From positions 1-64,000 of the forward strand of contig NZ_JACJSD010000033.1 of the NCBI RefSeq assembly GCF_014697615.1: a stretch of DNA of 64,000 nt. Direction: 5' to 3'. Numbering within the stretch: position 1 is the stretch's first letter; every line of letters starts with the position of its first letter. The position numbers and the translations under genes are program-made. Source of the stretch: Nostoc sp. FACHB-280 (lineage in GTDB: Bacteria > Cyanobacteriota > Cyanobacteriia > Cyanobacteriales > Nostocaceae). The notes below the pieces were generated by a model. That model saw nothing but the letters and a program-made list of their open reading frames with translations, had not been told where the DNA came from and made no database searches. Shown one piece after another: positions 1 through 64,000 of the stretch.

Positions 1-65
1 TCCAGTTTTAAGGCTTTTTGTAGTTTCTCTATTTGCTGAGAAGTTAAATGATTTTTTGCTGGCAT
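1..65 (-). CDS. IS630-type transposase, N-terminal fragment at window edge (partial)
   Basis: The complement reads an ATG at position 65 followed by 21 codons beginning MPAKNHLTSQQIEKLQKAL, running off the left edge. This resembles the N-terminus of cyanobacterial IS630/Tc1-type transposases, which begin MPA-x-N-x-L-T with a helix-turn-helix just after. Only the N-terminus is visible, so whether the gene is intact, and where the element ends, cannot be told. The assignment rests on a short match recalled from the family. Confidence 0.5.
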   Translation of the reverse strand, partial: MPAKNHLTSQQIEKLQKALKL

Positions 66-424
66 TATTCCTTTTTTTTACTTAATTCAGCTTTCTATTA
101 TACACAATTTAAATGCTGAACAGCTTATACCCCATTAAAATAGAAATAAATTGTTAAGTTATTTACACACAAGCTAAGAATGATATCTCTTTAGAAGAAA
201 TTATTACAAAGAGCGATCGCTCATAACTGCTCCGAGCGTCAGCACATACTAAAAAGTAAACAGTAGCTGACATTTTCATACTGTTGGAATAGGCGATCGC
301 TAATTAGCAGGACACAAACCACAAAGCAGGCAAGCTGTGTGCCAAACCACTGAACAACGCATCGTCCATAATGGTAAGCATAGCAGCATAATGCTGTGTA
401 ACTTAGCTACAAGGAGCAAAAAAT
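66..424. other. Intergenic region with two HIP1 sites
   Basis: No gene is seen. Two GCGATCGC (HIP1) octamers lie at 213-220 and 293-300. The region probably carries the promoter of the downstream Uma2 gene; its ribosome binding site AAGGAG is at 411-416. No terminal inverted repeat of the neighbouring transposase could be recognised. Confidence 0.5.
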
Positions 425-1069
425 ATGTTGCTGGAGTTAAAACGTATCTATGTACCGCCAGGACAAAGGGTGTTATTGCAAGATGTCACTTGGCAAGAAT
501 TAGAAACAATTATTGAAGAGTTAGGCGAACATCGTGCAGCGCGAATTGCTTATGATCAGGGAATATTAGAAATTATGGCTCCATTGCCAGAACATGAAGA
601 CAATAAAGAAATTATCAGTGATTTAGTCAAAGCACTTTTAGAAGAGCTAGATATTGAATTTAGATGTCTGGGTTCTACTACCTTCAAAAATGAATTTATG
701 GCTCAAGGTATAGAACCCGACCAATGTTTTTATATTAAAAATGAAGCTGCAATTCGTGGTAAAAAGCGGATAGATTTAACAGTTGATCCGCCTCCTGACT
801 TGGCTTTGGAAATTGATATTACTTCCCGTACCCATCCTGATATTTATCAGGCTTTAAAAGTGCCAGAGTTGTGGCGTTTTGAAAAAGGCACATTGAAAAT
901 TAACGTTTTACAAGATGGGAATTATGTAGAGTCTAAATCAAGTTTAAGTTTTCCCGATTTACCATTGATTGAACTGATTCCTCAATATCTGGAACAAAGT
1001 AAAATCTTAGGTAGAAATGCAACACTGAAGGCGTTTCGGAGTTGGATAAGAGAATATTTATCTAAGTAG
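425..1069 (+). CDS. Uma2 family putative endonuclease
   Basis: 214-residue protein of the Uma2 (DUF820) family, which has a PD-(D/E)XK nuclease fold and is greatly expanded in filamentous cyanobacteria. Visible family marks are an acidic central motif PDLALEID near residue 123 and the following PELWRFEKG stretch, which would form the nuclease core. The ATG at 425 is preceded by AAGGAG nine bases upstream, so the start is secure. Length is normal for the family. It stands alone beside a transposase fragment. The true substrate and biological role of Uma2 proteins are not established; the nuclease function is inferred from the fold only. Confidence 0.85.
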   Translation: MLLELKRIYVPPGQRVLLQDVTWQELETIIEELGEHRAARIAYDQGILEIMAPLPEHEDNKEIISDLVKALLEELDIEFRCLGSTTFKNEFMAQGIEPDQCFYIKNEAAIRGKKRIDLTVDPPPDLALEIDITSRTHPDIYQALKVPELWRFEKGTLKINVLQDGNYVESKSSLSFPDLPLIELIPQYLEQSKILGRNATLKAFRSWIREYLSK

Positions 1070-1089
1070 CGATCGCTATTTTTAGATAA

Positions 1090-1107
1090 CAGGACTGACG
1101 CACAAAG
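1090..1107. repeat. 18-bp dispersed repeat, copy 1
   Basis: The 18 bases CAGGACTGACGCACAAAG recur exactly, as the reverse complement, at 51386-51403. Both copies lie in intergenic DNA just downstream of a gene. This suggests a small dispersed repeat. Confidence 0.6.
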
Positions 1108-1210
1108 ATTGTAGGCTACTCTAAAGCCTGGATTTTTCATTTCTTGGCGTTACGCTCTGTTTCTTGAACAGACAATTTAGAGCGATCGCTATCCCACACA
1201 GTTAGCAATT

Positions 1211-2638
1211 TTATTTTTCTGAATTGGAATTTTCTCTTTTTTCCCTGACATCACGTAACTTTTGGATGAGTTGACGATCAGGTTCTTGGGAAGAAGATAA
1301 TTGATTCCTATTAGTTCTAGATGTCGATGGTGTTGGCTGAATTTTATCAGTTGCTGGTGTAATCAATGGTTTAGCTGTCGCCACTGGATTAGGTTGTAGC
1401 TGGCTGCTATTACCTGCGGGAATGATTATTGGTTGAGTACCTGTTGCTGGTTGAGTTGTGACTGATGGTGTCTGCTGTGAACCATCTCCAGCCGTTTTGC
1501 TACTGTCTTGGAAACGTAGGTTAAATGGATAACGGCTAATTGTTTTCTCACCCTTTAAAGATTTGGCATTAAAATATTGTCTGGCTTTTAATTGCAGTGC
1601 TGGAGAAAGCAATTTATCTTGGAATTTGATATCCAATACTTTGCCCTCAGGATCTACTACTAAAACCCCTAAGACTGTACCTTCCACTCCTGCTTTACTC
1701 ACAGCAACTGTATCCCGAATCACTGGTTTTTCTTCTGAATTAGGGTATTGCTGTTGGAGTGCTTTTCGCAGTTCTTCGTAAGACTGAACTTGGGCTATTA
1801 GTGTTTGATTGGGAGCTTTTGTCGGTAAGCTGGGTGTGTTGATTGGCTTTAAATTGGGGAGACTTGCTGTTGATGTTGTATTATCCCCAGTCTTGGGTGT
1901 TTGATTGATAACATTTCCTGAAGTTACACTGGGAGTAACTGCCACATTATTCTCAGGCTGTACAGGTTGGGGAGTAACTTTGTTATTGGCCGTTGTCACA
2001 TTTGAGCTATATGCCGGATTTGGAGTTGGACTATTGAGAATTTCCGACGGTAGTGGTGCTGGGGGTAAATCTGGTAATTTGTCTACTGGAAGCGGTTGCG
2101 ATTTTTCTGGAATGACTGGCTTGTCATCAAAATTAGGAATTGCAGCAGTAAATTTTTGGTTCCCAGCTTTAAAACCGGAGTCAAAGCGATAACTTTGTCT
2201 AGGAAACTGTATAGACTGCCTAGTAGGTAATGAAGAAATACGGTAGTTATTAGAAGTGGTCGGTAGGGATGGTACTACCGACTGTGTATACCCAGATGGT
2301 GGTAGCGGAGGAACGACAGTTGTTTGTCCACCCAAGTTAGGCGGAAGTGTTTGTGGTTGAAGTGCTAGTTGCTGTTGCGACAATGTTGGTAGTTGTGGTT
2401 GCACAGCAAATTGAGATGTACCTGGAGTTTGAGGTAAACGATTTTGATCAGCTTGGCTTAACTCCAAAATACCCACTGATTTTGATGATGCTGCATCTTT
2501 GGGTTTATTGGGATCTACCGGCATTAATGGCACAATCAGTGCAATGGCACCATGAATCCCAATTGAAGCTAAAGCAGCGATTCCAGTTGGCTGGCTTAAA
2601 ATTTCAGGTATATTTTTTAGCAGGGAGACGTAAGACAT
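1211..2638 (-). CDS. TonB-like energy-transducer family protein, proline-rich
   Basis: 475 residues. A single N-terminal membrane helix (about residues 18-40, ending in a GIHGAIALIVPLM stretch) resembles the TonB/TolA N-terminal anchor. A long low-complexity Pro/Gln/Ser/Thr/Asn region follows (about 50-285), as expected for a periplasm-spanning linker. Residues about 290-385 look like a TonB C-terminal type domain, with VEGTVLGVLVVDPEGKV and later AxxYF/YPFNLRF segments. The remaining tail is again low complexity. No ExbB/ExbD genes are adjacent, so coupling to an outer-membrane transporter is an inference from layout. It is transcribed alone, away from the lipase-like gene. Confidence 0.65.
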   Translation of the reverse strand: MSYVSLLKNIPEILSQPTGIAALASIGIHGAIALIVPLMPVDPNKPKDAASSKSVGILELSQADQNRLPQTPGTSQFAVQPQLPTLSQQQLALQPQTLPPNLGGQTTVVPPLPPSGYTQSVVPSLPTTSNNYRISSLPTRQSIQFPRQSYRFDSGFKAGNQKFTAAIPNFDDKPVIPEKSQPLPVDKLPDLPPAPLPSEILNSPTPNPAYSSNVTTANNKVTPQPVQPENNVAVTPSVTSGNVINQTPKTGDNTTSTASLPNLKPINTPSLPTKAPNQTLIAQVQSYEELRKALQQQYPNSEEKPVIRDTVAVSKAGVEGTVLGVLVVDPEGKVLDIKFQDKLLSPALQLKARQYFNAKSLKGEKTISRYPFNLRFQDSSKTAGDGSQQTPSVTTQPATGTQPIIIPAGNSSQLQPNPVATAKPLITPATDKIQPTPSTSRTNRNQLSSSQEPDRQLIQKLRDVREKRENSNSEK

Positions 2639-3166
2639 AGCTGTTATCGTTCACTCGGCTCAGTTACAGTTTATTCGCAAATCAATATTATCTTGGTGGT
2701 ACAAAATGCGCCCTTCTAAAGAAAATCACTTTTTGGGTAAAATTCAAAACGACAAAACTTCGATTTTTTGTCACGGTTCAATTTTTTAATGACGCAATTT
2801 TATCTTTTTTGGTTGCAGTTGCAGATCAGAATGTTAATTAAATAGTTATCACTTCACTAATTTCTATCTTGCGTCTAGATTTACGCAGTCCAAACTGACA
2901 ATTACAGTAGTTGTCCGTGAAAACCCACGCATCAGTCTAGAGATATATCAATCTAAAATCTACCCGACTCAACTAGCAAGATAAATGTTATTTAGTCAGT
3001 TGAGATTTGTCAGTAGACAGTTAGTTAATTGTATGCAAAAAATTGCATCCAGATGACATGGTATCACATCAGTTAGTTTTTAATTGTAGTTAGGTTTGCT
3101 GTTTTGCTAATAGATGGGGATTCCTAATTACTGATATTTTAGTGACATCATATCTAACTATAAAAT
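2639..3166. other. Intergenic region between divergent genes
   Basis: About 530 AT-rich bases lie between the TonB-like gene (minus) and the hydrolase gene (plus). It must hold both promoters, but no convincing -35/-10 pair, operator or hairpin stood out. Confidence 0.4.
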
Positions 3167-3184
3167 TTGGATTTGAATGAGCAA

Positions 3185-3880
3185 ATGCCGTTACCTACAG
3201 TTATTGTCCCTGGATATTTAGAAAGTGCGATCGCCTACCTCAACTTAGAAACTGCCCTCACACAGTTGGGGTTTCCCACAGTTACAGTACCATTAAGACG
3301 GCGTGATTGGCTCCCGACTGTTGGCGGTAGGCCTGTGACACCAATTTTGCAAAAGCTTGACCTGACTGTTAAACAAATATTGCAGGAATATCAGTCTCAG
3401 CAAGTCAACCTAATTGGACATTCAGCTGGCGGCTGGATTTCCCGGATTTATTTAGGAGAAAAACCGTATACTCCCCGCCATCAAACTAATCCATCAATTT
3501 GGAATGCCCATTCTTTAGTAGCCTCCCTCATCACTTTAGGTACACCTCATATCAGCCAAGAACGCTGGACTCGTTGGAATTTAGACTTTGTAACCAACAA
3601 CTATCCCGGTGCATTTTACAAAAATGTCCGTTATGTCTGTGTGGCTGGCAAAACTATTTTTGGCGCAAGACGGCCTGGTAGCTGGTTAGCTTACAGCAGT
3701 TACCAATTAACCTGTGGTCAAGGTAATACCTGGGGAGATGGTATCACCCCCATTGCTGCTGCTCATCTGGCAGGAGCTGAAAATCTCATCATTGAAGGTG
3801 TAAGACACTCACCCAGAAGTCCGGGAATTTGGTACGGTTCCCCAGAAGCACTCCAGACTTGGGTAAAATATTTGCTTTAA
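3185..3880 (+). CDS. Alpha/beta hydrolase, lipase-like
   Basis: About 231 residues from the ATG at 3185; a TTG six codons upstream (3167) is in frame but less likely. The nucleophile elbow GHSAGG is clear (Ser at residue 80 from this start), preceded by the oxyanion-side VIVPGYLES strand near the N-terminus. A C-terminal EGVRHSPRSPG probably supplies the catalytic His, and GDGITP the acid region. The fold resembles PGAP1/triacylglycerol-lipase-like proteins shared by cyanobacteria and plastids. There is no signal peptide, so it should act in the cytoplasm or at membranes. The substrate is unknown. It is followed on the same strand by a cytochrome b gene 96 bases on. Confidence 0.75.
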   Translation: MPLPTVIVPGYLESAIAYLNLETALTQLGFPTVTVPLRRRDWLPTVGGRPVTPILQKLDLTVKQILQEYQSQQVNLIGHSAGGWISRIYLGEKPYTPRHQTNPSIWNAHSLVASLITLGTPHISQERWTRWNLDFVTNNYPGAFYKNVRYVCVAGKTIFGARRPGSWLAYSSYQLTCGQGNTWGDGITPIAAAHLAGAENLIIEGVRHSPRSPGIWYGSPEALQTWVKYLL

Positions 3881-3976
3881 AAATACATATATCTTTAATA
3901 AAGACAAAAAATATTTATATTAATTATGTAAAATGTAATAAAAATATATATTTTTAAAAATCAGGAGGGGTGAACC

Positions 3977-4612
3977 ATGCAAAGCACCCAGTTCGAGAGA
4001 ATTTTGCGACGACTTGCAACGGTATTATCAGTCGTAATTCTGACCCTGTGCTTGATTTACACTACCACTGGCGTTTTGCTGTCTTTTTATTACGAACCGA
4101 CAGCTGGTGGTGCTTACAATTCTTTGAAAATGATTAACACTCAAGTGCCTTATGGCTGGCTGTTTTACCGAACCCACGAAATCGCAGGTAACGGTTTAAT
4201 TGCGATCGCCTTGGTGCAGATTGTCGTCATGTTTTTAGGGCGACAATTTAGCCAGAGTTGGCTAGTTGCTTGGGTAAGCGGGATTTTATTAACCTTAAGT
4301 GCGATCGGACTAGATTGGACAGCCATGCTCCTCGACTGGACACAAGAAGGATACTGGCGGTTCAGCATCGAATTGGGAACCATCGAAGCCATTCCTCTGA
4401 TTGGGGAGCAATTGCGAAATATCTTAACTGGCGGTGGCGCGATTAACACCCTCACAGTTGAACATATTTACACCATCCACAGTTACATAGTGGCGGCGGC
4501 TACCTTAATTTTGGCTGTGGTACATTTACTGGCTCTTGTCTGGCAAGAACAGCAAACTTATACAGCAGAAGTTTTAAATCAACTTCCTGAAACTTCGCTA
4601 GTAGAAAGTTGA
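3977..4612 (+). CDS. Cytochrome b N-terminal-domain protein, divergent cytochrome b6 paralogue
   Basis: 211-residue membrane protein with four predicted helices laid out like cytochrome b6. Helix B has His67, but the position 14 residues later, normally the second haem ligand, is Gln81. Helix D keeps both ligands, His168 and His183, at the 15-residue cytochrome b6 spacing. So one b-haem site appears complete and the other lacks a ligand. It is not the canonical petB product, which is more conserved and linked to petD. AGGAGG at about 3963 precedes the ATG. Its 3' end overlaps the convergent antiporter gene by 34 bases. An electron-transfer role is inferred. Confidence 0.75.
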   Translation: MQSTQFERILRRLATVLSVVILTLCLIYTTTGVLLSFYYEPTAGGAYNSLKMINTQVPYGWLFYRTHEIAGNGLIAIALVQIVVMFLGRQFSQSWLVAWVSGILLTLSAIGLDWTAMLLDWTQEGYWRFSIELGTIEAIPLIGEQLRNILTGGGAINTLTVEHIYTIHSYIVAAATLILAVVHLLALVWQEQQTYTAEVLNQLPETSLVES

Positions 4613-6501
4613 GCCAACGTTGGTACAGCAACTTCTTCTAATTCTGGTAACTTTTCTACAGCCAATGGTGTAGATTGGCTCGCACCAGATAAGCGTTTTA
4701 ACAAATTTGGTCTGGGGTCGTGCAGTAAATAGATAATGCGATCGCCTATTTCCCAATCGTGATTAGCTGGCATAACTTGGAGACGCTCTTCTCGTTCTAA
4801 GAGTAGCGGTAGCAACACCCCAGTCCGAATTTTTTCTTGGATGCGTTCTTGTTGACTGTCAACATCTGCTGCATCCAAAGTAATTGTCCCTAACTTCACA
4901 CGCCCGTCATTTAGGTATTCATTCCAAGTCTTAATTGTTAATTCACTGACAAAAGCCTGACTCACCGTCTTTTGATTTCCGCCATTACTAGCTTGAGGAT
5001 CACGCGGAAATACAGCTAACACTCGTGGAGGATTAAATTCTTCCGCCGCCCGTTGCGCCAGCACAAAATTTACCTCCCCGTTACTTGTCACTGCTAAAAA
5101 AGTCCCCATCGAAGCCAATCCAGCTTCTTCCAAAACTCCCGTATCTAGGGCGCTACTAGCAATCACACGAATATTCTGCTCGGCGGCTTTTTCGCAGCGT
5201 TCCGGGTCGGTGTCAATCATCACCACAGACTCTTCTCGTTCTTGAAAGAAGCGAGCAATTAACAAACTCAAAGGATTACAACCAACAATCACCACTCCAG
5301 TCGCATCTTTAGAGGTGATTTGTAATAACTGGGCAATTCCGCCAGCCGTTAACCCCTGGCAAACCACAGTCATAATAATAGTCAAAAATACTAAAGCTTT
5401 TATTGCATCTCCACCATTGATGCCATGCTGTGTTAGTAAAATTGCGAACAAAGAAGCCACTGAAGCCGAAACAATTCCTCTCGGAGCTACCCAGCTTAAA
5501 AATAATTTCTGTCGCCAGTTGAGGTTACTGTTCCACGTACAAGCCAGGATATTAATCGGCCGTACCACAAACATCAGTACTAAAACCGTTAAAACACTAC
5601 CCCAACCCAAAGCAAACACACTGGCAATAGATAAATCAGCCGCTAACAAAATAAACAACACAGACACGCTGAGAATCGTTAACTGACCTTTAAAGCTGCG
5701 TAATAGTCGTTCTTCTGGTACAGAAGAATTGGCAAACACCGCACCTGCAACAACCGTTGTCATCACACCCGATTCACTGCGAATTGTCTGAGCTAGGGAA
5801 AACAGACCCCACAGTATTGCCAAAACTACCAGGTTTTTCAACTCAAACGACAGCAAACTAGCACGTTTGAAAACCCAACTCATCAGGTAGCCACCAACTG
5901 CACCAATTGCTGCACCTACCCCTAAACGCATTAATAGACCCACAATCGCATTCACTGGGTCAGCATCACCATTCACAATCGTATCTAAGACAACGAAAGC
6001 CAGAATCGCACCTACGGGGTCAATTAAAACCCCTTCACCTTCTAATAGAGTTGCTACCTGTCGATCTACATTTATTTGTTTGAGTAACGGCCCAACCACA
6101 GTCGGCCCCGTAACCACGACTATAGAAGCATAAAGAAAAGCGATATTCCAAGGAAATTCCCCCAGCCAATGAGCTGCCATACTACCGCCTAGGAGGGTAA
6201 TTAGTGTTCCTAGGGTGACGAGCAATTGCAGGCTGACGGAAACCCTGCCTAACTCTCGTAAATCTAAATTCAGTCCACCTTCAAAGAGAATGATTGCCGT
6301 TGCTAAGGAAACAATTACTTCTAATCCTGTACCTAGCAAATGCGGGTGCAACAATCCCAGACCATCAGAGCCGAGAATAATACCCAAAAAGAGCAATAGC
6401 ACAATACTTGGTACACGCAAGTATGCAGCTATCACTTGGGCGCTAATACCTGCGACAACAGCGATCACCATTTGTAGGGTGATTTCAAGAGATGCTTCCA
6501 T
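4579..6501 (-). CDS. CPA1 sodium/proton antiporter with C-terminal TrkA (RCK) domain
   Basis: 640 residues. Residues about 1-390 form a 12-13-helix Na+/H+ exchanger domain of the CPA1/NhaP type, with VVTGPTVVGPLL and GEGVLIDPVGAIL motifs in the ion-binding helices. Residues about 395-520 are a TrkA-N Rossmann domain (GVVIVGCNPLSLLIARFF, then MIDTDPERCE). A TrkA-C-like domain lies near 540-610. The RCK part usually binds nucleotide or ions and gates transport. It should sit in the plasma or thylakoid membrane and serve pH and Na+ homeostasis. The 3' end overlaps the convergent cytochrome b gene by 34 bases. Confidence 0.9.
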   Translation of the reverse strand: MEASLEITLQMVIAVVAGISAQVIAAYLRVPSIVLLLFLGIILGSDGLGLLHPHLLGTGLEVIVSLATAIILFEGGLNLDLRELGRVSVSLQLLVTLGTLITLLGGSMAAHWLGEFPWNIAFLYASIVVVTGPTVVGPLLKQINVDRQVATLLEGEGVLIDPVGAILAFVVLDTIVNGDADPVNAIVGLLMRLGVGAAIGAVGGYLMSWVFKRASLLSFELKNLVVLAILWGLFSLAQTIRSESGVMTTVVAGAVFANSSVPEERLLRSFKGQLTILSVSVLFILLAADLSIASVFALGWGSVLTVLVLMFVVRPINILACTWNSNLNWRQKLFLSWVAPRGIVSASVASLFAILLTQHGINGGDAIKALVFLTIIMTVVCQGLTAGGIAQLLQITSKDATGVVIVGCNPLSLLIARFFQEREESVVMIDTDPERCEKAAEQNIRVIASSALDTGVLEEAGLASMGTFLAVTSNGEVNFVLAQRAAEEFNPPRVLAVFPRDPQASNGGNQKTVSQAFVSELTIKTWNEYLNDGRVKLGTITLDAADVDSQQERIQEKIRTGVLLPLLLEREERLQVMPANHDWEIGDRIIYLLHDPRPNLLKRLSGASQSTPLAVEKLPELEEVAVPTLAQLSTSEVSGS

Positions 6502-6851
6502 GTTGTGGATTTTGAGCGACTGATTTCAAAATCTCTTGTAAAGAAGTGTAAAAACTACTTCTCCAGAGTACCGCATTAGATTCTTTGTACCTGATTAACT
6601 TTTGATTTCGTTTCATACTTGGTTGTTTACGATACTCTATTGTCCTCTAGTTCCCAGAAAAGTGGTAGTTCATGGCTAACAGTCATTTGTCTTCAATTAA
6701 TTTTCCTCTGCACCCTGCCCCTTTTCCTCTTTTTGACATCCCTGCCGCTTGCTTCTGCATCTGAGTTTCTTTGCAACAAAAATTGTTTTTTTGCAAAAGC
6801 TGTTGACATCATTGAAAAAATTAGTTAATTTATAAAAGGTTTGATTGCGAT
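6502..6851. other. Intergenic region upstream of the tRNA-Glu pair
   Basis: About 350 bases. A 69-codon open frame at 6619-6828 has a hydrophobic, low-complexity translation and no ribosome binding site, and is not accepted as a gene. The right end carries the promoter candidate for the tRNA genes. Confidence 0.5.
6803..6836 (+). promoter_or_regulatory. Candidate sigma-70 promoter of tRNA-Glu genes
   Basis: A perfect TTGACA (6803-6808) is followed 17-23 bases on by an AT-rich TTAATTTATAAA stretch that can serve as the -10 region, about 16 bases before the first tRNA-Glu. The exact -10 hexamer is ambiguous. Confidence 0.5.
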
Positions 6852-6924
6852 GCCCCCATCGTCTAGAGGCCTAGGACACCTCCCTTTCACGGAGGCGACG
6901 GGGATTCGAATTCCCCTGGGGGTA
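6852..6924 (+). tRNA. trnE-UUC: tRNA-Glu(TTC), copy 1
   Basis: A complete 73-base cloverleaf with acceptor GCCCCCA/TGGGGGT, anticodon loop CTTTCAC and T arm GGGGATTCGAATTCCCC. No CCA is encoded. In cyanobacteria tRNA-Glu feeds both translation and C5-pathway tetrapyrrole synthesis through glutamyl-tRNA reductase. It is identical to copy 2, 49 bases downstream. Confidence 0.97.
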
Positions 6925-6973
6925 CTTTACCAGCAAGGCAGCATCAAACTAAAGTTACAGTCGAAAGTCTTAT

Positions 6974-7046
6974 GCCCCCATCGTCTAGAGGCCTAGGACA
7001 CCTCCCTTTCACGGAGGCGACGGGGATTCGAATTCCCCTGGGGGTA
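6974..7046 (+). tRNA. trnE-UUC: tRNA-Glu(TTC), copy 2
   Basis: Base-for-base repeat of copy 1 over all 73 bases. The spacer between the two copies is not duplicated. Both are probably transcribed from the promoter candidate upstream of copy 1. Confidence 0.97.
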
Positions 7047-7126
7047 TTTTAAACAAATTCATTATTTATTAAAAGGTCAAGTTTGCCTGTTTAAGACGAG
7101 TTGCATCAGGAAAACTTGACACGTAG

Positions 7127-7714
7127 CTAGACCAATTGTTCTACACGTTGGTAGATGGCTAAAAGATTTAGCTGTAAATCCTTACTCAGCCGACGTTCTA
7201 TAATAGTCACTGGCATAGTTAATTTGGGCCAGACTTGGATGGTGTAGCAAAGGTTTGTTCCCACAGTTCCATCCAGGGAAATGGGTTCTAGGCTCCAAGT
7301 ACCAGAAAAGCCTTTGAAATCTCCCTCAACCATCGAAAAACTAATTTCTTTGGGAAAATGTTCTTCTAAGTCTAAAACGACACGGGCGCAAAAGTTGAAA
7401 TTCAATAAACGCTGAGAACCTACTTGCTCCAGTCGAATACCACCGTTAGGATGCTCTAGTAAACGACTTTTAGCAAGATTAGGGATGAAATCAACTAAGG
7501 CTTCGTAATCTGTCAGTACTTGCCATATACGTTCCACAGGATGAGGAATGTGGATGTTGGCAGAAATTTGTCGTTGTCGCTCCGCTATTTTCTCGATTTG
7601 GACAACTACAGGGGGCAAATTAGCTGTATCAACAGCCAAATTGTCTTCTAGGCTAGTGTCATCAATAGGGGCGGTAAAATCAAGGTTAGCTGTGAGGTTT
7701 TGTTGTTCAGTCAC
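7127..7714 (-). CDS. SRPBCC family (COQ10/polyketide cyclase-like) protein
   Basis: 195 residues. After an acidic N-terminal tail of about 45 residues, residues 48-195 match the SRPBCC/START-like ligand-binding fold: ISANIHIPHPVERIWQVLTDYEALVDFIPNL opens the domain in two halves around the PVERIWQVLTDYEAL core. Such proteins bind hydrophobic ligands; the COQ10-like subgroup binds quinones. It begins nine bases after the upstream histidine kinase gene on the same strand, so the two are probably one operon. There is no transmembrane segment or signal peptide. The ligand is unknown. Confidence 0.8.
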   Translation of the reverse strand: MTEQQNLTANLDFTAPIDDTSLEDNLAVDTANLPPVVVQIEKIAERQRQISANIHIPHPVERIWQVLTDYEALVDFIPNLAKSRLLEHPNGGIRLEQVGSQRLLNFNFCARVVLDLEEHFPKEISFSMVEGDFKGFSGTWSLEPISLDGTVGTNLCYTIQVWPKLTMPVTIIERRLSKDLQLNLLAIYQRVEQLV

Positions 7715-7723
7715 GGTCAGAAT

Positions 7724-9793
7724 TTATAACTCGCTTTCGTCCGAAAATTGTGGCAGTGTGAGAGTAAAACAAACTTGGCTTTGTTCAGAATCGGGGATGG
7801 GAGTACTTTCAACGGCGATCGCTCCATTTAAATGCTGTACTAAAGATTTAACTAAAGCAAGCCCTAAACCCGTTCCCGGAGTCCATCTTCCACCTTTACC
7901 ACGACGGAACCGATCAAAGATGTAGGTTGCTTCTTCTTCAGAAATTCCCCGTCCTGTATTAGTCACTTTAATAATAACTTGATCAATTAATTGTTCAACT
8001 TGGTGATATGCTTGCACATTAATCACCGTTTCCGGCTCCGAATATGTACAGGCATTCGTGAATAATTCTTGCAAGATACGATTAAAACTTTCTAATTCTG
8101 TCTGTATTTTTAAGGAATCCTGGGGTAAATCTAGATTTATAGTTAAAGCTTTAGCTGATAGTTTTGAGTTCAGATTATTTGTCAATGCTTGAACTCTGGT
8201 ATTTAAATCTATGGTTTCAAACTGGGGACGTTCTTGCTTAGACTCTAATTTCTGGAGTGTCAACAAATCGTTAATTAAGTTAATTTCTTTCGTACATTCT
8301 TGCTCTAGAATATCCATGTATCTGGCTTGACGCTCTGGTTGAATTCCCGGCAAGCGCAAGTTTTTGATGGACATTTGCATGTTTGTCAGTGGATACCGCA
8401 GGCGATCGCTCATGTTACTCAAAAATTCATCTTTGAGATGATTGAGTTCCCGTAGCTGATCAACATATTGTCGTGTTTTTTCGTGCAATTTTGCTTGCAG
8501 TTCTAGGCTACTTTGGAGTTTAGCTGTGCGCTCATCTACCAAAGTCTGTACTTGCCGCAATGTTTGTGATTGAATAATGGCATTGCTCATTTGAGCGCAG
8601 ACCATTTCCACCAAATTTAATTCGGAAGCTTGCCAACTACGGGCTGTTTTTTGTTGTAGGACAATAAATCCTAGAACTTTGCCTTGATTTTCTAATGGCA
8701 CTAACAGCAAAGACGGTAAGAGTTCTACCGAAAACAACGAAGCAACCGTTACCATATCTTGGAAGTCTGTATAGTCCTCAATCACTACGGCTTTGCCTGA
8801 GTCTGTGAACACTCTTTGGCACAAACCACATTCAGAAATCAGAAATGACTGCGGCTCTACATCTGATTTATTAGTGGTGTAAGTAGGTGTATTCCGGTTC
8901 CACTCTGCAACTACATTGGCCTTGGCTTTGGGAATTTGTTTCTTGTTTTGAGTTCTAAATAAAGGATCTTTATATTTCAGCAAGATCAGCAAACCTCGGT
9001 CTGCCTGTAAAGATTCGGCTGTTGAGGAAATTGCTAACTGGAGCATTTGATTTAGCTCCAAATTACTCCGACTTAATATAGTTAATTGTTTGATTAAGCT
9101 TTGATGTTGTTCGCTTTTTTGCAAATGCTGTTGTTGCGAAGCGATTAAGTGGATTTGAGCGACTTGAGAAAAAGCGATCGCACAAGCTGACTCAACAAAA
9201 TTTAACAGTTGTTTTTCTGACTCACTCCAATCATATTGTTGGAATTTAATCAGGCTAATAACCCCATTGATTTGTCCGGCAAATCTCGTAGGAATTGCCA
9301 AAACTGATCTAATTGGTAATTGGAGATGTTGTCCTCCCACTACCAGACTATCTTGGATAGTCGAAATATCCTCAATAGTGAAGGGTTCTGCTGCACATTG
9401 AACTACAGGCGAGTCCATTAACAAATGTTCTGTGGAAAATAATTGGCCGTGCCTTAACCCGGCTAAATACTCGTCAGAACACCAATTGGCAGCAATTGAT
9501 TCACTGGCTGCTGTACTGGGAGATACTGTGACTAAACAACAGCAATCGACTTTGAAGGCATTGCCTAGTAATCTGGCAATTTCTTGCAGCATCAATGTCG
9601 TTGCTGAGTTATTGGCGATGATGTGATTAATTTTTTGTACCAACTGAAGAGTTGGTTCTTTCTGATGCTGCATCAGCTTGAGTGGGTATGATTGTAGTCT
9701 GTCTAGGTCATCTGGACACTGTGGCGGCAATGATAAACTTTTTTTCATTCCTGGCACGCTTTTGGATAATGACCTCATATCGTATGCACCCAA
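7724..9793 (-). CDS. GAF-domain histidine-kinase-like protein lacking the phospho-acceptor His
   Basis: 689 residues: GAF domain 1 about 50-210, GAF domain 2 about 235-410, a coiled coil, then a dimerisation region (about 450-515) and an HATPase domain (about 560-680). The H-box that normally reads SHELRTPL is SDRLRYPL here, so Asp463 replaces the phospho-accepting His. The ATP lid looks usable, with an N-box NACTYS and G2 box GTGLGLALV, although the G1 box begins NTGRGI rather than DTGxGI. It may therefore bind ATP without classical autophosphorylation. It is soluble, with no membrane helix. The SRPBCC gene follows nine bases downstream. An alternative start at Met6 is possible. Confidence 0.85.
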   Translation of the reverse strand: MGAYDMRSLSKSVPGMKKSLSLPPQCPDDLDRLQSYPLKLMQHQKEPTLQLVQKINHIIANNSATTLMLQEIARLLGNAFKVDCCCLVTVSPSTAASESIAANWCSDEYLAGLRHGQLFSTEHLLMDSPVVQCAAEPFTIEDISTIQDSLVVGGQHLQLPIRSVLAIPTRFAGQINGVISLIKFQQYDWSESEKQLLNFVESACAIAFSQVAQIHLIASQQQHLQKSEQHQSLIKQLTILSRSNLELNQMLQLAISSTAESLQADRGLLILLKYKDPLFRTQNKKQIPKAKANVVAEWNRNTPTYTTNKSDVEPQSFLISECGLCQRVFTDSGKAVVIEDYTDFQDMVTVASLFSVELLPSLLLVPLENQGKVLGFIVLQQKTARSWQASELNLVEMVCAQMSNAIIQSQTLRQVQTLVDERTAKLQSSLELQAKLHEKTRQYVDQLRELNHLKDEFLSNMSDRLRYPLTNMQMSIKNLRLPGIQPERQARYMDILEQECTKEINLINDLLTLQKLESKQERPQFETIDLNTRVQALTNNLNSKLSAKALTINLDLPQDSLKIQTELESFNRILQELFTNACTYSEPETVINVQAYHQVEQLIDQVIIKVTNTGRGISEEEATYIFDRFRRGKGGRWTPGTGLGLALVKSLVQHLNGAIAVESTPIPDSEQSQVCFTLTLPQFSDESEL

Positions 9794-10514
9794 TGTCTTG
9801 GCATATTATTTTCATTTAAGTTATGTCTCTGCACCCTAGTTAGTGGCAAGTCTTTTATCAAGAGTTTCTCTCACCTGTTATAGCCCCTTTCTTTGGCAGA
9901 TGAATAAGTAACTGGTATATTAAACTAATTTATACATGGGTATATAAAAATCTCTAAAATATATTAAGGTGCTGCTTACAGAGGATTTGGGGCTTTGACG
10001 CAGACCTAAGCTACTAGACTTTGGCCTAGGATAGCTTGTCGGTAACTATACATAAACCGTAATTTCTCTGGAATTAAGATAAAAACTCTCAAAACAATTA
10101 CCGCATTAATACCGAATAATATATTAATTTTAGTAATATTTGTTGCCAAATATTTTTCTTGTGCTAAGTACATTTCTGTGGCTTTGCAAAAAATTAAATT
10201 CTATTATGACAGAACCTCGGAAAAAACTTCGTGAGTGCTTTTGTCCCTCTCTAAAAGGTTTGTAGATGGTAATATCAATTTCTTGAGTATATTGATTATG
10301 TGGTGATAAAGCTTGTCATTTACTGTATCAAGTGTCATCACATACCTGTGACTAAAACTCCAGTTTGCTTTTGAGTTTGGCTGCTGTGTTGGCAGCTTAA
10401 CAAATATATATAAATATTTTAAATAAAAAATATTGATTGAGTGCTGCCCCTAAAGATGGAAAGCAGCTTAGTTACCGAGATGAATGACCAAGCTGCTTTC
10501 CCATGAATAAACAA
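9794..10514. other. Intergenic region, no gene seen
   Basis: About 720 AT-rich bases without a credible open frame. It includes the upstream region of the histidine-kinase-like gene on the left and a long hairpin (10458-10501) on the right. No tRNA, CRISPR or insertion-sequence end is recognised. Confidence 0.45.
10458..10501 (-). terminator. Hairpin downstream of CopG-like gene
   Basis: Perfect 12-bp inverted arms (GGAAAGCAGCTT at 10458-10469 and its complement at 10490-10501) with a 20-base loop, 14 bases past the stop of the minus-strand CopG-like gene. No clear U-run follows, so termination is only suggested by position. Confidence 0.4.
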
Positions 10515-10850
10515 CTATCCAGCTAAACTTTCGACACTGAGAGGAACCATATCCCCATTCCGAGTGAGTCCTAATAACATAGGCTGTTGAGGTTGAATTA
10601 ATTGACCCGTGAGTACACAACGTTCTTCCTGCTGGGCGGTGGCGGCTATACTAGCTCGAATGTCGGCTCGTGAAAATCGCGGCTTCCACTCACCGGATTT
10701 TTGCTGGACATAATTCCAGAGAATATCGCGGATTAAGGCTTGATAGCCTTGATTGCCAGCTATTTCTTTAAGTTTGTCTTTGAGTTCTCGTTCTAGGCGA
10801 ATGCTAGTAACTTCCATGTCGGTTGTTGGGGTGCGAGTAATTGTGTGCAT
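10515..10850 (-). CDS. Small CopG/ribbon-helix-helix-like protein
   Basis: 111 residues. Residues 12-50 (MEVTSIRLERELKDKLKEIA, then YQALIRDILWNYV) fit a ribbon-helix-helix DNA-binding unit: a short beta strand, then two helices. The rest (about 60-111) includes a CVLTGQLIQPQQPMLLG segment of unknown fold. GGAGAAAAAGTC precedes the ATG and fixes the start. No toxin gene is adjacent, so it is more likely a stand-alone regulator than an antitoxin. The function is not known. A hairpin follows the stop codon. Confidence 0.6.
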   Translation of the reverse strand: MHTITRTPTTDMEVTSIRLERELKDKLKEIAGNQGYQALIRDILWNYVQQKSGEWKPRFSRADIRASIAATAQQEERCVLTGQLIQPQQPMLLGLTRNGDMVPLSVESLAG

Positions 10851-10921
10851 GACTTTTTCTCCTTAAAGGTATGGACAGGATAGTAATACAAGTGTAGTAT
10901 GTTTAAAGGAATGTTCAATAG

Positions 10922-11170
10922 GTGAAATTTTCTGTGAAATCCATTTACCCCATCTCTACTTCTTTGTGTGCTACCAACTGCCGATTTAGTTGGGAATCAG
11001 CCGCTATGGAAGTGGAGTATTTATTTATGGGCGATGGTAGCCATATTCATTGGCTAATCACAGAGGGGAATTATGATTTTAGATATCTCGGCATAGATGT
11101 GCTGAATGCAAAACCACAACTGAAAAAAATAAGCGGGAGGTACAGACAAGAGAATGCTGTACCGATATAA
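10922..11170 (+). CDS. Doubtful small ORF (82 codons) or untranslated leader
   Basis: An 82-codon GTG-started frame lies between the CopG-like gene and an HNH endonuclease gene. The translation has no recognised domain and no convincing ribosome binding site. The segment ends 30 bases before a strong intrinsic terminator, so this stretch is transcribed or was selected to be. It could be a short protein gene, a small RNA, or a leader of the HNH gene with an attenuator. I favour none strongly. Confidence 0.25.
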   Translation: MKFSVKSIYPISTSLCATNCRFSWESAAMEVEYLFMGDGSHIHWLITEGNYDFRYLGIDVLNAKPQLKKISGRYRQENAVPI

Positions 11171-11199
11171 CACCAGAGAAGTTTTTGGTAAATTTCTAA

Positions 11200-11235
11200 C
11201 CCCCGCTTCACTTAAACCAGAAGCGGGGGTTTTTT
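11200..11235 (+). terminator. Strong intrinsic terminator upstream of HNH gene
   Basis: CCCCCGCTTC (11200-11209) pairs perfectly with GAAGCGGGGG (11220-11229) around a 10-base loop and is followed by six T. It lies only 17 bases before the GTG start of the HNH gene, so it ends an upstream transcript or acts as an attenuator. Confidence 0.85.
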
Positions 11236-11251
11236 AATAAGGAGTGAAGCT

Positions 11252-11770
11252 GTGACGATCGCAATGCAAGTGTTAGAGCAATCCGTAGTGGTATTTTCGC
11301 AAAATTACTTGCCTCTGTGTCGCGTAAATATCAAGCGAGCGATTGTGCTGTTAGTGACAAACAAAGCAGAACCACTGGATTTTGCTACTGAAGGCGGATG
11401 GCGAGTTCATTCACCCAGTCTAGTAATTGACGTACCAAAACACATTCGTTTGAAAATTGGCTCTAATGAACGGACATGGAAAGTACCACCAGTAAATCGG
11501 CGAGAAGTTTTGCGGCGAGACCATCACACTTGTCAATATTGCGGTAGCAGCAAACGTCTGACCTTAGATCATGTCATCCCCCGATCCAAAGGTGGCTTAC
11601 ATACCTGGGATAACGTAGTCACAGCTTGTGAAAGATGTAACTCCCATAAAGGCGATCGCACCTTGTCTGAGACTGGAATGCGGCTACGGAAAACACCAAA
11701 AGCACCCATTCACCCCGCGATCGCTTTTGCAGAACAATTTTGGACAAATGTGCAAGCAAACCTGGAATAG
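11252..11770 (+). CDS. HNH endonuclease
   Basis: 172 residues. The HNH core is clear at about 82-135: RREVLRRDHHTCQYCG, then LTLDHVIPRSKGG, then DNVVTACERCNSHKGDR. The first His/Asp pair and both CxxC knuckles are present, as in the McrA-like HNH family very common in cyanobacteria. The start is GTG at 11252 with GGAG at 11241-11244. It is followed 16 bases later by a 130-residue protein of unknown function on the same strand, probably co-transcribed. A role in mobile DNA, defence or DNA repair cannot be separated from the sequence. Confidence 0.9.
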   Translation: MTIAMQVLEQSVVVFSQNYLPLCRVNIKRAIVLLVTNKAEPLDFATEGGWRVHSPSLVIDVPKHIRLKIGSNERTWKVPPVNRREVLRRDHHTCQYCGSSKRLTLDHVIPRSKGGLHTWDNVVTACERCNSHKGDRTLSETGMRLRKTPKAPIHPAIAFAEQFWTNVQANLE

Positions 11771-11786
11771 CAGGAGAGCATAAGGA

Positions 11787-12179
11787 ATGCTGAAATTAAC
11801 TTACACCGAAAGGAGCTTTTGTTTAGAGTGTATTCCTCAGTCACTAGAGGAGTGGGTAGCACAGCGCGTAATTTTCGCTATGCGAGTTGGACAAAATTTG
11901 TGTGTTGAACCCAGTACTGCTTCCTTTTTGCTACCTGTTGATCTGCCAGGGGTAGAAGCACTTAAGGCGGAGGTGAAACGAGATGATCGGGAAGTCATCG
12001 CCTTGTGTGTCTGCGATAGCGAATATGTGGAAGTCACCCTGCGCGGTTCTTGGCTATCGAATGGTGCTGAAGATTCTGTGGGTGTGTTCATCACCACAAT
12101 GAGCGATCGCACTGAGTTCTTTCTGCAAAAACTGTGGCAAGAAGCTCAAGCTTGTGAATCGGTGAAGTATGAAGTATGA
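11787..12179 (+). CDS. Conserved hypothetical protein downstream of HNH gene
   Basis: 130 residues, no recognised domain, no signal peptide or membrane helix. It is acidic and moderately hydrophobic, with a possible alpha/beta fold. Because it starts 16 bases after the HNH stop, the two probably form an operon. The last five residues (VKYEV) are encoded by a run of degenerate GAAGTAT heptamers that continues past the stop codon, which suggests that repeat expansion has set the C-terminus. The protein is not recognised and no function is proposed. Confidence 0.55.
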   Translation: MLKLTYTERSFCLECIPQSLEEWVAQRVIFAMRVGQNLCVEPSTASFLLPVDLPGVEALKAEVKRDDREVIALCVCDSEYVEVTLRGSWLSNGAEDSVGVFITTMSDRTEFFLQKLWQEAQACESVKYEV

Positions 12180-12200
12180 AGTGTGAAATTTCATACTTCT
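12165..12200. repeat. Degenerate heptamer repeat (GAAGTAT-like)
   Basis: Three to four GAAGTAT/GAAGTGT heptamers overlap the stop codon of the upstream gene and are followed by their near complement (TTCATACTTC), giving a small inverted structure between two convergent genes. Confidence 0.6.
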
Positions 12201-13041
12201 ACTTTCCACTTTTTTCTAGCAGTTCTGGTATTGTCACGAATCGGTAGCCTTGCTGTTTCAGCCCGGTGATGATTTGTGGCAATGCTTCTACTGTTCTATG
12301 GCGATCGCCACCACCATCGTGCATTAAAACAATAGCTCCTGGTTTTGCGCCTTTCAATACATTATTGACAAATGCTTGGGGTTTAGCACGGGGGTCTGTG
12401 TCGGCAGAAGTCAAAGACCACATAACTACAGAATATTTCTGGCTTTTGGCGTAAGCCGCTAATCCATTATTTAAAAAGCCCCCAGGAGGACGAAACAAGG
12501 TTGTTTTGACCCCTGTTGTTTTGTAAATCAAGTCAGAGGTGCGGTCAATTTCCTTTTTGGCTGTGGCTGCATCCATATTTTTATACCAGTGATGCCAAGT
12601 ATGGTTGCCGATGGCGTGTCCTTCAGCTACAACTCGCTTGGCAATTTCAGGATTGGCTTGTAAAGCACTCCCCACCCAAAAGAATGTCACCTTGACGTTA
12701 TTTGCTTTGAATATATCCAGCATTTGTAAGGTTGTTTTTGGCCAGGGGCCATCATCAACCGTCAAGGCAATAACTTTCTCTTGATTACTAGGCTCTACTT
12801 TATATAAGGTTTTTCCTTGAAATTTTGCCGGAACCTCGAAATTAAGGTTTTCTGGCTGAGTTGATGGCTGTGAATTACCATCTCTTGGGTTGGTGACTGG
12901 TTGATCTGGCGCTTGTGCTGCATGAACTTTGTTCATTGGTTGGGTATTTTCCAATTTTGCAGACGTGCTACAGCTTGTTACACAAAAGGCGATCGCTACA
13001 CAACCAAATATTCTGTATAACTTCAGGTCTTTTTTTTTCAC
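12199..13041 (-). CDS. Polysaccharide deacetylase (NodB domain) lipoprotein
   Basis: 280 residues. An N-terminal hydrophobic segment ends in CVTSCS, a plausible lipobox with Cys at about residue 24, so the protein is likely a lipoprotein or exported. The NodB domain spans about 85-275: motif 1 LTVDDGPWP carries the catalytic Asp and a metal Asp; motif 2 GNHTWHH carries the metal His pair; motif 3 RPPGG follows; LMHDGGG near residue 240 supplies the final His. It should de-N-acetylate peptidoglycan or an N-acetylated polysaccharide at the cell surface. It converges on the HNH operon and its upstream neighbour is the tRNA array region. Confidence 0.9.
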   Translation of the reverse strand: MKKKDLKLYRIFGCVAIAFCVTSCSTSAKLENTQPMNKVHAAQAPDQPVTNPRDGNSQPSTQPENLNFEVPAKFQGKTLYKVEPSNQEKVIALTVDDGPWPKTTLQMLDIFKANNVKVTFFWVGSALQANPEIAKRVVAEGHAIGNHTWHHWYKNMDAATAKKEIDRTSDLIYKTTGVKTTLFRPPGGFLNNGLAAYAKSQKYSVVMWSLTSADTDPRAKPQAFVNNVLKGAKPGAIVLMHDGGGDRHRTVEALPQIITGLKQQGYRFVTIPELLEKSGK

Positions 13042-13166
13042 ATTAGGCTCCTAAAAATATTCAGCCCATCATAAGCTTGTAGTTTTACTTTTTAGAGAGG
13101 TTAATAAATCAAAAGCCAAGCAATATAAGGGTTTTCAGCAATTTTCAAAAATTTTTCCTCAACCCC

Positions 13167-13196
13167 TTGACATTCTTTGTAGTATTTATGTAGTAT
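13167..13196 (+). promoter_or_regulatory. Candidate promoter upstream of the tRNA array region
   Basis: Perfect TTGACA (13167-13172), an 18-base spacer and TAGTAT (13191-13196). The -10 lies in a tandem 11-base repeat (TAGTATTTATG). It reads toward a 64-codon ORF and the tRNA array about 360 bases on. Whether it drives the array is untested. Confidence 0.45.
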
Positions 13197-13240
13197 TTAT
13201 GTAGTGAGGCGAAAGACAAAGCCTCCAAACGGTAAAAGTC

Positions 13241-13435
13241 ATGTTCTACACAAACATACAGAACAGGCACTGGAATCAACGAAAGTTGCCAGTCAAGCAA
13301 GCCTCTCTCACTTCTAAACAACCAGAAGTAGAGGATATCAAAGCCAAAAATTCTCAATTGGCTCAAGCGAAAACCGCCGAATACATCAGTAATACACAAA
13401 AGGTTTATTACTTAGAGCGTCGGTTATTTGGTTAA
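13241..13435 (+). CDS. Possible small protein just upstream of the tRNA array
   Basis: A 64-codon ORF beginning MFYTNIQNRHW, about 45 bases downstream of a promoter candidate. It is polar, rich in Lys and Gln, with a possible amphipathic helix in its second half (KAKNSQLAQAKTAEY). No domain is recognised and no strong ribosome binding site is seen. It may be a short conserved protein or merely part of the array's leader transcript. Confidence 0.35.
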   Translation: MFYTNIQNRHWNQRKLPVKQASLTSKQPEVEDIKAKNSQLAQAKTAEYISNTQKVYYLERRLFG

Positions 13436-13512
13436 AAGTTTTTTCTCAAGCAAAGTAATTTTTCCGAACCTTGAAAACTGAATAAGGAATGGGCAAGTTC
13501 ATCAAAAATCGT

Positions 13513-13543
13513 CTGTGCCTATGAGCCTAAACATTAGGCACAG
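13513..13543 (+). other. Hairpin 12 bases before the tRNA array
   Basis: CTGTGCCTA (13513-13521) pairs perfectly with TAGGCACAG (13535-13543). There is no U-run. It may be a processing or boundary signal for the long array transcript. Confidence 0.4.
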
Positions 13544-13554
13544 ATACCACACAT

Positions 13555-13628
13555 GGGGGTATAGCTCAAATGGTGAGAGCGATCGCCTGTCGAGCGATAG
13601 GTTGCGAGTTCAAGTCTCGTTACTCCCG
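13555..13628 (+). tRNA. trnD-GUC: tRNA-Asp(GTC), first gene of the array
   Basis: Full cloverleaf: acceptor GGGGGTA/TACTCCC, anticodon loop CTGTCGA, T loop TTCAAGT, discriminator G. The anticodon stem overlaps a HIP1 octamer (GCGATCGC). CCA is not encoded. Confidence 0.92.
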
Positions 13629-13631
13629 TGT

Positions 13632-13705
13632 AGCCTTGTGGACGACTAGATAAGTCGCTGCGCCTCTCAAGCACAGAGAAGCGGGTGCAACTCCCGTCAA
13701 GGCTC
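13632..13705 (+). tRNA. trnE-CUC: tRNA-Glu(CTC)-like, irregular anticodon stem
   Basis: Acceptor AGCCTTG/CAAGGCT and T arm GCGGG/CCCGT are good. The loop CTCTCAA gives anticodon CTC when the stem is TGCGC/GCACA with one C-A mismatch; an outer pair extends it by one. The D arm (TGGACGA...GTC) matches the tRNA-Glu(TTC) of the array, supporting Glu. The last base is counted as discriminator C, unusual for Glu. Confidence 0.7.
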
Positions 13706-13711
13706 CCAAAC

Positions 13712-13784
13712 GGCTGAGTAGCCAAGTGGTTGAAGGCATTGGTCTGCAAAACCGACATCGTGAGTTCAAATCTCACCTCAGCCT
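13712..13784 (+). tRNA. trnC-GCA: tRNA-Cys(GCA)
   Basis: Acceptor GGCTGAG/CTCAGCC, anticodon loop CTGCAAA, T arm GTGAG-TTCAAAT-CTCAC, discriminator T as expected for Cys. It is the last tRNA before the HNH gene. Confidence 0.93.
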
Positions 13785-13799
13785 TTGGTACGTTGCAGT

Positions 13800-13840
13800 G
13801 TAGCTTAAGAAAATATTATATTAATATTTTCTTAAGCTAC
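13800..13840. repeat. Perfect 19-bp inverted repeat before the array HNH gene
   Basis: GTAGCTTAAGAAAATATTA (13800-13818) and its exact reverse complement (13822-13840) are separated by TAT. The right arm ends five bases before the ATG of the HNH gene. It could be a terminator-like hairpin, an operator, or the recognition/insertion site of the HNH element. Confidence 0.9.
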
Positions 13841-13845
13841 AAAAA

Positions 13846-14340
13846 ATGCCTGTTTGTCAAAACTGCAATCAAAAATTCCCAACCTGGATAAAAATTGATG
13901 GTAAATCTAGAAATCTTTCAACTCGAAAATACTGTCTAGAATGTACGCCATTTAAATCTTTTAACAGACTCAATCTCTCACAAGTACGGGAAGGTTGTTC
14001 AGTTTGTCAAAAACAACTGACTGGTTCACAGAGGAAATATTGTTCAATACAGTGTAAACATATAGCTCTCAATTACCAAAAACAGAAAGCTAAAGGCTTG
14101 GAAAGGAAAAAATTGCTAGTTACACAAAAAGGAGGATGTTGTTCTATATGTGGATACAACAAGAACTTAGCGGCAATGCACTTTCATCACCTTGATCCAG
14201 GGTTGAAAGAATTCAAGTTAAGTCTTAGAGAATTGGGGAATCATAGTGAGGCAAAGATAAACGCAGAACTTAAAAAATGTATTTTAGTTTGTAGCAATTG
14301 TCATGCAGAGATTCATCATCCTCAACTTACTTTGAATTAG
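13846..14340 (+). CDS. HNH endonuclease inside the tRNA array
   Basis: 164 residues with two zinc-binding parts. The N-terminal half has CQNC/CLEC and CSVCQ/CSIQC Cys pairs, resembling a double zinc ribbon. The C-terminal half has CSICGYNKNL, then MHFHHLDPGLKEF, then CILVCSNCHAEIHH, the HNH signature of small endonucleases often found in introns and phages. The ATG lies five bases after a perfect palindrome and there is no obvious Shine-Dalgarno. It sits between tRNA-Cys and tRNA-Trp. A homing or array-maintenance role is inferred from place alone; HNH genes within cyanobacterial tRNA arrays fit that idea. Confidence 0.88.
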   Translation: MPVCQNCNQKFPTWIKIDGKSRNLSTRKYCLECTPFKSFNRLNLSQVREGCSVCQKQLTGSQRKYCSIQCKHIALNYQKQKAKGLERKKLLVTQKGGCCSICGYNKNLAAMHFHHLDPGLKEFKLSLRELGNHSEAKINAELKKCILVCSNCHAEIHHPQLTLN

Positions 14341-14431
14341 TTGCTAAAACTTTGGCAGTTAGAGCAATGCCTTACCATAATTTATGTTAGTAATTTTGTG
14401 TAAAAGGAAGTTATAAGTCTTTACTGCTAAT

Positions 14432-14503
14432 GCAGGGATGGTGTAACGGCAACACCTCGTGACTCCAAATCCGATGTTCTAGGTTCAAATCCTAGTCCCT
14501 GCG
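14432..14503 (+). tRNA. trnW-CCA: tRNA-Trp(CCA)
   Basis: Acceptor GCAGGGA/TCCCTGC, loop CTCCAAA giving CCA, T arm CTAGG-TTCAAAT-CCTAG, discriminator G as in Trp. The anticodon stem pairs imperfectly (TCG/CGA with a mismatched inner part), so it is diverged. Confidence 0.8.
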
Positions 14504-14513
14504 TTCTACTTTT

Positions 14514-14586
14514 GCCCCCGTGGACGAACGGTTAAGTCACTGCTCTTTCAAAGCGGAGATTGCGGGTTCAAATCCCGTCGGGGGAA
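14514..14586 (+). tRNA. trnE-UUC: tRNA-Glu(TTC), array copy
   Basis: Loop CTTTCAA, stem CTGCT/AGCGG, T arm GCGGG-TTCAAAT-CCCGT. The first acceptor pair is G-A mismatched. It is clearly different in sequence from the two identical tRNA-Glu genes at 6.9-7.0 kb. Confidence 0.85.
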
Positions 14587-14590
14587 TTAT

Positions 14591-14673
14591 GGGTCGATGG
14601 CCGAGTCTGGTTAAAGGCGACAGTCTGTAAAACTGTTCTATTTTGTTCGCAGGTTCAAATCCTGCTCGACCCA
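14591..14673 (+). tRNA. trnY-GUA: tRNA-Tyr(GTA)
   Basis: Acceptor GGGTCGA/TCGACCC, anticodon ACAGT-CTGTAAA-ACTGT, long variable arm as normal for bacterial Tyr, T arm GCAGG-TTCAAAT-CCTGC, discriminator A. Confidence 0.93.
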
Positions 14674-14677
14674 CTGT

Positions 14678-14767
14678 GGAGAGGTGGCTGAGTGGCTAAA
14701 AGCATCCTCCTGCTAAGAGGAAACGGGTAGTTAATACCCGTCGAGGGTTCAAATCCCTCTCTCTCCG
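14678..14767 (+). tRNA. trnS-GCU: tRNA-Ser(GCT)
   Basis: 90 bases. Acceptor GGAGAGG/TCTCTCC, anticodon TCCTC-CTGCTAA-GAGGA, long variable arm CGGGT..ACCCG, T arm GAGGG-TTCAAAT-CCCTC, discriminator G. A full class II tRNA, in contrast to the leucine tRNAs of the array. Confidence 0.94.
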
Positions 14768-14789
14768 CCTGAAAAGTGCTGAGTGCTGA

Positions 14790-14848
14790 GAAAAACACTA
14801 GCCCTAGCCCCTAGTCTCTAATCTCTAGCCTCTAGTCCCTAACCCCTA
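14790..14848. repeat. Degenerate heptamer repeat (CTAGTCC/CTAGCCC-like)
   Basis: Eight or so degenerate copies of CTAGTCT/CTAGCCC/CTAGTCC in a row between tRNA-Ser and tRNA-Arg. They are short tandem heptamers of the kind common in Nostocales. Confidence 0.6.
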
Positions 14849-14850
14849 TT

Positions 14851-14925
14851 GAGAGTGTGGTGTAACTGGATAACATCTCAGTCTACGAAACTGAAGACGT
14901 GGGGGTTCAAATCCCTCCGCTCTCG
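14851..14925 (+). tRNA. trnR-ACG: tRNA-Arg(ACG)
   Basis: Acceptor GAGAGTG/CGCTCTC, anticodon TCAGT-CTACGAA-ACTGA, T arm GGGGG-TTCAAAT-CCCTC, discriminator G. A34 would be deaminated to inosine to read CGU, CGC and CGA. Confidence 0.92.
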
Positions 14926-14932
14926 TTACATA

Positions 14933-15001
14933 GGAGAGGTGGTGGAGTGGCTGATTCAAGTTGAATTAAACCAGTCCACGGGGTAATTACCCATCTCTCC
15001 T
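14933..15001 (+). pseudogene. Degenerate tRNA-Ser-like remnant without a T arm
   Basis: It starts like tRNA-Ser(GCT) (GGAGAGGTGGTGGAGTGGCT) and ends with the matching acceptor TCTCTCC. A GGGTAATTACCC hairpin like the Ser variable arm is present, but there is no TTCAAAT T arm and no readable anticodon arm. It is probably a decayed duplicate of the adjacent tRNA-Ser. Confidence 0.6.
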
Positions 15002-15007
15002 TCTTAT

Positions 15008-15081
15008 CCCCTGGTAGCTCAGTTGGTAGTAGCGCCTGTCTGAAGAACAGGAGGTCGTCGGTTCGATTCCGACCTGGGGGG
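15008..15081 (+). tRNA. trnF-GAA: tRNA-Phe(GAA)
   Basis: Anticodon CCTGT-CTGAAGA-ACAGG, T arm GTCGG-TTCGATT-CCGAC. The acceptor CCCCTGG/CTGGGGG uses G-T pairs at two positions, and the discriminator is G rather than the usual A. Confidence 0.85.
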
Positions 15082-15087
15082 CTGCGT

Positions 15088-15160
15088 TGCCTCGTAGCTC
15101 AGTGGTAGTAGCGATCGCCTGTTAAGCGAAAGGTCGCAGGTTCGATACCTGCCGAGGCAG
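15088..15160 (+). tRNA. trnN-GUU: tRNA-Asn(GTT), CCA encoded
   Basis: Acceptor TGCCTCG/CGAGGCA, loop CTGTTAA, T arm GCAGG-TTCGATA-CCTGC, discriminator G followed by genomic CCA. A HIP1 octamer overlaps the anticodon stem. Confidence 0.92.
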
Positions 15161-15168
15161 CCATTCAT

Positions 15169-15241
15169 TGCCGGGTGGACGAATTGGAAAGTCGCATCGC
15201 TCTGAACGATGAGGTTGCAGGTTCAAACCCTGCCCTGGCAA
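15169..15241 (+). tRNA. trnQ-CUG: tRNA-Gln(CTG)
   Basis: Acceptor TGCCGGG/CCTGGCA, anticodon CATCG-CTCTGAA-CGATG, T arm GCAGG-TTCAAAC-CCTGC, discriminator A. No CCA encoded. Confidence 0.9.
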
Positions 15242-15244
15242 TAA

Positions 15245-15317
15245 AGCCCTGTGGTGTAATTGGCAACATCCCGCCCTTTGAAGGCGAAGATTCCAGGTTC
15301 GACCCCTGGCAGGGCTG
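15245..15317 (+). tRNA. trnQ-UUG: tRNA-Gln(TTG), CCA encoded
   Basis: Acceptor AGCCCTG/CAGGGCT, loop CTTTGAA, T arm CCAGG-TTCGACC-CCTGG, discriminator G then genomic CCA. Confidence 0.91.
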
Positions 15318-15326
15318 CCAAATTTT

Positions 15327-15400
15327 GCTCTTGTAGCCCAATTGGAAGAGGCTGCCGTCTCAAAAACGGTATGTTGTGGGTTCAAATCCCACCAAGAGTA
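15327..15400 (+). tRNA. trnL-CAA: tRNA-Leu(CAA) with short variable arm, CCA encoded
   Basis: Acceptor GCTCTTG/CAAGAGT, anticodon GCCGT-CTCAAAA-ACGGT, T arm GTGGG-TTCAAAT-CCCAC. The variable region is only five bases (ATGTT), whereas bacterial tRNA-Leu normally has a long class II arm. Discriminator A73, the main leucine identity base, is present and CCA follows. Confidence 0.88.
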
Positions 15401-15409
15401 CCAAAACTG

Positions 15410-15485
15410 GCTCCTGTAGCCCAACTGGAAGAGGCGGCAGACTTAAAATCTGTTAATTGTGTGGGTTCAACTCCCACCAGGAGTA
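15410..15485 (+). tRNA. trnL-UAA: tRNA-Leu(TAA) with short variable arm, CCA encoded
   Basis: Acceptor GCTCCTG/CAGGAGT, anticodon GCAGA-CTTAAAA-TCTGT, T arm GTGGG-TTCAACT-CCCAC, seven-base variable region, discriminator A then CCA. The D arm is nearly the same as in the CAA gene. It has no group I intron, unlike the usual cyanobacterial trnL-UAA. Confidence 0.88.
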
Positions 15486-15489
15486 CCAA

Positions 15490-15563
15490 CGGGATGTGGC
15501 GCAACTTGGTAGCGCGGCAGCTTTGGGAGCTGAAGGTTGCAGGTTCAAATCCTGCCATCCCGA
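15490..15563 (+). tRNA. trnP-UGG: tRNA-Pro(TGG)
   Basis: Acceptor CGGGATG/CATCCCG, loop TTTGGGA, T arm GCAGG-TTCAAAT-CCTGC, discriminator A. No CCA encoded. Confidence 0.93.
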
Positions 15564-15566
15564 TAT

Positions 15567-15665
15567 GCCCCTGTGACGGAACGGCATACGTGCTGGAATC
15601 AGAGTCCAGATTTTACAGCTACCCTTCGGGAAGCCGCTTCGCGTCTACAAATCCTGTCAGGGGTA
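15567..15665 (+). tRNA. trnL-CAG: tRNA-Leu(CAG), short variable arm, interrupted in the T arm
   Basis: Acceptor GCCCCTG/CAGGGGT, anticodon CTGGA-ATCAGAG-TCCAG, five-base variable region and discriminator A. The T arm is broken: ACAG and CAAATCCTGT are separated by 29 foreign bases where three (GTT) are expected. Without them the gene would be 73 bases. It is probably non-functional unless the insert is tolerated as a T-loop extension. Confidence 0.8.
15619..15647. mobile_element. Small dispersed repeat inserted in tRNA-Leu(CAG)
   Basis: 29 bases containing CCCTTCGGG and GAAGCCGCTTC, both able to form tiny hairpins, replace the T-loop start of the tRNA. The sequence resembles the very small dispersed repeats (SDR type) known from Nostoc genomes. 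A fragment of the same repeat, TAGACGCAAAGCGG, occurs in the opposite orientation at 48349-48362. Confidence 0.7.
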
Positions 15666-15669
15666 CTAA

Positions 15670-15743
15670 GCTCCCGTGGCGGAACGGAAGACGCACTAGA
15701 CCGAGGATCTAGTTTTTTGCAGGTTCGACTCCTGTCGGGAGTA
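15670..15743 (+). tRNA. trnL-GAG: tRNA-Leu(GAG) with short variable arm, CCA encoded
   Basis: Acceptor GCTCCCG/CGGGAGT, anticodon CTAGA-CCGAGGA-TCTAG (C33 in place of the usual T33), T arm GCAGG-TTCGACT-CCTGT, six-base variable region, discriminator A then CCA. The D arm TGGCGGAACGGAAGACGC is very close to canonical bacterial tRNA-Leu, which supports a leucine origin. Confidence 0.85.
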
Positions 15744-15758
15744 CCAAAATCAAAGTAT

Positions 15759-15832
15759 GCCCTTGTAGCCCAACCGGAAGAGGCGCTTCGCTTAGAACGA
15801 GGAGGTTACTGGTTCAAATCCAGTCAGGGGCA
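15759..15832 (+). tRNA. trnL-UAG: tRNA-Leu(TAG) with short variable arm
   Basis: Acceptor GCCCTTG/CAGGGGC, anticodon CTTCG-CTTAGAA-CGAGG, T arm ACTGG-TTCAAAT-CCAGT, five-base variable region, discriminator A. It belongs with the CAA/TAA subgroup by its D arm (TAGCCCAA..GGAAGAGGC). No CCA encoded. Confidence 0.87.
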
Positions 15833-15841
15833 TTGGTGAAA

Positions 15842-15915
15842 TGCGGGGATGGAGCAAGAGTGGCTCAGAGGTCTCATAAGCCTCATATCAGCAGGTGCAA
15901 CTCCTGCCCCCGTCA
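15842..15915 (+). tRNA. trnM-CAU: tRNA-Met(CAT), initiator-like, CCA encoded
   Basis: Anticodon GAGGT-CTCATAA-GCCTC, T arm GCAGG-TGCAACT-CCTGC, acceptor TGCGGGG/CCCCGTC with a 1-72 mismatch (T-C) like the unpaired end of initiator tRNAs. It lacks the three G-C pairs expected in an initiator anticodon stem. Discriminator A then CCA. Confidence 0.8.
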
Positions 15916-15924
15916 CCAAATAAG

Positions 15925-15985
15925 GCAAAAGTAAAAATTTAAAAGGCAAAAGTCAAGAAAAAGACAATCTTTTTACTTTTTCACA
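15925..15985. repeat. Degenerate AGTAAAA/GGCAAAA repeat in the array spacer
   Basis: AT-rich short repeats (AGTAAAA, AGGCAAAA) fill the spacer between tRNA-Met and tRNA-Thr; a related stretch recurs at 16314-16386. Confidence 0.5.
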
Positions 15986-15988
15986 AGT

Positions 15989-16061
15989 GCTGGTGTAGCT
16001 CAATTGGCAGAGCAACTGACTTGTAATCAGTAGGTTGCAGGTTCAACTCCTGTCACCAGCT
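15989..16061 (+). tRNA. trnT-UGU: tRNA-Thr(TGT), CCA encoded
   Basis: Acceptor GCTGGTG/CACCAGC, anticodon ACTGA-CTTGTAA-TCAGT, T arm GCAGG-TTCAACT-CCTGT, discriminator T followed by genomic CCA. Confidence 0.95.
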
Positions 16062-16073
16062 CCAGAATGAAGT

Positions 16074-16144
16074 GCGATCGTGGTGTAACGGCAGCATCAG
16101 AGTCTTCCAAACTCACGGTACGAGTTCGAGTCTCGTCGATCGCT
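16074..16144 (+). tRNA. trnG-UCC: tRNA-Gly(TCC)
   Basis: Acceptor GCGATCG/CGATCGC (self-complementary with HIP1-like sequence), loop CTTCCAA, T arm ACGAG-TTCGAGT-CTCGT, discriminator T. Confidence 0.93.
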
Positions 16145-16149
16145 TGCGT

Positions 16150-16221
16150 AGTCCTGTAGTTCAAAGGTAGAGCAATTGCCTTACAAGCAATAAGTTGCGG
16201 GTTCAAATCCTGCCAGGACTA
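16150..16221 (+). tRNA. trnV-UAC: tRNA-Val(TAC), CCA encoded
   Basis: Acceptor AGTCCTG/CAGGACT, anticodon ATTGC-CTTACAA-GCAAT, T arm GCGGG-TTCAAAT-CCTGC, discriminator A then CCA. Confidence 0.95.
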
Positions 16222-16230
16222 CCAATTATT

Positions 16231-16304
16231 GGGAGTGTAGCTCAATTGAAGAGAGCATCGAGCTTCTAACTCGAAGGTTGTAGGTTTGAGTCCTACCACT
16301 CTCG
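16231..16304 (+). tRNA. trnR-UCU: tRNA-Arg(TCT)
   Basis: Acceptor GGGAGTG/CACTCTC, anticodon TCGAG-CTTCTAA-CTCGA, T arm GTAGG-TTTGAGT-CCTAC (T loop TTTGAGT is slightly off consensus), discriminator G. Confidence 0.93.
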
Positions 16305-16313
16305 CCTGAATAA

Positions 16314-16386
16314 GTCAAAAGTAAAAAGTTAAAAGGCAAAAGAAGAATTTAACTTTTACTTTTTACTTTACACTTTTTACTTTTTT
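16314..16386. repeat. Inverted AGTAAAA/TTTTACT repeat in the array spacer
   Basis: AGTCAAAAGTAAAAAG on the left is mirrored by TTTTACTTTTTACTTT on the right, forming an AT-rich long stem in the spacer between tRNA-Arg and tRNA-Ala. It could act as a processing or pausing element. Confidence 0.5.
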
Positions 16387-16389
16387 GAT

Positions 16390-16463
16390 GGGGTCATAGC
16401 TCAAATGGCTAGAGCGCCTGCCTTGCAAGCAGGAGGTTATGGGTTCAATTCCCATTGATTCCA
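16390..16463 (+). tRNA. trnA-UGC: tRNA-Ala(TGC)
   Basis: Acceptor GGGGTCA/TGATTCC with two G-T pairs, anticodon CCTGC-CTTGCAA-GCAGG, T arm ATGGG-TTCAATT-CCCAT, discriminator A. Confidence 0.93.
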
Positions 16464-16468
16464 TTGAT

Positions 16469-16543
16469 GGTGTCTGAAGCCAAAGCGGTCGAGGCGCTGG
16501 TTTGTGGAACCAGTCATAGCGGGTTCAAGCCCCGTCGGACACC
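16469..16543 (+). tRNA. trnH-GUG: tRNA-His(GTG)
   Basis: Anticodon CTGGT-TTGTGGA-ACCAG. The extra 5' G(-1) is encoded and pairs with discriminator C73, the histidine identity pair. T arm GCGGG-TTCAAGC-CCCGT. Confidence 0.95.
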
Positions 16544-16550
16544 CCTGAAT

Positions 16551-16633
16551 GGAAGATGCCGCTAAATGGTTGGCAACCGGTCTTGAAAACCGGGGTGGGG
16601 TAACACCCAGGAGTTCGATTCTTCCATCTTCCG
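16551..16633 (+). tRNA. trnS-UGA: tRNA-Ser(TGA)
   Basis: Acceptor GGAAGAT/ATCTTCC, anticodon CCGGT-CTTGAAA-ACCGG, long variable arm GGTG..CACC, discriminator G. A class II tRNA with a full arm. The T loop TTCGATT is normal. Confidence 0.92.
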
Positions 16634-16637
16634 CCTT

Positions 16638-16709
16638 CCACCTGAAGCCGAAAAGTGAGGCGCTGTGCTGATAACACAGTTATAGGAGGGGCAGTACCTC
16701 CCTGGTGGA
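16638..16709 (+). tRNA. trnI-GAU: tRNA-Ile(GAT) with abnormal T loop
   Basis: Anticodon CTGTG-CTGATAA-CACAG is perfect. The acceptor CCACCTG/CTGGTGG has one T-T mismatch, and the T arm GGAGG-GGCAGTA-CCTCC lacks the conserved TTC of the T loop. Function is uncertain. Confidence 0.8.
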
Positions 16710-16733
16710 TTTTACTTCCCACTCCTTATTCCT

Positions 16734-16805
16734 GGGTGGTTGGCATAGCGGCTGTGCAACGGGCTTTTAATCCGTCATAGAGAGGTTCGACTCCTCTACC
16801 ACCCA
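16734..16805 (+). tRNA. trnK-UUU: tRNA-Lys(TTT), last gene of the array
   Basis: Acceptor GGGTGGT/ACCACCC, loop CTTTTAA, T arm AGAGG-TTCGACT-CCTCT, discriminator A. The convergent TPR gene ends 17 bases further on, so the array ends here. Confidence 0.95.
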
Positions 16806-16821
16806 TTTTCAAAACTAACTT

Positions 16822-17847
16822 CTATAAGAGAGAGTCTATGTGCTGCTGTACTTTCTGTAAGAGTGGCTGAGACTCGATTTGCTGAGATAATTCATGGGCA
16901 TTTTGGTAGCAAGATAGGGCTTTTCTTTTGCGTTTTGTTGAGGCGTACAAACTGCCCATATTTAGTAAAGTCGAAATTTCTCCCAAGCGATCGCCTAATT
17001 TTTGATAAATTGCGATCGCTTGTTTATAAAATTTCATCGCCTGCCAGTTATTACCCAAAACACTGTAGGTATAACCAATATTATTTAAGGTTGTGGCTTC
17101 ACCAGAAATATCTTTCAGGGCGCGACGCGATAAAAGTACTTGATAGTAAATTAGCAGTGCTTGTTTAGGTTGCCCTAAATCACTGTAAACAGAAGCAAGA
17201 TTATTCATTGTGGTTGCTTCACCCACCAAATTTTTCACGGCTCGTTGAATAGAAAGTGCTTCCTGCAAATATTCTAGAGCTTGCCCATGTTTGCCTAAAA
17301 CACTGTAAGCAAACCCAAGACCATTTAATGTTGCTGCTTCACCAGAAAAATCGCCTATAAATCGCCGCATTGAGAGAATTTGGTGTTGTAGCAACAGTGC
17401 GCGTTTTGGTTCTCCCAATTTAGTGTAAATTAGTGCCACATCATTGAGCGTGGAAATTTCACCTTGAGTATCTTGCAATCTTCTAAAGATATCTAAGGCT
17501 TGATCTAAATATTTCAATGCTTGCGAAAACTTTCCCAGACGGCTGTAAGTAGAACCAAGATTACTGAGTGCGGTGGCTTCGGCGCTGGCGTTACCTATCT
17601 CTTGAGCAACCAAAAGCGCCTGCTCAAAACACTCTAATGCTTTTTGAGGCTGCCAGCAACCAAGGTGAGCTAAACCGAGGTCGTTTAACGTGTAACCCTC
17701 TTTGGCTCGATCAGAAATTGCTCTAGCTAATTCTAGATTTTTTGTTGCCAAAGCAAGTGATTCTTGAAGTTTCCCTTCCTGGTAGTAGCGGGTTGCTTGA
17801 TCTCGACGTTGTTTCCACTCTTGGACTGGATTGATTGATTGCGTCAT
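16822..17847 (-). CDS. Tetratricopeptide repeat protein
   Basis: 341 residues made almost wholly of about seven 40-residue TPR units of the tandem type with LGxxYSxLGxxxQALxYxxQAL patterns (for example GEATTMNNLASVYSDLGQPKQALLIYYQ), as in the kinesin-light-chain-like TPR_12 group. Repeats run from about residue 15 to 335. No signal peptide, membrane helix or effector domain is attached, so it is likely a cytoplasmic protein-protein scaffold. It converges on the tRNA array, its stop lying 17 bases past tRNA-Lys. The partner is unknown. Confidence 0.88.
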   Translation of the reverse strand: MTQSINPVQEWKQRRDQATRYYQEGKLQESLALATKNLELARAISDRAKEGYTLNDLGLAHLGCWQPQKALECFEQALLVAQEIGNASAEATALSNLGSTYSRLGKFSQALKYLDQALDIFRRLQDTQGEISTLNDVALIYTKLGEPKRALLLQHQILSMRRFIGDFSGEAATLNGLGFAYSVLGKHGQALEYLQEALSIQRAVKNLVGEATTMNNLASVYSDLGQPKQALLIYYQVLLSRRALKDISGEATTLNNIGYTYSVLGNNWQAMKFYKQAIAIYQKLGDRLGEISTLLNMGSLYASTKRKRKALSCYQNAHELSQQIESQPLLQKVQQHIDSLL

Positions 17848-18490
17848 TTGACCTCAGTTACACCAAAGAAAAATTAGGCAGACTGACTTTGAGCCAACAT
17901 CCCTAAGACATAAATTTGCTTAGGTTGCCCAAAATAATGTTAAACCTTATTTTCTACCTTGAGATATAGGATGTAAATAGTAAATTGTGTTATGTTTTTC
18001 TACTAAACTAACTAATTGCTACGAATTTATAAGATAATCGGTTATTTTTTATAGCTTATACTTGTAAAGTCATATTCTTAGTAACCGGAGAAGTTGTTTT
18101 TGCGAAAATCTGAAAAATTAGGAGATTTTTAGGTAATTTTAAGACGTGTTTCTTTCAGATTTTATGTAAAGTAAATTTTGTATTTTTGTTACGAAATATG
18201 ACAATTCCAGGCTAAATCAAAGGATTGTTACTAAGCCTTGAAGAGATATAGCATTCCTATTTGATAGATGAACTAAAGAGAATAGAGACAAGGAAAAATG
18301 AGGATAAACCATTTAGAATGGCTATATTTACCTAGAGCATAAGATTAAATTTGCTGTAGATAACACTTAGTCCACATTGCCGCTTAAATGCTTTTATATA
18401 CGGTATAAAAAAATTCAATGTTTATTTGGCTGATAAATAGGGAATTTTAAAACTAGTAGGTTATGACCTTGATGTTCCCTTTTATTACTT
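17848..18490. other. Intergenic region between divergent genes, nothing recognised
   Basis: About 640 AT-rich bases between the TPR gene (minus) and the membrane-protein gene (plus). No tRNA, repeat array or clear promoter pair was recognised. Confidence 0.4.
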
Positions 18491-19660
18491 ATGAAAAAGC
18501 CAAAGTCTCTGGATTTTAGCAAAGAGCAACAGAATAATTCTCCTTGGCCTATATGGTTTCCTTATCCCAGTTCTTGGCTAAAAGCGTTGATTTTAGCCAT
18601 ATTTTTACGAGTTATTATCTTTATAGTCGAAAAAGCTGGAATGGTAAGTTACCGTGTAACTTATTTAACCGGAAGTATAGAATTATTTGTTGTCCTCTAT
18701 ATATTAATCATTCTCTCTCCTATTCCAGTCATTGCTTTTACCCACCATTTTTTACATTTATTCCTTGGTTCTTTTCTTTCTCAAATTCAAGCTCCAGAAA
18801 TAGGTAAACCAAGAGGTTTATTACCAGGATTAATGAGTTGGTGGGAAGGTTTGTACGGCTGGCTGGTGATTATTATTGCTGGTTTAACAGCATTTCTTTT
18901 GACTACTTTTTTTCTGCCTATATTTGATATTAGTTACAATCAACCTATCATTTACTATACGGAGTATCAAAGAACAATTATAGGAATATTCGGGATTTTT
19001 TATATTTCTATTTCTTCTGTAATATATCATGTCGAACACTTGGTTAAACTCAGATATATATCAGTTTATTCTCTCAATAAAGAAGCAATTAAAGATGAAA
19101 AAAGTACTGATTCAGAAATCAATATAGAGTTTAATAAATTACGAAATGAAATGGGAGTATACGCAACTTCATCCAAGATAAACCCTAAAACTGAGCCAAA
19201 ATTCAATCAAGTCAACAAGCAAAAATTTTGGAATCTAAAGCAAAAAAAGTGGCTTTGGATATTAATTCCATCAATAATTGCAGCTTTATGTTTAATAATC
19301 AAATTACTAAATATTCAAAATAAGATTATATTGTCTACTTCCTCGAACAATCAATCACCAACTTTATCAATAACATCTCAGCCAACAACGACACCAGTTG
19401 ATTCACAGTTGCCTATAGTATCACCTCAACCAGATAATTTTCGTGAGGCTGTGAATCAAGCGATTAGTGCTGCTAATCTGACGCAATCAGCTAAATCTCC
19501 AACAGAATGGCAAAACATTGTTAAACAATGGGAAACTGCTATATCGTTGATGCAATCAGTACCTTCATCTAGTCCGAATTATGCACTAGCACAGCAAAAG
19601 ATTGTTGAATATCAGCGTAATCTTAGCTATGCTCAAAAAAATGTGACTAGTATTAAGTGA
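18491..19660 (+). CDS. Membrane protein of unknown function with C-terminal helical repeat region
   Basis: 389 residues. Four hydrophobic helices lie in the first half (about 30-50, 60-90, 118-143 and 152-177), including a conserved-looking FTHHFLHLFLGSF segment. A fifth helix is near 253-272. The periplasmic C-terminal part has a Ser/Thr/Pro/Gln linker and then an alpha-helical stretch with WQNIVKQWETAISLMQSVP and SSPNYALAQQKIVEYQRNL, a motif pair I recall as frequent at the ends of cyanobacterial exported or membrane proteins. The family is not recognised by name. It is transcribed alone and converges on the methyltransferase gene. Confidence 0.65.
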   Translation: MKKPKSLDFSKEQQNNSPWPIWFPYPSSWLKALILAIFLRVIIFIVEKAGMVSYRVTYLTGSIELFVVLYILIILSPIPVIAFTHHFLHLFLGSFLSQIQAPEIGKPRGLLPGLMSWWEGLYGWLVIIIAGLTAFLLTTFFLPIFDISYNQPIIYYTEYQRTIIGIFGIFYISISSVIYHVEHLVKLRYISVYSLNKEAIKDEKSTDSEINIEFNKLRNEMGVYATSSKINPKTEPKFNQVNKQKFWNLKQKKWLWILIPSIIAALCLIIKLLNIQNKIILSTSSNNQSPTLSITSQPTTTPVDSQLPIVSPQPDNFREAVNQAISAANLTQSAKSPTEWQNIVKQWETAISLMQSVPSSSPNYALAQQKIVEYQRNLSYAQKNVTSIK

Positions 19661-19700
19661 TGCGATCGCAAAAAATGTAACTTGATTTTTATCTGAATAT

Positions 19701-20948
19701 TTAATTCTTTAAATAACGTTGTGTAGCTTGCAATATCTTCAATTGCAATAGCTTTTCATCTCCTAGCTGCTGTGAAAACTTGGGTTTGATGGGGATGACG
19801 TTGAGAGTACGAATAATCTCAGTAGCAACAGCTTTGGCTAAGAGTGGGGGTACAGAATTACCGACTTGGCGAAAACCATGCCATTTAGTGACGTGAAATC
19901 GAAACCAGTCTGGGTAAGAATGGAGGCGTGCGGCTTCTCTGACGGTGATACAACGGGGTGTATGTGGATGAATTGGTCGGGGAGACGTGAAAGAACCCCT
20001 GTATCTATCTGTTCCGGCGCGTAAGGTATTGCAGACACCAGCCGGATGCAGTTTATGAAAACGGCTAATGGGTTCTCTTTCACCTTGGGGAGTTTCTTGA
20101 AAACGTTGAATGGTTGTGGGTGTGTGTTGAGTGCGGAAACTAGAAGAGAGAATGCGGGCATCGAATTGGCGATCGCAGCTATAATCATCTGCTAAATTAT
20201 TAATACCGCGCAGTATCAAGGCATAATCACTAGGTTTGCCATAATCAGCAAATACCCAATCTTTTTCTAATAACTCTGCATAATTTTCTACTTCTGGGAG
20301 ATCACCAATTGCATCCCACACTGTCGGACTCAGTGGTAAAGCATTTTGTGATGTTGACTGATTTGGCTTGGCTATTTGGGTAATTGGTTGGGGATACTTT
20401 GGTAAGTTGACATCTCCTCTCGCGCCTAACAGAAATAATCGCTCACGGGATTGTGGTACACCATAGTGAGCAGCATTCAGAATTTGATAATTTTCTTCTA
20501 CTTGATAACCGTGAGTTTGAAACTCACTAATTAAACTTTTCAGAATTTGTTTGTGTTCGCCAACGGTTATACCGCGAACATTTTCCATCACAAAGTATTT
20601 CGGTTGTAGTTCTAACACCAACCGATGAAAGTGAAATACTAGAGAGTTGCGTGGGTCATCAAAAACCCGTTTCCCCATGAGGGAAAAGCCTTGACAGGGA
20701 CTACCACAAATCACCGCATCAATTTCACGATTGCCAATTTTGGAACGTTTGCGAATTTCTTTTCCTGTAGTATCTTCTACGCTTTTACAAAAAACTGTAC
20801 ACCCCGGAAAGTTAAATTCGTGAGTGGCGCAGTGGATAGGATCAATTTCAACGGCAGCCAATACATCAAAGCCAGCTTGTTCAAAGCCAAGGGTCATACC
20901 ACCTGCGCCTGCGAACAAATCAACTGCGATTGGTCGTCGTTTTCTCAT
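19701..20948 (-). CDS. DNA (cytosine-5) methyltransferase, solitary
   Basis: 415 residues with the ordered m5C methyltransferase motifs: I DLFAGAGGMTLGFEQAGF (residues 9-26), IV with the catalytic GSPCQGFS (Cys near 79), VI YFVMENVRG, VIII QSRERLFLLGARG, then the target-recognition region (about 200-330) and X FRQVGNSVPPLLA near 365. No restriction endonuclease gene is adjacent, so it looks like an orphan. Orphan enzymes of cyanobacteria such as M.Ssp6803I modify CGATCG, the core of HIP1; this protein may be of that kind, but the recognition site cannot be read from sequence. It converges on the membrane-protein gene. Confidence 0.92.
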   Translation of the reverse strand: MRKRRPIAVDLFAGAGGMTLGFEQAGFDVLAAVEIDPIHCATHEFNFPGCTVFCKSVEDTTGKEIRKRSKIGNREIDAVICGSPCQGFSLMGKRVFDDPRNSLVFHFHRLVLELQPKYFVMENVRGITVGEHKQILKSLISEFQTHGYQVEENYQILNAAHYGVPQSRERLFLLGARGDVNLPKYPQPITQIAKPNQSTSQNALPLSPTVWDAIGDLPEVENYAELLEKDWVFADYGKPSDYALILRGINNLADDYSCDRQFDARILSSSFRTQHTPTTIQRFQETPQGEREPISRFHKLHPAGVCNTLRAGTDRYRGSFTSPRPIHPHTPRCITVREAARLHSYPDWFRFHVTKWHGFRQVGNSVPPLLAKAVATEIIRTLNVIPIKPKFSQQLGDEKLLQLKILQATQRYLKN

Positions 20949-21270
20949 TGAGTGCTGAGTGCTGAGTTAAAAGTGCTGAGTTAAAAATAGTTTGCTCGAA
21001 AATTTGCTGTATGAAATCGCGTCCCGCCTGGAACTTTAGTTCCAGGCTCATAGCCAAAGTCCACAAAGCGTGGACTGAAATGAACTTGTGGTTGAATCCT
21101 CCTAAGAGGACTTGCGCTATGAGACTCGGAATTGATTCCGAGGCGGAAAAGATGCACTCAACCCGGATTTGTGTGTACACCGTAGCTCCTACAAGGAGAG
21201 GGAGAGGTCTGTCGAATTCATATCTTCAAACTTCACACTTCAGACTTCATAATTTATACTTCATACTTCA
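20949..21270. repeat. Multi-hairpin repeat-like element with flanking heptamers
   Basis: Four hairpins in a row: 21026-21047 (8-bp arms), 21058-21076 (7-bp arms), 21097-21110 (5-bp arms) and 21125-21142 (7-bp arms). The flanks hold GTGCTGAGTTAAAA direct repeats (20950-20985) and CTTCACA/CTTCATA heptamers (21224-21273). No ORF is credible. It looks like a non-coding dispersed element such as a MITE or structured RNA, placed between lpxB and the methyltransferase gene. Confidence 0.6.
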
Positions 21271-22443
21271 CACTTCAGTTAGCATTTGCAAAATTTCTTG
21301 AGCAGCGCGATCGCATACGCCAGTATCACCTAAACATTGTCGCATTTGGGCATAATCTGTCAATGTCTGCCGTCTGCGTTCAGGATTCAGCAGTATTTCC
21401 ATTGCGGCTTGGGTAATATTCTCTGGTGTGGCTTGTTCTTGTAACAACTCTGGTACAATTTCCCGCATTACCACTAAGTTGACTGGGGAAGCAAAGGGAA
21501 TGGAACCTTTAAGGATTTTCCGTGCAATCCACACTGTAACAGCATTGAGGCGATAAACTACAACTTGCGGCACGTTAAACAACGCCAGTTCTAAATTGAC
21601 TGTGCCAGATTTAGTAATGGCGAAATCAGACGCAGCAAACACTTCTTTTTGTTGACCAGATACAATTGTGGCTCGCAAACCGTAACTTTGAATTGCTGAC
21701 TCTATTGGTTGTTTAAAGCTTTCCAAAGATAAGGGAATCCAAAAGTGAGCTTCTGGTAACTTGGCTTGAATTGTCTGCGCTGCTTGAAAAATGACTGGTA
21801 AAAGATATTTTAGTTCTTGCTGACGAGAAGCGGGGAGAAGTGCGATCGCAATTTGTTCTGATGCGATTCCTAATTCAGCACGCGCCGCCTGACGATTAGG
21901 TACATTCTGCATCCGATCAATTAACGGATGTCCCACCCAACTGACATTTCCGCCATTTTCTTGATAATATCTGGCTTCTTCGGGGAATATTGCTAAGAGT
22001 TTGTCTGTAAAACCAACAATGCGAGAGGTATTTCGCAGACTCATTGACCACACCCACTCTTGTGGGGCAATGTAATAAACCACAGGCACATCTGGCAGAT
22101 TTTGTCGCATATAAGTGCCAATGCCGAGGTTTGGCCCCATATAATCAATCAGCACCACTAAGTCTGGCGGGTTTTGCTTGAGATAGGCGATCGCTTTTCG
22201 TTGTACTAATAAAGTGGGTACAACATAAGGCAAAGATTCTAAAAGACCCATTGAGCCAATCCCACTGGTATTGCCCAAAATAGTTGCCCCCGCCTTTGCC
22301 ATTTTTTCGCCACCGAGGGCGACAATTTCTAACGCCAACCCAGCAGCAGCAGCTTGGCGTTGCATTGCTGCAATTAACAGCGAACCTTGCAAATCGCCAG
22401 ACACTTCGCCAGTGCTGATAAATATCCGCATTTTAATTAACAA
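21268..22443 (-). CDS. lpxB: Lipid-A-disaccharide synthase
   Basis: Catalyses formation of lipid A disaccharide from UDP-2,3-diacylglucosamine and lipid X, releasing UDP, at the inner face of the membrane. 391 residues, the usual length for this GT19 family. Visible marks are FISTGEVSGDLQGSLL at the N-terminus (the typical ISAGEASGDxxGA motif), YYIAPQEWVWS near 130 and the ALLPASRQQE stretch. The ATG at 22434, five codons after MLIKM, is a likely alternative start. It is the last gene of the lpxC-fabZ-lpxA-lpxB group, 120 bases after lpxA on the same strand. Confidence 0.95.
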   Translation of the reverse strand: MLIKMRIFISTGEVSGDLQGSLLIAAMQRQAAAAGLALEIVALGGEKMAKAGATILGNTSGIGSMGLLESLPYVVPTLLVQRKAIAYLKQNPPDLVVLIDYMGPNLGIGTYMRQNLPDVPVVYYIAPQEWVWSMSLRNTSRIVGFTDKLLAIFPEEARYYQENGGNVSWVGHPLIDRMQNVPNRQAARAELGIASEQIAIALLPASRQQELKYLLPVIFQAAQTIQAKLPEAHFWIPLSLESFKQPIESAIQSYGLRATIVSGQQKEVFAASDFAITKSGTVNLELALFNVPQVVVYRLNAVTVWIARKILKGSIPFASPVNLVVMREIVPELLQEQATPENITQAAMEILLNPERRRQTLTDYAQMRQCLGDTGVCDRAAQEILQMLTEV

Positions 22444-22563
22444 TTACTAAAAATTTTGCCATGAGAAATTAGAAGTTGAGTTAAAGAAGAATTCAGAATC
22501 TAGGAGTCAGAATTAATTCTGAATTCTTACTTGCTGAATTCACCCTAATTTCTCAGATATAAC

Positions 22564-23382
22564 TTAAGAATCATCACTCGTGCCTGCTTTTCCTTTTCCT
22601 GGAATCAAGCCACGTCTTCCTGGCATTTGAGACAGGAGTATAAAGCGACGTAAATGCTGTAGTTCTTCTGTATCTCCTAGCTGTTCTAACTGTTCTAATG
22701 CTTCTTTAAAAGTCAAGTTAGAACGGTAGAGAATGCGGAAGGCTTTTTTGAGGGTTTGCAGGTCACTGGCTGACATTCCAGAACGCTTCAGCCCCACCAA
22801 ATTCAGGGTTCTGACTCGTACCGGATTACCTTCTACTAGCATATATGGCGGTACATCCCGATCAATGCGAGACATCCCACCCACCATTGAGTGTCTACCA
22901 ATATGGACAAATTGATGAACTCCCAAAACGCCGCCTAATCTGGCGCGAGACTCGATATGGACATGACCTGCTAAAGCTACCGAGTTGGGAATAATTACAT
23001 GATCTTCAATGATGCAATTATGCGCCACATGCACATAAGCCATCAGCAAATTATTACTGCCGATGATTGTGGCTTCTCCTTCACCTGTGGCACGGTTAAC
23101 GGTGACATACTCTCGAATTACATTGTCGTCACCGATTTTTACCCAGGTTGGTTCTCCTACAAATTTGAGATCCTGGGGTTCCATACCGATAGCTGCACCT
23201 GGAAAAATCTGATTTCGCGCCCCAATTTCGCAAGGCCCTTCTAGCACTACATGAGCGCCAATAATTGTTTCTGGGCCAACTTTGACATGCGCTCCAATCA
23301 CAGCATAGGCACCAACTTGCACTGTAGGGTGGAGTTCCGCTTTAGGATGAACTACCGCCGTTGGATGAATAAGAGTCTTCAA
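22564..23382 (-). CDS. lpxA: UDP-N-acetylglucosamine acyltransferase
   Basis: First step of lipid A synthesis: O-acylation of UDP-GlcNAc from acyl-ACP. 272 residues, slightly longer than the E. coli enzyme. The left-handed beta-helix of hexapeptide repeats covers about residues 5-190 (IHPTAVVHPKAELHPTVQVG, VRIGAH-type turns). The catalytic His region AYVHVAHNCIIEDHV is present near 115-130. A helical C-terminal domain completes the fold. It is followed by lpxB and preceded by fabZ, with a 228-base spacer to fabZ that holds no credible gene. Confidence 0.96.
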   Translation of the reverse strand: MKTLIHPTAVVHPKAELHPTVQVGAYAVIGAHVKVGPETIIGAHVVLEGPCEIGARNQIFPGAAIGMEPQDLKFVGEPTWVKIGDDNVIREYVTVNRATGEGEATIIGSNNLLMAYVHVAHNCIIEDHVIIPNSVALAGHVHIESRARLGGVLGVHQFVHIGRHSMVGGMSRIDRDVPPYMLVEGNPVRVRTLNLVGLKRSGMSASDLQTLKKAFRILYRSNLTFKEALEQLEQLGDTEELQHLRRFILLSQMPGRRGLIPGKGKAGTSDDS

Positions 23383-23610
23383 GGGTGAATCTCCAGAACT
23401 GTCGTGAGAAACCAGTGCGTTAATCGCATCTGGTGTTGCTGAGTTGTAATAACTTCAGCAATCGAAAGTGTCGGGCAAAGCAAGTTAAGTGTGAGGGCAG
23501 CGAAAATCAAGAAATTTTCAAATACTGTGTGGACAGTTGTTAACCTGTTATGCTTGTTTAGGTTTGCGTCTAGGTACATCACGGTTGTACTAAGACACTC
23601 AAACAAGTTG

Positions 23611-24135
23611 TTAACCAACTAAAGAAAACATCAATTCGCCTTCAGCAGCGAGTTGTCCGTCAACTTCGGCCCGAGCTTGCATCTTCCCAAACCGACGTTG
23701 TTTGATACATAACAGTTCCACTGTCATAATCAGTTGATCTCCAGGGACAACTTGACGACGAAAGCGGGCTTTATCAATGCCAGCAAATACAAACAGTCCA
23801 CCTGCATTGTATTCTGGTAGTTGTGTTAACACAATTCCACCGACTTGTGCCATTGCTTCGACAATTAGCACACCTGGCATGAGTGGTCTACCGGGGAAAT
23901 GACCTTGAAATTGAGGTTCGTTAATAGTAACATTTTTAACGCCTACAGCCACTTTTCCTGGTACATAGTCAATAATTTTGTCTACCAGTAGAAATGGATA
24001 GCGATGGGGGAGCAACTGCTGAATTTCTTCGGATGTGAAGGTTTTTTTCACTTCCGGTGCAGTTGGAGTTTGGGTGATATCAGATGAGGATGCGATCGCA
24101 TCGCTACTATTTACTTCTGCAAGAATTGACGACAT
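23611..24135 (-). CDS. fabZ: 3-hydroxyacyl-ACP dehydratase FabZ
   Basis: Dehydrates beta-hydroxyacyl-ACP in fatty-acid elongation and competes with LpxA for hydroxyacyl-ACP. 174 residues, longer than typical (about 150) because of an N-terminal Ser/Thr-rich tail of roughly 28 residues. The hot-dog fold core shows [14 protein letters not shown] (catalytic His), [20 protein letters not shown] (catalytic Glu) and the C-terminal [12 protein letters not shown]. It lies 57 bases after lpxC on the same strand, forming the conserved lpxC-fabZ-lpxA-lpxB order. Confidence 0.95.
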
Positions 24136-24192
24136 TGGCAGTTTGTGTGACTTTGACTGTGGAAATTAAATGTGGAATGGCGTTGAAACCCC

Positions 24193-25062
24193 TCAGATTT
24201 TGTCAGTGGGATTTTGCTGTGCCGCTAAAATCCTTTCGGCGAGTTGAATATGTAAATTGTGGCTGGCTTTATACGCTAAGAAATGAGCTTGGGGAAAAAT
24301 TCCCAATAAACTCAAATCTCCTACTAAGTCCAACATCTTATGACGGACTGGCTCATTTGCAAATCTTAATGGCGGATTTAACCATCCTTCAGAGCCGCAA
24401 ACGAGTGCATTGTCTAAGCTGCCGCCTTTAATTAATCCAGCCTTTTGTAAGTATTCTATTTGATGTAATAAACCAAAAGTACGCGCAGGTGCAATTTCTG
24501 CCGCAAAGCTAACAGCAGCCTCGCCCACATCAGCCGCTAATAACCAACTGTGCCATTGATTGCCAATTGGAGGTAAATCAAAATCAATCCCATAACTAAA
24601 GCGGGTTTCTGCGGACGGGATAGCACAGACAAAGGCATCGTTTTGATAAATCCAGATTGGTTCTGCAAGAACCCATTGCTCTGAGTTGTCATCTGCTGTT
24701 TGCGGTTGTAAGCCAACTTGAGCAACACTAGCAGCCCAAATTTGGGCTGAACCATCCAATAGCGGCACTTCTGGCCCGTCAATTTCAATCCGGGCATTAT
24801 TCACACCCATACTTGACAAAGTTGCCAATAAATGCTCGACTGTGCGGACAGATGCGGCACCTTTACCCAATTGAGTAGACAGTACAGTTTCATTGACTGC
24901 GGCAATTTGGGCAGGAATAATTGGCAAATCTGGCAAATCTACCCGCACAAAATAGCGCCCGCAATTGGCTGGGGCTGGTAATATCCGCACATTGGTAGTA
25001 ATACCGCTATGCAGTCCGACTCCTGTTTGGCAGATTTCCCCGGCGATGGTGTGCTGTTGCAT
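24193..25062 (-). CDS. lpxC: UDP-3-O-acyl-N-acetylglucosamine deacetylase
   Basis: Committed zinc-dependent deacetylation in lipid A synthesis. 289 residues, normal for cyanobacterial LpxC. Zinc ligands are visible: His in [35 protein letters not shown] (first site around residue 74, in two halves) and the later [13 protein letters not shown] region with His 231-type VRHKMLD. The N-terminal [18 protein letters not shown] is the family opening. It is the first gene of the lpx group and lies 146 bases downstream of bamA with degenerate TCATTAGTC-type heptamers in the spacer. Confidence 0.95.
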
Positions 25063-25084
25063 CGGCGAAAATTTAATACACCTT

Positions 25085-25205
25085 AATAAATAGTCAAGGG
25101 TCGAGGGTCAAAGAGTCAATAGTTCTTTGTCATTAGTCCTTGGTCATTTGTGAAGTTGTAGTGATGAACAAAGCACAAAAGACGAAGGACTAATGACTCT
25201 TGACA
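25085..25205. repeat. Degenerate TTGGTCA/TCATTAG heptamers between bamA and lpxC
   Basis: Short tandem heptamers (TTGTCATTAGTCCTTGGTCA-type) and their complements fill the spacer. They are typical short tandem repeats of Nostocales and occur again at 27711-27775 and 37329-37380. Confidence 0.6.
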
Positions 25206-25208
25206 AAT

Positions 25209-27671
25209 TTAGAACCTTTCCCCAATGCCAAAGTTGATGCGGCTATCACCATCATCGTTGATACCGTAGTCGATGCGAATTGGCCCCAAGGGTGATTGCA
25301 CGCGCACACCCAAACCATAACCATAGCCAGTACCGTTTTTGTTGAGAACATCCGCCGCCCTAGTATTGGTGCCTAAGTCAGTACCAAAATCGACAAAGGC
25401 TGCACCGCTCACGATGGAAAATACAGGGAAGCGATACTCTAAAGTTGCTTGCACGTAACTACGACTGCTGGCTAGTGTTCCTTCTTCATAACCACGTACA
25501 GAGTTACTGCCGCCTAGAGTAAAAGCTTCGTAAGGAGGCAAATCACCGAGGATAGTACCGCCTTGAATATTAAAGGCGAGAGTTTGTGCGCCTTTGGAAA
25601 AGTTCAGGAGTTTCACGGGGATGTATTGGCTATAGCTACCCCGTAGTCTAGTGAGTAAAATATTACCTTCACCTATTGGTAATGATTGGTCAACTCCGAA
25701 GCGCAGGAACGAGCCACTCGTGGGTTGTAGGGCATTGTTACGACGATCGCGCTGTGTACCTAGTTGTAATAGTACTAAGTCGTCTTGACCTGTACCAGAG
25801 AAGCTTAACGGAATTAACTCTCCGGGTTGGCCATTGTTGTAAACTGTACCAAATCTTCTGAGATTACCATCAGCATCACGGGTGGAAACGCGTTGATATT
25901 GCAACCCGGCTGAGGCAGTCCATTCGGCGCGTTCGTAGGGATTATTGGACAACGGACGGGTAAAGGTAACGCCTCCACCTAAACGTAAAACACGGGGGCG
26001 ATCGCCTTCTGTTTCCCCAGTTTTAAAAGTTTCCACGTTATCATCTGTGCCTTCATATACCAAGGAAATTGAACTGCGGCGGAAAATATTGGCTGTGTAG
26101 GAGGTGCGGTAAGGATCACCAGCAATCCAGGGGTCGGTATAGCGTAAATCAAACAATAATTCCCTGGTTCCTACCTGGACTTCTGCACCTAATTTTTGGT
26201 TTCTGCCGTTGAGGTTTTGCTGTTGATAGCTGACTGTACCAAATAATCCACTGGCAGAACTAATACCAGCACCTGCTGCGATCGAACCACTACTGCGTTC
26301 GGCAACATTAATTACTACATCAACTTTACTGGGGTCAGTACCAGGGTCTAAAGAAACATTCACATCTTCAAATAATCCTAGTCCATATACCCGTTGTAGG
26401 TCTTTTTGGACTGTATTTCGGTTAAATACCTGTCCTGGCTTTAACTCCACTTCCCGTGTAATAATATACTCCTGTGTCCGTCCACGAATTGGTCTACCTT
26501 GGTCGTCGGTTTCTTGACCTTCTTTATTGCGGAACCGGACTTTAATATTTTCGACGACACCTTCAGCGACTTGTAGCGTTACAACTCCATTTTCGGAAAC
26601 TTGGGGCGCACCAATCACATTGGCTAACACATAACCTTGGTCTTGATAACGTTTAGTTAAGGTTTTGATCCCTTCTTGCAAGTCGCGTAGGTTGAGGATT
26701 TTACCATACTGATCTTTAAAAACTTCATCTGCCGTGCTTGCTGGCAGAACCGAAGCAACACCAGTACCAGGATTAGCTTCGACTTGCACTTTTGTCAGTA
26801 CAGGGTTGGGCTGGACAATAAAGCTAACTCGTACGCCCAAGGGTGTATCTTCTGGTACAGCTTGGACGTTGGAAAAGAAACCTGTACCAAAAATCGAATT
26901 AATATCTTCTTGTAGTTGGGTGCGGGTAGTTGTCCGCCCTGGTTGAGTCCGAATGACCTGATAAACTTTATCTTCTAATTCTGGTGGTAATTGTCCTGTT
27001 TGGGGTCTGATGACTACTTCTGATACCAATACCCTTGGTTCGGTTGATTCGGTAGCGCCATTTGGTTGGGTATTCCCTGGAGATGTGGGAAAAGCCGGTT
27101 CTATGGTGGGGGGTGTGGTATTTTCCGGCTGAGGATTCTGGGGAAATGCCGGTTCTATGGTTGGTGGGGTGGTATTTTCCGGCTGAGGATTCTGGGGAAA
27201 TGCCGGTTCTATGGTGGGAGGTGTGATATTTTCCGGCTGGGGATTCTGGGGAGATGTCGGTTCTATGGCTGGTGGGGTGGTATTTTCTGGAGATGTCGGT
27301 TGTGTCGCTGGAGTGGAATTATCAGGAATGGTGTTGGGCTGTTGAGTATCAGAATTGGGGATTGTTTCTGGCGTTTGGGCAATTGTTGGGACTATTACCT
27401 GTGATTTTGCATCTGGTTGTGTTGGCAAAATTGTCACAGATTTTGGTTGAGTATCTTTGAGTACCTTAGCTTCTGGGGAAGCGATCGCAGTTGGTAAACT
27501 TTCCCTCGCTGAACTTTGCCCTGCGTCCTTCTCTTGTGGCTGCTTTGTAGCGGGTTTTAAAATTTTCGCTGTGGGTTGTAAATCTTCAGCAGTTTGGGCA
27601 TTCGCTCTAAAAGAACCACTTAATGGCGCTGCAATTGCTACAGCTGCTACTAATATAGGAGATAAACGCAT
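25209..27671 (-). CDS. bamA: BamA/Omp85 outer-membrane protein assembly factor
   Basis: About 820 residues from the ATG at 27671, which has GAGGAA just upstream; an in-frame start at 27704 is less likely. A signal peptide (MRLSPILVAAVAIAAPLSGSFRA, split at Ala) is followed by a Pro/Thr/Gln-rich linker with four 18-residue repeats encoded by 54-base units. Then come three POTRA domains (about 205-470), as usual in cyanobacteria, and a 16-strand barrel with the conserved C-terminal GLGVRVQSPLGPIRIDYG and final Phe. It inserts beta-barrel proteins into the outer membrane. It sits upstream of lpxC, linking barrel assembly with lipid A genes. Confidence 0.95.
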   Translation of the reverse strand: MRLSPILVAAVAIAAPLSGSFRANAQTAEDLQPTAKILKPATKQPQEKDAGQSSARESLPTAIASPEAKVLKDTQPKSVTILPTQPDAKSQVIVPTIAQTPETIPNSDTQQPNTIPDNSTPATQPTSPENTTPPAIEPTSPQNPQPENITPPTIEPAFPQNPQPENTTPPTIEPAFPQNPQPENTTPPTIEPAFPTSPGNTQPNGATESTEPRVLVSEVVIRPQTGQLPPELEDKVYQVIRTQPGRTTTRTQLQEDINSIFGTGFFSNVQAVPEDTPLGVRVSFIVQPNPVLTKVQVEANPGTGVASVLPASTADEVFKDQYGKILNLRDLQEGIKTLTKRYQDQGYVLANVIGAPQVSENGVVTLQVAEGVVENIKVRFRNKEGQETDDQGRPIRGRTQEYIITREVELKPGQVFNRNTVQKDLQRVYGLGLFEDVNVSLDPGTDPSKVDVVINVAERSSGSIAAGAGISSASGLFGTVSYQQQNLNGRNQKLGAEVQVGTRELLFDLRYTDPWIAGDPYRTSYTANIFRRSSISLVYEGTDDNVETFKTGETEGDRPRVLRLGGGVTFTRPLSNNPYERAEWTASAGLQYQRVSTRDADGNLRRFGTVYNNGQPGELIPLSFSGTGQDDLVLLQLGTQRDRRNNALQPTSGSFLRFGVDQSLPIGEGNILLTRLRGSYSQYIPVKLLNFSKGAQTLAFNIQGGTILGDLPPYEAFTLGGSNSVRGYEEGTLASSRSYVQATLEYRFPVFSIVSGAAFVDFGTDLGTNTRAADVLNKNGTGYGYGLGVRVQSPLGPIRIDYGINDDGDSRINFGIGERF
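27095..27310. repeat. 54-bp tandem repeat within bamA
   Basis: Four copies at a 54-base step (CCGGTTCTATGG at 27095, 27149 and 27203; a diverged copy at 27257) encode the 18-residue unit NPQPENTTPPTIEPAFPQ. Near-identity at DNA level points to recent expansion. Confidence 0.85.
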
Positions 27672-27710
27672 TATATATTCCTCTTCACTTCCGCACACAA
27701 TCACACACTA

Positions 27711-27775
27711 GTTATTAGTCATTAGTCGTTGGTCATTCGTCCTTTGTCAAGACCAATGACCAATGACAAGGTACA
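27711..27775. repeat. Degenerate TTAGTCATT/TTGGTCATT heptamers
   Basis: Tandem TCATTAG/TTGGTCA heptamers followed by their complement, upstream of bamA and downstream of purC. Confidence 0.6.
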
Positions 27776-27780
27776 TCAGT

Positions 27781-28518
27781 TTAATTTTTACTGTCTACTG
27801 TTTGCAGCACTCGCTGTAAAACCTCTTGGTACGCATCTTCTACATTGCCTAAATCTCGGCGGAAGCGGTCTTTGTCCAGGACGCGACGGTTGGGGTCAGT
27901 TTCTGTAGTGTCCCACAAACGACAGGTATCTGGACTAATCTCATCTGCCAGGAGTATTTGCTGTTGTGTATCTAAGCCGAATTCTAGTTTGAAGTCTACT
28001 AAGGTAATGCCACATTGCTGCCAAAAGTTCTGTAGAAACTCGTTGATTTGCAATGCTAGATTCTTAATTACGTCTACTTGTTCCTCTGTAGCTAATTCCA
28101 TTAAGAGTAGGCGATCGCGCGTCAACAACGGGTCTCCTAATTGATCATTTTTGTAATAAAACTCTACCAAAGGCTGTTTTAAAACTGTACCCACTGGTAA
28201 ACCTGTTTGTTGACTCAGGCTACCAGCCGCAATATTTCTCACAACTACTTCTATGGGTAAAATTTTTACTGCTTTCACCCGCATTTGATTGGGTGCTGGG
28301 CTATCAATAAAGTGGGTTTTAACCCCTTGGGCTTCCAACTGTTTAAATAACTGGCTTGAAATACTACAGTTAATTTTTCCCTTACCGATGATACTGCCAC
28401 GCTTTTGGGCGTTAAACGCAGTCGCATCATCTTTAAAATCAGCCAGCAATATTTCTGGATTATCAGTTGTATAGAGTATTTTTGCTTTGCCTTCGTAGAG
28501 TTTGGAATGAACAGACAT
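27781..28518 (-). CDS. purC: SAICAR synthetase
   Basis: Phosphoribosylaminoimidazole-succinocarboxamide synthase, the ATP-dependent step joining aspartate to CAIR in purine synthesis. 245 residues from the ATG at 28518 (MSVHSKLYEGKAK), which matches family starts better than the in-frame TTG at 28542. Family marks: LYEGKAKILY, DDATAFNAQKRG, the PIEVVVRNIAAGS motif and LADEISPDTCRLWD. Full length. The gene is transcribed toward bamA but separated from it by repeats, so co-transcription is doubtful. Confidence 0.96.
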   Translation of the reverse strand: MSVHSKLYEGKAKILYTTDNPEILLADFKDDATAFNAQKRGSIIGKGKINCSISSQLFKQLEAQGVKTHFIDSPAPNQMRVKAVKILPIEVVVRNIAAGSLSQQTGLPVGTVLKQPLVEFYYKNDQLGDPLLTRDRLLLMELATEEQVDVIKNLALQINEFLQNFWQQCGITLVDFKLEFGLDTQQQILLADEISPDTCRLWDTTETDPNRRVLDKDRFRRDLGNVEDAYQEVLQRVLQTVDSKN

Positions 28519-28542
28519 GGTAGGAGGTAAACTTTTCAGCAA

Positions 28543-29449
28543 TGGGAGACTTGTGTCCTTTCGGGCTTAACCATTTTATCTTTAGTTAACAAAGATTCGC
28601 TAATTAATCATCAGTGCATAATCAAAAAATGAAACATATATCAGATTCTTCTTAAATTGCGGAAAACAACAGCACACACGAAAAATGCTCTGTCTTACTC
28701 TCTACTCCCCGTCTGCACAAATACCGCAAAATTCGGCAGCCACAAGCCATAATCTCGAATGAGAATAAACTCTCTTCTAGCTTTGAGAACTAAATTCTGT
28801 ACTTCATTGACTAACAAGCTGCTGTCAATTCATCAATTATGAAATGAGTTTTCAGGGTTTTCAACAGTAGCCTGATATCAAACTTGCTGGGTATTATCCG
28901 TAAATCTTGTGACTGTAAAACAACCACCTAAATTTGGGTTCTATCGGTTATTTTGCGTAACAAAAGCTGCCGTTGGTAAATTGAATTTTACTGGTCAGTA
29001 GCAAGTTATAGTAAAGATTAATTACTTAATGCTAAACCTCAGATATATAATATATAACCTCTAGTAGAGGTAAATTTCCCAGGAAATTATTACAATCTGA
29101 CTGTAGATTTTTTTACTCAAAAACTGATTTTTTCTCTCTAAACTATATAGTATAAACTATGACTAAGTAAATAGTCATTGAAAATTGTGATTGGTATTTA
29201 ATACTAGAGAATGTCAATTAGTAATTGGCAGAAGGTTACACTATTAGCAATTACTGCACAACAAACGATAAATGCCGATCAAGCCTTTTTGCTTTTAGCC
29301 GCAAGATATATAAATCCTACTTAATTTCTCAACTATCTGTTGAGGTAGAAGCAAGAGAGTGGATTTGTTGGTAATTCATTAAAGACTTGCTATAAGTGCA
29401 TAACTCATGGCTTGAGTTCAGATATTAAAACAATAACTGAGTTTAACAA
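28543..29449. other. Long intergenic region, nothing recognised
   Basis: About 900 bases, AT-rich, between purC (minus) and the DUF7219-like gene (plus). No tRNA, small known RNA, repeat or convincing promoter was recognised. A small RNA or an unusually long 5' leader could hide here. Confidence 0.4.
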
Positions 29450-29725
29450 GTGGAGCAAAAGATAGTGAACAAAGATGATTTTATTTACCCTCAAGGCCGC
29501 TATTATGGTCAAGTTAAACCAGAAAACTTAGTATTTAATTCTAATCTTCAGGAATTTGCGAATAAAGTTAGTTATGTTTGTAGCTTAGAAACAGGTGGAA
29601 AAATCCCGCCAGAAGATGCGTACGAACAAATAAAAGCTTTGTGGAAGCAGCTAAAACAAAGTAAAAAACAGCTAAGAATTGGTGAGAATCTTTTTAGAGA
29701 TGAAGGGGGAGAGGCTGAAGAATGA
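29450..29725 (+). CDS. Small conserved cyanobacterial protein, DUF7219-like
   Basis: 91 residues from a GTG at 29450; a second in-frame GTG at 29465 is an alternative. The core (FIYPQGRYYGQVKPENLVFN, then QEFANKVSYVCSLETGGKIP, then ALWKQLKQSKKQLRIG) matches a small family I recall from cyanobacteria under the name DUF7219. It is soluble, mostly helical, with no known activity. It is followed convergently by the adenylate cyclase gene, 54 bases away. The name of the family is from memory and should be checked. Confidence 0.75.
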   Translation: MEQKIVNKDDFIYPQGRYYGQVKPENLVFNSNLQEFANKVSYVCSLETGGKIPPEDAYEQIKALWKQLKQSKKQLRIGENLFRDEGGEAEE

Positions 29726-29779
29726 TATCGTGTTTAGTCAAATACTTATCATTAAGACAGACAGGAAAAAATTTGGGTA

Positions 29780-32386
29780 TTATTTGCTGACAATTGTCCA
29801 AACACCATCCCAGGAATCTGGCGGTGGTGTTTTGTGATAATTTTGGGCGCGTTCTAAATGAATTTCTACGGCTTGGTCTTTGGGACGGAGGTGTTTTGCG
29901 GCGGTAAAACTAGCGATCGCTCCGACAAAATCCTTTGCTAAATAAGCAGCCCGGCCGTTATGATAATGAAACAAAAATTCTTGGGTATCAGCATCTAAAG
30001 GTGTATTGCGATCGCCAATTAACTCATAAATATTCACAGCTTGGTTTTTACCTTTAACCCGAATTTTATCTAACTCCCGCACCCAAATGCGATCGCTGCA
30101 AAGTTGGTAGGTAAATTCGCTCAAAATAATATCACAGCCATATTCTTTTGTGACGGCTTCTAAACGGGCGCTTAAGTTTACACTATCACCAATCACAGTG
30201 TAATCCATGCGTTTGTGAGAGCCAATATTACCAGAAACAACTTCCCCAGAACTGATCCCAATCCCGATGCGAATTTGGGGTTGTTCCTGAATAATTCGCC
30301 GTTGGTTAAATTCTTGCAGACGTTGGCGCATATCTAACGCTGATTGTACCGCCTGCCAAGCATGGTTTTCTGTGATTGGTAAAGGCGCACCAAACACAGC
30401 CATTAAAGCATCACCAATAAATTTATCTAAAGTACCTTCATAATTAAAAACTGCTTCCACCATTGTTTCAAAATACTGGTTCAACAGCGATACAACTTCG
30501 GCTGCGCCCAAATTTTCCGTCAAAGTGGTGTAGCCACGAATATCAGAAAATAAGACAGTCACATCCTTGCGTTCACCCACCATCAAAGCATCTTCACCCA
30601 AAGCCATGACTTGTTCGGCGACATGGGGAGTCAGGTAACGATACATTGTGGTTTTTAGGCGTTTTTCTTGGCTAATGTCTTCTAAAACCACCAAACCACC
30701 TCTCACTCCCCCTTCTGGGTTGGTTAGGGGATTCACAGTTAAATTAATACTGCGTTCTAACTGTGCTATTTGATTAGCGGGGATTAATTGGGATGGAGGA
30801 GTTAACAGTAAATTCCAAGGAATGAAAAAATCGGGGTTATTGCGATCGCGGACTGTTAAAATCAACTGGTGAGTTGTGCCAGTTTGCAAAGCTGAGTCTT
30901 GATTCTCACTATTTACTCGCCCGTCTAAAGTCAGTGCTTGATATAGCCCCACCATTAAACTTTGTTCTGGAACATAATGTCTAGCGCCCGATGTCAAACT
31001 GTCTTCTAAGCGCATTTGCAAATTTTCAATTGGTACTACTTCCCAAACAAAGCGACCGATTAAATTTTGCTCCCATAATAATTTATTGCTTTTGTTATTA
31101 ACCTCCCCTAAAGGACAACCTAATAACTCTAAAGCAGCATCATTAATGGTGACAATTCTTCCAATCATATCAGTCGAAATTACAGCATCAGATAGACTTT
31201 GCAAAATGTCTTTTTGATACTGTTTTTCTAGCAGGACATTTTCAAACAGTCGCGCATTTTCTAATGCTATGCCTGCTTGAATATTAAAAGCTCGCATAAA
31301 CTCTTCATCAGAGGCGCTAAAACTGCCTTTTTGTTTATTAATTAGCTGCGTTACACCAATTAATTCATTAGCTGAATTAAACACTGGCAAACATAAAATA
31401 TTCCGCGTTACATAGCCAGTTTTTCTATCTGTACTGGGGTCAAAACGTGGGTCTTTATAAGCATCAGGAATATTTAATGCGTCTCCTGTCGAGGCTACAT
31501 AACCAGCAATTCCCCGATTTGCCGGCATCCGAATTTCAAGAAAGTCTGTGGGCGATGCTGCGGCTGCGACTTTTGTCCAAAGTTCGCCCATTTCTTTGCG
31601 ATACAAAAACAGGGTACTCCGGTCTGCTTGCATCAAAATTCGCGCTTGTTCCATGACTATTTGCAAAGTTGCTTCTAAGTCTAAACTCTGCCCTAATGTT
31701 TGAGTCGCCCTTAATAATGCTGTTGCACCTCGTTGATTGCGGGCTGCTACATAAAAAGATTGACAAGTTTCTAAAATAATCCCAATAGAAGCAGCAAAAT
31801 CTCGGAATGATTCTTCATCTTCATGATTAAAAGGCACATCACCTTCTTTATTGGCCAGTTGCACAACAGCAACAGTTTGACTTTTACTACTAACAACAGG
31901 CATACATAAAATATTGCGAATTTTATAGCCCATTTGTTTTTCTAAATCTGGACTAAACAAAGGATGCGTTGCAGTTTCCGCAATGTTCAAATATTGGGCT
32001 GTACTCGCTACATGCCCAGGAATGCCAACATTAATTGGGGTTCTAATTTCTAAGAATTTTTGACTATTATCTTGGGGAACTTTTGACCAGAGTTGACCTT
32101 TATCATAGTCAACTAAAAAAATTGCTGTGTGTTCAGCTTGGAGAATTTGACCAATTTTTAAAGTAATGGCTTCTAGTACCTTCTCCAACATTGTTTCTAG
32201 AGCTTCATTATTAATTAATTCAATGGCTCTGAGAAATTGTTGGAACTCAGCCGTTATAAAATCAAGTAGACAGACAAATTCGTTAACAGAAAGGTCTTTG
32301 ACACGACGTAGTAAGGCGTGGGTGCGATTAACTTGTGTGAGTTCAGTTAATGTAGCCAAGACGCTACCAGGGTTGGGAAGAGTCAT
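29780..32386 (-). CDS. cyaB1: Adenylate cyclase, GAF-GAF-PAS-CHD type (CyaB1-like)
   Basis: 868 residues. Domains: N-terminal region 1-60, GAF-A about 60-215, GAF-B about 230-390, PAS about 395-480, linker, class III cyclase catalytic domain about 605-785, and a short TPR-like tail (about 800-860). In Anabaena CyaB1, GAF domains bind cAMP and stimulate the enzyme. Catalytic marks: FSDIRGYT (metal Asp), KFIGDALMAVFGAP (adenine-specifying Lys and second metal Asp) and YTVIGDSVNLSARLEA (Thr, Asn and Arg). Lys and Thr indicate ATP rather than GTP. It is soluble, transcribed alone, and preceded by TTTTAGA tandem repeats at 32391-32418. Confidence 0.93.
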   Translation of the reverse strand: MTLPNPGSVLATLTELTQVNRTHALLRRVKDLSVNEFVCLLDFITAEFQQFLRAIELINNEALETMLEKVLEAITLKIGQILQAEHTAIFLVDYDKGQLWSKVPQDNSQKFLEIRTPINVGIPGHVASTAQYLNIAETATHPLFSPDLEKQMGYKIRNILCMPVVSSKSQTVAVVQLANKEGDVPFNHEDEESFRDFAASIGIILETCQSFYVAARNQRGATALLRATQTLGQSLDLEATLQIVMEQARILMQADRSTLFLYRKEMGELWTKVAAAASPTDFLEIRMPANRGIAGYVASTGDALNIPDAYKDPRFDPSTDRKTGYVTRNILCLPVFNSANELIGVTQLINKQKGSFSASDEEFMRAFNIQAGIALENARLFENVLLEKQYQKDILQSLSDAVISTDMIGRIVTINDAALELLGCPLGEVNNKSNKLLWEQNLIGRFVWEVVPIENLQMRLEDSLTSGARHYVPEQSLMVGLYQALTLDGRVNSENQDSALQTGTTHQLILTVRDRNNPDFFIPWNLLLTPPSQLIPANQIAQLERSINLTVNPLTNPEGGVRGGLVVLEDISQEKRLKTTMYRYLTPHVAEQVMALGEDALMVGERKDVTVLFSDIRGYTTLTENLGAAEVVSLLNQYFETMVEAVFNYEGTLDKFIGDALMAVFGAPLPITENHAWQAVQSALDMRQRLQEFNQRRIIQEQPQIRIGIGISSGEVVSGNIGSHKRMDYTVIGDSVNLSARLEAVTKEYGCDIILSEFTYQLCSDRIWVRELDKIRVKGKNQAVNIYELIGDRNTPLDADTQEFLFHYHNGRAAYLAKDFVGAIASFTAAKHLRPKDQAVEIHLERAQNYHKTPPPDSWDGVWTIVSK

Positions 32387-32390
32387 GGAA

Positions 32391-32418
32391 TTTTAGATTT
32401 TAGATTTTAGATTTTAGA
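32391..32418. repeat. TTTTAGA x4 tandem repeat
   Basis: Four perfect TTTTAGA heptamers directly upstream of the adenylate cyclase start codon, ending in TTTAAAG. It may affect transcription or translation of the cyclase gene by length change. Confidence 0.85.
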
Positions 32419-32503
32419 TTTAAAGCTGAGATTGTGCTTTTATCTATCGTTAATCGTTCCGAAAATTGTGGAGCAGCAATGCCCCACAATTCCCATCCTT
32501 AAT

Positions 32504-33640
32504 TTAAACTGCTGCTGTTGGCTGTTTGACTGAGACTATTTTGTGATAGTAATCTTGCAACTGGCGTGTGGCTGCTGCCCACCCCCATTTTTCTGCTTCT
32601 TTACGAGCATTTTGACGAATGATATCTCGTTCTTGCTGATTTTCCAAGAGGCGAATTGTCGCAGAAATCGCATCTTGAATGTCTGCTTTGGGGTTAAAAA
32701 GATATCCATTCACACCATCTGTAACAATATCAGGGATGCCGCCAGAACGGGCAGCCACCACCGGACAACCAGCGGCCATTGCTTCTAATAAGACTAACCC
32801 CAAAGTTTCTGTGCGGGAAGGGAAAATAAAAGCATCAGCACTCGCAAAAGCAGAACCTAACTCACGTCCCATGAGATAACCAACAAAATGGGTGTTGGTT
32901 CCAGCAAAGTGTTTTTCTAGGGCTTGGCGATGGGGGCCATCTCCCACTAAAGCTAATCGCGCTTGGGGAATTGCTTCTAAGATTGGTTTAATGCGTTCAA
33001 TTTCTTTTTCGGCAGATAAGCGACCAACATACAACAATAAGGGACTTTCGGGATGGTTTTGGGAAAGGTGCGATCGCATCTCTAAACTGGCTAAATTAGG
33101 ATGAAATAATTCTGTATCTACGCCCCTCTGCCACAAGTCTACTCTTTCAATGCCATGTGATGACAATTCCTCCATCATGGCTGTCGAGGTACAAAGATTC
33201 AACAATGCTTGATTATGAGCGCCTTTGAGCAATTCCCACAACAAGCCTTCTAACATTCCTAAGCCGTAATGCTGGAGATATTGCGGTAAATGGGTATGGT
33301 AAGAAGCGACTAAGGGTATTTTTAAAACTTTGCTATAAAAAATGCCTGATAATCCTAACACAGCAGGGTTTACAACGTGAATCACATCTGGCTGGAATTC
33401 TTCTAAAGCATAACCAATGGCTGGGCGGGGTAGTGCCATTTTTAACTCTGGGTACAGAGGCAAAGGAAAGCCACTAACGCCGTAAACTTTCGCTCCTTTA
33501 TGTTCCGTGATTCCACCCTCTGGGGCAATCACTAAAACTTGATTTCCATCACGCTGTAGATGGTCAACTGTATGGCGTAGACGTGTAACTATGCCATCTA
33601 CTTTCGGCAAAAAGGTTTCGGTGAATAGGGCTATTCTCAT
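32504..33640 (-). CDS. sqdX: Sulfoquinovosyltransferase SqdX
   Basis: Transfers sulfoquinovose from UDP-sulfoquinovose to diacylglycerol to make the thylakoid lipid SQDG. 378 residues of the GT4 family. The N-terminus MRIALFTETFLPKVDGIVTRLRH (in two overlapping parts) and HVVNPAVLGLSGIFY, SYHTHLPQYLQHYGL and the C-terminal donor-site FPSRTETLGLVLLEAMAAGCPVVA are near-identical in style to known SqdX. It is on the same strand as sqdB but 2.5 kb downstream of it, the space being filled by unrelated genes. Confidence 0.93.
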   Translation of the reverse strand: MRIALFTETFLPKVDGIVTRLRHTVDHLQRDGNQVLVIAPEGGITEHKGAKVYGVSGFPLPLYPELKMALPRPAIGYALEEFQPDVIHVVNPAVLGLSGIFYSKVLKIPLVASYHTHLPQYLQHYGLGMLEGLLWELLKGAHNQALLNLCTSTAMMEELSSHGIERVDLWQRGVDTELFHPNLASLEMRSHLSQNHPESPLLLYVGRLSAEKEIERIKPILEAIPQARLALVGDGPHRQALEKHFAGTNTHFVGYLMGRELGSAFASADAFIFPSRTETLGLVLLEAMAAGCPVVAARSGGIPDIVTDGVNGYLFNPKADIQDAISATIRLLENQQERDIIRQNARKEAEKWGWAAATRQLQDYYHKIVSVKQPTAAV

Positions 33641-33647
33641 ACAAAAA

Positions 33648-33851
33648 TTATTCAGTCCACGCAGGTAATCTCAACTGCTGTTGAATTTCAGGTTCTACAA
33701 CAGAGTAAACTGTTTCTCGTAGCGGAATCAATTGTGTATGGTGAGAAATATTGAGTGCTGCGTAATGGCGTAGCAACTTTTGGGTTTTGTCTGGGAAGCC
33801 AACTAGAAGATTAGGCGATCGCGCTTCTTGCCTAAAGAAACCAAAATACAA
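33648..33851 (-). CDS. Doubtful 67-codon ORF between unknown gene and sqdX
   Basis: It overlaps the end of the 194-residue gene by 20 bases and stops eight bases before sqdX starts. The translation (LRHYAALNISHHTQLIPLRE, ending LRLPAWTE) looks protein-like but matches nothing I know. It could be a small gene, or the cut-off 3' part of a lost gene. A partner role for sqdX is only positional. Confidence 0.35.
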   Translation of the reverse strand: MYFGFFRQEARSPNLLVGFPDKTQKLLRHYAALNISHHTQLIPLRETVYSVVEPEIQQQLRLPAWTE

Positions 33852-34416
33852 TTCTTACCTTGTCTGGATCGCCTAACTTTGTCAATTCTTCGATGAAATC
33901 TTCTAAACAAGTTTCGTAATCCAGGTTTACAAATTCTCGGCAACTACTTCTCCATGACACCCACACGGTGTCAGGTTGTTGCCTGTGGTAAATAGATGCC
34001 CCTGGTGGAAAGGTTTCCGGGAATGGACAATGCTCATCGAAAAGAGAGGCATAGGTTTTATTGACACAGGCTCGATACGTTACATTCTTATCATCCCAAC
34101 CATAATCGACGATTTCTCTGAGCAGCAACCAAGAGCGTGCAAATCCTGTACCATACTTATCAAAATAAGTTTTGTAGAAAACATTCATGTCATCGGGAAA
34201 ATTTCGTGGCTTTGCAATAGGTTCTGCTATACCTATGACGCTTCCGTGATAAACACCTCCAAGCATTACAAACAATCGATATGGGGTACAGCGAAGATCA
34301 ACTGGATCGATAGGAACTTTTTTGCCCCTCGAATATTGAGTAGCAGCAGGTTCGGGTATTGGTTCCCACTCATTGTTCCTCCGAATCTCAGCGTAGATAT
34401 ATATGTCTACTCCCAT
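33832..34416 (-). CDS. Hypothetical protein of phage/mobile type
   Basis: 194 residues starting MGVDIYIYAEIRRNNEWEPI. Proteins beginning MGVDIYVY or MGLDIY with an aromatic-rich body are found in phages and plasmids, and some cyanobacterial genomes; the function is not known. It has conserved-looking Cys (at least four), Trp and Tyr, no membrane helix and no signal peptide. It lies inside the stretch separating sqdB from sqdX, with the VapBC-like pair next to it, so it is likely accessory DNA. Confidence 0.55.
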   Translation of the reverse strand: MGVDIYIYAEIRRNNEWEPIPEPAATQYSRGKKVPIDPVDLRCTPYRLFVMLGGVYHGSVIGIAEPIAKPRNFPDDMNVFYKTYFDKYGTGFARSWLLLREIVDYGWDDKNVTYRACVNKTYASLFDEHCPFPETFPPGASIYHRQQPDTVWVSWRSSCREFVNLDYETCLEDFIEELTKLGDPDKVRIVFWFL

Positions 34417-34594
34417 ACCTTTAAGCTTGAAACTACTATTTTCACCAAGAACTCAGCCGCATAACTACTTATTATACGAAAATTTCCTGTATAATCTTTT
34501 TCTCAATCCTAATATACCAAGCATTAAAACTACCTTCTGTCTCAATATACGGAAACTTCTTTTTTAGCTGTCGTGTATACTGCGTCAGACTTCG

Positions 34595-34984
34595 CTACCA
34601 GTGTTCTAATATAATTCCATCTACGTAATCAAAATCAGTGTCGTCTGTCACCAACACCCAATTATGTTCTAAGCACTGAGCAGCAATCCATACATCATTC
34701 ATCGGGATTGGTCGCCCCTTACGTTTCAATGCCAACCGGATTCGGGCATAGACAACTGCTGTTTCTCTATCTAATGGCACAACTACACAAACCGATATAA
34801 ACTCCAAATAGCGAGGTAAATTTTGTAATGGGCGTGTAGAATTTTCTGCACCAAACAATAATTCTCCAACAACAATCGTTGGTAAAATTATTTCTGGTAA
34901 AGTTAATACTCTCTCGGTAATCGTTACATCTCCATTCAGAAAACGAACCGCAACAGAGGTATCTAGCGCAATCTCACCACTCAT
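34595..34984 (-). CDS. PIN-domain toxin, VapC family
   Basis: 129-residue PIN nuclease. Acidic residues at the active site are visible: Asp8 in IALDTSV, Glu41 in VVGELLFG, Asp97 in PMNDVWIAA and Asp114/Asp117 in VTDDTDFD. VapC toxins cleave tRNA or rRNA and are held inactive by their antitoxin. The length matches the family. Its start overlaps the end of the antitoxin gene by 11 bases, a typical toxin-antitoxin arrangement. It is located between sqdB and sqdX. Confidence 0.88.
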   Translation of the reverse strand: MSGEIALDTSVAVRFLNGDVTITERVLTLPEIILPTIVVGELLFGAENSTRPLQNLPRYLEFISVCVVVPLDRETAVVYARIRLALKRKGRPIPMNDVWIAAQCLEHNWVLVTDDTDFDYVDGIILEHW

Positions 34985-35183
34985 TCAAATCTACCCGACG
35001 GCACTCTGTTGCAATTGTGTGCTGTAGTTCTTGCGCCTCTGAATCGCTTAAAATTCCTGCAAACTTTGCCAGAGGATGATTTTTACGTATAGCTTTAACC
35101 CTGTGTAAAAAGTCCAGCACTGTTTGTACTATGTCATCGGGAGCCTGTTCGAGTTCTTGAATCAATTGCTCACGAATTTTCAT
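34974..35183 (-). CDS. Antitoxin of a VapBC-like pair
   Basis: 69 residues, mostly helical: MKIREQLIQELEQAPDDIV, then TVLDFLHRV, then a C-terminal acidic region that would wrap the toxin. It resembles DUF2281/AbrB-lacking antitoxins that accompany PIN toxins in cyanobacteria. It precedes the PIN gene on the same strand and overlaps it by 11 bases. No canonical DNA-binding domain is obvious, so the regulation of the pair is uncertain. Confidence 0.75.
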   Translation of the reverse strand: MKIREQLIQELEQAPDDIVQTVLDFLHRVKAIRKNHPLAKFAGILSDSEAQELQHTIATECRRVDLNEW

Positions 35184-35327
35184 ATCGTGGGTTTCCTAGC
35201 AAAGTGAGTATATTTAGCTCCAGTATATCCAAACACTAACTTTGCTGCTTGGTGGATATCCCAGAATTTTGGTGATTGAGACATTCCAGCGATCGCCTTC
35301 TCATCAAATTGGCAATTCTTTCTCTCG

Positions 35328-35969
35328 TTGGTGAGAATAATTTTGGAGGTAATCATTGCAAGAGGTCTGATTGTGGTCTTTGCTCATTCCAGTACCCCAG
35401 ATATAGTCAAAACTCGCCTCACATTAGACGAGTATCGGGCAATGGAAGAAACCCATCCAGAACGCCATGAATACCGCAATGGAGAGATTATTACAATGTC
35501 GGGAGGTTCGGAAGCCCACAGTGCGATCGCCAGCAACTTATTAATTTACTTGGGATTTTTGCTGAGAGACAGCGATTTCCGTTTGTACAACAGTGACTTG
35601 CGCGTTTGGATTCCTGAATATCAGTGTGGTACTTATACTGATTTGATGATTGTTCATGGTCAACCAGAATTTAATGAAAATCGCAATGATGAAATTCTCA
35701 ATCCTTTACTGATTGTCGAAGTTCTATCGCCATCCACTGAGGCTTACGATCGCGGTGAAAAGTTCCGCAAATATCGCTCTTTGTCCAGCTTTTGTGAATA
35801 TCTGCTGGTGAGCCAAACTGAACCTTACATTGAACACTATCACAACCTTGATCGTCAAAGTAGCGATCGCTGGCAATGGCAAGTTTACTCTCGCCTTGAA
35901 CAGACAATCTTTTTCCACTTAAATGTAGAAATTCCCCTAACTGAAATCTATCGTCGTATTAATTTTTGA
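35328..35969 (+). CDS. Uma2 family putative endonuclease, second copy
   Basis: 213 codons from the first in-frame ATG, but the segment up to about residue 28 is unlike Uma2 N-termini; a GTG near 35371 (VVFAHSSTPDIVKTRLTLDEY) is a better start. The family marks are TRLTLDEYRAMEE, HEYRNGEIITMSGGSEAHSAIASNL, DLRVWIPEY and LIVEVLSPSTEAYDRGEKFRKYR (split over two motifs). The latter carries the nuclease-like Glu and Lys residues. It faces away from the antitoxin gene on the opposite strand and its 3' end overlaps the DUF4291 fragment by 11 bases. Confidence 0.88.
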   Translation: MVRIILEVIIARGLIVVFAHSSTPDIVKTRLTLDEYRAMEETHPERHEYRNGEIITMSGGSEAHSAIASNLLIYLGFLLRDSDFRLYNSDLRVWIPEYQCGTYTDLMIVHGQPEFNENRNDEILNPLLIVEVLSPSTEAYDRGEKFRKYRSLSSFCEYLLVSQTEPYIEHYHNLDRQSSDRWQWQVYSRLEQTIFFHLNVEIPLTEIYRRINF

Positions 35970-36093
35970 ACATTTCTGGACGATAGGCTTGATAAACTAC
36001 AACTGTCTGGTCGTCATACTGCGCTAGTATATGACGACCAGTTTGAGGCCAGCGAGTGATTTGATTGAGATAAGATTCTGTCACCAGCCTCAT
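35959..36093 (-). pseudogene. Truncated DUF4291 protein gene (N-terminal remnant)
   Basis: A 44-codon frame on the minus strand starting MRLVTESYLNQITRWPQTGR, then HILAQYDDQTVVVYQAYRPEMF and a stop. It matches the N-terminus of DUF4291 proteins (about 190-200 residues), which open with a similar VTE-x-Y-x-x-Q-x-x-x-WPxxGRHILAQYDD pattern. The rest is missing, so the gene is a remnant cut off at the Uma2 3' end. The assignment is from memory of the family. Confidence 0.6.
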
Positions 36094-36104
36094 ACAGTTT
36101 TCAC

Positions 36105-37271
<1,167 letters not shown>

Positions 37272-37328
37272 TTACTCGCTGATAGCTAAATCTATCAGGT
37301 TTCTGTACCCCCTCAACCATCAAAAGTA

Positions 37329-37400
37329 GTGATTAGTGATGAGTCATTAGTCATTCGTCATTGGTCATCTGTCAAAAGGCATAAGATTTCATACTTCACA
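37329..37400. repeat. Degenerate heptamers (TTAGTCATT, CTTCACA)
   Basis: TCATTAGTCATTCGTCATTGG-type and then ACTTCACACTTCACACTTCA-type heptamers fill the gap between sqdB and the lipoprotein gene. Confidence 0.55.
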
Positions 37401-37409
37401 CTTCACACT

Positions 37410-37916
37410 TCATACTTTTACCCGATATTGCTGGGCTATGTAATAAAACAACGGGTAATAATTGGAAAACTCTTGGCTGGGGCTTTTTCCCTGCCAGTAA
37501 TAAGTAACTTTACCTTGAGTTAAGGTCAATTTCATCGAACCCTCTTGCTGACCAACTTCTACTAACAAAACCCCGGATACTCCTTGTGTGGTCTGAAAGT
37601 TAGGCTGGATGGCATTTTTGGTTTCTTGTGAGAGATTGCTTGCCCAACCTCTAATTTCCACCTTTTGACTGCGTGGTGAAACGAAGACAACACCATCATC
37701 GTTATCGGGAGTTGCTAACACAGTCCAATTGCTGGGATATGGAAATTCAAAGTTATAACGGGAATTTTTATAAGTCTGCCATTGCGTTTCAGAAACCTTA
37801 AAAGGTTGGCTGCATCCTGATAACAGCAACGATAAAGCGATCGCACTCGCCACAGTTTGATATCTTGTATAAATATTTCTCCAATTACTGCCAGTTTTCA
37901 CTGAAAAAATAAACAT
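37410..37916 (-). CDS. Predicted lipoprotein, PsbP-like
   Basis: 168 residues. The N-terminal region has a hydrophobic stretch ending LSLLLSGCS, a lipobox with Cys at about residue 35, so it should be a lipoprotein of the periplasm or thylakoid lumen. The body (YNFEFPYPSNWTVLA, then GVVFVSPR, then a late YYPLFYYIAQQYRVK) resembles the beta-sandwich of PsbP-family proteins. No catalytic residues are apparent. It lies upstream of sqdB on the same strand and might be co-transcribed with it. The PsbP link is tentative. Confidence 0.65.
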   Translation of the reverse strand: MFIFSVKTGSNWRNIYTRYQTVASAIALSLLLSGCSQPFKVSETQWQTYKNSRYNFEFPYPSNWTVLATPDNDDGVVFVSPRSQKVEIRGWASNLSQETKNAIQPNFQTTQGVSGVLLVEVGQQEGSMKLTLTQGKVTYYWQGKSPSQEFSNYYPLFYYIAQQYRVKV

Positions 37917-38186
37917 AATAATATATATTTTTCCATATCACTGAGTTTGTACAAGTCTTGAAATTATTTAGTTTTATCGAGATTATTCCAGCTTTTATCT
38001 AATATTTGACTGTTATTTAAGCTAATTTTAGCTTTGTTCTAAATATAACTTAGCTTACCTTAACAGGCATAAAACAATGTAAATAAATGTAACGAAATTG
38101 CCGTCAAAACGTTTTACCAGCTTGACAAGTAATCAAGGAGCCGATAACGTGATATACATACCCGGGTAAGACCGCCAAAGAGTTAT
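37917..38186. other. Intergenic region between divergent genes
   Basis: About 270 bases without a gene. It must contain the promoter of the RHH gene and of the lipoprotein gene. No site stood out. Confidence 0.4.
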
Positions 38187-38540
38187 ATGCAAACGCAAAC
38201 TAAGCAAAAGGTTACTTTTTATATATCGCCGGAACTGCACAAAAGGTTGAAGATCCGTTCAGCAATTGATTCTGAGCCAATGTCAGAGCTTGCCGAACGC
38301 GCTCTCTACTTTTACTTGGCGAATTCAGAATTAGTAGAAGAATTAGAAGCTTCTGCTTATGGGAGGACTCACAGAGTTTATTCCTGTCCGGCTTGCGAAA
38401 GTTCACTTGCGTTACGTGATGGGGAATTAGTTGCTTTAGGTCATCAGCCTGGATTGATTGGTCAAGAGCCTATTTCCATTGATGAAATCGAAGAAGTGCC
38501 AACCCATCCCAAGAGTGAAGAAGAGTTAGTCCCTTGCTAG
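38187..38540 (+). CDS. Ribbon-helix-helix-like protein
   Basis: 117 residues. Residues 5-50 (VTFYISPELHKRLKIRSAIDS, then ELAERALYFYLANSE) look like a CopG/ribbon-helix-helix unit. A second part contains CPACESSLALRDGELVALG with a CxxC pair, which could bind zinc. The C-terminal tail is acidic. Genes of this kind often lie next to ycf46 in cyanobacteria, so it may be a regulator of the downstream ATPase; that is inference. The ATG at 38187 follows AAAGAG at 38177-38182, a plausible weak Shine-Dalgarno. Confidence 0.7.
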   Translation: MQTQTKQKVTFYISPELHKRLKIRSAIDSEPMSELAERALYFYLANSELVEELEASAYGRTHRVYSCPACESSLALRDGELVALGHQPGLIGQEPISIDEIEEVPTHPKSEEELVPC

Positions 38541-38626
38541 ATAAGAATTATGAGTAAGTGATTCATAATTCAATCATCGTTACAAGTCTGTTCTTTACAG
38601 TATTAGGTCTCAAGTAGGTCGATTGT

Positions 38627-40141
38627 ATGAAAGAAGAGCTCAACATCTTAATTCAAGCTCAATACCCTCTAATCTACCTTGTGACCTCCGAGGAAGAGCG
38701 AGCAGAGCAATCAATTTCCACAATCGCTCAAGTGTTAAAGCCCCAACGCCGAGTTTATGTCTGGACAGTAACTCATGGCATCGTGGAATATGGTCAACCC
38801 CGGACTGGAAGCCAACACAACACAGTTTCCCCAGAGGCGGCAATTGATTGGATAATTCGGCAAAAAGAGCCTGGTATATTTATTCTTAAAGATTTACACC
38901 CATTTATTGATGCGCCTGCAACAACAAGATCGTTGCGAGATGCGATCGCTAGTTTTAAAGGGCAACAAAAAAATATTATTTTAATGTCGCCGATGCACCA
39001 AGTCCCCATAGAATTGGAAAAGGAAGTAGTAGTATTAGACTTCCAACTTCCAGATATGGCGGAGTTGAATAAAGTTTTAACTTCCCATTTAGATCACCAT
39101 CGTGGGCGACGGTTGACAACAGAAGCACGCGAAAAACTCCTCAGAGCCGCTTTAGGTTTAACCAAAGATGAATCTGAAAAAGTATATCGCAAAGCCCAAG
39201 TCACCACCGGACGACTAACTGAAGACGAAGTTGATATAGTTTTATCAGAGAAAAAGCAACTAATTCGGCGCAATGGCATCTTAGAATATATCGAAGAAGA
39301 TGAAACCATTGATGCAGTAGGTGGCTTAGAAGAATTAAAGAAATGGCTAAAGCAACGCTCAAATGCTTTTACCGAAAGAGCAAGAGAGTATGGTTTGCCC
39401 CAACCCAAAGGGATGCTAATTTTAGGAGTACCTGGTTGTGGTAAATCATTGATAGCCAAGACAACATCCCGGCTTTGGGGTTTACCGTTGTTGCGCCTGG
39501 ATATGGGACGTGTATACGACGGCTCAATGGTGGGACGAAGTGAGGCAAATCTGCGTAACGCCCTCAAAACAGCAGAATCTATCTCTCCAGCGATTCTGTT
39601 TATTGACGAGTTAGACAAATCCTTTGCTGGTAGTGCTGGTTCTGGTGACTCTGATGGTGGCACATCAAGCAGGATATTTGGGTCTTTCCTCACATGGATG
39701 CAAGAGAAAAAATCTCCAGTGTTTGTCATGGCTACAGCCAACCGAGTCGAACGCTTACCTGGGGAATTCTTGAGGAAAGGTCGATTTGATGAGATTTTCT
39801 TTGTGGATCTGCCTACACCAGAAGAACGGAGTGATATCTTCAATATTCACCTAAGCAAGCGCCGTCGTGAAGACATCTCCCGCTTTGATTTAGAGCAACT
39901 AGCCAAGATGTCGGATGGCTTTTCTGGGGCAGAAATTGAACAAGCGATAGTTGCGGCAATGTATGAAGCTTTTGCCCAAGATCGTGAGTTCACCCAACTA
40001 GATATTATTGCGGCACTGAAAGCAACCTTGCCACTGTCTCGCACGATGCAAGAACAGGTAACAGCCCTCAGAGACTGGGCTAGACAGCGAGCAAGACCAG
40101 CCGCATCCTCCGTTGCTGAATATCAGCGAATGGAGTTCTAA
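38627..40141 (+). CDS. ycf46: AAA ATPase, Ycf46 family
   Basis: 504 residues. The N-terminal domain (1-200) is family-specific; the AAA domain covers about 245-440. Walker A ILGVPGCGKSLIAKT near 264, Walker B AILFIDELDKSFAG near 323, and the second region of homology with RKGRFDEIFFVDLP near 383 (arginine finger region) are all intact. C-terminal LEQLAKMSDGFSGAEIEQAIV is the lid. It is a homologue of plastid ycf46 and Synechocystis slr0374, tied to stress and photosynthesis growth but of unknown client. It is followed by ycf35-like gene on the same strand. Confidence 0.93.
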   Translation: MKEELNILIQAQYPLIYLVTSEEERAEQSISTIAQVLKPQRRVYVWTVTHGIVEYGQPRTGSQHNTVSPEAAIDWIIRQKEPGIFILKDLHPFIDAPATTRSLRDAIASFKGQQKNIILMSPMHQVPIELEKEVVVLDFQLPDMAELNKVLTSHLDHHRGRRLTTEAREKLLRAALGLTKDESEKVYRKAQVTTGRLTEDEVDIVLSEKKQLIRRNGILEYIEEDETIDAVGGLEELKKWLKQRSNAFTERAREYGLPQPKGMLILGVPGCGKSLIAKTTSRLWGLPLLRLDMGRVYDGSMVGRSEANLRNALKTAESISPAILFIDELDKSFAGSAGSGDSDGGTSSRIFGSFLTWMQEKKSPVFVMATANRVERLPGEFLRKGRFDEIFFVDLPTPEERSDIFNIHLSKRRREDISRFDLEQLAKMSDGFSGAEIEQAIVAAMYEAFAQDREFTQLDIIAALKATLPLSRTMQEQVTALRDWARQRARPAASSVAEYQRMEF

Positions 40142-40279
40142 AAGCTTTCCCTGCTAACCCAGGGGAAAGGCTAGTTGAATAAACTAGCAGTTGAGAGAAA
40201 AAGCCGCGTCTTGTTCAGTGCGGCTTGCCGATGATAAACCGTTGTTCTTTTCTCAATCTTCTCATTGGAGGAAACCCAA

Positions 40280-40630
40280 ATGTCTCACTTTAGCACTCTT
40301 CGCACCAAAATCACCGATGCAGAAATCCTCAAAGCTTCTTTACGCGACTTGGGTATTACCGTAAAGACAGAAGCAGATGTACGCGGTTATAACGGTCAGC
40401 GTGTACGTTCCGACATCGTTGCTGTTTTGGAAGGCGAATATGATCTCGGCTGGTCTCGCAATAGCGATGGTTCCTTCGACCTCATCGCTGACCTGTGGGG
40501 CGTTGCTAAAAAGCACAACCAAACCGAGTTAATCAACTCTATTAATCAAAAATATGCAGTCAACAAGACTTTGGCTGAAGTAAAACAGCGCGGTTTGCAA
40601 AACGCTAACGTTAAGTTGGTATTGCAATAG
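40280..40630 (+). CDS. ycf35: Ycf35/DUF1257 family protein
   Basis: 116 residues from the ATG at 40280 (MSHFSTLRTKITDAEIL), which has TTGGAGGAAACCCAA just upstream; an in-frame start at 40265 is unlikely. It matches DUF1257 (Ycf35) in full: DLGITVKTEADVRGYNGQ and EGEYDLGWSRNSDGSFDLIADLWG are conserved. The family is shared by cyanobacteria and algal plastids and its function is unknown. It lies 138 bases after ycf46 and has its own terminator, so it is probably strongly expressed on its own. Confidence 0.93.
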   Translation: MSHFSTLRTKITDAEILKASLRDLGITVKTEADVRGYNGQRVRSDIVAVLEGEYDLGWSRNSDGSFDLIADLWGVAKKHNQTELINSINQKYAVNKTLAEVKQRGLQNANVKLVLQ

Positions 40631-40659
40631 TAATTTCTCTGCGCGTTCCCAAAGCTGCA

Positions 40660-40697
40660 CGGGTTAACCACACTATAGCGGTTAGCCCGCTTTTTTT
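40660..40697 (+). terminator. Intrinsic terminator of ycf35
   Basis: CGGGTTAACC (40660-40669) pairs with GGTTAGCCCG (40680-40689) with one A-G mismatch, followed by C and seven T. It is 30 bases after the stop codon. Confidence 0.9.
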
Positions 40698-40841
40698 GCC
40701 TTATTTCGGGGCTGGGTTGATTCTCAGTCCTGCATTTTTTATGTGTGATAATTTTATGTAGAATAAATCATCAAATGGTACTACCCCAGATAGTCATGGT
40801 TGCTGTGATTTCTCCAATGACTGTCCTGAAAATATATCTTC

Positions 40842-41690
40842 TCAATCTTTTTGCTGAGAAAATTTGTAACTACCCCACAAGGATAAAGCGATCGCCACTA
40901 CTAATAAAATCGGTATACTGTACCAGGGAAACTCAGATAAAGGTGAGTAAACAACTGCCCGTAAACCAGTGCTGGCGTAGGTTAAAGGTAATAAGTAAAC
41001 TACACATTTCAACGCTACTGGTAAGGTGCTGGGGTCAAAAAAAGTTGCACCGAGGAAAGACATCGGCACAATTACGAAGTTGTTATATAGTCCCACAGAT
41101 TCGAGCGATCGCACACTTAACCCAACAATTACCCCCAACCCCGCAAATACAGCACAATTCAACACTAGCAACAACAAAAATAACGGATTTAAAAAATTCC
41201 AGTTTCCGGTAAACAGTAGTGCTACCAAAATTACCGAACCAGATGTCATCAAACCCCGCACAATTCCCGCCAGCATTTTACCAATATGCAGAGCTAAAGG
41301 ATTTATGGGAACCAGTAACATCTCTTCAAAGGTTTTGCTAAACAGCCTTTCGCCACAAATGGAAAATGTCGTACCACCGAAACTAATCGTCATCGATGAT
41401 AAAGCTACCATCCCCGGCAGAATAAATTCTAGATAATTATCATAATTCCCGGTCACACTTGAGCCTGGTCTAATTGAGCTACCTAATCCCAAACCAAACG
41501 CCAAAATATATATTAGCGGTGAGATTAAACCAGTGGCGGCAACTTGAGTGATTCTGGCTCGCAATTTTAACCACTCTCCCCAAAAAATTGTCAGACTATC
41601 CGCTACTAAAAGTTGAAATTGTGTAGTTTTAACTTGTTTTCCCCAGAGGAATACTTTTTGAGTTGTCACTTGCTTGCAGTCACTGATCAA
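40842..41690 (-). CDS. ABC-2 type transporter permease
   Basis: 282 residues with six predicted helices, the first at about 45-70. The family motif GGTTFSIC in the third helix region, EEMLLVPINPLALHIGKML, and a C-terminal YLLPLTYASTGLR are typical of the NodJ/DrrB-type ABC-2 permeases. These export lipids, polysaccharide precursors or drugs with an ATPase subunit. No ATP-binding gene is adjacent, so the partner lies elsewhere. The start may be a few codons later. It is transcribed alone toward the ycf35 terminator. Confidence 0.88.
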   Translation of the reverse strand: MISDCKQVTTQKVFLWGKQVKTTQFQLLVADSLTIFWGEWLKLRARITQVAATGLISPLIYILAFGLGLGSSIRPGSSVTGNYDNYLEFILPGMVALSSMTISFGGTTFSICGERLFSKTFEEMLLVPINPLALHIGKMLAGIVRGLMTSGSVILVALLFTGNWNFLNPLFLLLLVLNCAVFAGLGVIVGLSVRSLESVGLYNNFVIVPMSFLGATFFDPSTLPVALKCVVYLLPLTYASTGLRAVVYSPLSEFPWYSIPILLVVAIALSLWGSYKFSQQKD

Positions 41691-41934
41691 AGTTTTTGTA
41701 ATAATACTTTACACTCTTCAGTGATGCAATTAATACTTATCATCAAAAATGCTTATTTGACAATTTATGTATTATGAATCACTAGATATAGTGAGGCAAT
41801 TTTATTTAGACTCTAAAAAGTCATCGTACTACTAAAATTTTGCAGACAATCATCGCTCAAAATCGGCATACTGAAATAAGGAGAGCAGTGCAAACAGCTC
41901 CCTGCTTTCCAAAATGTGAAGGTGTAAAGTAAAA

Positions 41935-42474
41935 ATGAGACGTAAATCTACTGGTAGATCAGCCACAACCTCTAAACCACCGGCTTTTCAGCCTTCTCTG
42001 TTCAACCTCACGACGATCGCTGTTTTGGGAGGTGTGCTAGTTTTAGGTATTGGGATTGGCATTGCTTTTAGCTCCACAACTACATTAACGCCCTCCAACG
42101 TAGCTTCGCGGGAGTTTATTGATACAAAAGCCCCCAACCCAGAGATTTGCGTACAATACGGCGCTAGTGCAATGGTGATGGATGCCAGGTTATTTGTTAC
42201 ACTCAACCCATTTAACGTTTATGTTGCTCAACCAAGTATGCGTCCTGGGTGTGTGTTACGGCAAAATAACTGGGCAATTTTAGAACAACGCAAACTTATC
42301 ACTTCAGAACAAGTCAGAGAATGTAAAAATCGTCTGAATACCTTTGGTTTTACAGGTAGTTTAGATAGCGAAAAGCCTGATATTAGATGTATTTATCAAA
42401 ACGAAGCAGCACAAAACTTCTTCACATCTCAACCAGGTGCAGTTGCAGTGCCTCAAGAAACAGATAGATTTTAA
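41935..42474 (+). CDS. DUF3172 domain protein
   Basis: 179 residues. One membrane helix (about 27-50: LTTIAVLGGVLVLGIGIGIAF) and an N-terminal basic tail precede a soluble domain with four Cys that are well placed for disulfides (NPEICVQYGASAMVMD, RPGCVLRQNNW, CKNRLNTFGF, DIRCIYQN). This layout matches the cyanobacterial DUF3172 family, for which no function is known. The domain probably faces the periplasm or lumen. It is divergent from the ABC permease. Confidence 0.85.
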   Translation: MRRKSTGRSATTSKPPAFQPSLFNLTTIAVLGGVLVLGIGIGIAFSSTTTLTPSNVASREFIDTKAPNPEICVQYGASAMVMDARLFVTLNPFNVYVAQPSMRPGCVLRQNNWAILEQRKLITSEQVRECKNRLNTFGFTGSLDSEKPDIRCIYQNEAAQNFFTSQPGAVAVPQETDRF

Positions 42475-42479
42475 GAGAG

Positions 42480-42595
42480 GCTGGGGGTTAGAGACTAGGG
42501 GCTAGGGACTAGTATTTTACTCAGCACTCACACTTCGACTCCTTTCGACTTCGCTCAAGGCAAGTCGCTCAGTGTACAGCACTCAGCACTTTTAA
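42480..42595. repeat. Repeat-rich spacer
   Basis: GGGGTTAGAGACTAGGGGCT-type heptamers followed by CAGCACTCA and CTTCGACT repeats, between two convergent genes. Nothing coding. Confidence 0.5.
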
Positions 42596-42596
42596 C

Positions 42597-43451
42597 TTAT
42601 GGCTTGGGAAGAGGTTGTCCAAACTCAATCACTGGGATTTGGACTTCATTTGATTGATAGTTGGGTGTGCTTGGTGTTGTAGGGACGGGAAAATTAGGGT
42701 TGGCTAGGGGCGGAATATTATTCACATTACTAGGTTGATTAGGAAAGTTAGCTGGAGGCAGAACTGAGCCTTGGATTTGATATGGAGTACTGGGGGCAAG
42801 TGGAGGTACTGTAATATAAGGTTGCTGTTGGTTATTAGAAATGGGCGGTAATGTACTTGGTAACTGTAGATAATTAGAGTTGGAATTTAAATTAGTAGGT
42901 GTTGGTGGATAGTAGTTGTGAGACGCTGGCGGTAGGCTATTGATGCTAGGCTGTCTGTTAGTCGGTTGAATTGAAAGATTTGTACTAGAAGTAAAAGGAC
43001 GCAATACCCAGCGTGTGGGGTTGTATCTAGATACAGGTTGTAGTTTTACCTGATTGATATCTATATAAATTCCATCTGCTAAATCTAGAACGATTCGAGT
43101 TATGTTGGCGTTCAATTGAGAAACTCGGACTCGTTGAATTGCTCCAGAATAACTTTGCTTGGTTGCAACATAACCCAATTTAGTATCTGGCAAGTCAATA
43201 ACCAGACGTGGAGGTTGGGAAAGATAGAAATATTGAGGCTTTGTTGCTGCTGACAGTGTAAATTCTAGTTGGGCTGCTTCTGGATAAAATTGCCAGTCAT
43301 TCAATTTAGCGATTTGTGCCGCATAAGTACTAGGAGTTTCTAAAGAAATTGCTGTGTAAAATCCTAGCAAACTGATGCTAACACCCTGACTCCATAATAA
43401 AAACCATTGAGGTTTTCGGTTTGTATACATTATTTGATTCCTTTGCAACAA
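42597..43451 (-). CDS. AMIN-domain exported protein
   Basis: 284 residues. After a signal segment (about 18-45, beginning WFLLWSQGVSISLLGF), residues about 50-155 form an AMIN domain: YPEAAQLEFTLSAA, PRLVIDLPDTKLGY, and ITRIVLDLADGIY. AMIN domains anchor proteins to peptidoglycan or the division site. The C-terminal third is Pro/Asn/Gln-rich and disordered, with no amidase or secretin domain, so it is a shortened relative. It is on the minus strand downstream of a small exported protein gene and a CPA2 antiporter. Confidence 0.85.
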   Translation of the reverse strand: MLQRNQIMYTNRKPQWFLLWSQGVSISLLGFYTAISLETPSTYAAQIAKLNDWQFYPEAAQLEFTLSAATKPQYFYLSQPPRLVIDLPDTKLGYVATKQSYSGAIQRVRVSQLNANITRIVLDLADGIYIDINQVKLQPVSRYNPTRWVLRPFTSSTNLSIQPTNRQPSINSLPPASHNYYPPTPTNLNSNSNYLQLPSTLPPISNNQQQPYITVPPLAPSTPYQIQGSVLPPANFPNQPSNVNNIPPLANPNFPVPTTPSTPNYQSNEVQIPVIEFGQPLPKP

Positions 43452-43576
43452 GAACCTTGATTTTGGGAGGGTGTAAGGGTTGGAAAAATATCTACCCTTT
43501 CACCAGCTAAACCCTTAGTTTTTAGTTTTCGTGCCTAACTTCACCCAATTTCTGACTTTCATAATTTGCCCATATT

Positions 43577-44083
43577 TTAATGTGGATTTACTTTTTGTGA
43601 TTTTTCTGGTGTTGATTGTTTAGCAGCAGTGAATTTCAGGGTTTGAGGAATACCATTGACTGTGAATTCTCCTGTGATTTTATCTTGATCTATTAGCTGT
43701 ATTTGCATAGCGATCGCTTGATTTGAGTTAGTCTGAGAGTTGGAATCAAGACACATAATTTTTGGATCAACTTTGCCAGAAAAACTGATCTGTTGATTTT
43801 TCAAGATACCTGTCAGAGAAGGTTGTTCAGTCTCTGTACTGAGATTAACTGGTACTAAAGAGGCATTCAAGTAAATACCTGATTGTTGCATATTTAATAC
43901 CAGAGAACTTGCGGTTTCACAACTGGGTAATTTTGTCGCCAGAGTCAAAAGGTAGCGGCCATCAACTACAGGAGGGGCTTTAAGATTACTTTCTCCATAG
44001 GCGGTGACGGTTTTAAACAACAGTAACACTGAACCTATGGCTACTCCGTAGAAGGTTAAAGATTTAGCATTCAAATGATTCAT
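43577..44083 (-). CDS. Hypothetical exported protein
   Basis: 168 residues. A hydrophobic N-terminal segment (about 10-28, GVAIGSVLLLFKTVTAYG) is a likely signal anchor or signal peptide. The rest is a beta-rich, polar domain with two Cys (LPSCETAS and KIMCLDS) and a late KITGEFTVNGIPQTLKF. It matches no family I can name. It starts 27 bases after the CPA2 antiporter stop on the same strand and probably belongs to that operon. Confidence 0.55.
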   Translation of the reverse strand: MNHLNAKSLTFYGVAIGSVLLLFKTVTAYGESNLKAPPVVDGRYLLTLATKLPSCETASSLVLNMQQSGIYLNASLVPVNLSTETEQPSLTGILKNQQISFSGKVDPKIMCLDSNSQTNSNQAIAMQIQLIDQDKITGEFTVNGIPQTLKFTAAKQSTPEKSQKVNPH

Positions 44084-44109
44084 CTGTTTAACTTGTGGAA
44101 ATCCAAAAT

Positions 44110-46302
44110 CTAAAATTGTGTGACTGTTGATTCTTGGTTGCTAATTTCTGGGAGTACAGAAGCCAAATGGGATGTAACTTGGCTATGACGGCGGGTAATA
44201 AGTAGGGAAGAACGACATTGAATAGCTAAAGCATCTGTATATCTGCCAAGGGTTTGACGTTCAATTCCCCAAACGCGGCTAGTACCAGCAATTGTCAAGT
44301 CGACAGCTTCAGAAGCTTCTACTACAGCTTGAATTGGCTCTGGAGATTCGACGGTTTTAATTTCGATGCGATCGCGTACACTAGCTGGTAATTGCTCTAT
44401 CATTTTGTGCAGTTCATAACTCAACTCTTCTTGATGTTGGTTATCTCCCAGTACCTGTAAAATTCGCAACATACAAGTGTCACGGTTCAGCAAGAGTCTC
44501 AAAGCTAAAATCAAGGCTAAATCATCATGGATATTGGCTGAGTAAGGCACTAATAAATTTTCTAAGCGTTCGGAACCACGGTCTACAAACACAGCAACAT
44601 CCACTGGTGCGATGCTCAGAATTTGACCAACTCGACCACCTAAGCGATTATTACTAAAAGCTGGACGGTGCCATCCCACTAGAATTAAATCAGGTTGCTC
44701 AATTTTGGCTATTTGAGCAGTTTCTCGCGCCACATTACTTGATACGCGAATGATGGGATGTATATGAGAACGAGCTATTGGCGGTTCTAAGGTATTAATT
44801 AATTCTTCTAGTTCCAGGCGACGCTGAAGAATTAATCGTTCTGCTTCCACTGGGGTACTCTCAAAAGCATAATCTTCTTGCAATTCAATTAAGCTGAGAG
44901 GATTGACGACAGCAGGTTGTTTGTAATTCAGCCCCAACGCCACTGCTAACTGTACCAAACCTTTTTGGGTGCTGGGATTTGCCACTGGGACTAAAATTCG
45001 GTAACTAGGAGCAGGTTCAACAATATTCGGGGTTTCAGTAGTTGTTTCTACTTCTAAGTCTGGTTCAACAACATCTAACTTGATGAGGCGTTTTGGATAT
45101 GTCCACTCTAGTAGCGGCGAAGTCATAAATGTTGTTACCAATGCCATAATCACCAGCATGGTAAAGACTAGGGGCGAAATTACTTTTAACTCCAAACCGA
45201 TATTGAGAACAATGAGTTCTGTTAAACCGCGAGTATTCATTAACCAACCAAGGGCTGAAGCTTCGCGTTTATTAATTCCACTGACACGAGCAGCGACATA
45301 AGTGCCAATATACTTGCCTGCGATCGCCACTAGCAATACCAAGCCACACAATAACCACAAATCAGGACGATTTAATAAACCAATCTGTGTCCGCAAACCA
45401 CTGTAGGCAAAAAATATTGGTAGCAGAAATATCAAAACAAAATCTTCAGTTTTGACGGCTAATTCTCGCACTAAATCTGCATTTTTGGGCATGGCGGCTC
45501 CCAATAAAAATGCCCCAAAAATCAAATGAATCCCAATTAGTTCGGTGATGAGTGCAGAGCCAACTACCGCCATATAAATTACAGCTAAAAGTAACTGGCT
45601 TAAGCGTCCAGTCCGGCGGTAGTAAGTTGCTAATCGTTTCAGAAACCAGCGCCCCACCGTCAGCATAAAGCCAATGTAGACTATGCTTTCAATAATGGTA
45701 GGTATAGCACCAAAAAAATTACCAGTACGTGCAACTGCGATCGCTACTGCTAAAATACACCACGCCGTCACATCATCTACTGCTGCACAAGTTAATGCTA
45801 GGGTTCCTAAACGCGTTCCCTGCAAATTATTCTCTGTAATAATTCGCGCCAACACAGGAAAAGCAGTAATTGACATTGCTGCACCTAAAAATAAGGCAAA
45901 AGCAGTAAACGAAACACCAGCATTAGAAACCAGAGGATACAGCAGTAAAGACAAAACAGTTGCCAGAGAAAACGGCACAATGATGCTGACGTTTGAGGTA
46001 AGAATTGCTGCTTGTAAGTTTCCACTAAGATATTTAGGATTAAGTTCTAAGCCAATCAAAAACATGAAAAATATTAATCCCACCTGAGATAAAACATTAA
46101 GGAAGGGAATTGTTTCTGGCGGGAACAAACTAGCTGCTAGATGGGGGGTAAGCAATCCGAATAAAGATGGGCCAAGCATAATCCCGGCAACAATCTCACC
46201 AATTACCAAAGGTTGCTTAATTGATTTGAATGCCAGACCTATGAGCCGGGACATTCCAATAACAATCAGCACCTCGATGAGAACGAGAATAACTGTGTGC
46301 AT
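44110..46302 (-). CDS. CPA2 cation/proton antiporter with universal stress domains
   Basis: 730 residues. Residues about 1-390 form a KefB/CPA2-type exchanger with 12-13 helices (GEIVAGIMLGPSLFG, FLIGLELNPKYL, TCAAVDDVTAWCIL with the ion-binding Asp pair, and NTRGLTELIVLNIGLE). Residues about 425-570 and 580-710 look like two universal stress protein (Usp) domains; the second has VDLTIAGTSRVWG. So the exchanger is probably regulated by nucleotide or stress signal. It likely moves Na+ or K+ for H+ in the plasma membrane. Confidence 0.92.
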   Translation of the reverse strand: MHTVILVLIEVLIVIGMSRLIGLAFKSIKQPLVIGEIVAGIMLGPSLFGLLTPHLAASLFPPETIPFLNVLSQVGLIFFMFLIGLELNPKYLSGNLQAAILTSNVSIIVPFSLATVLSLLLYPLVSNAGVSFTAFALFLGAAMSITAFPVLARIITENNLQGTRLGTLALTCAAVDDVTAWCILAVAIAVARTGNFFGAIPTIIESIVYIGFMLTVGRWFLKRLATYYRRTGRLSQLLLAVIYMAVVGSALITELIGIHLIFGAFLLGAAMPKNADLVRELAVKTEDFVLIFLLPIFFAYSGLRTQIGLLNRPDLWLLCGLVLLVAIAGKYIGTYVAARVSGINKREASALGWLMNTRGLTELIVLNIGLELKVISPLVFTMLVIMALVTTFMTSPLLEWTYPKRLIKLDVVEPDLEVETTTETPNIVEPAPSYRILVPVANPSTQKGLVQLAVALGLNYKQPAVVNPLSLIELQEDYAFESTPVEAERLILQRRLELEELINTLEPPIARSHIHPIIRVSSNVARETAQIAKIEQPDLILVGWHRPAFSNNRLGGRVGQILSIAPVDVAVFVDRGSERLENLLVPYSANIHDDLALILALRLLLNRDTCMLRILQVLGDNQHQEELSYELHKMIEQLPASVRDRIEIKTVESPEPIQAVVEASEAVDLTIAGTSRVWGIERQTLGRYTDALAIQCRSSLLITRRHSQVTSHLASVLPEISNQESTVTQF

Positions 46303-46810
46303 GGTTTCCTCTGAATAACTATCTGGTTTCCCTAAGATGATTCTTGAAACAATGGGAAATTGTCAACCTAATTCATCATATTCCATGTAAATTTATGCCT
46401 TATTTTGATGTTAATTGTTGTTACAACATGGTTATATAAATCAAGTGCGAATTGGTTAAATTTATGGGATATTCAGAGAATAATTAGCAAAAATGCAGCA
46501 AAAACATTAATGAATAATGAATAATTGCTAGTTATATCTTTTGTATTAACGTCTAAGCGTTGATAAACGCAGTTAACAATTTTAAATTAAATTTTATCTG
46601 GAGAATTACTTAATATTAATGTGTTGGAAATAGTGAAAATTACTGCCAACTACTGATTTAGAACATTACTATTTGTTTTTTAAACATAGAAAATTTCATA
46701 TCCCCGACTTCTTCAAGAAGTCGGGGATATGCTTGTTTTTGACAAATTCATTGATAAAAATTGGCGTGAGTCAAACAATTTTGGCTTTTAAATTGACTCC
46801 GCCGATACAT
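46303..46810. other. Intergenic region with one strong hairpin
   Basis: About 500 AT-rich bases between two minus-strand genes. Apart from the hairpin at 46697-46731 nothing is recognised. Confidence 0.4.
46697..46740. terminator. Perfect 17-bp hairpin, likely terminator
   Basis: Arms of 17 bases (46697-46713 and 46715-46731, core TCCCCGACTTCTT and its complement) with a minimal loop; GCTTGTTTTT follows on the plus strand. A closely related TGACTT/AAGTCGG hairpin is at 49456-49488. It ends transcripts on one or both strands downstream of the SGNH gene. Confidence 0.75.
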
Positions 46811-47530
46811 TTATCTCAATTGGTATTCTGGTTGAGCATGATAGGGTGCTAAAGCATCCCATTTCAACACATCATCTAACAATGCTTGGTAGCCTAATGT
46901 ATTGGGATGTAAACCATCAGCATTCATTCTTTGGCGTAACCAAATTTCACCACGTCCCATCCATTGGTCAAAAATATCCAAGTAAGGAATTTGACGTTGT
47001 TGACAAGCTAGGCGCGTGGCTTCTTTATAACGGTGTTGGTCAGTATGATTGAAATAAAAACAATCCAGAAATGGCATTTTAGTTTCATCTACAGGTGTCA
47101 TACCCACAAATAAAACTGGACAAAGTTGCTGCGCCAAGTCTAGTAAATGGGCAATATCGGCTTCAAAAGTGGCGAAATCTGTGTAATTTTTGCCATTGGG
47201 ACGACCTAACCGCGCTGAATCATTCACCCCAACTGAAAGAATAATTAAATCAGGAACACGATTACGGAGTTCGCCACGATGACGAAATTCTACTTCTAGT
47301 CTTTGGGCTACTTGTTGTGTGCGATCGCCTCTGACACCTAAATTATATAAAACATGACCAGCACTACCAGGCAACATCCACCATCGCCGCAGTTGTTCTA
47401 CCCAACCACCACGTTCGGGATCACCAAAACCGTAAACTATGCTGTCTCCAAGAGCGACAATCTTCAAAGACTGACATTGATTAGGGGCTAAAGACAGTTG
47501 CATTGAAGAAAGAGCTTGTAATGTTTGCAT
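46811..47530 (-). CDS. SGNH/GDSL-type esterase/lipase
   Basis: 239 residues of the GDSL hydrolase family. Block I KIVALGDSIVYGFGD has the nucleophile Ser (near residue 31), block II has a Gly (LGVRGDR), block III VGVNDSARLG has Asn, and block V DGLHPNTLGYQ has Asp and His. No signal peptide is obvious, so it acts inside the cell. The substrate is unknown; such proteins act as esterases, thioesterases or lysophospholipases. It is monocistronic, with a strong hairpin after it. Confidence 0.87.
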   Translation of the reverse strand: MQTLQALSSMQLSLAPNQCQSLKIVALGDSIVYGFGDPERGGWVEQLRRWWMLPGSAGHVLYNLGVRGDRTQQVAQRLEVEFRHRGELRNRVPDLIILSVGVNDSARLGRPNGKNYTDFATFEADIAHLLDLAQQLCPVLFVGMTPVDETKMPFLDCFYFNHTDQHRYKEATRLACQQRQIPYLDIFDQWMGRGEIWLRQRMNADGLHPNTLGYQALLDDVLKWDALAPYHAQPEYQLR

Positions 47531-47646
47531 CTTAAAAAAGACTATATTTTATATCTTTACAAGATTCTATACATTTCTACACTATTCCAGCGTATCTTTT
47601 TTGTCATGGGTGCTGCAATGTTGACTTTTCTGAATGTTTCACTGAA

Positions 47647-48312
47647 TTATCTGTTAGACGCTAACTTATCAGCAACACGGGTCGTTTCTGGTAATCTGTA
47701 TTTTGGTGTACAGCGCAATACATAATCAATTGCTGTGGTTAAGCTAATTTTGTGACCACTAGAAATATACAAAGGTTTAACCCCAATGCGTGTCCGTAAC
47801 ACTGCACCAATAGTTTCACCTTGATGTATGAGTGGTTGCCAACTACCTCTAGTTTCCGGTAATTCTTGATGCTTGCCAATGAACAGTGATTTAGCCACAC
47901 CAATCGTCGGCATATCTAAAATTACCCCAAGATGACTAGCTATACCAAGTCTGCGGGGATGGGCAATACCTTGTCCATCACAGAGAATAATATCTGGTAC
48001 TGTTTGAATTTTTGCTAAAGCATCCAGTACAGCTGGAATTTCTCGAAAGGAAAGAAACCCAGGAATGTAGGGAAACGAAGTCGGACGATGCGCCAAGGCT
48101 GTTTCTACAACTTTTAAATCAGGAAAACTCAGCACTGCTACAGCAGCACGGCTAATTGTACCCTCCTCTGCAAAACCCATATCAACACCAGCAACATAAC
48201 TAATAGTTTCTGGGATTTGATCTTCTGTAATTACTTGTTCGCGCAAACTTTCTTGAATAGTGATAGCTTCCTCTAGGGTTTGAGGCCAATTATGAGGTTG
48301 ATAAATCTTCAT
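47647..48312 (-). CDS. nfi: Endonuclease V
   Basis: Cleaves the second phosphodiester 3' to deoxyinosine in damaged DNA. 221 residues from the ATG at 48312 (MKIYQPHNWPQTLEEAITIQ); the in-frame ATG at 48357 is less likely. Family marks: VAGVDMGFAEEG with the metal Asp, FPYIPGFLSFREIP (the YxPGxLxxRE motif), LCDGQGIAHPRRLGIASHLG with the second Asp and substrate loop, and GVKPLYISSGH. All key acidic residues are present, so it should be active. It is on the minus strand, upstream of the SGNH gene. Confidence 0.95.
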   Translation of the reverse strand: MKIYQPHNWPQTLEEAITIQESLREQVITEDQIPETISYVAGVDMGFAEEGTISRAAVAVLSFPDLKVVETALAHRPTSFPYIPGFLSFREIPAVLDALAKIQTVPDIILCDGQGIAHPRRLGIASHLGVILDMPTIGVAKSLFIGKHQELPETRGSWQPLIHQGETIGAVLRTRIGVKPLYISSGHKISLTTAIDYVLRCTPKYRLPETTRVADKLASNR

Positions 48313-48348
48313 AATATCTGGAGAGAAAAATATAATTAAATGGGTGCG

Positions 48349-48362
48349 TAGACGCAAAGCGG
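48349..48362. repeat. Fragment of the small repeat also found in tRNA-Leu(CAG)
   Basis: TAGACGCAAAGCGG matches 13 of 14 bases of the complement of the insert in tRNA-Leu(CAG). The match stops after AGCGG. It shows the insert is a dispersed family and not array-specific. Confidence 0.6.
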
Positions 48363-48943
48363 TGAAAGATTCAGAGTCTTGGCAGTTCTCGTCGAGTCTA
48401 AGTTCGACTAAGTCGTTCTCGAAGAGTAGGACTTATCATCAGACATCGCTAATTTACTCTTTTCTGCTAATTCTTTAATTTCCCTAGACATCGTTATCAA
48501 AGCCCAATCCTTGATAAATACCACAAGCTAATCTAGCAACTACGCTCCATCAAGGCCAAATAAACCGAATAATCTGTCAAATTTAGTGATATTTAACCAC
48601 TCTACCTACAGGTTGATCTTCCCTCTAAAGCATAAGCGATAAACTTCACTCTACAGGTCGATCCCAAAGTAGGATGATTCAACGTAAATATAAGTTAGGT
48701 GAAATTCGCTAAGAAAAATGATTGTGAAACACTAAAAACTGTATGGCTATATGAACTTTGATTCAGCCAACAGCGCCAGTAATTCACAATTAGATTATTC
48801 TGCAAATATCTACCTAAAAATAACTCACTAGCCCAGTATATCTTAATAATTTTGCGCCAACATTTACCCTGATGATGGCATAAATTAGCTGTGCTGGAAA
48901 AATATAACTTATGTGTTGTTAACGTTGTTTTTGAGGAATTCAC
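48363..48943. other. Intergenic region, no accepted gene
   Basis: About 580 bases. GTTCTCGTCGAGTC and TCGACTAAGTCGTTCTCGA repeats lie at 48382-48424. An 82-codon minus-strand frame (48695-48943) overlaps the promoter region of the secreted-protein gene and looks spurious. Confidence 0.45.
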
Positions 48944-49303
48944 ATGAAGAATATGACTTCTGCTTTATCTCTATTACGTCCAGTACGTTTCCTAATTATA
49001 GCTTTTACCTGTGCATTAGTTTTATTTTCTAATGCTTTTCCTGCTTTCGCAATTGAAAGCTATAAAAGTGACCCTACAGAAGCTACCACACAACTGTTAG
49101 AAACTCAAAAGAAAACTGATGAAGTTGGTAGATCCGCACCTCCTGGATTGGAGAAAGTTCAAGAAGAATCAAATAAAGGACTCAACGAAGTGCAAGGTGA
49201 TGCTGACATTGATAAAATGAAGCGTCCTGACAACTCTCAAGCTTCAACCTCAGTGAGAGATGAAGTAGAAAACCTGTTAGAAAAAGTAACAGGTAAAAAG
49301 TAA
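48944..49303 (+). CDS. Small secreted protein of the stress cluster
   Basis: 119 residues. Residues 1-35 form a signal peptide (LLRPVRFLIIAFTCALVLFS, then NAFPAFA before the cleavage site at AFA-IES). The mature part is a polar, charged, probably helical protein of about 84 residues with TQLLETQKKTDEV and SVRDEVENLLEKVTGKK. No fold is recognised. It lies upstream of dps and a stress-protein gene. A similar trio is, as I recall, linked to low-temperature-induced genes in Anabaena, which suggests stress regulation but is not proven here. Confidence 0.65.
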   Translation: MKNMTSALSLLRPVRFLIIAFTCALVLFSNAFPAFAIESYKSDPTEATTQLLETQKKTDEVGRSAPPGLEKVQEESNKGLNEVQGDADIDKMKRPDNSQASTSVRDEVENLLEKVTGKK

Positions 49304-49649
49304 AAATGCTAATCAGCAGTCACAAAGGTAATCTAACTAGTGATATTGGGTAATACTGCATAATCTTTGAATGATAATTATGTGCCAAGTAAAGACTGTG
49401 GCTGCTAATTAGGATCAATACTCTTCATCTTTAGTTCCGCAACTTTGAGATGTTTAGATATCTGACTTATTGAAGAAGTCGGATATCTATCTATTTTTAA
49501 CTACTTTGATAATTTTTCTATTCTAAGTCTGAAATCAATATCACCTTAAGTTGTAAATAATTGTTCTCTGGTAATCTTTCCTATGGTTGATGTAAATAAT
49601 ATTTGATTTTTGTGAACTTATAAATAAGTCTATTTAGGAATTAGAATCC
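49304..49649. other. Intergenic region with a terminator hairpin
   Basis: About 350 bases between the secreted-protein gene and dps. It contains the terminator at 49456-49496 and then the dps promoter region; no -10/-35 pair could be fixed. Confidence 0.45.
49456..49496 (+). terminator. Terminator of the secreted-protein gene
   Basis: AGATATCTGACTT (49456-49468) pairs with AAGTCGGATATCT (49476-49488) with one G-T pair, followed by ATCTATTTTT. It isolates the small secreted-protein gene from dps. Confidence 0.8.
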
Positions 49650-50189
49650 ATGCGTGCAATCAACATTGGTTTGACAGAAGAACAGCGTCAAGGTGTGACT
49701 AATCTGTTAAATCAAGATTTAGCAGATGCCTATTTACTGTTAGTAAAAACTAAAAAGTATCATTGGGATGTAGTCGGCCCTCAGTTCCGTAGTTTGCACC
49801 AACTTTGGGAAGAACACTACGAAAAGCTAACTGAAAATATTGATGCTTTAGCCGAACGGGTGAGAGCATTAGGTTGTTACCCTGTGGGTACAATGGAAGG
49901 ATTTCTCCAAATTGCTACTCTTAAAGAACACTCAGGTGACGTTCCGACAGCCACAGGGATGGTAGCAAATCTGGTGGAAGATCATGAGCAGATTATTCGC
50001 AACCTCAGAGAACATATAGATCAGTCCAGTGAAGAGTTCCATGATGAAGGAACTGCCGACTTTTTAACTGGACTGATGGAAGAGCATGAAGAAATGGCTT
50101 GGATGTTGCGCTCTTTTATTGAAGGTCAAGAATTACAGCCTGATGGTAGCAAGCCAGAAGCAGGCACAAAAACTCCTGTGGGTGTGTAG
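49650..50189 (+). CDS. Dps-family ferritin-like protein
   Basis: 179-residue Dps-family member; Dps proteins oxidise Fe(II) with H2O2 and form 12-mers that shield DNA and store iron. The ferroxidase region is visible near 37-65: KKYHWDVVGPQFRSLHQLWEEHYE contains the interface His, Asp and Glu ligands (given here in two halves, KKYHWDVV and LHQLWEEHYE). The C-terminal tail from 155 is loose and may bind DNA or be lost. Anabaena has several Dps paralogues; this one belongs to the group linked with low-temperature or nutrient stress. Length is typical. Confidence 0.93.
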   Translation: MRAINIGLTEEQRQGVTNLLNQDLADAYLLLVKTKKYHWDVVGPQFRSLHQLWEEHYEKLTENIDALAERVRALGCYPVGTMEGFLQIATLKEHSGDVPTATGMVANLVEDHEQIIRNLREHIDQSSEEFHDEGTADFLTGLMEEHEEMAWMLRSFIEGQELQPDGSKPEAGTKTPVGV

Positions 50190-50391
50190 CTTAACGCAGA
50201 TTTATCTCTAAACCTAGGTAGGACTTACGCCAATTTACCTTAAACATGATACACATGGGCAACCCGCGCCTCGACTTCGCTCGGAGATCGCAACGCCAGC
50301 AGCGGCTCAGAAAAAGTGATGTGTATCAGTAGTTGTGTGAATTGGTATGAGTCCTGAACTATACAAAAGCAAATTTTAAGGAGTATGTCAG
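50190..50391. repeat. Spacer with dispersed repeats
   Basis: The spacer holds GTAGGACTTACGCCAATT at 50219-50236 (a common cyanobacterial repeat type), then CTCGACTTCGCTCGGAGA and CGCCAGCAGCGGC sequences. No coding signal is seen; the ATG or GTG of the stress gene at 50392 follows AAGGAG at about 50380. Confidence 0.5.
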
Positions 50392-51159
50392 GTGCCAGAA
50401 GTTTATCAAGCAGAGCGTACTATATCAGCTGTATTTAAAGAACAGAAGCAAGTTGATGATGTAATTCGACGTTTACTTGACCGGGGTGTACCCAGAGATC
50501 ACATTTCGGTGATGGGACGAAATTTTCAGTCAGAAACGCGAATTGCAGGCTTTATCACTAAAAAAGATGTAATTTTAGGTGGATTGCGAACAGGGGCGAT
50601 TTTTGGTTCGCTATTTGGCTCTTTCCTCAGTTTGCTCACAGGCGTAGGCGTACTGTTCATTCCCTTTGTTGGGCCGATTGTGGCGGCTGGGCCAATCAGT
50701 GCATTACTATTAGGGGCTGCTAGTGGTGCGATCGCAGGTAGTGCTGGTGCTGGTTTAGTGTCGGTGTTCACCGCTTGGGGAATGCCGGAAGATAAGGCCG
50801 CAGTTTACCAAACTCGCTTACAAGCTGGCGAATTTCTATTAATGACAGAAGTACCAGCTAATCGTGCTGGTGAATTTCAACTACTTTTAGAAAGTGCTGG
50901 TGCTGAAGAACTGAGTACAATGGACAAAACTTTGGTTCATCCTTGTCCTGGCCCATGTAATAACCCAGAGGATTTATCTCCTGAAGTCCGCGCTCATTTA
51001 TCTGAAGAAGCGCAACGAGTCTTCATCGAGCGTTACAATGCTGTGTTGAATGAAACCAGTGATGAGTTTAATGCCGAACAAGCTGCTTGGGAAGCCGTAC
51101 ACCAGCGGTTTGATGAAGATGAAAACGGTGTTTGGTCAAAACAAAAAGTAGGTGTTTAA
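50392..51159 (+). CDS. Stress protein with glycine-zipper membrane region and ChaB-like C-terminus
   Basis: 255 residues. The N-terminal part (about 5-60) resembles the general stress protein 17M-type domain ([34 protein letters not shown]). Residues 62-125 are glycine-rich and hydrophobic ([20 protein letters not shown] and later [13 protein letters not shown]), suggesting membrane insertion. Residues about 200-255 ([20 protein letters not shown], then [14 protein letters not shown] and VWSKQ) resemble ChaB. GTG start at 50392. It follows dps by about 200 bases. A fused stress-sensing role is inferred. Confidence 0.8.
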
Positions 51160-51197
51160 GCGATCGCTTATCTTGGTTTGTTAGCTGAAAATCAAAG

Positions 51198-51236
51198 GGT
51201 GAAAGGAACTTGATCAACATTTCCTTTCACCTTTTT
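51198..51236 (+). terminator. Terminator of the stress-protein gene
   Basis: GGTGAAAGGAA (51198-51208) pairs perfectly with TTCCTTTCACC (51221-51231), followed by five T. It is 40 bases past the stop codon. Confidence 0.9.
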
Positions 51237-51274
51237 AATCTTGACAAAAAATAAATTATCCATTTTGTGGAGTA

Positions 51275-51311
51275 GGCATGTTGCCTGCCCTAATAGGACG
51301 GGCAACATGCC
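51275..51311. repeat. Inverted repeat between convergent genes
   Basis: GGCATGTTGCC (51275-51285) and GGCAACATGCC (51301-51311) are perfect complements. Outer bases AGTAGG and CCTACT extend the stem with a bulge. It may be a bidirectional terminator or a dispersed palindromic repeat. Confidence 0.65.
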
Positions 51312-51385
51312 CATCCTACTAGAAAATTTGGAATTTTTAAAACCCTTGTACCCTCACACCCTTACACCAATTCTTAACAGATCAG

Positions 51386-51403
51386 CTTTGTGCGTCAGTC
51401 CTG
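51386..51403. repeat. 18-bp dispersed repeat, copy 2
   Basis: Exact reverse complement of 1090-1107. It lies just before the convergent end of the hydrolase gene. Confidence 0.6.
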
Positions 51404-51404
51404 T

Positions 51405-52298
51405 TTATGACTCATCTCCAAATTCAAGAATATGCTGGGCTGTAGCTTGTGGTTGTTCTAGATGAGGGATATGACCGGAATCTTGAATCCAAATGAGTTT
51501 ACTATTGGGAATAGCTCGTTTAAATCTTTTCGCATCTGTAGTGCCTAAGATTTTATCTGAGTCTCCCCAAAGAATTAATGTGGGTTGCAGAATTTGTTCT
51601 AGTTGCTTAAATCTAAAAGCACTGTAACCACCACTTTTGGTAAAAGCAATTAAAGCTAGATGCCAACTCGGCATTTCTAAATGCAGTCCGCCACAATATG
51701 TAGCATCTAGAGTAATTAAACTAGGATTTTTATAAGCAGTGCGAGAAATGCGATCGCGGACTTTAGGATTACGCAAAAATTGTGTCGCCCAATTATCTAA
51801 GGGCGGAAACATGAATTTTGCTAAAGGTGAACCTGCTTTTAAGCCAGCACTATCAATTAACACCAGTTTTTTGACGACTTCTGGATAGGTGAGTGTAAAG
51901 TCAATGGCGGCTGCACCTCCCATCGATGCACCCACTAAAATTACAGGCTCTTTAATTAAGGTTTTCCAGAAATAATATAGATGGGTTTTAATGGCGACAG
52001 GACTAAATGCTATGCCTTGGAGTCTGTCGGTAAAGCCAAAACCGAGTAAATCCACTGCCCAGGTTTGATTATTTTCTGCCAGTAGTGGTAGTAATCGACG
52101 AAATTCTAATACAGAACTATCAAAGCCGTGGATCAGTAAAATTGGTGTGCCACCACTGCCTTGTTTCACATAAGTAGTGGTGATTGGTTGATCAGATAAA
52201 GGAGTGGCGATCGCTTGACTTTGAATACTCCGAGCTAGTGCGATCGAGTTTTGTTCAGTTAATTGCCTAACTGCGGCTGGTAAAAAGCTGGGAAACAT
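51405..52298 (-). CDS. Alpha/beta-fold hydrolase
   Basis: 297 residues of the alpha/beta hydrolase fold. The oxyanion HGFDSSVLEFRRLLPLL lies near 55-72, the nucleophile elbow VGASMGGAAAIDF (Ser near 127), an acid Asp in LILWGDSDKILG and the final His in SGHIPHLEQPQ. The domain is soluble, with a lid region between 145 and 210. It is common in plastids and cyanobacteria with unknown substrate, perhaps a lipid or ester. It diverges from the ccmK3 gene with about 150 bases between them. Confidence 0.88.
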   Translation of the reverse strand: MFPSFLPAAVRQLTEQNSIALARSIQSQAIATPLSDQPITTTYVKQGSGGTPILLIHGFDSSVLEFRRLLPLLAENNQTWAVDLLGFGFTDRLQGIAFSPVAIKTHLYYFWKTLIKEPVILVGASMGGAAAIDFTLTYPEVVKKLVLIDSAGLKAGSPLAKFMFPPLDNWATQFLRNPKVRDRISRTAYKNPSLITLDATYCGGLHLEMPSWHLALIAFTKSGGYSAFRFKQLEQILQPTLILWGDSDKILGTTDAKRFKRAIPNSKLIWIQDSGHIPHLEQPQATAQHILEFGDES

Positions 52299-52451
52299 AA
52301 GTTATAGTTTACAACACCCCATCGCCAAAATCGTGCTGATTTGTCAGCCAATGACTCAGTGTACTGAAAAAAACAGTCATGAATGTCACCATTGGAGCCA
52401 AACCCGCGTAAAATAAAGATCACTCTATTTATTGTCTCAGGAGCTAATGCC

Positions 52452-52763
52452 ATGCCAATGGCTGTTGGCGTAATTGAAACTTTAGGTTTTCCATCTGTGT
52501 TAGCCGCAGCAGATGCAATGGTGAAATCTGCCGCAGTCACGCTGGTGTATTATGGACTAGCGGAAAGTGGTCGCTTTGTTGTTGCTGTCCGAGGACATGT
52601 TGCTGAAGTCAACAGAGCTGTTGAACAAGGTATAAATGCTGGGGAGCAGGTAAAGGCGGAAACAGTAATCACTCATTATATAGTTCCTAATCCCCCAGAA
52701 AATGTGGAAACAGTTCTGCCCATCCACTTCACCCAGAAATCTGAGCCTTTCCGGATCTTCTAA
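52452..52763 (+). CDS. ccmK3: Carboxysome shell protein CcmK3
   Basis: 103 residues from the ATG at 52452 (MPMAVGVIETLGFPSVLAAA); upstream in-frame codons are not part of BMC proteins. A single BMC domain with the hexamer motif [25 protein letters not shown] and RGHVAEVNRAVEQG (both shorter pieces of the fold). The pore region YYGLAESGRF differs from the canonical Gly-Ser-Gly-type pore loops of CcmK1/2, as in CcmK3, which is thought to be unable to make homohexamers and to pair with CcmK4. The ccmK4 gene follows 87 bases downstream, the known satellite pair. Confidence 0.9.
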   Translation: MPMAVGVIETLGFPSVLAAADAMVKSAAVTLVYYGLAESGRFVVAVRGHVAEVNRAVEQGINAGEQVKAETVITHYIVPNPPENVETVLPIHFTQKSEPFRIF

Positions 52764-52850
52764 ACAGTTTCGCCATTAAAATTTGTAACAAAGCTGCCTA
52801 CAATTAATTTTGCAGCGATACATAGGTTGATTTATATCAGGAGATTGCTA

Positions 52851-53201
52851 ATGTCACTACAGGCAGTTGGTTCGCTGGAAACTAAGGGTTTTCCTGCTGT
52901 GTTAGCCGCAGCAGACGCAATGGTAAAAGCTGGCCGAGTTACCCTCGTTGGTTATATCCGAGTTGGTAGCGCACGTTTTACAGTAAATATTCGGGGAGAT
53001 GTTTCGGAAGTAAAAACCGCGATGGCTGCCGGTGTGGAAGCAGCAGAAAATGTTTATGGAGGCACATTAGAATCTTGGGTAATTATCCCTCGTCCTCATG
53101 AAAACGTGGAGGCTGTTTTACCAATTGCTTACACCGCAGAGGTACAGCAGTATCGTGACTCCGTAGAAAATCCGATCATCAGGTCTGGTAACGGCAGATA
53201 A
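52851..53201 (+). CDS. ccmK4: Carboxysome shell protein CcmK4
   Basis: 116 residues from the ATG at 52851 ([20 protein letters not shown]), with AGGAG about ten bases upstream. BMC domain with [21 protein letters not shown] carrying the S-A-R-type pore loop of CcmK4. A longer C-terminal extension ([13 protein letters not shown] and IIRSGNG) is typical of CcmK4. It forms hexamers, some mixed with CcmK3, and adjusts shell permeability. The pair is separate from the main ccm operon, as usual in beta-cyanobacteria. Confidence 0.93.
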
Positions 53202-54027
53202 AGTTAGATTTATTCACATATTAATTCCCTTGCTAAAGTCAAAAGTCCCCAGTCCAATTGCTAATCAATGATTAATAATTGCGACTAGACTATTGACTTT
53301 TTGCTAAGTATGCGGTTGCAATTTAATTCCATTTTTCCCTGCCACTATCTCCATTCCTGGAATAGAAACTCTTAAGAGAAACAAATTACTTCTACGACTA
53401 GTTGTCAAATTTGCCTATAATTAAAAAAAATTGCTTTACCAACAGCATGAAATTTTAAGAAAATTGTAGTGTTAGCGATCACGGCAATCTTTCATACAAC
53501 TTTCCCATCCTGAACAGAATTAAGGAGTTAACTGTAAAAACTATGGCTTTTAGATATGAGCGCCATAGAAAAGTTAGTAGAAATTGATAAGAAAAATTAC
53601 ATATTTCCTCAAACACGAAGCAAAGATTTGAGGACGTGAAACTTATCCACTCAAGATAACGTCTGAAATTTCGGTAAATCTCACTGGTTCTTGAGTAGCA
53701 GTGTAGACTTTCTCGTTTTTCCGAACTGAAGCACTTTAATCCTAGTTTGTCCTGATCAGATTGATTTAGGATTAGTCAGCTTTTTAGGTATTTTGATGAT
53801 AAGTTGACAAAAATTGAAAATTATGAAATATGAAAAAAATTGCTAACTACAAAAATTTTTATTGTGCAGAAAATAAAAATCCAATTTTAATTTGAAAACT
53901 TCTGCATAAAGTTTGGGAATAAAAACGTAAATAAGAATAGAATCGCTGAAATGTCTTCATGAAAGTGACCGATTCATGGACAACTGCCAGCCAAGATGTT
54001 AAGAGTGAGTGACGATCAACGGGGGTT
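53202..54027. other. Intergenic region upstream of hetZ
   Basis: About 825 AT-rich bases between ccmK4 and hetZ. No HetR-type inverted repeat or NtcA box (GTA-N8-TAC) could be picked out with confidence. The length fits a regulated promoter for hetZ, but no element is claimed. Confidence 0.4.
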
Positions 54028-55215
54028 GTGATGCAAACTTTAAGGCAAGGTTTTGAGGAAAACAATCTCACTATGGCAACAGATGCAGACAAACTGGCAC
54101 AGTATTGGCACAAACGCCTAGCTGTAGAAATTCCAGAACAAAGCACATCTGTGAGGGAGAGTATTGTTTTGTGGCTTTTAGGCAAAGACTTAAACAGATT
54201 TGAACTATTAGACCCCAAACAACTAGAAATTGCTAAACAAGCAATGGAATATCGCTGGAAAATTTTACATCAACGCTACTTGGGTCTTGGTAGAGAGCGG
54301 GCTTATCGTAACTTAATTACTCGCTTAGGGAGTTTAGTCAGCTTACGCCATAAAATTCAAACTTGGGTAGCCCTCAGCCGCGATCGCCAACGCAGTGTCA
54401 TAGATGTCTTACAAGAAGTCATCCAAGAACTGCTGCAAAGCGATACTTATATGCAGCAACAAATGGCCTGTATTGCCGAATTCACCACCGACAGAAGACT
54501 ACAAGATACATTACTGTTTGCCAGCATTGAAGAGTATGCCTTGCGGCCCGTCCGCAATCAACCGCTACTGGTTTACAGATTTGTCAATTACTTGCGTCGG
54601 ACTCAGCGCGGTGGCTTAACTCAAGTACCGGGTAGTGATCTGGTGAGACTGGTTTCCGAAGAAATTCTCACCGATGACAGTGATAATCGTGTCAACTTGG
54701 TAGATACCCAAGCGATCGCTGAATATCAAGAAGCACAACAACTAGAAGAACAACAAGCACTGCGCCAGTCTGTGCAAACAGAATTTGCCGACTACTTACA
54801 AGAAAATCTTGGAAAAGACGCAGTAGATTGGCTGCGGTTATATCTCCAAGGCAAATCTCAAGACGAAATTGCCAAACAGCTGCAAAAACCCATTCGAGAA
54901 ATCTACCGTCTGCGGGAGAAAATCAGCTACCATGCAGTCCGGGTTTTTGCCCTCAAAGGGAAACCAGAACTTGTTAATAGCTGGCTATCAATTTCCTTAG
55001 AAGAACATAATTTGGGACTGACACCTAACCAATGGCAACAACTTTACCAAAAATTAACACCATTGGGTCAGCAAGTGCTAGATTTACGCAAAGCAGGTCA
55101 TACCCTAGAAGCGATCGCCCAACAGTTAGGTCTGAAAACCCATCAAGCAATGGGAGAATGGACAAAAATTTATCTTACCGCCCAATCACTGAGAACCGAA
55201 GAATCAGGAGTATAA
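54028..55215 (+). CDS. hetZ: Heterocyst differentiation protein HetZ
   Basis: 395 residues from a GTG at 54028 with an ATG directly after it. The family is recognised by ATDADKLAQYWHKRLAVEIP, SVRESIVLWLLGKDLNRFEL (early part) and the C-terminal helix-turn-helix LEAIAQQLGLKTHQAMGEW. A second helix-rich region DEIAKQLQKPIREIYRLREKIS may bind DNA as well. HetZ acts early in heterocyst differentiation, downstream of HetR. The next gene on the same strand is PatU3-like, the known hetZ-patU arrangement. This makes the organism a heterocyst-former with high likelihood. Confidence 0.88.
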   Translation: MMQTLRQGFEENNLTMATDADKLAQYWHKRLAVEIPEQSTSVRESIVLWLLGKDLNRFELLDPKQLEIAKQAMEYRWKILHQRYLGLGRERAYRNLITRLGSLVSLRHKIQTWVALSRDRQRSVIDVLQEVIQELLQSDTYMQQQMACIAEFTTDRRLQDTLLFASIEEYALRPVRNQPLLVYRFVNYLRRTQRGGLTQVPGSDLVRLVSEEILTDDSDNRVNLVDTQAIAEYQEAQQLEEQQALRQSVQTEFADYLQENLGKDAVDWLRLYLQGKSQDEIAKQLQKPIREIYRLREKISYHAVRVFALKGKPELVNSWLSISLEEHNLGLTPNQWQQLYQKLTPLGQQVLDLRKAGHTLEAIAQQLGLKTHQAMGEWTKIYLTAQSLRTEESGV

Positions 55216-55471
55216 GCAGCAGCCGCAATTTCTGCCCTCAAATTCATCGGAGACTTTGCGGAATGCCCTTGGGAGCGCAACTTTCTCACGCTCACTGACA
55301 TCAACAAAGACTAATTATTACAGAAAAATTTATACCTATCAAACCCAGCATCATCTTACTGAGATTAACTGAGATTAATTTAATTTTTACCAAGATAACA
55401 AAGTATCTTTATTTACTGCCAACTAGCTTAGAGCAAAATAAAATATAAGGAAACTGTAAATAATTAAACCT
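55216..55471. other. Spacer between hetZ and patU3 with a coding-like start
   Basis: In the hetZ frame the 32 codons after its stop (to about 55314) stay open and read AAAISALKFIGDF and ECPWERNFLTLTDINK, then stop. No start codon precedes them. It could be the eroded 3' part of a longer hetZ or of patU5; otherwise it is chance. Confidence 0.3.
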
Positions 55472-56632
55472 ATGTTGTCTTCAGAGGACAAATCAAATGA
55501 TACCGAAGCCAGTGAGCAGCAGGTACTATCGAATATACCGATCAACTTAGAACAAGAAAGCGATCGGCAACAAATATTTCAGCTAATTGATCATCTCTTG
55601 TCCTTTGAAGCTTGCTTGTACCACCAAATTCTGCCCTTTCGACTAGAAGGTAAAAAATTACTCCTAGGAATGGTGCATCCGCAAGACAGCAGCGCCCTTG
55701 ATTACGTAAATCGCATCCTAGCTTATATCCACTGCACAATGGTGGCTCAAGAAATTGCCAGCGACAGCCACCGCCAAATCCTCTCAGCCTACCTCAACTA
55801 TAAAAATACTTTTAGCTCAAATATTCCAGCCCTCAATCATTCTGATCTCAGCTCATCTCAACAGCAACCACCAACATCAATGGTGGCAAATATGGAAACT
55901 CCTGAAAATACTCGCAAATTAACAGATTTTCCGCCGCTTCCAGAACCCAACCTTTCAGCTTTAGCCCAAAAGCTCAAAGAAGAAATCACAGAAGCTACAC
56001 TGGCAACTAATTTAACCATCCTGCCAGTCCCTACCCCAGAACTATCCACTCCTGTGGAAGTGCTGGCACTGCTCCCACCCAAGAAACTACTAGAGGAATT
56101 ACTCGGTCGAGTTTTGGGTGGCGGCATTGGTCGCTTGTATTTAGAAAGACAACCCTACCAAGGTAGGATACTCTGGAGTGATAACGGTGTTGTACAGTCG
56201 GTACTAGATAATTTACCTCTATCAGTTTTTCAAGGTGTACTGAATGAATTAAAGCGATTTGCTAGTTTACCTGTAGCCACAATTACAGAACCAAAACAAA
56301 TAGAAAAAGAATGTTTATATCAACAAAACCGTTTGTTATTACGCCTGCGAGTCATGCCAGGCATTTATGGTGAAGAAGCCACACTACAAGTATTGCGAGG
56401 AGCCGCCTTAAAGTTTTATCAACAACAACAATTAGCTCGTCTAAGCCGTGATATTTTGGGTATTTCTCAACAACTTAGCTATAAATTACAAGAACTGCAT
56501 CAAAGGCTGATACTCAACTCTAGCCTCACATCAGAACAATCAGATGCTTTAGATAATTTAAATCGCATCGTGGAAAACTTAGACCAACAAGTCAAAATAC
56601 TCACAGCAAATAGCGATTCAATGAGCAAATAA
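55472..56632 (+). CDS. patU3: PatU3-like heterocyst pattern protein
   Basis: 386 residues. Residues 20-110 contain a domain like the N-terminus of type II secretion ATPases (IFQLIDHLLSFEACLYHQILP, then VHPQDSSALDYVNRILAYI). A linker of Pro/Ser/Thr follows to about 200, and a C-terminal domain (VLALLPPKKLLEELLGRVLGGGIG, then GRILWSDNGVVQSVL) ends with a coiled coil (LRLRVMPGIYGEEATLQVL and helical tail). PatU3 counteracts HetZ in heterocyst spacing. Its place just after hetZ supports the name, which is from memory of the locus. Confidence 0.7.
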   Translation: MLSSEDKSNDTEASEQQVLSNIPINLEQESDRQQIFQLIDHLLSFEACLYHQILPFRLEGKKLLLGMVHPQDSSALDYVNRILAYIHCTMVAQEIASDSHRQILSAYLNYKNTFSSNIPALNHSDLSSSQQQPPTSMVANMETPENTRKLTDFPPLPEPNLSALAQKLKEEITEATLATNLTILPVPTPELSTPVEVLALLPPKKLLEELLGRVLGGGIGRLYLERQPYQGRILWSDNGVVQSVLDNLPLSVFQGVLNELKRFASLPVATITEPKQIEKECLYQQNRLLLRLRVMPGIYGEEATLQVLRGAALKFYQQQQLARLSRDILGISQQLSYKLQELHQRLILNSSLTSEQSDALDNLNRIVENLDQQVKILTANSDSMSK

Positions 56633-56837
56633 TAAATCACAATTGGGTCAGTAAAACCGCTGATTTCGATCCCTGACATAATTGCTATGTTGTAAAGGAA
56701 CATTAAACCGAAAAACCATAGATTGTTAGTCTGAATTATTACATTTTAAATATGTATTAATACTGTGGTAACGGGTTTAAAACTTATAGCAGTCAACTAA
56801 ATTTTCCATTATTGAATTCATTTTTTACAGATATTTC

Positions 56838-57521
56838 ATGCAGACTGAGGTTTTTAGTGAACTTTTCCCCTTGCTGAGTACAGCCAACCCACAAACTTTA
56901 GAATGGCTGCTCAATGTTGCCGTTGATCACGAATATCCCGTAGGACGAGCCGTATTGATGGAAGATGCCTGGGGTAACGCCGTTTACTTTGTAGTATCTG
57001 GCTGGGTAAAAGTCCGCCGTACCTCTGGCGAAGATTCTGTGGCCATAGCGATTTTAGGTCGGGGTGATTTTTTTGGCGAAATGGCAATTTTAGATGAATC
57101 TCCACGTTCTACGGATGTAATTGCCCTTTCACCTGTAAAATTACTGAGTATTTCTAGAGAGCGTTTTATTCAAATCTTGTTTAAAGATCCACAATTACAC
57201 CATCGGATGCTGCAACTGATGGTGCGAAGAATCCGACAATTTAACCAAAGGTTACAAATTCGCTCTTCACCTCCAGCCGTCAAACTGGCTCACACCTTAG
57301 TCAGCTTGGGTGAAAGTTATGGACAAGACTCAGAACGTGGTAAAGAAATTTTTAATATTCCCTTTAAAGATTTGGCAGAAGTGACAGAAATTGGAGTTGA
57401 GGAAACCACCAAAATCATGGAAAAGCTACATGAAAAAGGATGGATTACAATTGATCATGCTAATAACATCATTTACTTGGTTAATTTCAAGCAACTGATG
57501 AATTTGGCTGGGAAAGTCTAA
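56838..57521 (+). CDS. Crp/Fnr-family transcriptional regulator
   Basis: 227 residues. A cyclic-nucleotide-binding-like jelly roll spans about 10-125: VYFVVSGWVKVRRTSGED and GRGDFFGEMAILDESPRSTDVIAL carry the usual GE and R-S/T positions, so cAMP or another ligand may bind. A dimer helix follows, then a Crp-type helix-turn-helix at about 170-215 (FKDLAEVTEIGVEETTKIMEKL). An acidic and poorly conserved helix two means the DNA target cannot be read. It is downstream of patU3 with about 200 bases between, and may be independent. Confidence 0.9.
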   Translation: MQTEVFSELFPLLSTANPQTLEWLLNVAVDHEYPVGRAVLMEDAWGNAVYFVVSGWVKVRRTSGEDSVAIAILGRGDFFGEMAILDESPRSTDVIALSPVKLLSISRERFIQILFKDPQLHHRMLQLMVRRIRQFNQRLQIRSSPPAVKLAHTLVSLGESYGQDSERGKEIFNIPFKDLAEVTEIGVEETTKIMEKLHEKGWITIDHANNIIYLVNFKQLMNLAGKV

Positions 57522-57971
57522 TTTTGGGTTGAGTATAGGGTCAAAGAATTCAACTGCTACGAAAACTGATGTACATTAGCTATCCAAGTCAGAGATTGAA
57601 GAACTTTGGGACTAACGGCTGATGCTTTTGTTAGGAAGTCTTGAAAAAGAATCAACGGCAGAGGCCGCAGGTGAGCTTTAAAAGTTGAGTCACAAGTTTT
57701 GAAATCAGCTCTACTGACTATTTTGGATGAAAAGCACCCAAGCATCAAAAATGCTGGAAACACATGCTTGGTAGGAAAAATTAATTAATTATGGATAAAA
57801 ATACCGGAAGCTTTGATCTCAACTATAAAATATTAATTAATTGTAAATTTTTTCCACATCTTGCTTTCACACTGCTCGATTCCTAGTTCTTTACAAAGTC
57901 CCTCCATTGACTATTAATTATTGACTAATAACTATAAACTCATAACTTATCACTCCTGTCTACTACTACAA
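57522..57971. other. Intergenic region upstream of the M61 peptidase
   Basis: About 450 AT-rich bases; a 68-codon minus-strand frame (57557-57763) is not supported. An ATTAATTATTGACTAATAAC stretch at 57912-57931 resembles the short direct repeats of the order. The in-frame upstream codons from 57921 are not taken as part of the peptidase. Confidence 0.4.
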
Positions 57972-59756
57972 ATGACTGAAGCAACAGCACCTCGTCTCGA
58001 AATTGGCGTTAAGGAAACCGTACCAACGATTCATTACCTGGTAGCAATGCCCCAACCAGAAACCCATCTGTTTGAAGTGAGCTTGCAGCTGGTTAATCAC
58101 TCATCCCCAACCCTGGACTTGAAAATGCCCGTCTGGACACCAGGTTCTTACCTAGTGCGGGAATACGCCAAGAATCTGCAAGACTTTGCCGCATTTAGTG
58201 GAGAGCAACCTTTACCTTGGCGTAAAATCAACAAAAACCACTGGCAGATCAATACAAACGGTATTTCGGAATTAACGGTACGTTACCGCATATTTGCCAA
58301 TGAGCTATCGGTACGGACAAACCATTTGGATGGTACCCACGGTTATTTTAACGGTGCAGCCCTGTTTTTTAGAGTCCGGGGCTGTGAAGGGTTGCCAATT
58401 CAAGTGACGATTGTACCGCCGCACCCCGAATGGCGAGTGACGACTGCCTTGCCCTCAGTTGATGGACATTCATCCACGTTTTACGCAGCCGATTTTGATA
58501 CTCTTGTCGATAGTCCCTTTGAAATTGGTTATCACGAGTTATACCACTTTGAGGTTTTGGGAAAACCTCACGAACTGGCTATTTGGGGACAGGGAAATTA
58601 CCAAGCACAACAAGTAATTGCTGATATTCAAAAAATCATTCATGTAGAAGCACAGATGTTTGGCGGTTTGCCTTACGACAGATATGTGTTTTTACTGCAT
58701 TTGTTTGCTCAAGCTTATGGTGGTTTGGAACATAAAAACTGCTGTTCCTTGATTTATCAGCGTTTTGGGTTTAACTCACCAGATAAATACGATCGCTTCA
58801 TTCAATTGGTAGCCCACGAGTTCTTCCACTTGTGGAATGTGAAACGAATTCGCCCAAAAGCTTTAGAGGTTTTTGATTACGATCGGGAAAACTACACTTC
58901 GTCTTTGTGGTTCTGTGAAGGAACAACCAGTTACTATGATTTGCTGATTCCTTTACGGGCGGGAATTTATGATGCCAAATCATATTTTCATAATTGGAGT
59001 AAGGAAATTTCCAGATTTTTAACTACCCCAGGGCGGAAGGTGCAATCACTGGCTGAGTCTAGTTTTGATGCCTGGATTAAACTCTATCGCCCAGACGCTA
59101 ATAGCAATAACTCCCAAGTTTCCTACTATTTAAAAGGAGAAATGGTTTCGTTATTGCTAGATTTGCTGATTCGAGAGCGATCAGCAAATCAGCGTTCTTT
59201 GGATGATGTGATGCGGTTGATGTGGCGCAAATTTGGCAAATCGGAAATTGGTTATACACCTGAAGAGTTGCAGGAAGTAATTGAATCTGTCGCAGAGATA
59301 GATTTAACGGACTTCTTTAATCGCTACATTAATGGTACCGATGAGTTGCCGTTTAATCAGTACTTGGAACCTTTTGGTTTACAGGTGATTGCCGATAAAG
59401 AAGAAGAACCTTACTTTGGGTTGAGATTAAATACCGAAAATGGTAGAGAGATTGTCAAGTTTGTAGAATTTGGTTCGCCTGCACAATTGGCAGGAATTGA
59501 TGCAGGTGATGAATTACTAGCGATCGCTGGTATTCGTGTCACCTCCCATCAACTAAGCGATCGCTTAAAAGATTACCAAGCCAACGACGTAATTCAAGTA
59601 ACAGTTTTCCATCAAGATGAATTACGTACCTGTTCTGTAACTCTGGCTGCACCACGTTCTAGTAAGTATCAAGTAATTCCAGTTAACAATCCCAATATCA
59701 CACAAAAAGAAAATTTTGCTGGCTGGTTAGGTGTACCATTGGCCAGCCTGCGTTAA
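57972..59756 (+). CDS. M61-family metallopeptidase with PDZ domain
   Basis: 594 residues from the ATG at 57972 (MTEATAPRLEIGVKE), a better start than the 57921 frame. The N-terminal immunoglobulin-like domain covers about 15-170, then the gluzincin catalytic domain with VAHEFFHLWNVKRIRP (HExxH, near residue 280) and the downstream Glu in FCEGTTSYYD. A PDZ domain at about 490-570 (FVEFGSPAQLAGIDAGDELLAI) follows. M61 enzymes (glycyl aminopeptidase-like) are soluble; no signal peptide is present, so it acts in the cytoplasm. The substrate is unknown. Confidence 0.93.
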   Translation: MTEATAPRLEIGVKETVPTIHYLVAMPQPETHLFEVSLQLVNHSSPTLDLKMPVWTPGSYLVREYAKNLQDFAAFSGEQPLPWRKINKNHWQINTNGISELTVRYRIFANELSVRTNHLDGTHGYFNGAALFFRVRGCEGLPIQVTIVPPHPEWRVTTALPSVDGHSSTFYAADFDTLVDSPFEIGYHELYHFEVLGKPHELAIWGQGNYQAQQVIADIQKIIHVEAQMFGGLPYDRYVFLLHLFAQAYGGLEHKNCCSLIYQRFGFNSPDKYDRFIQLVAHEFFHLWNVKRIRPKALEVFDYDRENYTSSLWFCEGTTSYYDLLIPLRAGIYDAKSYFHNWSKEISRFLTTPGRKVQSLAESSFDAWIKLYRPDANSNNSQVSYYLKGEMVSLLLDLLIRERSANQRSLDDVMRLMWRKFGKSEIGYTPEELQEVIESVAEIDLTDFFNRYINGTDELPFNQYLEPFGLQVIADKEEEPYFGLRLNTENGREIVKFVEFGSPAQLAGIDAGDELLAIAGIRVTSHQLSDRLKDYQANDVIQVTVFHQDELRTCSVTLAAPRSSKYQVIPVNNPNITQKENFAGWLGVPLASLR

Positions 59757-59790
59757 GACTGCTACTTTTAAATGTTTTGATTGCTAAGGC

Positions 59791-59837
59791 AACTCACAGA
59801 GGCTCAATAAAAATATTGCGCCTCTGTGAGTTTTTGC
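59791..59837 (+). terminator. Terminator after the M61 peptidase gene
   Basis: AACTCACAGAGGC (59791-59803) pairs perfectly with GCCTCTGTGAGTT (59820-59832); the T-run TTTTT overlaps its end. It lies 35 bases after the stop codon. Confidence 0.9.
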
Positions 59838-59918
59838 TAAGATACATCCCTAAAAAATTAAAGTCTGCGATTTTTTGATAAGTTGATACTAAGCATGACA
59901 GATTAATTAGGAATAATT

Positions 59919-61016
59919 ATGAATATCAATTTATCAGTTAATCGCCTCCTAAGATGGCTAATTTTAACACTGTTGTTTCCGCTATGGTTTCTGAATGGAT
60001 GGTTATTACTAAAGTTTTTTCAATATTTTCAACCTTTAGTAACTATTCTTGTATTAGCATCTTTGTTTGCTTTTATTTTAAATTATCCTGTTTCGTTACT
60101 AGAGAGGAAAGGATTAAAACGTAACTATGGAGTCACACTAGTTTTTGTGTTGGCAACTTTTATCTTCACAATTTTTGCAATTACATTACTGCCTATAGTT
60201 TCTGAGCAATTTAATGAAATGGTAAAGTTGTTGCCACAATGGATTGATTCTAGTGAGTCCAAGTTACAGGTTTTAAATGATTGGGCTTTTAGCCAAAGAA
60301 ACAGCATAGATTTTAGCCAGATTTTTACCAGAATTACTGATAAAATTCCCGAAGAAGTAGAATATCTTTCAGATAAGCTGTTAAGTATTATCATCGACAC
60401 TATTGATAGTATTTCTGGTGCATTAATTACAGTAGTGTTAAGTTTTTACCTGTTATTAGATGGGTCGAGATTGTGGCAAGGTATATTTAAAAAATTACCT
60501 TGGGATTCTGCACAAAAAATTGGAAAATCAATCCAACAAAACTTTCAGAATTACTTGATTGGTCAAGGAACATTAGCTGTATTGATGGGACTTGCCCAAA
60601 CACTCATGTTTCTGTTGTTTCAAGTCCAATTTGGCTTGCTTTTTGGCTTAGGAGTAGGAATTTTAAGCTTAATTCCCTTTGGCGATGTGTTTAGTTTAAT
60701 AGTAATTACTTTAATTATCGCTACCCATGATTTTTGGTTAGCAGTTAAGGTTTTGGCAGTAGCTGTGATTATAGATCAACTCATTGACCAAGTAATTGCT
60801 CCCCGACTATTAGGAAGTTTCACAGGACTAAGACCAATTTGGGTGTTAATTTCTTTATTAGTAGGAACTTACATTGGTGGCGTTTTAGGGTTAATTATTG
60901 CCGTACCAGTGGCTGGTTTTATTAAAGATGTTACAGACGGCTTTGCTTTATCGAATAATTCTGCGGTCACAAGTGAAGAGACAGAAATGTTACCCCAAGA
61001 ATCTACATCTGTTTGA
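59919..61016 (+). CDS. AI-2E family transporter (PerM/YdiK-like)
   Basis: 365 residues with about eight helices in the AI-2E exporter-like layout: two near the N-terminus (15-45, 48-75), then a soluble stretch, then several from 165 on. The motif GSFTGLRPIWVLISLLVGTYIGG and ILNYPVSLLERKGLKRN are typical. Proteins of this family export signalling molecules or act as Na+/H+ antiporters; the substrate here is unknown. The basic N-terminus and membrane content suggest a plasma-membrane protein. It is monocistronic, flanked by the terminator above and a convergent EamA gene. Confidence 0.88.
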   Translation: MNINLSVNRLLRWLILTLLFPLWFLNGWLLLKFFQYFQPLVTILVLASLFAFILNYPVSLLERKGLKRNYGVTLVFVLATFIFTIFAITLLPIVSEQFNEMVKLLPQWIDSSESKLQVLNDWAFSQRNSIDFSQIFTRITDKIPEEVEYLSDKLLSIIIDTIDSISGALITVVLSFYLLLDGSRLWQGIFKKLPWDSAQKIGKSIQQNFQNYLIGQGTLAVLMGLAQTLMFLLFQVQFGLLFGLGVGILSLIPFGDVFSLIVITLIIATHDFWLAVKVLAVAVIIDQLIDQVIAPRLLGSFTGLRPIWVLISLLVGTYIGGVLGLIIAVPVAGFIKDVTDGFALSNNSAVTSEETEMLPQESTSV

Positions 61017-61101
61017 AATAAATATCTTTGGAAGTCTTGGGTTATACAAACAAAGCCTGCCTTTGTAGGCTAAATATATGCTTCTTCGTATCGATTTGGT
61101 A

Positions 61102-62235
61102 TTAAATACCTTTAAATCCCATTTCGCTTTCTACTTGTTGCACCTCGGTTGAGTTTACCTGATTGGAGGCAGTTACTCTACGAGTTTGACGCATCAATCC
61201 CAGTTGGCTGATAAATATGCCAATGATAATCAAACTACCACCTATGTATTGAGGGAAAGTAGGGGCTTCATCTAAGATAAAATAAGCTGCTAAAATACCG
61301 GCAATGGGAGTAAATGAGCCAACTAAGGAAGCTACAGATACAGTAGAAGCTCTCAAACCTTTAAACCACAGGGATTGGCCTAAAACGACAATTATCACAC
61401 TATAAAGCAACATCCACCGCCACAAAAAGGGCGAAAATACTTCTACAAAATGATGCTGACCGTAGAGTCGTAAAGCCAGAAAGAAAAATACGACAGTACC
61501 TAAAGCAGTGCGGTAAATGGTAAAAATTCCTAAAGGAATCTGGGAGATAGATTTTTTTCCAATCACTGTAGCTATAGCTGTGGCTACTGCTGCTACTGCT
61601 GCTAAAATTTCGCCTGTACCCAAGTGAAACCCTGGCATATTATTTATAGGAGTTCCTTGTGGTTGGAGTAAGACAGTTAGGGTCACACCAATAAAAGCTG
61701 CGATCGCACCGACAATTTCCCAAAAATTTACTCTTTCTTTCAATAACCAAATTGATAAAGCTAAAGCCAGGGGTGGTTCTAATCTGCCAACCAAAATCAC
61801 ATTATTGACATTGGTGAGTGCCAGTGCTTGAAAAATTAATCCAGGGGCTAAAGCTCCTGATAGGATAGAAACTACCGACAACACTAACCAATTCTTTACA
61901 GTTATTTGCTTCAATGCTGTTTTGTTCCACTGCCGCCTATAGATAAGAATCAGAACCAATAAGGCGCAGATATTCCCAACGAACAAAACATTACATAAAG
62001 AAATCGGGTTTCTGCCATTGACTAAGTTTTGCGAGCCAATTTCTGTTAATTTGCGGGTAATTGCGCCAGATGCGCCGAAAATGACGATTGCGAGCCAGAG
62101 ATAGGCTTGACTTGGAATTCTATCAATGAAATGATGCCATCTTCTCAGGCTAGTCACAACGATACCACTTATAGTTGCAATACAAATTACATCCAGAATA
62201 CTAAAAGATATTAGCTTACATTTAAATGAGAACAA
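61102..62235 (-). CDS. DMT-superfamily transporter (EamA)
   Basis: 377 residues with ten predicted helices, two EamA repeats of about 150 residues each. GRLEPPLALALSIWLLKERVNFWEIVGAIAAFIGV (in two parts) and SLVGSFTPIAGILAAYFILDE mark the ends of both repeats. The first helix starts near 10. It is a drug/metabolite-type exporter of the plasma membrane with unknown substrate. It is transcribed toward the AI-2E gene and is divergent from the small exported protein at 62426. Confidence 0.9.
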   Translation of the reverse strand: MFSFKCKLISFSILDVICIATISGIVVTSLRRWHHFIDRIPSQAYLWLAIVIFGASGAITRKLTEIGSQNLVNGRNPISLCNVLFVGNICALLVLILIYRRQWNKTALKQITVKNWLVLSVVSILSGALAPGLIFQALALTNVNNVILVGRLEPPLALALSIWLLKERVNFWEIVGAIAAFIGVTLTVLLQPQGTPINNMPGFHLGTGEILAAVAAVATAIATVIGKKSISQIPLGIFTIYRTALGTVVFFFLALRLYGQHHFVEVFSPFLWRWMLLYSVIIVVLGQSLWFKGLRASTVSVASLVGSFTPIAGILAAYFILDEAPTFPQYIGGSLIIIGIFISQLGLMRQTRRVTASNQVNSTEVQQVESEMGFKGI

Positions 62236-62425
62236 GCTGAAACACCCTTAAAAATTACCTAAGATTTTTTGACATCACATTTACCTGAGAAAATGCTGAG
62301 TTTAGACTGAATCTTCTCAAGGAATAAACTCAGACAATTTATGGCTAAGTTTCAGATGAGGTTCAGTAGCGTTTGAGATGCTCTGGATAGCTGCTCTAAA
62401 GCTCAAACATAAGGAACATTAACCA

Positions 62426-62803
62426 ATGAAATTCGCCCCTTCCTTACTAACAGGTGTCGCCGTAGCTGGTTTGTTGACAGTTGGGAATATCTCATTTCAG
62501 GCTGTAAAACCTTCAATTTCTATACTTCCGGTTTCAGCTGCTGATGCTACAGGTTTGTCCGCTCAACAAAAAATTGACTTGATCATCAAGAATAAAGGTG
62601 TTTTTGGTAGTGGTGATCAACTACGTCGTTTCTTCTTTGGCGATCTTGAACCGGTTGGAATTCAACCTGGTGGTGCAGGCCATGTAGTTAACCTTTACAA
62701 CAAAGCTAGTAATACGACATTTTCTTACTGCTCTACCTTTGATGTTGTTGTCGCAGTGAAAAAAGGTAAAGTCGAGAAGTTTGCGCCTGAAGAAGTTAAG
62801 TAA
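62426..62803 (+). CDS. Small exported protein of unknown function
   Basis: 125 residues. A signal peptide (about 1-38, FAPSLLTGVAVAGLLTVGN) is followed by a mature part of about 87 residues, with AQQKIDLIIKNKGVFGSGDQ and AGHVVNLYNKASNTTFSYC. It has one Cys and no recognised fold. It has its own terminator (62839-62878), so it is probably well transcribed. AAGGAACATTAACCA precedes the ATG. Function unknown. Confidence 0.6.
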   Translation: MKFAPSLLTGVAVAGLLTVGNISFQAVKPSISILPVSAADATGLSAQQKIDLIIKNKGVFGSGDQLRRFFFGDLEPVGIQPGGAGHVVNLYNKASNTTFSYCSTFDVVVAVKKGKVEKFAPEEVK

Positions 62804-62838
62804 TTTTGTGTAGTAATTAAGTAATATAAATAAACTTT

Positions 62839-62878
62839 AGGGTAGTAACAAACATCTTGTTTACTACCCTAATTTTTT
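62839..62878 (+). terminator. Terminator of the small exported protein gene
   Basis: AGGGTAGTAA (62839-62848) pairs perfectly with TTACTACCCT (62861-62870), followed by AATTTTTT. It is 36 bases past the stop codon. Confidence 0.9.
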
Positions 62879-62899
62879 GCTTGGGGTTTTATGCAACAA

Positions 62900-62986
62900 C
62901 GGAGAGGGGGGGATTTGAACCCCCGAAGAACTTACATCCTTAACGCATTTCGAGTGCGCCGCATTCAACCACTCTGCCACCTCTCC
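62900..62986 (-). tRNA. trnS-CGA: tRNA-Ser(CGA)
   Basis: 87-base class II cloverleaf on the minus strand. Acceptor GGAGAGG/CCTCTCC, anticodon GCGCA-CTCGAAA-TGCGT, long variable arm and T arm GGGGG-TTCAAAT-CCCCC. Discriminator G and no CCA, as normal for cyanobacterial chromosomal tRNAs. Confidence 0.96.
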
Positions 62987-63229
62987 AGGTACTGATAGAA
63001 ATGCAAAGACTTTCCTCAGCTATGATAACACTCCAAATCCAGAGAGCGATCGCTTGTTTAGGAAATCCACATTAGACTTATATGATCATGATGAAACTTC
63101 AACGTTCTGCCAAACGTCAGTTTTCCAGCCATGACTTATCCCAAGCTATTCCAGATTGTAGAGGTTATCGCTGGAGAAAGTACTTGAGATAATTAGTATA
63201 AAATCAGAAATTCTGAAACCCAAATTTCT

Positions 63230-63727
63230 ATGAAGCCCTGCAATCAACCGCTAACATCACAACTACGCCGCTTTGGTCTAGCCTTGGTACTCCCAGCCGC
63301 ACTTTTAGGCGCATTTACCTTTCCTAGCCAAACACAAACAGCAACCGCGCAGTCTGCTGCTGGTAATCGGCCTTTAACTATTCGCTCTGATATCCAAGAA
63401 TATGACGCTAAAAGCCAAATTATCACTGCCCGTGGTAATGTGCAGATGTTGTATCCAGCGCGGCAAATCCAAGCAACTGCGGCTCAAGCACAATACTTTA
63501 GCAAAGAACGTCGCATAGATTTTACTGGCAATGTCTATATTTTGCAGCAAGGCGGCAATAGTATTCGGGCAGAGAAGGTGACATATTTAATTGATGAAGG
63601 TAGGTTTGTCGCTTTACCCCAAAGCAATCGTCAGGTAGAGTCGATTTATATGGTGGAGGACTCCGAACTAGGTAGACAAAATACTACACCAGCCCCCAAA
63701 ACCCCAAATCTCAAGCCTGCCAATTAA
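63230..63727 (+). CDS. lptA: LptA/OstA-like LPS transport protein
   Basis: 165 residues with a signal peptide (about 1-40: RRFGLALVLPAALLGAFTFPS, ending in ATAQS). Residues about 45-150 form the OstA/LptA beta-jelly-roll (IRSDIQEYDAKSQIITARGN, then IDFTGNVYILQQGGNSIRA), the periplasmic bridge that carries LPS from the inner to the outer membrane. The lptB ATPase gene starts 173 bases downstream, which supports the assignment. Related lpx and bamA genes are at 21-27 kb in the same window. Confidence 0.9.
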   Translation: MKPCNQPLTSQLRRFGLALVLPAALLGAFTFPSQTQTATAQSAAGNRPLTIRSDIQEYDAKSQIITARGNVQMLYPARQIQATAAQAQYFSKERRIDFTGNVYILQQGGNSIRAEKVTYLIDEGRFVALPQSNRQVESIYMVEDSELGRQNTTPAPKTPNLKPAN

Positions 63728-63900
63728 TATTTAAGTAGAACTGCGGAGAATAACCTCCTGGTTTATCCTCACAATTATGAGTCTTGAGTCAAAAAACTAG
63801 TCTATAGCCCCTAATCCCTTTTTCATAATTCCTAGTAGCCTTACCAAGCCACTAGTGTATGCAGTTCATAATAACTACTTAGTATCAATCAACGCAGATA

Positions 63901-64000
63901 GTGAAAATTGTTTTAGAGAATATTCACAAATCTTACGGCAAGCGAGCCATTGTTAATCGCGTCAATCTTTCTGTTATTCAGGGTGAGGTCGTTGGTTTAT
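63901..64000 (+). CDS. lptB: LptB, LPS export ABC transporter ATPase (partial, window end)
   Basis: The GTG at 63901 opens a frame of 33 codons that runs off the window: KIVLENIHKSYGKRAIVNRV, then VNLSVIQGEVVGL. It is the N-terminal strand and A-loop region of an ABC ATPase of the LptB type. The Walker A motif would come next and cannot be seen. The assignment relies on the family match and the upstream lptA gene. Confidence 0.85.
   Translation, partial: MKIVLENIHKSYGKRAIVNRVNLSVIQGEVVGL

What the first reader, a model, noticed from the sequence alone, without database searches (positions are those of the whole stretch)
15327..15832. Five leucine tRNAs with short variable arms
Seen: tRNA-Leu CAA, TAA, CAG, GAG and TAG each have a 5-7-base variable region, not the long class II arm typical of bacterial tRNA-Leu, and all have discriminator A. 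Together they are the full five-isoacceptor leucine set. The array's Ser and Tyr tRNAs keep long arms, so the loss is specific to Leu. The GAG gene keeps a canonical Leu D arm. I know of no bacterial genome where all Leu isoacceptors are class I-like. This may be an undescribed form of tRNA-Leu and would raise the question of which LeuRS recognises it.
Basis: partly seen in the sequence, partly recalled or inferred. Interest (0 to 1): 0.88.

Follow-up and report, generated by a model that had tools for sequence, protein, structure and literature searches.

The report
Leucine tRNAs lacking their long arm
A cyanobacterial tRNA array carries leucine tRNAs without their usual long side arm; searches show the same short-armed form in phages, in other mobile tRNA arrays and in the core tRNA set of some actinobacteria, although a recent review says bacterial leucine tRNAs always have the arm.

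Summary
Four array genes (CAA, TAA, GAG, TAG) are intact Leu cloverleaves with 5-7-nt variable loops and A73. The CAG gene also has a 5-nt loop, but a 30-nt repeat fills its T loop, so it is probably dead. The array's Ser and Tyr tRNAs keep long arms. The chromosome has the normal long-armed set of five and one LeuRS.

The form is not unique. In 28 cyanobacterial sources examined (18 picked by a short-arm pattern) 72 of 77 Leu genes are short; Kovacikia minuta and genome G185 have all five short and intact. Phages of Bacillus, Acinetobacter, Myxococcus and Salmonella (Felix O1) carry it; 22 of 82 Leu genes in a viral sample are short. In Corynebacterium pelargi the only UAA and CAA tRNAs are short, beside one LeuRS.

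Best reading: working leucine tRNAs charged by ordinary LeuRS, which reads A73 and the D/T core, not the arm. SerRS needs the arm, which fits loss in Leu only. Charging is inferred, not shown. A short loop on one mycobacterial cluster tRNA-Leu is already in print; I did not find the breadth, the complete short sets or the housekeeping use stated.

The parts
13178..13196 (+). two TGTAGTAT sites about 360-375 nt before the first array tRNA; same sequence as the TrcR operator that overlaps the -10 box of the Anabaena PCC 7120 trn array
   Evidence: 7 such sites in the window; mean 1.55 in shuffles; operator described in PMC10272220, section 9. Regulation here is inferred.
13554..16806 (+). tRNA array (25 tRNA genes called by ARAGORN at 13554-16806, plus interrupted and unrecognised ones)
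14591..14674 (+). tRNA-Tyr GTA, 12-nt variable region (control: long arm kept)
14678..14769 (+). tRNA-Ser GCT, 21-nt variable region (control: long arm kept)
15327..15403 (+). tRNA-Leu CAA, variable region 5 nt (ATGTT), A73, CCA encoded, G1-U72
15410..15488 (+). tRNA-Leu TAA, variable region 7 nt (TAATTGT), A73, CCA encoded, G1-U72
15567..15665 (+). tRNA-Leu CAG, variable region 5 nt (ATTTT), A73, G1-U72; T loop interrupted, probably not functional
   Evidence: not called
15619..15648 (+). 30-nt palindromic repeat inside the T loop of the CAG gene
15670..15746 (+). tRNA-Leu GAG, variable region 6 nt (TTTTTT), A73, CCA encoded, G1-U72, D stem GCG/CGC as in chromosomal Leu genes
15758..15833 (+). 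tRNA-Leu TAG, variable region 5 nt (AGGTT), A73, no encoded CCA, G1-C72

Best explanation
The array encodes leucine tRNAs of a short-armed type: the long class II arm is replaced by a 5-7-nt class I loop, while the features that bacterial LeuRS reads are kept (A73, and a D arm of 3 bp with loop NAA..GG.AGA, with U48). The host's only LeuRS would charge them with leucine and they would read all leucine codons beside the normal chromosomal set, mainly when the array is switched on. Leu can lose the arm because LeuRS does not use it; Ser cannot, because SerRS does; Tyr probably cannot either (recalled). The type is spread by phages and mobile tRNA arrays and has also become the housekeeping UAA/CAA tRNA in some actinobacteria. 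Shown: structure, identity features, distribution, one LeuRS gene. Inferred: charging with leucine, use in translation, stress induction in this strain, direction of spread.
For: Structure and A73. Leu-type D arm in 4 of 4 intact window Leu genes against 0 of 19 other class I tRNAs; in arrays and phages not chosen by D loop 20 of 27 short Leu, 4 of 6 long Leu, 0 of 208 other class I. D arm, A73 and U48 together in 0 of 1844 other class I tRNAs of all loci (a further 51 non-Leu calls with odd loops, set apart, had 1). E. coli LeuRS needs A73, A15-U48, G18G19 and A20a, not the arm, and truncated tRNA-Leu without the arm stays active; SerRS needs the arm (PMC9976931 and PMC7609411, passages). One gene above the LeuRS cut-off in this genome. 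Corynebacterium pelargi: 47 tRNA genes, single Leu UAA and CAA genes, both with 5-nt loops, CAG, GAG and TAG long, one LeuRS gene: UUA there can be read only by the short tRNA. Felix O1: 3 of 3 Leu short, Ser and Tyr long. Discrete class: in a viral sample 22 Leu with V=5, 60 with V=11-19, none between. Intact short CAG genes in seven related arrays keep all stems.
Against: No charging or expression data for any of these genes. One of five is interrupted. TAG and CAG encode no CCA. Three arrays have a 12-nt TAA arm. 7 of 27 short Leu genes in the array/phage set fail the strict D-arm test. U72, seen in 26 of 27 short Leu genes of that set and 0 of 6 long ones, has no explanation here, and C. 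pelargi short genes have C72. LeuRS data come from E. coli, not from cyanobacteria.
Confidence: 0.78

Rival explanations
1. Decaying passenger genes: the array is a burden-free relic and the short loops are damage, so the tRNAs do little or nothing.
For: The CAG gene is interrupted; other array genes are too. The chromosome already has all five Leu tRNAs.
Against: Four genes have every stem intact. Loop lengths are tightly 5-7 and the same anticodons recur as short in many arrays, phages and chromosomes, while 33 of 33 Ser and 13 of 14 Tyr genes in the same sources are long; random damage would not spare them. In C. pelargi the type must work.
Confidence: 0.12
2. Arm loss is an escape: mobile elements lose the arm so that toxins or defence nucleases that grip class II tRNAs cannot disable them. 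This adds a reason to the main reading rather than replacing it.
For: A toxin that needs the long loop of tRNA-Ser is known (MenT3, PMC11541572, passages). Short Leu is common on phages and arrays. The Anabaena array is induced by translation stress (PMC10272220, section 9).
Against: No enzyme that attacks tRNA-Leu through its arm was looked for or found here. Short Leu is also an ordinary housekeeping tRNA in some actinobacteria. T4 and T5 keep the arm.
Confidence: 0.12
3. The tRNAs carry another amino acid, i.e. they recode leucine codons.
For: Class I loops and U72 set them apart from normal tRNA-Leu.
Against: Leu-type D arm, A73 and U48 are kept; recoding of five leucine codon groups beside a normal chromosomal set would be toxic; no second LeuRS-like gene above the cut-off.
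Confidence: 0.03

Closest known systems
Bacterial class II tRNA-Leu (e.g. the host's own chromosomal genes)
   Same: anticodons, A73, U48, D arm of 3 bp with loop NAA..GG.AGA
   Different: variable region 5-7 nt instead of 12-17 nt; in CAA, TAA and TAG the D stem is GCC/GGC, in the host's genes GCG/CGC or GCG/CGC-like
Cluster-encoded tRNA-Leu TAG of Mycobacterium mucogenicum and M. phocaicum (PMC6582537)
   Same: short variable loop, in a tRNA cluster, beside a normal long-looped isoacceptor elsewhere in the genome; an HNH gene in the cluster of some strains
   Different: one isoacceptor is noted there; here four intact short ones of one set. Sequences of that cluster were not compared
Animal mitochondrial tRNA-Leu
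   Same: no long arm, A73 and A14 used, charged by a LeuRS (PMC9976931, passages)
   Different: organelle tRNA with a degenerate structure; the array genes have full stems and a regular core
trn array of Anabaena sp. PCC 7120 (delta plasmid; TrcR-repressed, stress-induced)
   Same: long array of extra tRNAs in a filamentous cyanobacterium; TGTAGTAT site upstream
   Different: its Leu genes were not seen here, as the record was not among the hits fetched; whether its short arms are described is unknown to me
Felix O1 and related phage tRNA clusters
   Same: Leu UAG, CAA, UAA all short (5, 6, 7 nt), Ser and Tyr long; HNH genes between tRNAs
   Different: phage genome, three Leu isoacceptors, not five

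Membership tests
tRNA-Leu by identity | leucine anticodon and A73 | tested here: met
   4 of 4 intact genes, and the interrupted CAG gene
tRNA-Leu by identity | Leu-type D arm (AA..GG.AGA, 3-bp stem) and U48 | tested here: met
   4 of 4 intact genes; 0 of 19 other class I tRNAs in the window. Which of these bases cyanobacterial LeuRS needs is taken from E. coli
tRNA-Leu by identity | charged with leucine | not testable with these tools
   needs biochemistry
class II tRNA (long-armed tRNA-Leu) | variable region of 10 or more nt | tested here: not met
   5, 7, 5, 6, 5 nt for CAA, TAA, CAG, GAG, TAG
class I tRNA | variable region of 4-5 nt | tested here: inconclusive
   CAA, CAG, TAG have 5; GAG 6 and TAA 7 are slightly longer; D arm is Leu-type, not that of other class I tRNAs
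cyanobacterial long tRNA array (trn operon type) | 20 or more tightly packed tRNA genes beside a complete chromosomal set | tested here: met
   25 genes in 3.25 kb; all five Leu genes also elsewhere in the genome; other isotypes not tallied
cyanobacterial long tRNA array (trn operon type) | TrcR operator at the promoter | tested here: inconclusive
   TGTAGTAT twice upstream; promoter not mapped and TrcR gene not searched for
cyanobacterial long tRNA array (trn operon type) | silent, induced by translation stress | not testable with these tools
   reported for Anabaena PCC 7120 only

The most novel reading that the evidence does not exclude
Short-armed tRNA-Leu is a natural, widespread second form of bacterial tRNA-Leu, contrary to the rule that all bacterial tRNA-Leu are class II: complete short sets on cyanobacterial arrays, common in phages, and the sole UUA/UUG readers in some actinobacteria. 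Arm loss happened more than once and only in Leu, because LeuRS alone of the three class II synthetases ignores the arm; on mobile elements it may also protect the tRNAs from host enzymes that grip long arms.
Probability: 0.35. Interest if true: 0.75.

Novelty: new variant of a known kind. Interest (0 to 1): 0.57.

Why it matters
If these tRNAs are leucylated, a statement repeated in reviews (long arm in every tRNA-Leu outside animal mitochondria) is wrong for bacteria. They would be natural versions of the armless tRNA-Leu that were made in vitro, showing that LeuRS recognition through A73 and the tRNA core suffices in living cells. They also give a reason why, of the three class II isotypes, only Leu sheds the arm, and a practical warning: annotation that sorts tRNAs by arm length can misjudge leucine tRNAs in phages, arrays and actinobacteria.

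Tried and rejected
Artefact of ARAGORN boundaries: rejected, since Rfam's tRNA model agrees on the four intact genes. Uniqueness to this genome: rejected. A special LeuRS: the family search shows one LeuRS over the cut-off; the other matches were below it and look like pieces of related synthetases. A tree to count arm losses: 184 of 462 distinct Leu genes (some groups capped at random), 67 columns, 17 of 181 inner branches with strong support. It needs 11 changes between short and long (26 without the D arm), but it is too weakly resolved for a count, so 'more than once' is a lean, not a result. All arrays being short: rejected; Paenibacillus and Priestia plasmid arrays have long Leu (0 of 2 and 0 of 2 short), three cyanobacterial arrays have a 12-nt TAA arm, T4 and T5 are long. 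Short UAA/CAA as a rule of all actinobacteria: rejected; in an even draw of 119 genomes the printed list (capped) shows 54 genomes, by my count by eye, and short Leu in 9 of them, the centre G293 included. The 20 genomes were chosen because they carry the short form; from the 97 matches I dropped 2 that are not tRNAs and 3 repeats before counting. Rates of the D-arm feature over all loci are biased, as many loci were picked by D-loop patterns; hence the separate count. The 72 of 77 count is biased too: 18 of 28 sources were found with a short-arm pattern; in the 9 plasmids found by array similarity it is 20 of 20, with no Leu gene called in one of them. I fetched 9 of the 15 cyanobacterial plasmids listed. 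Paper searches that found no statement of widespread short-armed bacterial tRNA-Leu; the library holds only open-licence papers, and I read listings, passages and one section, no whole paper.

Full report
What is there. The window lies on a 78,948-base contig of a 7.64-Mb genome; the nearest tRNA relatives are Nostocales, so I take it for a filamentous cyanobacterium (inference). ARAGORN tRNA genes at 13554-16806. Leu CAA, TAA, GAG and TAG are complete cloverleaves with all stems paired, variable regions of 5, 7, 6 and 5 nt, and A73. Ser GCT (21 nt) and Tyr GTA (12 nt) beside them are long.

The CAG gene. At 15567-15665 acceptor, D and anticodon parts and a 5-nt loop (ATTTT) are in place, and A73 follows the acceptor stem, but a 30-nt palindromic repeat (15619-15648) stands in the T loop. 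ARAGORN and Rfam do not call the gene. Its intact relatives in seven other cyanobacterial sources, eight genes shown with L015 counted, also have 5- or 6-nt loops. So the short loop is the state of the family, and the interruption is a local accident.

Host background. The chromosome has its own Leu TAG, GAG, CAA and CAG genes with loops of 13, 12, 15 and 13 nt and a Leu UAA gene with a group I intron, whose loop I read as 17 nt by eye. The LeuRS family search gives one gene over the cut-off, 935 aa, 1210.7 bits. The array is therefore extra, and one LeuRS must serve both sets if both are charged.

Leu identity. All four intact genes keep the D arm of normal tRNA-Leu, a 3-bp stem with loop NAA..GG.AGA, plus U48 and A73; none of 19 other class I tRNAs of the window does. 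In plasmid and phage clusters that were not chosen by the D loop, the D arm is met in 20 of 27 short Leu, 4 of 6 long Leu and 0 of 208 other class I genes. Over all loci, D arm, U48 and A73 together occur in 0 of 1844 other class I genes, after leaving out genes with weak stems, repeats, unassigned calls and 51 non-Leu calls with odd loops, of which 1 had all three. A review gives A73, A15-U48, G18G19 and A20a as the needs of E. coli LeuRS, says the arm is not needed and that variants without it stay active; SerRS by contrast needs the arm (PMC9976931 and PMC7609411, passages). That TyrRS of bacteria uses the arm is recalled. This gives a simple reason why Leu alone has lost it.

Distribution: cyanobacterial arrays. 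In 28 sources (the window, 9 of the 15 cyanobacterial plasmids listed, and 18 genomes found with a short-arm pattern), 72 of 77 Leu genes are short; of the other five, three are real 12-nt TAA arms and two are short genes with a T-loop insert that the script misread. Ser is long in 33 of 33 and Tyr in 13 of 14. The plasmids alone give 20 of 20 short. Kovacikia minuta and genome G185 have all five isoacceptors short and uninterrupted. In one search the pattern hit 26 of 292 cyanobacterial genomes; seven of these hits have no tRNA at the place.

Distribution: phages. Bacillus phage P59, Acinetobacter phage Acibel004, Myxococcus phage Mx1 (2 of 2 Leu short each), Escherichia phage wV8 and Salmonella phage Felix O1 (3 of 3 short each; Ser and Tyr long). 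T4 and T5, taken as named comparisons, have long Leu. A pattern that admits both arm lengths gave a capped sample of 120 viral stretches with 125 places: 82 Leu genes, 22 with V=5 and 60 with V=11-19, none between; 14 other tRNAs and 29 places without a tRNA call. The D stem goes with the arm: of 110 tRNAs called at GTAGCCCAA..GG.AGAGGC in viral stretches 107 are Leu, all V=5-6 (3 unassigned); of 53 called at GTGGCGGAA..GG.AGACGC 49 are Leu, all V=12-17; 19 and 67 of 120 stretches gave no tRNA call.

Distribution: cellular genomes. The first pattern in named genomes gave 119 stretches (capped): 109 Leu genes, all V=5-7, 15 stretches without a tRNA call, most titles actinobacterial. In 20 actinobacteria chosen from these, UAA is short in 18 of 18 genes seen, CAA in 12 of 15, TAG in 4 of 14, CAG in 2 of 23, GAG in 1 of 22. 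In Corynebacterium pelargi I fetched every stretch with a tRNA match: 47 tRNA genes, one gene per Leu anticodon, UAA and CAA with 5-nt loops, the other three long, and one LeuRS gene. UUA can be read only by UAA, so there the short tRNA should be essential and leucylated (inference from the code). It is not a rule of the phylum: in an even draw short Leu shows in 9 of 54 genomes listed before the cap (counted by eye).

How it most likely works. The array Leu tRNAs would fold with a class I core, be recognised by LeuRS through A73 and the D/T corner, and decode all leucine codons when the array is expressed. TGTAGTAT stands twice 365-376 nt before the first tRNA, the sequence that TrcR protects at the -10 box of the Anabaena array, which is silent until translation is stressed (PMC10272220, section 9). 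HNH genes are annotated just before the array in five of nine plasmids and between the tRNAs of Felix O1, and an HNH gene lies at 11252-11770 here, which fits a phage-like origin of such arrays. None of the functional steps was tested.

Against the reading. One of five genes is interrupted. TAG and CAG lack an encoded CCA. U72 is found in 3 of 4 window genes and 26 of 27 short Leu genes of the array/phage set, 0 of 6 long ones and 42 of 208 others, while C. pelargi has C72; I cannot explain it. The tree is too weak to say how often the arm was lost.

Novelty. A review of 2023 states that tRNA-Leu has a long arm everywhere except in animal mitochondria (PMC9976931, passage). One paper notes a short loop on a mycobacterial cluster tRNA-Leu TAG (PMC6582537, passage), and another implies that only three of the M. 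tuberculosis tRNA-Leu have long loops (PMC11541572, passage). My ten searches of an open-licence library found no account of the breadth; the main paper on cyanobacterial long arrays is not held. I therefore call it a new variant of a known kind: surprising against the textbook, ordinary in how it probably works.

Noticed in passing
window 15619-15648; also L013:4613, L497:1184, L502, L506, L507, L509, L511, L530, L572-L575, L579: A palindromic repeat (..TACC CTTCGGGAAGC..CTAC..) sits at the same point of the T loop in many different array tRNA genes (Met, Asn, Leu CAG, TAA and GAG, Trp, Pro, Thr, Val among them). One search lists 13 such genes, all with 5 of 5 T-stem pairs and 10 with an acceptor partner found. 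The six other copies in this genome are not in tRNA genes, judged by eye. It looks like a small mobile repeat that favours tRNA T loops.
   Followed up: partly
array and phage short Leu genes, e.g. window 15327-15403: U72 (G1-U72 or A1-U72) in 26 of 27 short Leu genes of plasmid arrays and phages, 0 of 6 long ones, 42 of 208 other class I genes; absent in the short genes of C. pelargi. Unexplained.
   Followed up: no
L009 (G000:C37:72200-72650): Two neighbouring tRNA-like stretches with inserts in the anticodon arm; ARAGORN reads them only as intron-bearing tRNAs.
   Followed up: no
window 14932-15000, 16548-16635, 16640-16720: By eye: a truncated Ser-like tRNA remnant, a Ser TGA-like tRNA and an Ile GAT-like tRNA that ARAGORN and the Rfam model did not call.
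   Followed up: no
G000:C70:149185-149374 (L565): A second group I intron match, in a tRNA-Met CAT gene (48.5 bits, just under the Rfam cut-off).
   Followed up: no
window 6852-7047: Two nearly identical tRNA-Glu TTC genes in tandem outside the array.
   Followed up: no
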